DNA of 23,878 bases, taken from positions 1 to 23,878 of the IMG/VR virus record IMGVR_UViG_3300033155_000801, one strand, 5' to 3'. Under the pieces are notes generated by a model, which saw nothing but the letters and a program-made list of their open reading frames with translations, made no database searches and was not told the origin of the DNA. Positions within the stretch are counted from its first letter, which is position 1. Every line of letters begins with the position of its first letter. The stretch comes from a virus. Shown here piece by piece: positions 1 through 23,878 of this stretch. The position numbers and the translations under genes were made by a program.

Positions 1-212
1 TTAACTATAGTTATTAATTGTTTAACATCAGGTAAATCTTTTATTTGATCTTTTCTGTTATTGAACCAACCTCTAAGATTTCTTACATTAGAGTTCCGCC
101 AATCTATTCTGTACCAGATGTCTTTAATCACGTTCCATTCTCTACGTCTTTTAAGTATGATATGACCGTACTTTTGCATTACCTTGCTACTGAATGCTAT
201 TTGTTGTTTCAT
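1..212 (-). CDS. Partial hypothetical protein, runs off left edge
   Basis: The frame opens with ATG at 212 and stays open to base 1, giving at least 70 residues of the N-terminus; the 3' end is outside the window. The start overlaps the preceding stop as ATGA (209-212), a common sign of translational coupling. The peptide is basic and rich in Trp, Arg and Asn (for example KRRREWNVIKDIWYRIDW) with no signal peptide or membrane segment. Its position after the distal tail genes suggests a tail-tip, fibre-associated or lysis-module protein. I do not recognise a family, so function is unassigned. The tight coupling and clean frame make it a real gene. Confidence 0.7.
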   Translation of the reverse strand, partial: MKQQIAFSSKVMQKYGHIILKRRREWNVIKDIWYRIDWRNSNVRNLRGWFNNRKDQIKDLPDVKQLITIV

Positions 213-1264
213 CCTAAGAACCCCGCTCTACCGCTCCTTATTACTAAAACTTCACCAGCAGCAGTTGTCCCTGATACTTTCCCCTGGATTTCTGTTCCCG
301 TGTTAGCAATATCTGCATGAGAATATTCGTCGATGCTATCAAAATTGCTTCCACCGTCAGCGCTTACAGCAAATTGTACAGTAGTACTTGGATCCTCATT
401 CCCAAGACGAAGATATCTGGCCCTTGATCTCGACCCTGTATCTGTTCCTGTACGAAACCTAACTTTTAATGATGTAGCTCCAGCTAAATCAAATACTTTA
501 TCATAACGACCTTGGGCATTATTTGAAGTTCCTGCAATAGAATGAGCACAAAGTACTGAATAAGTTACATATAATTTTTTATTAGTCCAATCATTATACA
601 TAGTTATTTCTCCTATTTTTGATATAAGATCATCACCGTCACCATCTGCTATAATTAAACTTGCATGAGCATTACCATCATAATATTCTACAACTGCATC
701 TGATCCTGCCTCTCCAACATCGCTGTATAGTTGAAACCCAAACCTTATAACTCCGTAACTAGATAAATCGTTAGTTTCTGCAGTATCTCCTCCTCCACTT
801 CCTCCTACAGTTAACAATCCACCTGCCTCAGCGACTGTTCCTGCAGTTGTCCACAACCCTCCAGCCACAGCTGCGTCTTCAAATTCATCATATTCAGTCC
901 AAATTTCATAATCGAAAGCAGCATAACATTTATTAGTTGTTGCGCTTGTTTTATATATCGGTGTACGTAAATCGTAAGCCAAACTTGGTAATACTACATA
1001 TTCTGCTTCATCTTCATGGAATGTACAATTAGTGCTGGTTGGAGCAATGTCTTCAGAAAACATACATCCCATTTCATATTGATGTCCTTCTCTAACACTA
1101 CTTCTTGCATCAGCAATTTGATATTTTTTGGTTTGCCCTATAATATTCAGACTATTTATAATATTTCTTATTGAGTTTAACGATTTCCTTCTTCCTATTT
1201 CTGTTACTTGGTTAACTTCATCAGCCACTGCTGTTGTTCCGCTTGAAAATTTATCGAATGCCAT
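209..1264 (-). CDS. Putative distal tail/fibre structural protein (351 aa)
   Basis: This 351-residue protein is rich in Gly, Ser, Thr, Ala and Asp, as in beta-structured virion appendages. Residues 1-60 look helical (short Ile/Asn-rich stretch), possibly the attachment part. From about residue 115 a beta-sandwich-like region follows, with alternating hydrophobic strands such as YGVIRFGFQLYSD and TSLKVRFRTG, consistent with a jelly-roll. The C-terminus has the VQFAVSADGGSNFDSI pattern seen in phage proteins that describe sample-like beta domains. ATG at 1264 is preceded by GGTGA, a good archaeal Shine-Dalgarno. It lies after the hub and a distal tail protein, so a tail-fibre or receptor-binding role is inferred from position and composition, not from a recognised family. 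Confidence 0.6.
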   Translation of the reverse strand: MAFDKFSSGTTAVADEVNQVTEIGRRKSLNSIRNIINSLNIIGQTKKYQIADARSSVREGHQYEMGCMFSEDIAPTSTNCTFHEDEAEYVVLPSLAYDLRTPIYKTSATTNKCYAAFDYEIWTEYDEFEDAAVAGGLWTTAGTVAEAGGLLTVGGSGGGDTAETNDLSSYGVIRFGFQLYSDVGEAGSDAVVEYYDGNAHASLIIADGDGDDLISKIGEITMYNDWTNKKLYVTYSVLCAHSIAGTSNNAQGRYDKVFDLAGATSLKVRFRTGTDTGSRSRARYLRLGNEDPSTTVQFAVSADGGSNFDSIDEYSHADIANTGTEIQGKVSGTTAAGEVLVIRSGRAGFLG

Positions 1265-1298
1265 TTTTTTTATTCACCTTTATATTTTAAACTATTTT

Positions 1299-2228
1299 TT
1301 AAATTATTCTATCCTTAATTATGTAAGTTATTTGTTCAGTGTTAGATTTACTGATCGCTGTATGCGTATCTTCTGAATGCATCTTTGCCGTACCATCTGT
1401 ATTAAATATTCCTAATCCGTTAAGATCATAACCATTAGCTTCAGTAGTTGTCAAGAATCCTCTATACTCTACGTTCAAACTTGCTTCAGTAATATTTGGA
1501 TACCCTGTCACAAAATTTTTAAACAGATCACTTTCAGCCCATTGTCTTAATAAATCGTAAATAGTATCGCCAGCAACAAAAGTGTCAGTAGCATTATTAG
1601 TTGTCATCTCTATAACAAATTCGTTCAAAGCTCCGCTAGGTGGTCCACCAGCTCCTTCAGTTAACCCGTTAACAGCAGTTGTCCCGCTAGTTACTAAGTT
1701 CCATCCTGTAGATAATTGTGCAGCTGTTCTGCTATATAAATATGATAAGTTCGCAGCATCACCGTTAGTTCTAAACCTAATTTGTAACGCTGTGCCTGCT
1801 GATAATAATTTAGCGTAAGCTGTAGCATCTTTAATATAGACCCATAAACTGAATGGTTCAGTAGCTGTCATAACAGTACCTAAAGCTGCCAAGTTTGCTA
1901 TTGTCCATGTTTTTGTAGCGTCAGTACCGTTAGCTATAAGGTTTTGTGCTTTATTATCTGTAACCCCTGCACCAGGTTTATATGTAACAGCATTATCTGT
2001 AGTGTTATCTCCACCGTCACTTCCAGTTAATTGGTTATCCCCATCATCGTTCACTGTACCATCAGTTATTGGTATAGCAACATCCAAATCTGTGTCTGCA
2101 ATGTTAGGAGTATCGTTACTAATTCCAACCTTAAACCTTGAAACTACTGTATAATCTGGTGATGAACTATATGACCTGTTAAGTATTATTTTTTTTCCTG
2201 AGTCCGTAATTATTGATCCGTTTGCCAT
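1299..2228 (-). CDS. Putative distal tail/baseplate-tip protein with inserted jelly-roll (309 aa)
   Basis: The N-terminus (about 1-55) and C-terminus (about 225-309) read as one split domain. The first part has TDSGKKIILNRSY and SRFKVGISNDTP, and the last part has LNVEYRGFLTTTEANGYDLN followed by GLGIFN and a closing TYIIKD. This arrangement recurs in phage tail-tip/baseplate proteins that carry a variable insert. The insert (about 60-220) looks like a carbohydrate-binding-type beta-sandwich (PFSLWVYIKD, ALQIRFRTNG, LNEFVIEMTTN). ATG at 2228 is 4 nt after the hub stop region, so the two are co-translated. Inference: a tip protein that displays a host-glycan-binding insert. Family assignment is by pattern only. 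Confidence 0.6.
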   Translation of the reverse strand: MANGSIITDSGKKIILNRSYSSSPDYTVVSRFKVGISNDTPNIADTDLDVAIPITDGTVNDDGDNQLTGSDGGDNTTDNAVTYKPGAGVTDNKAQNLIANGTDATKTWTIANLAALGTVMTATEPFSLWVYIKDATAYAKLLSAGTALQIRFRTNGDAANLSYLYSRTAAQLSTGWNLVTSGTTAVNGLTEGAGGPPSGALNEFVIEMTTNNATDTFVAGDTIYDLLRQWAESDLFKNFVTGYPNITEASLNVEYRGFLTTTEANGYDLNGLGIFNTDGTAKMHSEDTHTAISKSNTEQITYIIKDRII

Positions 2229-2232
2229 TTTC

Positions 2233-4131
2233 TTATTCTTCCATAAATCCTCTAACTATTGAAGCAGTATAATCTCCAAAATCATCAAAAGTATTTTCTA
2301 TTCGTGCAGTAGTTGCCGCATCTTCTGTTATCCTGATATATGTTCCAGTACCATCATTAGAAGCAAATATTGCTCTAACTCCGCTGGTTACTTCTTCCCA
2401 AGTACCTTTACCGTCTCCGCTAACTTCAATCTTAACTGTGCCAGTAAGAGTTCCCAAAGTTACAGTAATAGCTGACAATGTTGTTCCTATGTCTATTGCT
2501 TCTGAGTACCAAACTTGTCCACTAGTAAAATCTATTCTTTGGTTTGTTGTGTCAAAAGTTGCAGTACTATTAACAGAATCATGGAAATCTGTATCATAAC
2601 CATACTCATCATAAGTCATTTTCCCTTGAACTAATTTTGATGTTGTAGCACTACCGAAAGCATCACCACCCCAATTTTCTTCATCCCAATTTCCTTGAGT
2701 TGGATGGTCCCAAATAAGTATAGTATCATCAGTTATAGACTTTGTTTCCATTGCAGCATAACGTCTTCCAGGTTTAATGTCTCTGTTCTTTGATACAACC
2801 TGAGCAATAACGTCCTGATTTCTTGCACTTTCTCTCTCTAATCTTCTTATACGATCATTAACATTATTCATATAATCTCGTTGATTAATTTTTTCTATAC
2901 CTAATTCAACTTTATCGTAAGGTTCAGGGAACTGATAAATAACTTTATCTATTACTAAAACTTCGTCAACACTTATAGAAGTATCAATAATTTCAACTTG
3001 ACTCCCAGCTTTTAATCCCAAAATTCCCGAAATCATAACATCAGCACGTTTCTCAATCTTAACAAGTTCAGCCAGTCTTTCGTTTAATCTTTCAATTGCA
3101 TCAGCAACAGTTACTATATCTTTATACGTTTCAACTCCTTCCCTAATATTATGAGTATCAACACTATCATCATCTTGTCCAGTTACTTTAATAGGCGCCT
3201 GATAAGAATATCTAATTTCTACAAAATCAGCTCCACCTGGAGTATAAGTATCTGACCATACAATTTTATTATTTTGCGTGTCAACTATATAATCAAAATC
3301 ATCAGAACTGTTTTCTATACCACCTGCTCTTAATGTAGTTGCAGGATTACCAGCATCAGCGAATACTTTCACACTAACTGGAGAAAATGTTAGAGTAACG
3401 TCTGTAGTATTATATCCAGTAGTAACTCCAATCTGTCCTGACTCTGTTGTTTCTATTTCTTGAGAACCACCAATAATTGTAAGCCTGTTAACCATGTCTT
3501 CTTTATCATAATCGAAAACTACTTTATTTAAAATGTTTATTCCTGTCTGTAATGTTGTACCAAGTTCTGTTGTTCCTATTGGTTCAAACACAAAGCCGTC
3601 ATTATTCATATCATAATAGAACTGCCAGTTAAGAGCTTCACGAAGTTTGTTAATTCTTTCTCCTATAATATCTTGGTTAAGAATAAATCTGTCAATTACC
3701 ATAGTTGTTCCAGAATCAACAAAATTATATGCAGTAAAATCTGTAAAATCTGTTATTAATGTTTCAGCGATAGCACTAATCTTTCCTGCTTCAGAATCAA
3801 TATCTTTATCAAAAGTTGTGGTAGCTGTAATCTTTCCTAGTTCCCATTCTTTTGAATATGCTGTAATTTCTAAATATACGTTATCATCTTTAAAGGATAC
3901 AAGGCTTCCCCTGAATATTGTTTCTTCATCGTAACCATCAATTCCTCTGGTAACAACAATTTCTTGGTCTTCATCAATATTAATTTCTGACTTAGCTTCA
4001 GGGGTTAAAGTAATAATTGCTCTACTATATTCATCGTTCCTTGTATCAGTAATCCTGTAAGTTACAAGATACCCACTAGCAACAACGTCAACTCCTCCTA
4101 TGGTTAATTTGTTATACCAGTTTTCAATCAT
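2233..4131 (-). CDS. Tail hub / Tal-like tail-tip protein (gp27/gpD-like fold)
   Basis: At 632 residues this is the largest tail protein. The first ~430 residues have the layout of tail hub proteins (late control gpD/T4 gp27-like, Gp37-like of siphoviruses). An N-terminal beta domain has DEEDQEI-type strands (NIDEDQEIVVTRGIDGYD). A middle section follows with an amphipathic helix (ERINKLREALNWQFYYDMNNDGF) and VVFDYDKEDMVNRLTIIGG, which is characteristic of this fold. A beta-hairpin insert sits at about 285-320 (NNKIVWSDTYTPGG). A coiled-coil-like helix at about 435-465 (RIRRLERESARNQDVIAQVV) separates a C-terminal beta-sandwich (about 510-632) that may bind glycans. It starts 1 nt after the preceding stop. 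Hub role: high likelihood; contractile versus non-contractile type cannot be told from this gene alone. Confidence 0.75.
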   Translation of the reverse strand: MIENWYNKLTIGGVDVVASGYLVTYRITDTRNDEYSRAIITLTPEAKSEINIDEDQEIVVTRGIDGYDEETIFRGSLVSFKDDNVYLEITAYSKEWELGKITATTTFDKDIDSEAGKISAIAETLITDFTDFTAYNFVDSGTTMVIDRFILNQDIIGERINKLREALNWQFYYDMNNDGFVFEPIGTTELGTTLQTGINILNKVVFDYDKEDMVNRLTIIGGSQEIETTESGQIGVTTGYNTTDVTLTFSPVSVKVFADAGNPATTLRAGGIENSSDDFDYIVDTQNNKIVWSDTYTPGGADFVEIRYSYQAPIKVTGQDDDSVDTHNIREGVETYKDIVTVADAIERLNERLAELVKIEKRADVMISGILGLKAGSQVEIIDTSISVDEVLVIDKVIYQFPEPYDKVELGIEKINQRDYMNNVNDRIRRLERESARNQDVIAQVVSKNRDIKPGRRYAAMETKSITDDTILIWDHPTQGNWDEENWGGDAFGSATTSKLVQGKMTYDEYGYDTDFHDSVNSTATFDTTNQRIDFTSGQVWYSEAIDIGTTLSAITVTLGTLTGTVKIEVSGDGKGTWEEVTSGVRAIFASNDGTGTYIRITEDAATTARIENTFDDFGDYTASIVRGFMEE

Positions 4132-4132
4132 T

Positions 4133-4552
4133 CTAAGATGCCAAAGTTAAGTTTTTAGCCCTCATTAAAGTTAATTGATAAGTTATTTTACCAGGTATCC
4201 TCACATTTCTGTCCCATGAAAAAGTTACTGGTTTAACATCATAACTTGATCCTATTGGTCTAGTAAGTTCTTTTGTTTGAGTATTACCACTAACAAACCA
4301 ACTTTTATCGAACCAGTCTGTAGTAATCTCTGTGATGAATGTATTAATATCAGCATCACTAGAAATAAATTCTCCATCAATAGTTACTGTAACACTTTTT
4401 CCCATAACATTGAAAGCTAAAGCATTAGCACTATCTAATAATGGAATAGCTGCAGGGATAATACCTGTATCACTATTTTCAGAATAATTAATTATTTTAT
4501 TTTTTGATGCAGTATTAAATTGTGTAGCATCTTCTAATTGAACTTGAGTCAT
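4133..4552 (-). CDS. Putative Dit-like/tail-completion protein (139 aa)
   Basis: A 139-residue protein between the tape measure and the hub, the position of distal tail (Dit) or equivalent baseplate-tube proteins. The sequence alternates strands (SVTVTIDGEFIS, KPVTFSWDRN, GKITYQLTLMRAKN), consistent with a small beta-barrel of the tail-tube/Dit type. ATG at 4552 is preceded by GGTGG in the end of the tape-measure gene, and its stop (TAG) is 1 nt from the hub ATG. I assign it by position and strand pattern; a tube-like protein at the tail tip is the best alternative reading. Confidence 0.6.
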   Translation of the reverse strand: MTQVQLEDATQFNTASKNKIINYSENSDTGIIPAAIPLLDSANALAFNVMGKSVTVTIDGEFISSDADINTFITEITTDWFDKSWFVSGNTQTKELTRPIGSSYDVKPVTFSWDRNVRIPGKITYQLTLMRAKNLTLAS

Positions 4553-4555
4553 CTT

Positions 4556-5386
4556 CTATCCACCTGTTTTATTTTTTTCTAAGAATGATGGAGGAACTTG
4601 ATGACTAGGTATATTTTTTAAAAATCCACCAACATCAAAACCTGACCTATCAGCTTTGCCTTTAACTTCTGCAGCGTAAGCTCTCTCATGAGATGTCATC
4701 CTTGAACTTGTACGTTGTGCAGCTCTGCCACCACCTATACCACGCATTCCGTTAACAATTTCTCCTATAGCTATTGAAACTTTTGGAGCTTCTACTGTTA
4801 ATTCTGCTAATGTTTCAGTTAAAGATTTTAGACCAGTTTCTGCACTATCTGAAGTATCCATCAGTGCAGCCATTTGTAAGTTTAATAATAATGTTGTACC
4901 TGAAGCATCATCAAATATCACTCCAGTTTCTTTTAGTAAATCGTTAGCTTTCTGAACCTCTGGATTAGTTTGTTTTAATCCTCCCAGAACTTCTTCTCCG
5001 CCTCTACCTGTAATATAATTTTCTTGACCAACTCCCATCCATTTATTTATAAGATCTTTATTACCGCCAGTCAATCCACCAAAACCCATACCACCAGCAA
5101 CCTGGCTTGGTGTTTGGCCTGATTGTGCAGCTATTTGTCCAGTTATTGCTCCAACTAATGCTGCCGCAAAAGTAAGTCCAGTACCTACTCCAAAGAATTT
5201 TCCAATAGAACCAAGTTTCCCAAAAATACCGGGAAGAAATCTAATCATAGCATCATCAGCACGAGAACGCTTACTAGCTTGAGTAGCTGTTTCTCCTACT
5301 GCTCCTGCTGCTCCGCCAGCTCCTGCTGCACCAGCACCACCTACAGGTTCCAGTATTAATTTTGCTTTAATAGTTGGTTCTACCAT
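4556..5386 (-). CDS. Tape measure protein, short (276 aa)
   Basis: It follows the frameshifting chaperone gene directly and overlaps it by 7 nt, the invariant place of tape-measure genes in siphoviruses and myoviruses. Residues 16-33 are a Gly/Ala-rich low-complexity stretch and 61-88 form a hydrophobic helix (GVGTGLTFAAALVGAITG), the membrane-insertion type segment common in tape measures. Further Gly-rich turns (GGMGFGGLTGG) and helical segments follow (about 140-215). ATG at 5386 is preceded by GGGGA. At 276 residues it is far shorter than typical tape measures (often 600-2000). Using about 0.15 nm per residue, it would set a tail of roughly 40 nm. An alternative is that it is a tail-associated protein and the tape measure is atypical, but no other candidate exists nearby. 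Confidence 0.75.
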   Translation of the reverse strand: MVEPTIKAKLILEPVGGAGAAGAGGAAGAVGETATQASKRSRADDAMIRFLPGIFGKLGSIGKFFGVGTGLTFAAALVGAITGQIAAQSGQTPSQVAGGMGFGGLTGGNKDLINKWMGVGQENYITGRGGEEVLGGLKQTNPEVQKANDLLKETGVIFDDASGTTLLLNLQMAALMDTSDSAETGLKSLTETLAELTVEAPKVSIAIGEIVNGMRGIGGGRAAQRTSSRMTSHERAYAAEVKGKADRSGFDVGGFLKNIPSHQVPPSFLEKNKTGG

Positions 5387-5888
5387 TTTGTCCCCATATT
5401 CTTTTTACTTTCAATATCAAATTCTTGTTTTTTAATCAAACAATTATCGAAATGTTGCCAAACTTCTAACTCATAAAATGGAGTTTCATCTAAAGGCAAA
5501 TATTGCAGACCATAATTTTTAATATATGATCTATCTCTCAACGAGATAATTACTCTTGGATTATTAATTTTTGTGTTAGTGTTCCAAATGAAAGCATTAA
5601 TCTCTAGTTTATCTTTTTTTTTAAGGTGTTTAATTCATTGAATAATATATCTATAGGTTCTCCTACTTCAATATATTCTACTTCATCTAATCCTTCAATA
5701 GTTGTAGGAAATCCTTCAGGAGATTTTACTATTGTCATCAAAATTTGATGTTGTCTCTGTAATCCTTTATCAAGTCTATCATTAATAAAACTTTTCTCCA
5801 ATGATTTTCTTATAACTCCCCAAACTAAACTTTTCATAACGACTTCTTCTTCTTTATCGTTCCATATTATTTTTGTTGATTTTTCCAT
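5380..5888 (-). CDS. Tail assembly chaperone, GT form made by -1 ribosomal frameshift (169 aa)
   Basis: Reading frame 0 from 5888 to codon 92 (AAG ending at 5613), then slipping back one base, joins 92 residues of G to 77 residues (starting DKLEINAFIW) and ends at TAG 5380-5382 inside the tape-measure start. The -1 frame has a TGA at 5635-5637 and no ATG until its last few codons, so the extension cannot be made alone. The slip must occur in the 28 nt between that TGA and the frame-0 stop, exactly where A AAA AAG lies. Lambda G/GT and its relatives use the same arrangement, with the T part binding the tail tube protein. The T part here (PRVIISLRDRSYIKNYGLQ, LDETPFYELEVWQHFDN) fills a stretch that would otherwise be a 217-nt gap. 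A miscounted A homopolymer is the main alternative. Confidence 0.8.
5604..5888 (-). CDS. Tail assembly chaperone, G form (94 aa)
   Basis: A 94-residue acidic/helical protein upstream of the tape measure, with ATG at 5888 preceded by GGTGA. By position it equals lambda gpG: a chaperone that coats the tape measure during tail assembly and is not part of the mature virion. The sequence (VKSPEGFPTTIEGLDEVE, then IDILFNELNTL) shows no enzyme motif. Its last codons run over nine consecutive A residues and end at TAG 5604-5606. A -1 slip there gives the longer GT form, annotated separately. Normal termination yields this form, expected to be the major product. Confidence 0.8.
   Translation of the reverse strand: MEKSTKIIWNDKEEEVVMKSLVWGVIRKSLEKSFINDRLDKGLQRQHQILMTIVKSPEGFPTTIEGLDEVEYIEVGEPIDILFNELNTLKKKIN
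5613..5619 (-). promoter_or_regulatory. -1 frameshift slippery site A AAA AAG
   Basis: On the minus strand frame 0 reads ACC TTA AAA AAA AAG ATA AAC TAG. The heptamer A AAA AAG sits on codons 91-92 of the chaperone and is the most slippery class known in bacteria; the A AAA AAA one codon earlier also fits. I saw only a weak 4-bp hairpin (TCTC/GAGA, around 5545-5553) downstream and no upstream Shine-Dalgarno-like stimulator that I would rely on. Confidence 0.75.
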
Positions 5889-5915
5889 AGTTGTTCACCC
5901 TATAATAAAAAATGT

Positions 5916-6926
5916 TTATGTTGCAGTACTCCAAGTAATAGGTTTTAATCCTGTATCACTTTTACCGCTCAACGCAATACCACTAACTGTAATCTCTGTT
6001 GTACCGTCACCAACTGCCACCGGATGTGACCAATTAGTTAAAAAACAATCATCTAATTGTAATAATACTGTTCTGTCTCCAGCCACTGCTCCTTCGCTTA
6101 TTTCTAATACTAGATCTAAAGCTGTAGGATCTAATGTTGTAATAGGTGCATCAGCACTAGAACTACCAAAGAAATAACTGATTAATTCTGAACCATCAAT
6201 AGTGTTAGCTGCACTGTTAGTATCATAAACTAATGTATAAGTAAAATTGTATCTTCTGTTTCCAGTTTGCCAATAACTTGCAAGCCTGGAATTAATATCA
6301 TAAATTAAAGCTGATCCTTCATTATTAACAGACCATGAGAATGATCTTATATTAATACTATCAGACCCATTCTTTAATGTAGCAGAATGTGCCATGAACG
6401 GTGTTTGTGTTCCATAAGCATAACCCACAGAGCTACCAGTACTACGTAAAACGCTAGCTCCAGTCATACCAATAGAAAATGATACGGGACTACCACGTGT
6501 TCCTTCGAATGATAATGATTGCCATACACATCCAGTAACGTCAAAAATTTGTCCGCTACCATCAGAATTACCAAGCTCTACAGTAGAAGTAACCCTACCA
6601 GTTGAATAATCAATTGAATCGCTCTCAGTAATAGTACCATCGTCGTCGTCTCCTGTAGAAGTACCAAACATTCTAGCGAACTTTGAAAAACTTACTACTT
6701 CACCGTTGATAGAAACACCAGCAGTGAATAGTCCTTCCTTTACGTTAGATAAATTAAGTCCTTCCCCAATACCTTGACTTGTTTGTAAACTATTATCAAA
6801 AGTAAGCGATGCACTGTTAACTTTTCCCAGCCATTTCGCTGTAGTGATCGATGCACCAGTCCTAAAACCAGTCTCATCATCAGCATGAATTGCGCTATTT
6901 GCGCCGTTAAATATTACTCTAGCCAT
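5916..6926 (-). CDS. Major tail tube protein (336 aa)
   Basis: A beta-rich, Ser/Gly/Thr-rich 336-residue protein with a two-domain look, in the standard slot between tail terminator and chaperone G. Strand motifs such as SASLTFDNSLQ, GLFTAGVSINGEVVSF, QSLSFEGTRGSPVSFSIGMTG and RRYNFTYTLVYDT fit the tube fold shared by gpV-like proteins. The C-terminus TEITVSGIALSGKSDTGLKP is typical of tube proteins. I place the start at ATG 6926 (MARVIF), preceded by GAGGA that overlaps the upstream stop TGA at 6937-6939. A longer upstream reading to 7010 would run 74 nt into the previous gene and has no ribosome site. The absence of a sheath gene next to it argues for a siphovirus-like tail. Confidence 0.72.
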   Translation of the reverse strand: MARVIFNGANSAIHADDETGFRTGASITTAKWLGKVNSASLTFDNSLQTSQGIGEGLNLSNVKEGLFTAGVSINGEVVSFSKFARMFGTSTGDDDDGTITESDSIDYSTGRVTSTVELGNSDGSGQIFDVTGCVWQSLSFEGTRGSPVSFSIGMTGASVLRSTGSSVGYAYGTQTPFMAHSATLKNGSDSINIRSFSWSVNNEGSALIYDINSRLASYWQTGNRRYNFTYTLVYDTNSAANTIDGSELISYFFGSSSADAPITTLDPTALDLVLEISEGAVAGDRTVLLQLDDCFLTNWSHPVAVGDGTTEITVSGIALSGKSDTGLKPITWSTAT

Positions 6927-6936
6927 TTTTTTATCC

Positions 6937-7689
6937 TCAGATTCCTTCACCAGCATTAAACATTTTACATTGGTATTCCATTGTTTGCCTGTAAAGACCA
7001 AGATCTTCATCTAATGCTTGCGGTATATTATTAATTTTTCTTGGATCAAATAATCCAACAAGGTATGTTCTCCAATCGCTTCTCATAGCTTTTGCTATTT
7101 CTCGTGATATGTATTGAACACATTTCTTTCCTTCCATGAATACTACATAAGTTGATGTTATTGCTTGAGTATCATAAGATGCAACATCTGCAGCACTAAA
7201 GTTTAAGTTTCCTGTACTCCTACTCCATTCAACTGTACCTGCTGCTAAACTTCCTGGAGCAGTAAAATCAGCATCAGTATCTTTAGCTGTCAATGTACCA
7301 AAAGCAGAACCTGCATGTTTAATATTAGTTATAGTGTTTGGCACTGTTTCTAATGTTATTCTGTCAGTATTAATTGTTGAAGCGACTATACCAACTGCTT
7401 CATCAGTAGTAGTCACATTAAAAGTTATTCCTTTCTTTGTCATAACATCTATTTGAAAAGTTAAAGTATCTAATTGATCGTCATCGTTTACTCCTAAAGG
7501 ATCAGCACTTTCTGATAATAAAGTTACTCCAACTCTAGGCCAATCACTATCTCCTATATTTTTAATTCTTGGATAATCTGGAAAAACGAATGGATTGCCA
7601 GCGCCAGAACGCGTAGTATTAATATCAGTAACCCGTAGTCTTAAGAAATTGCTAATTATTCTATCTGGTTCTATCTTTATTTGCGTCAT
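6937..7689 (-). CDS. Putative tail terminator/completion protein with inserted beta domain (250 aa)
   Basis: First gene of the tail unit. The outer parts (about 1-85 and 185-250) resemble tail terminator proteins: an early WPRVGVTLLSES strand, a TFQIDVMTKKG strand, a helix MEGKKCVQYISREIAKAMRSDW and a final strand region. About 90 residues are inserted between them (about 90-180), ending in STGNLNFSAADVASYDTQAI, a beta-hairpin pattern seen in other proteins of this window. ATG at 7689 has AGGTGAGG just upstream (about 7694-7701), so unlike the first genes of other units it has a leader of about 50 nt. The terminator caps the tube and joins it to the head. The assignment rests on order and strand pattern. 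Confidence 0.6.
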   Translation of the reverse strand: MTQIKIEPDRIISNFLRLRVTDINTTRSGAGNPFVFPDYPRIKNIGDSDWPRVGVTLLSESADPLGVNDDDQLDTLTFQIDVMTKKGITFNVTTTDEAVGIVASTINTDRITLETVPNTITNIKHAGSAFGTLTAKDTDADFTAPGSLAAGTVEWSRSTGNLNFSAADVASYDTQAITSTYVVFMEGKKCVQYISREIAKAMRSDWRTYLVGLFDPRKINNIPQALDEDLGLYRQTMEYQCKMFNAGEGI

Positions 7690-7710
7690 ACAGCCTCACC
7701 TGGCATTAGT

Positions 7711-7738
7711 AAAAAAATGAAACATCACACTGCTTCAT
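7711..7738 (-). promoter_or_regulatory. Leader hairpin followed by U7 (attenuator-like)
   Basis: The predicted 5' leader of the tail unit folds as ATGAAGCA / TGTTTCAT (8 bp with one G-U pair, 7717-7738) around a 6-nt loop GTGTGA, followed directly by seven T (7711-7717). The transcript start predicted from the TATA box is near 7740, so the hairpin would sit at the very 5' end of the mRNA, ahead of the Shine-Dalgarno. It could protect the 5' end or attenuate transcription; which one is not decidable here. Confidence 0.45.
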
Positions 7739-7758
7739 ATTAATAATAAAAAGTAACT

Positions 7759-7780
7759 GAGTATTTAAATACTACCCAAA
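7759..7780 (-). promoter_or_regulatory. Tail-unit promoter, TATA box in shared 22-nt element
   Basis: The minus strand reads GGGTAGTATTTAAATACT here, flanked by TTT and C; the same 22 nt occur identically at 21913-21934. TATTTAAATA (7762-7771) is a strong archaeal TATA box, predicting a start near 7740 and a leader of about 50 nt to the ATG at 7689. A 14-nt perfect palindrome, AGTATTTAAATACT (7760-7773), covers the box and could be an operator. It lies just after the gp10-like gene stop. Confidence 0.8.
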
Positions 7781-7789
7781 AAATTTAAA

Positions 7790-8278
7790 CTATCTAATCA
7801 TTTTAAAAGAATTATTTATAGCCCTAGCCATTAATTGATCATTGTACCATACCTTACGGAAAGGAGCTCTTGGTTCTGTACCATTCTCCTGGATACTTTT
7901 AGCTAGAGCGAAATATTCGTTATTATCAAACCCATGACGTGAAGCCCACGCTTTAAGTTCTTCAGTTAACGGCATTTTTCTGGTAGGGTTTGGTCCACTA
8001 CTACTTTCTCCGAACGGATCAACTACTCCCTTCTTTCGTCCAGCAGTCCCATACTCAATATATTTAGCGTACGGAGCATCAGAAGATACGATCAGTTCAT
8101 TATTTATCACTTCAATGTTAAGGCTACGTTTGAACTGTCCAGTATCAACGAGACGTTCTTTATTAATTTGTTGAACAATCTCGTTCTCTAACTGAAAACC
8201 TATCGAAGTTAACAACTTTTCTGAGAACTCGTCCCAATTAGTTATAAGATATGTTTGACCATTAAATTTTATTTCCAT
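7790..8278 (-). CDS. HK97 gp10-like head-tail connector / tail completion protein (162 aa)
   Basis: Matches the HK97 gp10-like family pattern: an N-terminal helical region, then VDTGQFKRSLNIEV, APYAKYIEYGTAGR, and a C-terminal RAPFRKVW, in the usual order and length (family about 110-170). These proteins act at the head-tail junction in siphoviruses. I choose ATG at 8278 (MEIKFNG), which overlaps the last codons of the HNH gene by 17 nt; the upstream ATG at 8323 would add 15 residues (MLYFFVNNV) not expected in the family. No Shine-Dalgarno is visible, so it may be translated by coupling to the HNH gene. The overlap shows that the HNH gene was fitted tightly here. Confidence 0.82.
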   Translation of the reverse strand: MEIKFNGQTYLITNWDEFSEKLLTSIGFQLENEIVQQINKERLVDTGQFKRSLNIEVINNELIVSSDAPYAKYIEYGTAGRKKGVVDPFGESSSGPNPTRKMPLTEELKAWASRHGFDNNEYFALAKSIQENGTEPRAPFRKVWYNDQLMARAINNSFKMIR

Positions 8279-8768
8279 TTTTATGTATTTTAACATGACA
8301 TTGTTTACAAAGAAATACAACATTCATAGGCTCGTCATAATCCGGATGGTGTTTTTCTATTGCTTTTTCTTGTTTACATATTACACATAATCCCGATATT
8401 TTTATAGCTCTTGACATATTTCTAGCATACATTTTTTCAGGATATTTTTCTCGCATAACTTTAGCACCTTTTATTTTTAGCTCTTTAACCCTCTCATGAT
8501 TAACTAACTCCCAGTTTCTTGTTCTTAATAATTCTTGTTCTTTATGCTCTTTATAATATTTTTTCCCATATTCACTTATTTTTTCTTTATTTTCCTGTCT
8601 ATATTTTTTTTTATATTCTTTTTTATATTCTCTTATATATTCTTTATTTTTTTCTCGCCATAATTTCATTACTTCTTGATTTTTCTCTCTATTTCTTTTA
8701 ACTCTAGCTTTTATGTGTTCTTTATTCTTTAGATAATATTGTCTTTTTTTTTCTTTATCGTAAACCAT
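8262..8768 (-). CDS. HNH endonuclease with Lys/Glu-rich helical N-terminus (168 aa)
   Basis: The C-terminal 45 residues form a zinc-bound HNH motif: C128-x2-C131, HHPDYDEP with H140/H141, and LCKQCH with C154-x2-C157-H158, then H162. Such proteins cut DNA, mostly as free-standing homing-type endonucleases in phages. Residues 1-100 are a highly charged helical region with repeated KEY/KKY/EKN units, probably DNA-binding. It interrupts the head-completion genes, has its own TATA box (8791-8799) and is visibly richer in A/T homopolymers than its neighbours, all signs of acquired DNA. The spacing of TATA centre to ATG (about 27 nt) indicates a leaderless transcript. Packaging-associated HNH nucleases exist, but they usually sit near terminase. 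Confidence 0.78.
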   Translation of the reverse strand: MVYDKEKKRQYYLKNKEHIKARVKRNREKNQEVMKLWREKNKEYIREYKKEYKKKYRQENKEKISEYGKKYYKEHKEQELLRTRNWELVNHERVKELKIKGAKVMREKYPEKMYARNMSRAIKISGLCVICKQEKAIEKHHPDYDEPMNVVFLCKQCHVKIHKNGNKI

Positions 8769-8790
8769 AAATAAAGGATGAGTTTTCTAA

Positions 8791-8799
8791 TATTTAAAT
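8791..8799 (-). promoter_or_regulatory. TATA box of the HNH gene (leaderless)
   Basis: The minus strand reads CATTTAAATATT, centred near 8795.5, about 27 nt before ATG 8768. This is the spacing at which archaeal transcription starts on the start codon. It lacks the GGGTAG flank of the other two promoters, so it probably belongs to a different timing class. Confidence 0.7.
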
Positions 8800-8812
8800 G
8801 TTTAGTTTAGGA

Positions 8813-9232
8813 TCATTCTTTCGTATCATCCTTCATTGGTCTTCGTTTACATCTATAAGAAAAGTGGCACACTGTACCACCAAGCTCAGGTGCTTCAATT
8901 CCAGCAACTATTTCCCACCTACTGTCACCATCAATTATGATATCTTGAGGTTCGGGTAGTGGGTTGATAGCATCCGGGTGAACATACAAAACGCCATCTC
9001 CCACTTCGACTATACCTGTTGTTAAATATCTTTGATCTAAGTCTAACCCGAACTGTAAATCTCCTTTGAATGTTGTATCTGATGTTGATCTACCGCTAAG
9101 TTGACCTATGTCATCCTTAGTTTCTGTCACAACACGAAGAGTTAAAGTTCTACCAAAAACTTTATTAATCATGTCAGAAGTTTTGTCACGATTAATTTTG
9201 GCATGATCAGAAGTTATTCTTGCTCTAACCAT
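8813..9232 (-). CDS. Head closure/stopper protein (139 aa)
   Basis: A 139-residue protein with the layout of head-tail joining stoppers (SPP1 gp16/HK97-type). A central beta-barrel carries FKGDLQFGLDLDQRYLTTG and GDGVLYVHPD, followed by the family's PEPQDIIIDGDSRWEIVAGIEAPELGG segment and a basic end CHFSYRCKRRP. It seals the DNA-filled head and docks the tail. ATG at 9232 abuts the upstream stop (TAG 9233-9235), with GGTGG in the end of that gene as ribosome site. Position just after the adaptor supports the call. Confidence 0.75.
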   Translation of the reverse strand: MVRARITSDHAKINRDKTSDMINKVFGRTLTLRVVTETKDDIGQLSGRSTSDTTFKGDLQFGLDLDQRYLTTGIVEVGDGVLYVHPDAINPLPEPQDIIIDGDSRWEIVAGIEAPELGGTVCHFSYRCKRRPMKDDTKE

Positions 9233-10552
9233 CTAGATCGCCACCACTTTAGCTCTTTTCCCAACCATGTTTAATATCTCATCTATACGAGACTTAAATT
9301 GTGAAATTACTTCTCTGATGTTTACGTATACTTCACCAATAGTTACGCTCTTACTTCCTAAAGTATAACTTGTAGCATCATCATATGATCCTCCTGAAAG
9401 GTTAACGTAAGCTTTTACTGATGCCAATAATACTGTTAATTCTGTGATATAACCTGGAGTGCTTGTTCTTCCATGCTTATAATCTACTCTAATATTATTA
9501 GTACCGCTTGAAATTCTTGATCCTGTGAATGATAATACTCCGTTACTATCGAATACAAATTGGTAAGGTTCAATTATTGCTGACACGCTGTCCTTCATAC
9601 TCATCACTGAACATGCTGGATCTACTGTATAACCTGTAGTCAACTTTCCTCTTATCCAATATTTACTTTCACTGTTAACAGAAGTCTGTGCCCAACCGTA
9701 CGGATAAACCCAAGTAAACGTACCAGAAGCTGTGAATGTGCTTGCTCCAGAGTCTACATCAGTTTCGGTAATATCTGTCCAAGAACTGCCGTTATAATAC
9801 TCCCAATCGATTACCGGACTTCCTGTACCAACTGTACTAAGAGTTGTCTGTAGTCCCATGAAAACGTTGGATGATCCAATGTATACATAATCGTTAACTG
9901 CTGCAGCATCATCGAATAATAAGAATGGTGCTTCAGTGAAACTGTTAGCATTATCAGTCTTATCAGTATAAGCTGCTGTTCCAGCATCATAATTAAAAAA
10001 TTTTCCTATCTGTTGAGGATTGTTAAGGAAATAAACAAAATCTATAGCAGTAACATTAAAATGTTTTAATACTATTGTGTCTGGTGCGTCCCAGTCTTTA
10101 GCGTAAGGCTGGTCAGTTGTAGGATATCCGCTACGTTTTCTTCCATCAATATATTCAGTAAAACTTGTAGGACCGTCCCATGTTTGTCCTGTTAGTTTGT
10201 CAACTTCTTCATCTGCCACTGCAAGAAGATCAGTAACAACACTATCATTAAAAATATCAGTGTACCAATATGTTGCATATATTATGTTAGTACTTACAGC
10301 TGTTACTCCTGTACCAGTTAACACTATTCTACCACTTTCTTTATCAAGAGTGTAATGAGTAGTCTCTGTTAATGGAGTAAACGTGTTACTCCCGCTAGCA
10401 GCATAAGATATTACATAAGAACCACCAATAACATTATCATTATCTAAATCGAAGTCAGTCTCTGAATCATCACCAGTGCCAACATTCTCGTCAACAATAC
10501 GAAGTCCTAATCCACTTCGTTCCACCCATTGTAAATTATTTGCATATACCAT
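9233..10552 (-). CDS. Head-tail adaptor with N-terminal and central beta insertions (439 aa)
   Basis: The helical core of a head-tail adaptor can be seen in two pieces: FNDSVVTDLLAVADEEVDKLTG (about 98-120) and a C-terminal helical end (TELTVLLASVKAYVNLSGG and VYVNIREVISQFKSRIDEIL, about 365-430). Adaptors of this family are usually 100-150 aa; here a beta domain precedes the core (about 10-95, ending SGRIVLTGTGVTAV) and a long beta section interrupts it (about 165-355, with VIDWEYYNGSSWTDITETDV and a second hairpin NGVLSFTGSRISSG). ATG 10552 is chosen over GTG 10561 because the GTG lies inside the GGTGA ribosome site. The adaptor forms a ring under the portal; the insertions would project from the neck. 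Confidence 0.65.
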   Translation of the reverse strand: MVYANNLQWVERSGLGLRIVDENVGTGDDSETDFDLDNDNVIGGSYVISYAASGSNTFTPLTETTHYTLDKESGRIVLTGTGVTAVSTNIIYATYWYTDIFNDSVVTDLLAVADEEVDKLTGQTWDGPTSFTEYIDGRKRSGYPTTDQPYAKDWDAPDTIVLKHFNVTAIDFVYFLNNPQQIGKFFNYDAGTAAYTDKTDNANSFTEAPFLLFDDAAAVNDYVYIGSSNVFMGLQTTLSTVGTGSPVIDWEYYNGSSWTDITETDVDSGASTFTASGTFTWVYPYGWAQTSVNSESKYWIRGKLTTGYTVDPACSVMSMKDSVSAIIEPYQFVFDSNGVLSFTGSRISSGTNNIRVDYKHGRTSTPGYITELTVLLASVKAYVNLSGGSYDDATSYTLGSKSVTIGEVYVNIREVISQFKSRIDEILNMVGKRAKVVAI

Positions 10553-10569
10553 TTTATTCACCTATATTA

Positions 10570-11466
10570 TTATTTTTTACAAGTTAAACCTTTATACTTC
10601 TGTCCTTTCATTTCGCCGTTAACATCTTGCAACGTACGTTCCGCGTCTATTATTGTAGCGTTTAAAGCGTCCATATACTTGTCTAATACTGCGCCAATTT
10701 TATGTTTATTATTAATATAAAAACTGCTCTGACAAATCTGAGTAATTCTTTTATATGTGTCTTCAACTTTGTCCATGTGCCATTCATTGAATTTTTCTAT
10801 AAACATTTTAGGAATTCCTTGATTTTCACATTTCTTGTTATACTCAGTGATTGCTCTGTCCAAATCTTCCAAGATTTTAATTTCTAATTCTTCTATTGAA
10901 AGTTTGTTAATATTATTTAATTGTGATAATGAAAGTAAATGAATCTTCCATGTGCTTAATTTTACTTGCAAAAAGTCTGAAATAACTTCTCTACGGAAAT
11001 CACTTTGTATCTGTAAATGAGTGATCTTAAACTTTAACCAGTAGTCAATACGTGAATGTACCGGATGTTTCATTAGATCAAAATTTCTTCTTTTCAACTT
11101 TTTATCAATTAATGCTATCAAATATTTATGTCCAGTGCTTATAACTAAATACATTATATAAAAAAATAATGCTACTATCACTGTTACTGCGCCTTGTTCT
11201 CTTACCATGTCAACATAATAAGCTAAGCCGTCTTTAGGACTATTCGATACTATACTATTTTCTTGTGACCAACCAGACGAACATAATTTGTTGCCATCAA
11301 TAGTATTGATGCATTTCCCGTTAGCTAAACTATAATAACTACTAAAACTGTCACACTCTGCAACCATGTTTCTTTCTTCGCAGTAGTACTCAGCAGCAGT
11401 AGAAAAATGTACTAGGAGCAAAAATAATACAAAAAAAGTTAATAAAAAAAGTTTTTTATCTTTCAT
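10570..11466 (-). CDS. Membrane protein with signal peptide, Cys ectodomain and helical cytosolic domain (298 aa)
   Basis: Residues 1-25 are a signal peptide (KDKK, then a Leu/Phe core, cleavage likely after FSTAA). The short outside part (26-90) has four Cys (C29, C38, C52, C62), enough for two disulphides. A single membrane helix spans about 92-111 (AVTVIVALFFYIMYLVIST), followed by KKLKRR, which places the C-terminal ~180 residues in the cytosol. That part is helical (for example IEELEIKILEDLDRAITEY). It overlaps the LamG gene before it as ATGA (11463-11466). I do not recognise a family. It could anchor assembly at the membrane, block superinfection, or aid egress. A host-membrane protein amid virion genes is unusual. 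Confidence 0.75.
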   Translation of the reverse strand: MKDKKLFLLTFFVLFLLLVHFSTAAEYYCEERNMVAECDSFSSYYSLANGKCINTIDGNKLCSSGWSQENSIVSNSPKDGLAYYVDMVREQGAVTVIVALFFYIMYLVISTGHKYLIALIDKKLKRRNFDLMKHPVHSRIDYWLKFKITHLQIQSDFRREVISDFLQVKLSTWKIHLLSLSQLNNINKLSIEELEIKILEDLDRAITEYNKKCENQGIPKMFIEKFNEWHMDKVEDTYKRITQICQSSFYINNKHKIGAVLDKYMDALNATIIDAERTLQDVNGEMKGQKYKGLTCKK

Positions 11467-13175
11467 TTTTTAAGTAAACCTTTGTCTCCGTTTAAAGCTC
11501 CTAATGAAATTTTATCTCCAGCATCTAAATCAAAAGTCATATAATCTGATATTGTATGTGTATTCTCCGTAAATGGATTTGAACCACTACCTCCAGCAAC
11601 ACTTACTAAAACATCATTCATATATAAAGTACCTACACCAGCGTCTGTCCTAGTAAAATTAAATTTATTAAAAACGTTTATAGGCACATATCCATCAGCC
11701 GCTAATAAACTAGTTCCAGCACCAGCACCATTTGTAATTGTATGAACTCTCATACCTTCGCTTGAAGTTATTTCAAACAAATAACCGTCTTGTCCTGAGG
11801 AATTCCATGCACCATTTACGTCTGCTATTAACATTATTAATACACCAGAAGCATCAGGTTTTTTCAAATACCATTCAAACTCTCCATAAGCAGAATTGGT
11901 TGGTGATTCATGAAAATAACTTGTAGGTATACTAAATATGCCAGCAGTTACACATTCAATAGCTTTTACATCTTGTCCATCAATAGTATCATCTATAACC
12001 TTAAATGAACCACTTTGCACTTCAAACGGTGTATTCTCAATAAACCCGCTAGTTATAGTTCTTTCATTTGCTAAAGCTCCAAAGTCTGTTTTGAATTGTA
12101 CATCAAGATATGTTTTACCTATCTCCTGAACAAGAATGTCATCAAACTCTGCATAATCCCCAACAGCTAATTTATAAATATCAAAATATGTATTCTCAGC
12201 AGTAGCTGTAAATTCAAAATATTGCCAATCTGTAGAGGTTGTTCCAGTCCAGCTCGCAGAACTTGTTACAGAGCAATAAGGAGTTGCTACACCATCACTT
12301 CTAGCATAACCAGTAACATGATAAGTTTTCCCAACAGTCAGTACCTGTTGTATTGCTGAAGCATATGAAGAAGCTTCGAATACTCTAATACATTGAGTTC
12401 CGCCACCAAGGGAACTAGTTTGTTTTGAAAGTATTGCTGAACTAATAGGAGTCCAATCTCCTACCCCAGCAGTCTCCATATCACCATCAGCTATTTCATT
12501 TGCCTTAGGATTACCAGGTTCATTATCTGCCTTAGCTCTCCCTATTGTCTTTTTAGGAAATTTAATTGCTTCCAGTTCTGCTGTTAGTTGAGCAACTTCT
12601 GATTCTGTTAATACACGATTAACAATTAATTGATAATATGCTTTTCTTCTATTATCAGCACCATATTCCGTGAATAGTGTTCCATTAAAAGTTAAATCGT
12701 AAGCACTTTTTGCACTAATATCGTCAGGTGTTCCATATTCTAAACCATCTTGAAAATATGTTAAATCTCCATCTCTATCGGCAGTTACAGCAATATTCAT
12801 TTTTTTACCTAAAGCATAATCTGTACCTACATCAGTATAAGAAGTTCCATCAATTCTAACTATAACTGCACCAAGATAAATATGTATACCTCTATTAGTT
12901 GCAGAAGCACCACTTAAAGTACGTAATTGTTCACCACTAACATTATCACTATAAACTTCAGCACTAACAATTTGAGTAAAATCGCCTGTTCCTATAGCTA
13001 CGTTAGCACAGGTAAACTGCGAAGTAGTACCCATTACAGCTCCTGTATTATTTAAATTAATAGTTCCACTTTTAGCGATTGTATAATTCCCTGACTTATC
13101 TACAAAAGTACCATCCCTGAAATCTGCATATAATATTATTTCACTGTCATCTATTGTTTTAAATATACCGCTCAT
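11463..13175 (-). CDS. LamG-CBM-LamG adhesin, second paralogue (570 aa)
   Basis: Three beta domains in a row. Residues 1-200 are LamG/concanavalin-like (FVDKSGNYTIAKSG, GRFQ-like FQDGLEYGTPDD, and the closing YYQLIVNRVLTESEVAQL helix typical of LamG-3). Residues about 225-350 are a CBM4/9-like sandwich (ADGDMETAGVGDWTPISS, LTVGKTYHVTGYARSDG, DWQYFEFTATAENTY). Residues about 355-570 form a second lectin-like domain (YGEFEWYLKKPDASG, INVFNKFNFTRTDAGVGTLY). It is a clear paralogue of the gene before it, with the same domain order. ATG 13175 overlaps that gene's stop as ATGA and carries GGTGA. Role inferred: glycan-binding virion surface protein for host S-layer or cell-surface sugars. Confidence 0.75.
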   Translation of the reverse strand: MSGIFKTIDDSEIILYADFRDGTFVDKSGNYTIAKSGTINLNNTGAVMGTTSQFTCANVAIGTGDFTQIVSAEVYSDNVSGEQLRTLSGASATNRGIHIYLGAVIVRIDGTSYTDVGTDYALGKKMNIAVTADRDGDLTYFQDGLEYGTPDDISAKSAYDLTFNGTLFTEYGADNRRKAYYQLIVNRVLTESEVAQLTAELEAIKFPKKTIGRAKADNEPGNPKANEIADGDMETAGVGDWTPISSAILSKQTSSLGGGTQCIRVFEASSYASAIQQVLTVGKTYHVTGYARSDGVATPYCSVTSSASWTGTTSTDWQYFEFTATAENTYFDIYKLAVGDYAEFDDILVQEIGKTYLDVQFKTDFGALANERTITSGFIENTPFEVQSGSFKVIDDTIDGQDVKAIECVTAGIFSIPTSYFHESPTNSAYGEFEWYLKKPDASGVLIMLIADVNGAWNSSGQDGYLFEITSSEGMRVHTITNGAGAGTSLLAADGYVPINVFNKFNFTRTDAGVGTLYMNDVLVSVAGGSGSNPFTENTHTISDYMTFDLDAGDKISLGALNGDKGLLKK

Positions 13176-14920
13176 TTTTTGTTCACCTTCTTCATTAATC
13201 TTGCGTGCAGGTCTTTAACTTGCATTGGAGTAAGTGCTTGTGAAAATAATTCTCCAGTTCCCATTTTACCTTTATAATAATAAGAAATTTCTCTACCAAG
13301 AGTTATATTTGAATCTAGATCTGTTAGATTACCAGAATAAGCAGTATTTGTATAAACCAATTTACCTCCTAAGAATATTTTTACATTTTCTCCATCCCAA
13401 CTAAAGCCAGCAGTAGTGGTTAATCCATCCTGTATACGAATATTGGAATGAGAATCTCTTCTTACCCCGTCAATATTAAGTATTACAGACATATCATCAG
13501 TATTCCCAGCAGTGTTATATTTAATTATAAATAAATGTTTTTCTGTGGAGGTCTTTGATACTGCAAAAATTGAAGGGTAAGATTGACTTAATGTTTCAGG
13601 AGTAACTAAAGCGATATAACTAATAGCATTATTAGTATAACAATCAGCCATTGCACTTTTATCTATATTGAAGTATTGAGCTGTGCCGTCAACATCATAT
13701 CCATGACGTTCTGTAAGTTTTGTAGGGAAAGTACCTGCTGTGCTTCCATCTCCTAATTGAGCATGATTACCATTTCCTGAAACATCCAATGTATGAGGTT
13801 TTACATCTGTAACTGTAACTTCATTAAATTCTACATAACCTGATGAACCAGTAGACCCTAAGAAAAATGTAGTGCTTGTTTTAGCTTCTAATACCACATC
13901 AAAATATTGCCAACTAGTAGAATTAGTACCTATCCATAAAGACGCTACTCCACCCATCAATACTTTTGGAATTTCTGAACCATCACTTCTTGTATAACCA
14001 GTAACTCTATAAGTTTTCCCAATTGTTAAAATTGCTTGACTAGCCCAATAAGTAGCACCTGTTGCTGTAACTCTTAATGCTTGTGTTCCACCACCTAATG
14101 TTGAAGAAACTTTAGAAAGAGTTGAATCAACAGCAGCCCAATCACCTGTTCCAACAGCCTCCATATCTCCATCAACCAATAACTGAGTAGGGTCGTCATA
14201 ACTAGGGTCATGCTGTGCCATTCCCATAGGAAGGTTTAAATCTGCTTTATCTTCATAATTAAAAACGTCGTTATTATAATAGTCTAATATTTCTTGAGCT
14301 GTTAATGCTTCTTTAAATATCCTTGCATCATTACCCTGTCCTTCAAAAAATGCACTAGGAGATTCACTAGTTAATTGACTACCGATAGCGATACTTGATT
14401 TTGATTGATACAATTCTGTAATAGAGTCATCTTTGTCTTTATCAACTGAAGTATCTTTAACACCATCAACATATAAATTAAGAGTAGTCCCATTCCAAAC
14501 AAAACCTATCAAGTGTTCTTCACCATCTACTATTATTATTGATGAATCGTATTTTTTAGAGTAACCAGTACCTGCCTCTGTAATGTCAGCTAAGTAGACA
14601 ACCATTTTATTACTTACTAATCTAATCAACCAACCTCTTTCATTTGCACCAGTATCATAATGACTAAATATTGAAGATGAAGCAGTATTTGCTATTTTTA
14701 CTTTAATAAATACAGATAATTCGTTATTACTAACTTCATTATGTTCTGCATATTTTAAAGAATCATTAGCTCCATCAAAAGTAGCACCATTATTTATAAC
14801 TGGAGCACCTGTAATAGTTCCACCATTATTCACAACTTCCTCAGTATTCCTAAACTTCTCAACGAACCGTAATCCTCTTTCTCTCTCCGCTCCTAAACTA
14901 TTTTTAGTAAGTAATGTCAT
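13172..14920 (-). CDS. LamG-CBM-LamG adhesin, first paralogue (582 aa)
   Basis: Residues 1-225 are a LamG domain (NNELSVFIKVKIANT, IGFVWNGTTLNLYVDGVKD, DARIFKEALTAQEILDYYNND). Residues about 245-380 are a CBM4/9-like domain (DGDMEAVGTGDWAAVD, LTIGKTYRVTGYTRSDGSE, SWQYFDVVLEAKTST). Residues about 395-582 are a second LamG (ISYIALVTPETLSQ, TTAGFSWDGENVKIFLGGKL, ELFSQALTPMQVKDLHARL). The CBM domains of the two paralogues align almost without gaps. GGGAG precedes ATG 14920. Like its neighbour it has no signal peptide or membrane helix, so it is most likely a virion component and not a secreted protein. Its place in the head module suggests a head or neck fibre. Confidence 0.78.
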   Translation of the reverse strand: MTLLTKNSLGAERERGLRFVEKFRNTEEVVNNGGTITGAPVINNGATFDGANDSLKYAEHNEVSNNELSVFIKVKIANTASSSIFSHYDTGANERGWLIRLVSNKMVVYLADITEAGTGYSKKYDSSIIIVDGEEHLIGFVWNGTTLNLYVDGVKDTSVDKDKDDSITELYQSKSSIAIGSQLTSESPSAFFEGQGNDARIFKEALTAQEILDYYNNDVFNYEDKADLNLPMGMAQHDPSYDDPTQLLVDGDMEAVGTGDWAAVDSTLSKVSSTLGGGTQALRVTATGATYWASQAILTIGKTYRVTGYTRSDGSEIPKVLMGGVASLWIGTNSTSWQYFDVVLEAKTSTTFFLGSTGSSGYVEFNEVTVTDVKPHTLDVSGNGNHAQLGDGSTAGTFPTKLTERHGYDVDGTAQYFNIDKSAMADCYTNNAISYIALVTPETLSQSYPSIFAVSKTSTEKHLFIIKYNTAGNTDDMSVILNIDGVRRDSHSNIRIQDGLTTTAGFSWDGENVKIFLGGKLVYTNTAYSGNLTDLDSNITLGREISYYYKGKMGTGELFSQALTPMQVKDLHARLMKKVNKK

Positions 14921-14953
14921 TTTTATTTATTCTCCCTTATTCTTTATGATATT

Positions 14954-16549
14954 TTATGATACTTTACTTATATTAAAAGCACCTTCTGATATTGTCACGT
15001 TTCCTGTTCCTGTAGTGTTTCTGACTGCAAAAAATAAATGGTCATCTTTTTCCAAGAAAACAACTCCTGTTCCTGCCAATGCTCCAACATCCCCACCTGC
15101 TGAGAATTTTCTCTGTATTTGTGTTCCTGATACTGTTGATGTATTTTTGAATACAACAAAATCAAATACTTGGTTAACAGCCACTGATGATACAGAAAAT
15201 GAATAATCGACACGATAAGCTCCACGTCTTAATGGTACAATATGACTTCCATGATGCCAAGTTCCAGTATCCGCATTGGAACTCCAAGCTATATCATCAC
15301 AATCAAAAGTATCTGCATTGATAACTGTTATTTGAGTAACACCATCATGCGCAGCATCACCCATACCAGTTAATGTGACAAAATCACCACTAACTAAACC
15401 ATGATCAACATCAGTGCATCTTAAAACGCCACCGTTATCTGCCGTATTTGTTATAGCACCAGTTGAACCTTGATCAACATCTACATTACTCGAAGTTAAT
15501 CCTGTTGCCGGTGTACTAAAAGCATGCCATTCATTTTGAGTATCTATAGTGAAAGCTCCACCACCTGTAATTTGAACTTGTCCATATTCTTGTGAGTTTA
15601 CAAAATTTACTACTCCTGCTCCTGTTGTATTATTTGCAGCAGTTATAATATCTGAAATAGAATTTAATGTATCGCCTATTGCTACATCAGCTAAATAATT
15701 AGTAGCAAATCCTGTAACACTAAAAGTATTAGAGGATGAATTTATTATTCCATCGTTAGTATCTGTATCTATATCAAATATTTGTCCAATACCATTACCG
15801 GCACTAGTAACAGAAATAGAAGATCTAGTATCAAGTTTTAATATCCCAGTTCCTGTATGTTTGAAAACTGAAGCTGTCCCTGAATATGTAGCACTATTAG
15901 CGTTAAGTGATACTAATGCACCAATAACAGTAGCATTACCTGTAGACGAATCAGTATATATATTAATATCATCATCTGCGTCTGAAATATTAACTTGTAT
16001 ATTAGCCCTATCAATAGTAAATACCGAAGTATTTTCTTGTACTATTAAATTATGAGTATTTGAACCAGCATCTGTCCCAGTCATTGTATAAAAATAACCA
16101 CAATCAATAAAAGCTGTTGTTCCACTAGAAGATGTTGTCGAAATATTACCAGTTATTCCGTTAGTTGAAGATGTAACAAAAAGCCCACAATTATTAAATT
16201 GACAATAGCCACCTGCTGATGAATCAATAATTTTTGAACCATTAGCTGTAGGATTCATGTTAAAAAGTATATTCTCACATCTAACAAAAGTACTAGGAAT
16301 TGTAAGCAATGATCCAGACGTTCCTATCACTGAAAGACCGTTAGCAATACCAACACCATTCAAATTAACATAATTTTTTAATACAAGATTTTCTGTATAT
16401 TCTCCTGGATAAATTTCAATAGTATAGTACTTACTAGATGATGCATCAGTAATTGAGTCTATCGCTGACTGTATTGAAGTAAAATCTGCTCCAGATTTAG
16501 CTACAGTTACTGACTGCGCTGGGTTTAATACATTTGGTGGGTTTAACAT
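14954..16549 (-). CDS. Right-handed beta-helix spike with C1q/TNF-like C-terminal domain (531 aa)
   Basis: Residues 8-65 match the pectin-lyase/pectinesterase start (SVTVAKSGADFTSIQSAIDS, then YYTIEIYPGEYTENLVL and KNYVNLNGVG), opening a parallel beta-helix that continues to about 310 with repeated short strands and Asn/Ser turns. Residues about 345-531 look like a C1q/TNF-type jelly-roll (NEWHAFSTP, YRVDYSFSVSSVAVNQVFDFVVFK split by turns, LEKDDHLFFAVRN, ISEGAFNISKV), with a roughly 70-residue loop insert (about 360-430). The C1q/TNF fold commonly trimerises and binds receptors in spikes. No catalytic pectinesterase Asp pair is evident, so binding is more likely than cleavage. GGAGT in the end of the previous gene serves ATG 16549. 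Confidence 0.75.
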   Translation of the reverse strand: MLNPPNVLNPAQSVTVAKSGADFTSIQSAIDSITDASSSKYYTIEIYPGEYTENLVLKNYVNLNGVGIANGLSVIGTSGSLLTIPSTFVRCENILFNMNPTANGSKIIDSSAGGYCQFNNCGLFVTSSTNGITGNISTTSSSGTTAFIDCGYFYTMTGTDAGSNTHNLIVQENTSVFTIDRANIQVNISDADDDINIYTDSSTGNATVIGALVSLNANSATYSGTASVFKHTGTGILKLDTRSSISVTSAGNGIGQIFDIDTDTNDGIINSSSNTFSVTGFATNYLADVAIGDTLNSISDIITAANNTTGAGVVNFVNSQEYGQVQITGGGAFTIDTQNEWHAFSTPATGLTSSNVDVDQGSTGAITNTADNGGVLRCTDVDHGLVSGDFVTLTGMGDAAHDGVTQITVINADTFDCDDIAWSSNADTGTWHHGSHIVPLRRGAYRVDYSFSVSSVAVNQVFDFVVFKNTSTVSGTQIQRKFSAGGDVGALAGTGVVFLEKDDHLFFAVRNTTGTGNVTISEGAFNISKVS

Positions 16550-16558
16550 TTTTATATT

Positions 16559-16903
16559 TTACTCCTTAATTTCACATTCACATGGATATTTTTTGCAAAC
16601 TCCACATTTATATAGTATTGTTAATTCATCTTCTGATAAAAATAATAAACCAGTTGTATCTTCTTTTACAATTAATTTATTAGCTTTAATTGTACCAAAA
16701 TTTTTAACTAAACCCATTATTTCGTTAGGTTGGAAATGTTCATTATTAGCAAACTCACCAAAAATATATCCATTCTCAATACGATCAGCTAATTCTTTTT
16801 TTGTTGAACATTCGTCCCATAATTCTTTAATCTTTAATTTAACTTCTTCTAGTTTCCCGTTAACTAGAATATTCTCACTTGTTTTTGTATTTGTATCGTC
16901 CAT
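16559..16903 (-). CDS. Small protein with C-terminal Cys cluster (114 aa)
   Basis: ATG 16903 (MDDTNTK) follows GGTGA by a proper distance; the GTG at 16912 lies in that ribosome site and is rejected as start. The protein is mixed alpha/beta and acidic, ending in C100-x2-C103-x4-C108-x-C110 followed by EIKE, a likely zinc or disulphide cluster. The middle (FGTIKANKLIVKEDTTGLLFLSEDELTI) looks structured. It sits between the 51-aa protein and the beta-helix spike, overlapping neither, with the spike's ribosome site in its last codons. I do not recognise the family; a clip or chaperone for the spike is only an idea from position. Confidence 0.6.
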   Translation of the reverse strand: MDDTNTKTSENILVNGKLEEVKLKIKELWDECSTKKELADRIENGYIFGEFANNEHFQPNEIMGLVKNFGTIKANKLIVKEDTTGLLFLSEDELTILYKCGVCKKYPCECEIKE

Positions 16904-16914
16904 AATAATCACCT

Positions 16915-17070
16915 TTATACTAATTCTATTTTTCTAGCACCTTCATCTGCATCATTAATTACAAGATAAGTTTTATTATCATCCGGATCTCTCCAGATTA
17001 ATAATTCGTTAACGCTAGCAGTTGGTTGTGCGGATGCACTAACCCTTCTTATAGTTCCTTTTGGTAGCAT
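16915..17070 (-). CDS. Small virion-associated protein, WRDxxDxKxYL type (51 aa)
   Basis: A 51-residue gene between two larger ones: ATG 17070, with GGGTGA upstream, to TAA at 16915. The peptide reads MLPKGTIRRVSASAQPTASV followed by NELLIWRDPDDNKTYLVIND and an end ARKIELV. The pattern leu-x-(leu)-W-R-D-x-x-D-x-K-x-Y-L-v-x-N-D ending in k-(V/I)-E-L recurs in small phage proteins and in head/tail fibre subunits. The next gene's GGTGA overlaps its stop region, so it is part of the same translated chain. It may decorate the capsid or attach fibres; the role is inferred from context. Confidence 0.7.
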   Translation of the reverse strand: MLPKGTIRRVSASAQPTASVNELLIWRDPDDNKTYLVINDADEGARKIELV

Positions 17071-17082
17071 CTTAATTCACCC

Positions 17083-18045
17083 TTATAACGCCTTTCTTCT
17101 AGCTTTTACTATTACAGTGTTAGTAGCCCCAGAAGCAACAACTTTTACTCTTGCATGCTTATAGTTAGCCTCATTGAATGAATTAGCGAAAGTTAATGTA
17201 CCGTTAGTTACTGTCCAACTATTAGTAGTTGTATTATTTTTGTCATCATAAGCATATACTTGTATCCAGTCGCCTGATGTAGTATCTTCATCGTTCATCA
17301 TTTCAATAGTTAAAGTTAATGTACCGTCAGCGTCAATAAATTTTCCTGAGACACTTAGATCTTTATAGCTATCTATACTCATTCCTGTAGCACTTGGATA
17401 ATAATGTGTTGCTGCACTAATGTTAGTAGTGTCAACTAATGAATCACCAACATAATGCTGGTCTAATGGATCAACTTCTTCTACTCTATCAGCGTTTGAA
17501 CTTGCAGAATATCCACTACCATCTAATGCTCTTGCAATACTAGTTGTTACAATGAAAGTATCAGTGTTAACGAATGCAGCGCCAGCAACTGTTAAAGTTG
17601 TAGGATCTGTCCCAGCTGAAGTTAATGTAATATCATCTCTTGTATATGTTTCAGTTACTGAACCTGCAGTAGCTACTTGTTGAATACTTACAACATCGTC
17701 AGCTTCTATTGATGCCACTCCTGTTGGTAAAGTTGAACATGTTAAAGTTGTTGCACTTGCATAAGCTGTAGTAAAGTCTGCGTTAGTTCCGCTAGCTTTA
17801 CCAACCAAACCATCAGTACTTAAACTTGTATTGTCAACATTTACATCTCCAGAGATTGATGCTGTAGTAAGAAGTTTACCATCTGAGTCTACTCTTAAGA
17901 ATCCGTAATCTCCGTTAGCTAATGTTGGAGCTGAACTAGTATATAATCCTGCGCCTACTTGAGCATAAGGAATATTTAAAGCGTTCTCTGCCGCTGTCTT
18001 GTTATTTTCTACTAAACTTGAAAATTTTCTATCATTTAATCCCAT
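17083..18045 (-). CDS. Putative head-fibre/decoration structural protein (320 aa)
   Basis: A beta-rich protein of Thr/Ser/Asp/Ala with few Cys (one, at about residue 103). Near the N-terminus it has APTLANGDYGFLRVDSDGKL, a phrase common in phage surface proteins (pattern P-x-L-x-(D/N)-G-x-x-x-x-L-x-x-D-x-x-G-x-L). The rest consists of two or three beta-sandwich modules, the last ending DLSVSGKFIDADGTLTLTIE and KHARVKVVASGATNTVIVKA, an accessory-sandwich layout that also occurs in fibre proteins. GAGGGG precedes ATG 18045. It follows the small Lys-rich gene and a GC-rich hairpin. Function beyond virion surface is unknown. Confidence 0.6.
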   Translation of the reverse strand: MGLNDRKFSSLVENNKTAAENALNIPYAQVGAGLYTSSAPTLANGDYGFLRVDSDGKLLTTASISGDVNVDNTSLSTDGLVGKASGTNADFTTAYASATTLTCSTLPTGVASIEADDVVSIQQVATAGSVTETYTRDDITLTSAGTDPTTLTVAGAAFVNTDTFIVTTSIARALDGSGYSASSNADRVEEVDPLDQHYVGDSLVDTTNISAATHYYPSATGMSIDSYKDLSVSGKFIDADGTLTLTIEMMNDEDTTSGDWIQVYAYDDKNNTTTNSWTVTNGTLTFANSFNEANYKHARVKVVASGATNTVIVKARRKAL

Positions 18046-18074
18046 TTTGTTTTCCCCTCTTTAATTATTATCAT

Positions 18075-18098
18075 CGGCTGCCTGAGGAAGGCTCGCCG
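18075..18098 (-). other. GC-rich two-stage hairpin between genes
   Basis: In a very AT-rich gap the minus strand folds as CGGC-GA-GCCT-TCCTC-AGGC-A-GCCG: outer 4-bp stem, GA/A internal loop, inner 4-bp stem, 5-nt loop. No U-run follows, so it is not a typical terminator. The loop (UCCUC, with the U before it from the stem) can pair with GAGGGG, the ribosome site of the next gene (18045), so a translational switch or an mRNA-processing site is possible. Confidence 0.4.
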
Positions 18099-18110
18099 CA
18101 TAATTATGAT

Positions 18111-18380
18111 TTACTTAGCCTTTTTCTTGCTAACTTTTTTTACTATTTTCTTTACTACTTTTTTAACAGGTTTCTTTTTCTCTACTTTTTCTTTCTTTTC
18201 TACTAACTCTACTACTTCTATTACTTCTTCTTCTAATTCTGCGCCCTGTAATTTCGCAATTTCTATTAATTCACCAGGAACTATCTGTCCTTGCTTAAAT
18301 GTGTACCATTTACAATCGTTAGGATCTAATGCTTTTTTATCTTTAACCTTTAGATTGAAAACCTTATTTTTTAATTTCAT
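18111..18380 (-). CDS. Small protein with Lys-rich C-terminal tail (89 aa)
   Basis: Residues 1-45 form a compact start (KLKNKVFNLKVKDKKALDP, then WYTFKQGQIVPGELIEIAKL) like small head-associated phage proteins. An acidic stretch follows (EEEVIEVVELVE) and then a tail in which 16 of the last 30 residues are Lys, in VKKVVKKIVKK units. The tail resembles nucleic-acid-binding tails; it might touch packaged DNA or the acidic capsid interior. GAGGT precedes ATG 18380. It lies downstream of a U-rich tract, so it may be less expressed than the capsid genes. No family is recognised. Confidence 0.6.
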   Translation of the reverse strand: MKLKNKVFNLKVKDKKALDPNDCKWYTFKQGQIVPGELIEIAKLQGAELEEEVIEVVELVEKKEKVEKKKPVKKVVKKIVKKVSKKKAK

Positions 18381-18404
18381 TGTTATACCTCACTATAATT
18401 GTAA

Positions 18405-18432
18405 TATAAAAAAATAAATAAAAATAAAAAAA
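18405..18432 (-). terminator. U-rich tract, candidate archaeal terminator
   Basis: Directly after the TAA at 18433 the transcript would carry two long U-rich runs (U7-A-U5-A-UUU-A-U7 type). Archaeal RNA polymerase stops at such oligo-U stretches without a hairpin. It would reduce transcription of the downstream adhesion genes relative to the capsid genes. Confidence 0.5.
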
Positions 18433-19182
18433 TTATTCATAAATTGTTCTACTAATTTTCTCGTAACCAATTAATACACTACGAGCAGCAGCAGCTAAAG
18501 CTTGTACTCCAATGTATGGAATAAAGTCTACATCATCAGTCAAAGCAGCAGTCTTGTATATGTGTACATCGTTAATAAAGAAGCTTGCCTTTCTGTCTGA
18601 ATCAATCTCAATTCTAAATAAATATACTGTACTTGCAGCAACAGCTACTCCACTATCAGTAGTAGTATCAACGCCACCTATAGAACTAACAATTTCCCAG
18701 TTAGTATCTGCATCATCAGTAGAGTATCTAAAATATACTTGATCAGCATCAGTAGCTACAGTAGGATCATAAGTTAATTTTAAACCTGCCCATAATAATG
18801 TAGTTGCGATTGCGCTATCAGTTTTAACTGCAGCTTCCCAAATTACTTGGTTCTCAGTACCCCATAAAGTGTTAGTCCATGCAGTTTGTTTAGTGTCCAA
18901 ATGAGGGCATACATAACCTTGATCGTTATCAGCACCAGCAGTTGTTAAAGTAATTCCTGCTACAGTTGTAGAGAATGTACTTAATGTACTAGTCATGTTA
19001 GTTCCTAATACTTCAAAGTCTAGATTAGCATTAACAGCTATATCACTATCTTCTAAAGGTGCTTGTTTAAAAAATTCTTCTAAATAATATCTTGATGGTT
19101 CTCTAATAAAGTGTCCCACTGTTTGAACATCTTTTTTAAATTTCCAATTTCTTGTTTCTAATGTTGGTATTCCATGTGCCAT
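18433..19182 (-). CDS. Lectin-like capsid decoration protein (249 aa)
   Basis: After a short N-terminal segment (HGIPTLETRNWKFKKDV, perhaps the capsid-binding part) the protein has a concanavalin/LamG-like beta-sandwich: NQVIWEAAVKTDSAIATTLLWAGL, YLFRIEIDSDRKASFFINDVH (split here as YLFRIEIDSD and KASFFINDVH), and IPYIGVQALAAAARSVLIGY as the closing strands. This fold at this position (near the capsid gene) is common for head decoration or head-fibre proteins. It starts with ATG 19182 after GAGAGGA and is bracketed by two U-rich tracts, so its dose may be set separately. No signal peptide. Sugar-binding is plausible but not shown. Confidence 0.65.
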   Translation of the reverse strand: MAHGIPTLETRNWKFKKDVQTVGHFIREPSRYYLEEFFKQAPLEDSDIAVNANLDFEVLGTNMTSTLSTFSTTVAGITLTTAGADNDQGYVCPHLDTKQTAWTNTLWGTENQVIWEAAVKTDSAIATTLLWAGLKLTYDPTVATDADQVYFRYSTDDADTNWEIVSSIGGVDTTTDSGVAVAASTVYLFRIEIDSDRKASFFINDVHIYKTAALTDDVDFIPYIGVQALAAAARSVLIGYEKISRTIYE

Positions 19183-19240
19183 TTTCTTTTCCTCTCCGTC
19201 ACGTCAATTAAATCGTGGTAATAAAATTTTAATAAATGAT

Positions 19241-19263
19241 AAAAATAAAAAAAAATAATTAAA
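19241..19263 (-). terminator. U-rich tract after the decoration genes, candidate terminator
   Basis: Just past the TAA of the second 105-aa paralogue the transcript has U9-A-U5 in an AU-rich context, the strongest oligo-U run outside coding sequence here. It would end much of the transcription after the major capsid and decoration genes, giving those products in excess. Confidence 0.5.
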
Positions 19264-19264
19264 C

Positions 19265-19582
19265 TTATACGAATACTCCAGTTGTTGCTCTTCCAACAAG
19301 CTCAACAACCCTAACTGCGTTTGAGTTAGCACTCTGAACTGTTATTGTTGCAACTCCAGCAGTTACTGAACAAGTAGCAATATCAGTAACGATAGTGCTT
19401 CCGCTTGTTGTATGAACCCAACTTCTAATAGTTAAAAGGCCTGTTGGTGAAATACCATAATCAGCCAATGTAACTGTAAAAGTATCATTCTCATCCGCAG
19501 TATTCGGTGTTTGAAAGATAACTGTTTTCAAATCACGGTTAGGAAATAATTCCCAACTTTTCAAAATACTTGTTGCTGTCAT
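19265..19582 (-). CDS. Small decoration/cement-like protein, copy 2 (105 aa)
   Basis: A tandem paralogue of the preceding gene: by my ungapped count 60 of 105 residues are identical, with the same ends (MTATSILKSWE ... GVFV). It begins at ATG 19582, only one base after the stop of copy 1; the reading to 19615 would run into copy 1. The sequence (DYGISPTGLLTIRSWVH, SVTAGVATITVQS, VRVVELVGRA) is a small beta-sandwich. Size and place after the capsid gene match decoration proteins such as lambda gpD-type caps, although the fold is not confirmed. Loops differ most at residues 83-90, so the copies may occupy different capsid sites. Confidence 0.7.
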   Translation of the reverse strand: MTATSILKSWELFPNRDLKTVIFQTPNTADENDTFTVTLADYGISPTGLLTIRSWVHTTSGSTIVTDIATCSVTAGVATITVQSANSNAVRVVELVGRATTGVFV

Positions 19583-19583
19583 T

Positions 19584-19901
19584 TTATACGAACACTCCAG
19601 GAGTTGATCTTCCAATAACTTGGACTACCCTCATGTCGTCATCAGTACCAGCTGCAATAGTTACAGTTAATACTCCTGAACTTACTGCGCATGTGTTTAA
19701 TTCTGTTGTTATAATACTACCATCAGCAGTATGAACCCAACTCTCAACAACTAATAAGCCTGTTGCTGAAATACCGTAATCAGTTAATGTGATTTCTAGT
19801 GTATTAGTTGCGTCCGCAGTATTCGGAGTAATAAATAACAAACTTTTAAGACCACTGTTAGGAGCAATTTCCCAACTTTTTAAAATACTTGTTGCTGTCA
19901 T
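19584..19901 (-). CDS. Small decoration/cement-like protein, copy 1 (105 aa)
   Basis: Immediately follows the major capsid gene (14 nt) with the best ribosome site in the window, AAGGAGGTAATG, which suggests very high expression. The 105 residues form a beta-rich protein (SLLFITPNTADATNTLEITL, DYGISATGLLVVESWVH, GVLTVTIAAG, MRVVQVIGRS) without Cys pairs, membrane helices or enzyme motifs. It is duplicated in the next gene. A capsid-stabilising decoration role is inferred from size, expression signal and place. The alternative is a head-completion protein, but those are made in small numbers and rarely duplicated. Confidence 0.7.
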   Translation of the reverse strand: MTATSILKSWEIAPNSGLKSLLFITPNTADATNTLEITLTDYGISATGLLVVESWVHTADGSIITTELNTCAVSSGVLTVTIAAGTDDDMRVVQVIGRSTPGVFV

Positions 19902-19915
19902 TTTCCATTACCTCC

Positions 19916-20962
19916 TTACGCTAATCCGTATCTTTGTACCATTGCACTTTCAAAAGTTACAATTAAAGATCCGTAAAATTTCAACATATACTTCTGTGAA
20001 TCATTGTTTTTAGCAAGTTCTTCGAAAGTGATATCTTGTAATACTGCTAAGAATACATATCTTGAATCTAAATAGATTATTCTTCTACTTGAAGCAGTAG
20101 TTGGCATGTATCTGTCTTTAATGAATAAAACACCGTCAAACATAAAAGCGTCTGGGATACCGAAATCCATTGATCCTGAAGGTCTTTCCACGTTTCTTTG
20201 GAAGTCCATTAATAGTCCTTTAATATAATTAAAAGTTGAACCATCAGTTACAGCTAAATCAATAAAACCGTTTGCTTCGAATGAAGTGTTTAAATCTGAT
20301 CTAATTTCTTCTAAAGTTACGTTAACTCCTGAGTTATCAGTAGTGTTAGTAGTGATAGACTGGATTAAACCTTGGAATCCGTTAGCGTTAGTTGTAGTGT
20401 TACCATTAACGATTTCGTTCTCTAATGCTTCATTCATACTTGCAGTTTTTACTCTGATATCTTCAGCTAATAAATTAATAAATCCTTCTGCTGATGATAA
20501 TGCTGGACCTGTTACTCTTCCAACAGCGTATAAATACTTCATTTGAGTACTTGCGTCGTCTCTAGTGTCAACTTGATCTGCTAATGGTGCGTCATCATCT
20601 AAGAATGCTGCTCCAGCTTTAGCTGAAATTAAGTTGTAGATATATGATCTTCCTCTAACTGCTCTTCTAGGTAATAATTTAACTAAAGGAGTAGCTCTTA
20701 CAGTTTTATCAACGATACTTGGATCAACAAATGATGGCATCAATGAATAAATAGTGGATGTTCCGCCACTAGTGTTACCAATTGATGGTCCTGCTTTTGT
20801 AATCATATCTTTCTTTATTGCTTCACCAATTTCAGTTCTTTTATCAAGACTTCTAATTGGGTCGTAGTATAGTTCTTCTTCCATAATGCCTGCTTTACCA
20901 AAACAGCTATCAAAAATGTAGCCAGCTTCAGCATTGGACATTGAATTGTTTGCAAATGCCAT
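19916..20962 (-). CDS. Major capsid protein, HK97 fold (348 aa)
   Basis: Standard HK97-type order: helical N-terminal arm (about 1-60), then the start of the shell domain (PLVKLLPRRAVRGRSYIYN), an extended E-loop region (GAAFLDDDAPLADQVD), the spine helix (EGFINLLAEDIRVKTASMNEAL), FDGVLFIKDRYMPT and a final ITFEELAKNNDSQKYMLKF ... FESAMVQRYGLA typical of the closing strands. It follows the protease/scaffold gene, as expected, so the scaffold is supplied by that gene and not by an N-terminal delta domain. GAGAGGA precedes ATG 20962. It builds the icosahedral shell. Confidence 0.88.
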   Translation of the reverse strand: MAFANNSMSNAEAGYIFDSCFGKAGIMEEELYYDPIRSLDKRTEIGEAIKKDMITKAGPSIGNTSGGTSTIYSLMPSFVDPSIVDKTVRATPLVKLLPRRAVRGRSYIYNLISAKAGAAFLDDDAPLADQVDTRDDASTQMKYLYAVGRVTGPALSSAEGFINLLAEDIRVKTASMNEALENEIVNGNTTTNANGFQGLIQSITTNTTDNSGVNVTLEEIRSDLNTSFEANGFIDLAVTDGSTFNYIKGLLMDFQRNVERPSGSMDFGIPDAFMFDGVLFIKDRYMPTTASSRRIIYLDSRYVFLAVLQDITFEELAKNNDSQKYMLKFYGSLIVTFESAMVQRYGLA

Positions 20963-20984
20963 TTTACTTTTTTCCTCTCAAATA

Positions 20985-21350
20985 TTAGTTACCGTACCTT
21001 AATTTTAACATTTTTTCAATTGTTAAAGGTTCAGTGTCAACGCCTTTAGTTACTGGCTCTTCAACACTAGCTTTTAGTACAGCTTCTTTATTTTTTTTCT
21101 CTAAACCCTCTATTTGGGATTTAAGGACTGTTACTTCGTCATTAAGAGATTTATTCTCTTCTACAACCTTCTGAGCGTCAAAAGATTCTTCTTTAGCTTC
21201 TTCAACTACTTCAGCTTCTTCTTTTTTCTCCTCAACAGGTTCTTCTTTTTTCTCTTCAACTGCTTCTACAACTTCTTCCACAGGTTCAGCTTTTACTTCC
21301 ACTGCTTCCACAGCTTCAATTTTTTCTTCTTTTTTAATTTCATTAGTCAT
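20985..21350 (-). CDS. Internal in-frame start: scaffold alone (121 aa)
   Basis: Inside the protease gene, ATG 21350 (MTNEIKKEEK) is preceded by GGAG with 9 nt spacing, a good ribosome site exactly at the border between protease and scaffold. Translation from here would give a 121-residue acidic, coiled-coil scaffold, as lambda Nu3 is made from within gene C. Capsid assembly needs much more scaffold than protease, which makes the arrangement useful. This is inferred from sequence only. Confidence 0.55.
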   Translation of the reverse strand: MTNEIKKEEKIEAVEAVEVKAEPVEEVVEAVEEKKEEPVEEKKEEAEVVEEAKEESFDAQKVVEENKSLNDEVTVLKSQIEGLEKKNKEAVLKASVEEPVTKGVDTEPLTIEKMLKLRYGN

Positions 21351-21893
21351 TTTAGAATTCTCCAAATTGATAGATTTATTATCTAACCCAAGATCAAAAT
21401 TTTTAGCCACCGCAGCAAAAGATGCATTACGATTAGACTGTACAGGAACAATAGTTGCTTCAACGAGTTCAGCTTTAGTGTAACCACGCCTTTTTGTCCC
21501 ATCATCGAACTCTTTCTCGACAACTTCTTTAGGAATAGCCCCAATACTAATACCTGGGTTAAGTCCGTTTGCTATAGCTTCTTCAATCAATTTCTTCATT
21601 TGTGCAGCTAGGGGGCTAGCTTCTTTAGAAAAAAAGAACGGTTCAGCTACTAATGCAGTATGACCTTTAACAGTTTTAGTTTTAAGATTTTTCCAACCGC
21701 CAACAAATTTCTCCATTTTGTTCTCATGGTTTGCTAACATTGGTAATGATCCTTTGAGAGCCCAATCTTGTAGTAATTCCTTACTCATGAACTCATCATC
21801 ACGATCAATAGAAGTATCTGAAAGAATCCCCACGAATCCGCCATCAACTGATTTAGTCAGTGGCATCCACATTTTTATCATTTCGTCTTTCAT
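20985..21893 (-). CDS. Prohead protease fused to acidic scaffold (302 aa)
   Basis: Residues 1-175 are an S78-type (HK97) prohead protease: SDTSIDRDDEFM, catalytic His56 in LANHE, catalytic Ser116 in GISIGAIP, and the ELVEATIVPVQSN end with Glu142/Glu145 as likely third residue. Residues about 190-255 are Glu/Val/Lys-rich and about 255-285 a coiled coil (LNDEVTVLKSQIEGLEKKN), as in scaffold proteins. The protease cuts the scaffold and itself during head maturation. I choose ATG 21893 (MKDEM) because the TATA box (21916-21925) is centred 27 nt upstream; the ATG at 21941 lies upstream of that promoter and would encode an unlikely hydrophobic extension. An internal scaffold start is listed separately. 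Confidence 0.85.
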   Translation of the reverse strand: MKDEMIKMWMPLTKSVDGGFVGILSDTSIDRDDEFMSKELLQDWALKGSLPMLANHENKMEKFVGGWKNLKTKTVKGHTALVAEPFFFSKEASPLAAQMKKLIEEAIANGLNPGISIGAIPKEVVEKEFDDGTKRRGYTKAELVEATIVPVQSNRNASFAAVAKNFDLGLDNKSINLENSKMTNEIKKEEKIEAVEAVEVKAEPVEEVVEAVEEKKEEPVEEKKEEAEVVEEAKEESFDAQKVVEENKSLNDEVTVLKSQIEGLEKKNKEAVLKASVEEPVTKGVDTEPLTIEKMLKLRYGN

Positions 21894-21912
21894 AATATAA
21901 AAAATACGAAAA

Positions 21913-21934
21913 GAGTATTTAAATACTACCCAAA
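21913..21934 (-). promoter_or_regulatory. Protease/capsid promoter, leaderless, shared 22-nt element
   Basis: Identical over 22 nt to 7759-7780, with TATA box TATTTAAATA (21916-21925) inside the palindrome AGTATTTAAATACT (21914-21927). The TATA centre is about 27 nt from ATG 21893, so transcription should start on the start codon. It sits in the gap after the portal gene and separates portal expression from that of the capsid genes. Confidence 0.82.
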
Positions 21935-21969
21935 TATACAAATATCAACAAGAAATAAAATAGTATACA

Positions 21970-23878
21970 TTATTCCTGAACGAACCTAATAACACTTCTG
22001 CAGTTAGGATGTGAAGGAGGATGCATGTATTGTTTACCAGTTTTGGGATCAGTAAACGGTTGTCCTAACGGAACTTTCTGTTTATCCAATCTTTCACAAA
22101 TATCAGAAGTCCTGTTATCTTCGAAAGAATCCCACACTTTAACACCAACCAAGTTACTGTTCTGGTATGACTTTTCTTTAGATTCGTTAACCATTCTGTT
22201 AGTCTCAGTACGCGCAATCTTCATAGCTCGTCCTTCAGTTATTTCAGTGCCAGTATAATTATCAAAAGTTTTCTTAATATTATCTTTAATTTTAGTTAAC
22301 CCAATACCAGAATCAATACCTTCACGCACAGTACTCATCACGTCATCGTTAAGTTGTTTAGAAACTCCTTTAAGTCCTGGCCAGAATTTGCCTTCAATTG
22401 TGAACCCGTTTATTTGTTTATTAGCTTCTTGCGTTGCCGCCTTATCGATGTTCTGGTCGAAACCAATGTCCATGTTAAGTTCTGACTCAGCGCTCTCAAC
22501 ACCTTGCTTGAAAGTATTTTTCGCAACCCTTTTAACAGAGTCAAAGAAAGTAGTAGTATTGATAGTGCCAAATAATCTTGAAACAAAATCGCCGAAGCTT
22601 TTATTAACGTAATCTTTTTTAATTTCACCTTTCAGTTCCTCATCTATAACTTTTAATACTTTAGATTCCCACTGTTTAAACTTTTTTTCTAAGAATGTAG
22701 CATAATCGTCTGACTCATCTATAATATCTTCGCCAGCATCAATTATTCCTTTATAAAGGGCCTTACCTTTTTTTTTTGGTTCTTTTGGTTCTTCAGCTTC
22801 CTTAGGATTGTTTGTTTCCTTCTTGTCAGGAACACCATTATTATCTTCTTTAGGATTACCTAAACCAGGGGCAGGTGGTGGCGCTTCTGGAGCATCTCCC
22901 CATTCTACTGGATCTAATCCTTCCTTAGCTCTCACTTCATTGATAGTGTAAACTTTATGATCAAGTTTTGCCATTGATTGTTCATGTTCAATCTTCTCAG
23001 CAACGTCGTCTTTAATGAACCATTTAAACATTATCTTATCATCGCCAGTCATCTCTGTTATAATCTCACGATCAATCTTGTCTTTTATTAATGTAAGGTA
23101 TGGCTTAATAGCGTTCTTAATACTGATCCTTTCCTGAGATTCTCCAGTAGACCTGTTACTGTTCTCATAAAATCCTACCTCTTGCGGACTTAAACCGTAA
23201 GCTGCGAATATTGAATGAAAGTACCATTTCTGTCCTTCTAACCATTCCATGTCTTTATTATTTTGTGATAATGGTGTAAAACTTGATTCACTGTTATGGA
23301 ATATTAATTTGTGCGGTTTTCCTTTAACCTGTGTTTCCCAACCAAACTTGAACCGTTCTAGTTCATCAGCATCCATTGGCACACTCACTATACCATCAGG
23401 CACAGCATTATTTTTAAAAAATTCTTTATTATATCTGGTAGACTGTATCATAACTTCTACTTCTTGCTGGATAGATTGTAATGGACTAAACCCGTAAGGG
23501 AACAACTCATTATTAGAATTCATCTTACCATAAATAATCTCGTCAGTCTCAAACTTGATAGGAGCATTCTTAGGGAACCTGAAAGAATACTGATAATAAT
23601 TGTTTATTATTCCTCGTTCGTTGAAAGCAATAAGAAACTTACCTCCATCGTAAGAAAAAAGCTCAACTAGTTCTCCGCTAGCGTTACGTCCTTTGAATAT
23701 TACTCCAGCGTCCAAATCAAGAACGTCGTCAATAAATGAACCCCATACGTTCCAGAATGAATCTCCGTTACGGTTAGGCTGCTGTAATAATGTTTTAACT
23801 CTCTCAATATCTGCTGTATAATCTGTATCATCTTCTTCATCTCTTGCAACAACGTCCCACACAGAAATCATTAACTGT
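21970..23878 (-). CDS. Portal protein fused to MuF domain, 5' end outside window
   Basis: The frame is open to the last base (CAG TTA precede the internal ATG at 23871), so the N-terminus lies outside and 633 residues from that ATG are visible. Residues about 1-325 are a portal (SFWNVWGSFIDDVLDLDAGV, FPYGFSPLQSIQQEVE, TGESQERISIKNAIKPYL). A Pro/Glu/Lys-rich linker (about 325-370) leads to a helical region (about 370-530) and a C-terminal MuF domain (Mu gpF-like), with ARTETNRMVNES, WDSFEDNRTSDICERLD and the hallmark PPSHPNCRS. The portal is the DNA gate of the capsid; MuF proteins are minor head proteins, normally a separate gene. The fusion here is seen in one uninterrupted frame. Confidence 0.85.
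   Translation of the reverse strand, partial: QLMISVWDVVARDEEDDTDYTADIERVKTLLQQPNRNGDSFWNVWGSFIDDVLDLDAGVIFKGRNASGELVELFSYDGGKFLIAFNERGIINNYYQYSFRFPKNAPIKFETDEIIYGKMNSNNELFPYGFSPLQSIQQEVEVMIQSTRYNKEFFKNNAVPDGIVSVPMDADELERFKFGWETQVKGKPHKLIFHNSESSFTPLSQNNKDMEWLEGQKWYFHSIFAAYGLSPQEVGFYENSNRSTGESQERISIKNAIKPYLTLIKDKIDREIITEMTGDDKIMFKWFIKDDVAEKIEHEQSMAKLDHKVYTINEVRAKEGLDPVEWGDAPEAPPPAPGLGNPKEDNNGVPDKKETNNPKEAEEPKEPKKKGKALYKGIIDAGEDIIDESDDYATFLEKKFKQWESKVLKVIDEELKGEIKKDYVNKSFGDFVSRLFGTINTTTFFDSVKRVAKNTFKQGVESAESELNMDIGFDQNIDKAATQEANKQINGFTIEGKFWPGLKGVSKQLNDDVMSTVREGIDSGIGLTKIKDNIKKTFDNYTGTEITEGRAMKIARTETNRMVNESKEKSYQNSNLVGVKVWDSFEDNRTSDICERLDKQKVPLGQPFTDPKTGKQYMHPPSHPNCRSVIRFVQE

Follow-up and report, generated by a model that had tools for sequence, protein, structure and literature searches.

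A tail assembly chaperone locus of an uncultivated tailed virus, very likely decoded by −1 slippage on A_AAA_AAG

The stretch of DNA analysed here, referred to as the window, comprises 23,878 bases (IMG/VR virus record IMGVR_UViG_3300033155_000801, positions 1 to 23,878), and its minus strand carries portal/MuF, capsid, head-completion, tail-tube and tail genes; tRNA scans found no tRNA genes. The tail region contains the following features:

4556..5386, minus strand: tape-measure-like protein, 276 aa, assigned by position and by its N-terminus, MVEPTIKAKL, a motif common to relatives
5383..5634, minus strand: T-like extension in the −1 frame, running from DKLE to its stop over 77 residues, with homologues in the T frames of L101, L053 and L057
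5543..5604, minus strand: possible stimulatory hairpin, weak, starting 9 nt past the heptamer (−9.3 kcal/mol, z −2.6)
5604..5888, minus strand: tail assembly chaperone of G-like type, an ORF of 94 codons and a TAG stop, with a predicted structure that matches tail assembly chaperones
5613..5619, minus strand: slippery heptamer A_AAA_AAG, inside a run of nine A at 5614-5622; 11 relatives have a canonical heptamer in the stretch that permits a switch
5916..6929, minus strand: tail tube (Phage_tube_2), likely true start ATG 6929, assigned by Pfam match and by a family profile that matches the HHTV-2 tail tube gp46
6937..7689, minus strand: conserved 250-aa protein 5' of the tube, in the position of a tail terminator, recognized by its conservation in relatives

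G begins at the ATG at 5888-5886, 3' of an SD-like GGGTGA, and ends at the TAG at 5606-5604, giving a 94-aa product. The open part of the −1 frame starts at 5634, directly after a TGA at 5637-5635, and extends to a TAG at 5382-5380; it overlaps the ATG of the tape-measure gene (5386-5384) by 7 nt; within it there is no ATG, GTG or TTG before codon 31, and no SD. An initial annotation of this DNA had reported the 94-aa frame, the start-less −1 frame and the 7-nt overlap, and all three lie where it had placed them; the nine A residues that it had counted are likewise present in the record's sequence, and A_AAA_AAG falls within the sole stretch that permits a switch, namely that between the TGA of the −1 frame and the TAG of G. 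Computed translation through a −1 slip at this heptamer yields a fusion of 169 aa. The T region is AT-rich (26% G+C), and of 5000 dinucleotide shuffles only one left a −1 frame of this length open (P about 2e-4); an in-frame X_XXY_YYZ lies within a stretch of the permitted length at about 4-5% of coding positions.

Further observations concern the neighbouring genes. The tube protein scores above the Pfam cut-off for Phage_tube_2, and its listed ORF (5916-7010, minus strand) begins too early: homology starts near residue 28, and the true start is therefore probably ATG 6929. An HNH endonuclease (phrog_2340; 8262-8768, minus strand) lies between Hc1 and gp10-like genes that adjoin, with no HNH endonuclease between them, in the related locus L006, so that the window copy looks like a homing insertion. 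Large laminin-G/carbohydrate-binding-like adhesin genes occupy 11463-16549 (minus strand), between the capsid and head-completion genes, which is an unusual site for receptor-binding proteins, and two tandem paralogues of 105-116 aa (MTATSILKSWE...) lie downstream of the capsid gene at 19265-19901 (minus strand).

Scans with the window tube, G and T as single proteins found no relatives, nor did tblastn of the three in phage records; the family was opened by a capsid-protein scan, which gave 37 loci, and the 250-aa and 442-aa proteins added more, one duplicate being removed (G005, the same as G008 in the tail region). In nineteen distinct related loci, the tube gene is accompanied by G, by a T frame that overlaps G and by a gene resembling the tape measure; the product of this last gene starts, in most of the loci, with a version of M(V/A)EPTIKAKL, degenerate in the most distant ones. 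Thirteen of these relatives, together with the window, require a −1 switch and have, between tube and tape measure, G followed by an overlapping T that lacks a start; in the other six, T is in the +1 frame. The window T frame matches the T frames of L101 (best E 8e-12), L053 and L057, and the T frames of close pairs are under purifying selection as judged by Ka/Ks (the window's own pairs being saturated). In a further locus, L107 (8785-9778 and downstream), a single ORF lies between tube and tape measure, and a T frame is not evident.

With regard to the wider gene content of the relatives, three members encode TnpB-like RNA-guided nucleases, and the queuosine/preQ0 genes folE, queC, queD and queE are also found. 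Two loci (L085:8096-10771 and L083:4227-6884) encode related 890-aa proteins that appear by eye to be primase-helicase-like, with a SGGKGIHIHIYF-like motif; a weak, sub-threshold MCM match was seen in one of the two only.

An X_XXY_YYZ heptamer is present in the permitted stretch of 12 of the 14 −1 loci, as against 1.06 expected from the coding background (P 3e-13, relatedness ignored); in an earlier set of nine records, with lineages collapsed, the enrichment had a P value of 1e-3. The sites are of six kinds: A_AAA_AAG (the window and L110), A_AAA_AAA (L054, L065 and L091), A_AAA_AAC (L059 and L101), A_AAA_AAT (L111), G_GGA_AAA (L055, L060 and L061) and C_CCA_AAA (L112). The two remaining loci, L053 and L056, have no canonical heptamer in the permitted stretch; in both, GGG codons immediately precede the stop. 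The initial annotation had suggested comparing related genomes for conservation of both the A run and the −1 frame: the layout and the −1 switch are indeed kept in 13 relatives, whereas the heptamers vary and several loci have no long homopolymer. This same observation bears on the idea that the run in the window was miscounted during sequencing or assembly and that G and T are truly one gene in this virus. The run is a homopolymer in a metagenomic contig, and one extra A fuses the frames; however, an identically placed break, with varying heptamers, recurs in the 13 other loci, and we regard such an error as highly improbable. It had been proposed that either eight or ten A residues would bring the two frames into one: this holds for ten, but with eight a stop follows after 92 codons, and it is seven that would also fuse them.

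The RNA 3' of the slip sites folds more than the coding background (mean z of −2.05 versus −0.21). The clearest hairpin is that of L101 (13 bp, z −4.9), with further ones in L059 (z −4.5) and L112 (z −2.9); additionally, L055, L060 and L061 share a 9-bp stem that shows one compensatory change, a covariation that, involving three sequences only, is suggestive. The candidate hairpin of the window is not robust, its z of −2.6 dropping to −0.5 when a wider stretch is folded. These structures, and the lengths of the homopolymers, are also pertinent to an alternative in which it is the RNA polymerase, not the ribosome, that slips on the nine A residues, aligning G and T in part of the mRNA. The runs in the window (A9), L054 (A11), L065 (A9) and L111 (a long A run) are long enough for this. 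Against it, relatives with G_GGA_AAA, C_CCA_AAA or just six A (L059 and L101) have runs that are too short, the hairpins of the relatives sit at ribosomal spacing, and runs of 9-10 A inside other window genes have no evident second frame; polymerase slippage is thus improbable. Ribosomal −1 slippage, as the initial annotation had suggested, is supported by the layout kept in the relatives, the heptamer enrichment and the downstream hairpins.

The predicted structure of G (pLDDT 93.5) has as its best fold match in the PDB the XkdN-like chaperone YqbN (PDB code: 3klu; prob 0.97, E 0.05, TM 0.57), and its viral fold matches include the annotated tail assembly chaperones (TACs) of Bacillus phage Gemini, HHTV-2 (gp47) and HCTV-1. 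Searches of PHROGs and Pfam gave no match for the window G, T or tape measure, and the sequence profiles of G and T found nothing relevant in the PDB; against HHTV-2, the same profiles rank gp47 and gp48 first, not significantly. No curated chaperone family matches the window G, and weak, sub-threshold matches to Phage_TAC_7/TAC_5 occur among the relatives; such families are very divergent, and a match is useful rather than defining. The locus nevertheless displays the hallmarks of G/GT: two overlapping frames between tube and tape measure, a start-less T, a slippery site kept in relatives and a predicted chaperone fold. Layout conservation and the fold match therefore bear out the chaperone identity first proposed for this locus, and G is very probably a tail assembly chaperone of the lambda G/GT type, as judged from its modelled structure.

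Overall, we conclude that this tailed virus very likely makes two tail assembly chaperones, G and GT, from the locus, GT arising by a −1 slip on A_AAA_AAG; the slippage, its rate and the roles of G and T are what we infer. Most ribosomes would terminate at the TAG at 5606-5604 to give G, and a minority would slip back one base on the heptamer and continue in the −1 frame to give GT. If lambda is a guide, the tape-measure protein would be bound both by G and by the G portion of GT, and tail-tube subunits would be recruited by the T portion.

The six relatives with T in the +1 frame show that fusion by a −1 slip is not the only layout in the family. In L057, L063 and L064, an SD-led ATG lies inside the overlap (background 0.07-0.12 each), and the sites in L062 (TTT_CTC) and L104 (TTT_CGA) are of the TTT_C type; L108 is assigned to neither layout. 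An ATG in a +1 overlap was set aside as evidence of internal initiation by itself, given a background of 0.3-0.8, only an ATG with an SD being unusual. A +1 site of the UUU_C type has been proposed for the HF1-group viruses (PMC7230728), and a +1 shift of this type has been shown in influenza A virus (PMC3498833). The three SD-led loci, in which T seems to start from an internal ATG, so that fusion is not universal in the family, and the two separately annotated chaperone genes of HHTV-2 lend some credence to T being a separate protein in the window too, translated by re-initiation or from a start of its own, with no frameshifting. The lack of start codons and of an SD at the beginning of the window T argues against this, most −1 relatives similarly having no start codon near the overlap, and we consider a separately initiated T very unlikely here. 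Ribosomal slippage is retained as the reading for the window.

The window T is homologous to that of L057 even though the frame relation differs, and thus the protein has been retained through a change of frame relation. In the p442 tree, the decoding modes are scattered among branches; because these branches are weak and tail modules may be exchanged, we do not claim a number of decoding switches. It is an evenly balanced proposition that, within one family of probably archaeal viruses, a homologous T is joined to G, or produced alongside it, by three routes that can replace one another: a −1 slip (with varied heptamers and hairpins), a +1 shift on UUU_C and SD-led internal initiation. If so, selection would preserve both G and T, while on archaeal ribosomes the means of decoding them would change rapidly.

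The host is probably archaeal, as the initial annotation had supposed from the sequence, an assignment that is supported rather than proven. The capsid matches HHTV-2 alone among 50,697 phage records, and the tube profile likewise matches HHTV-2 gp46; moreover, an ERCC4 nuclease is encoded by 8 of 32 relatives, and the ERCC4 control matches only the four archaea among 14 genomes, whereas DnaB is found in none of the 32. No ERCC4 was seen in the window, which holds the structural part only. Magroviruses of marine archaea also encode an ERCC4 nuclease (PMC10160649). Weak MCM matches, being below cut-off, were set aside as archaeal evidence. A bacterial host, for which the frameshift would simply be the ordinary bacteriophage one, is the less probable option, in spite of the TerL of the capsid relative L010 being 50% identical to that of Flavobacterium phage 11b, of portal matches to bacteriophages and of a search for an archaeal provirus that found none; it would affect the host claim only.

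Experimentally confirmed programmed frameshifting in archaea amounts to very few cases. The family offers about twenty natural sites around homologous proteins, comprising six −1 heptamer kinds, two UUU_C +1 sites and three SD-led starts; these, some with clear downstream hairpins, make up a panel for testing bacterial and eukaryotic slip rules on archaeal ribosomes. It is, in effect, a natural experiment in which the T extension is apparently made in at least three different ways.

Compared with lambda G/GT, the window has the same position between tube and tape measure, the same overlapping start-less T and, by prediction, the same −1 slip at an X_XXY_YYZ near the end of G, the lambda site being G_GGA_AAG; it differs in that sequence similarity is undetectable and that its tape measure is only 276 aa. 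YqbN, the best PDB match of G, is a bacterial (Bacillus) protein with 11% identity. In HHTV-2 (Saparoviridae), gp46-gp49 comprise tube, two chaperones and a short tape measure in identical order, the tube is detectably homologous and the predicted fold of G matches. The HHTV-2 chaperones are, however, annotated as two separate genes; the second, placed in the −1 frame, is given a GTG start, and a canonical heptamer is absent. At 11041-11100 of HHTV-2 (L171, NC_021340.1), the frame of gp48, −1 relative to gp47, is open back into gp47, and the annotated GTG start may, on this sequence, hide a frameshift.

The tail-chaperone frameshift is conserved in long-tailed dsDNA phages (Xu, Hendrix and Duda 2004, as cited in PMC7230728; reviewed in PMC5009743), and its counterpart in archaeal viruses has been predicted since 2013 (PMC5009743, PMC8211752, PMC7911831, PMC7230728). 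Among haloarchaeal tailed viruses, −1 shifts are predicted for HVTV-1, HCTV-1/2/5 and Hardycor1 (G_GGA_AAT in the last), and +1 shifts for HSTV-2 and the HF1 group (PMC5009743, PMC8211752, PMC7230728, PMC7911831); the predicted HCTV-2 site is A_AAA_AAC (PMC5009743, PMC8211752, PMC7911831, PMC7230728), and archaeal ribosomes slip in vitro on A_AAA_AAT of Saccharolobus fucA1 (PMC8211752). The novelty is accordingly smaller than the initial annotation had implied: the G/GT frameshift is standard in long-tailed phages and already predicted, in both directions, in haloarchaeal viruses, to which the window adds a well-supported further case. The present family differs from the haloarchaeal viruses in being uncultivated and, in the window, AT-rich, and the new part is that −1, +1 and probable internal-start layouts occur together within it.
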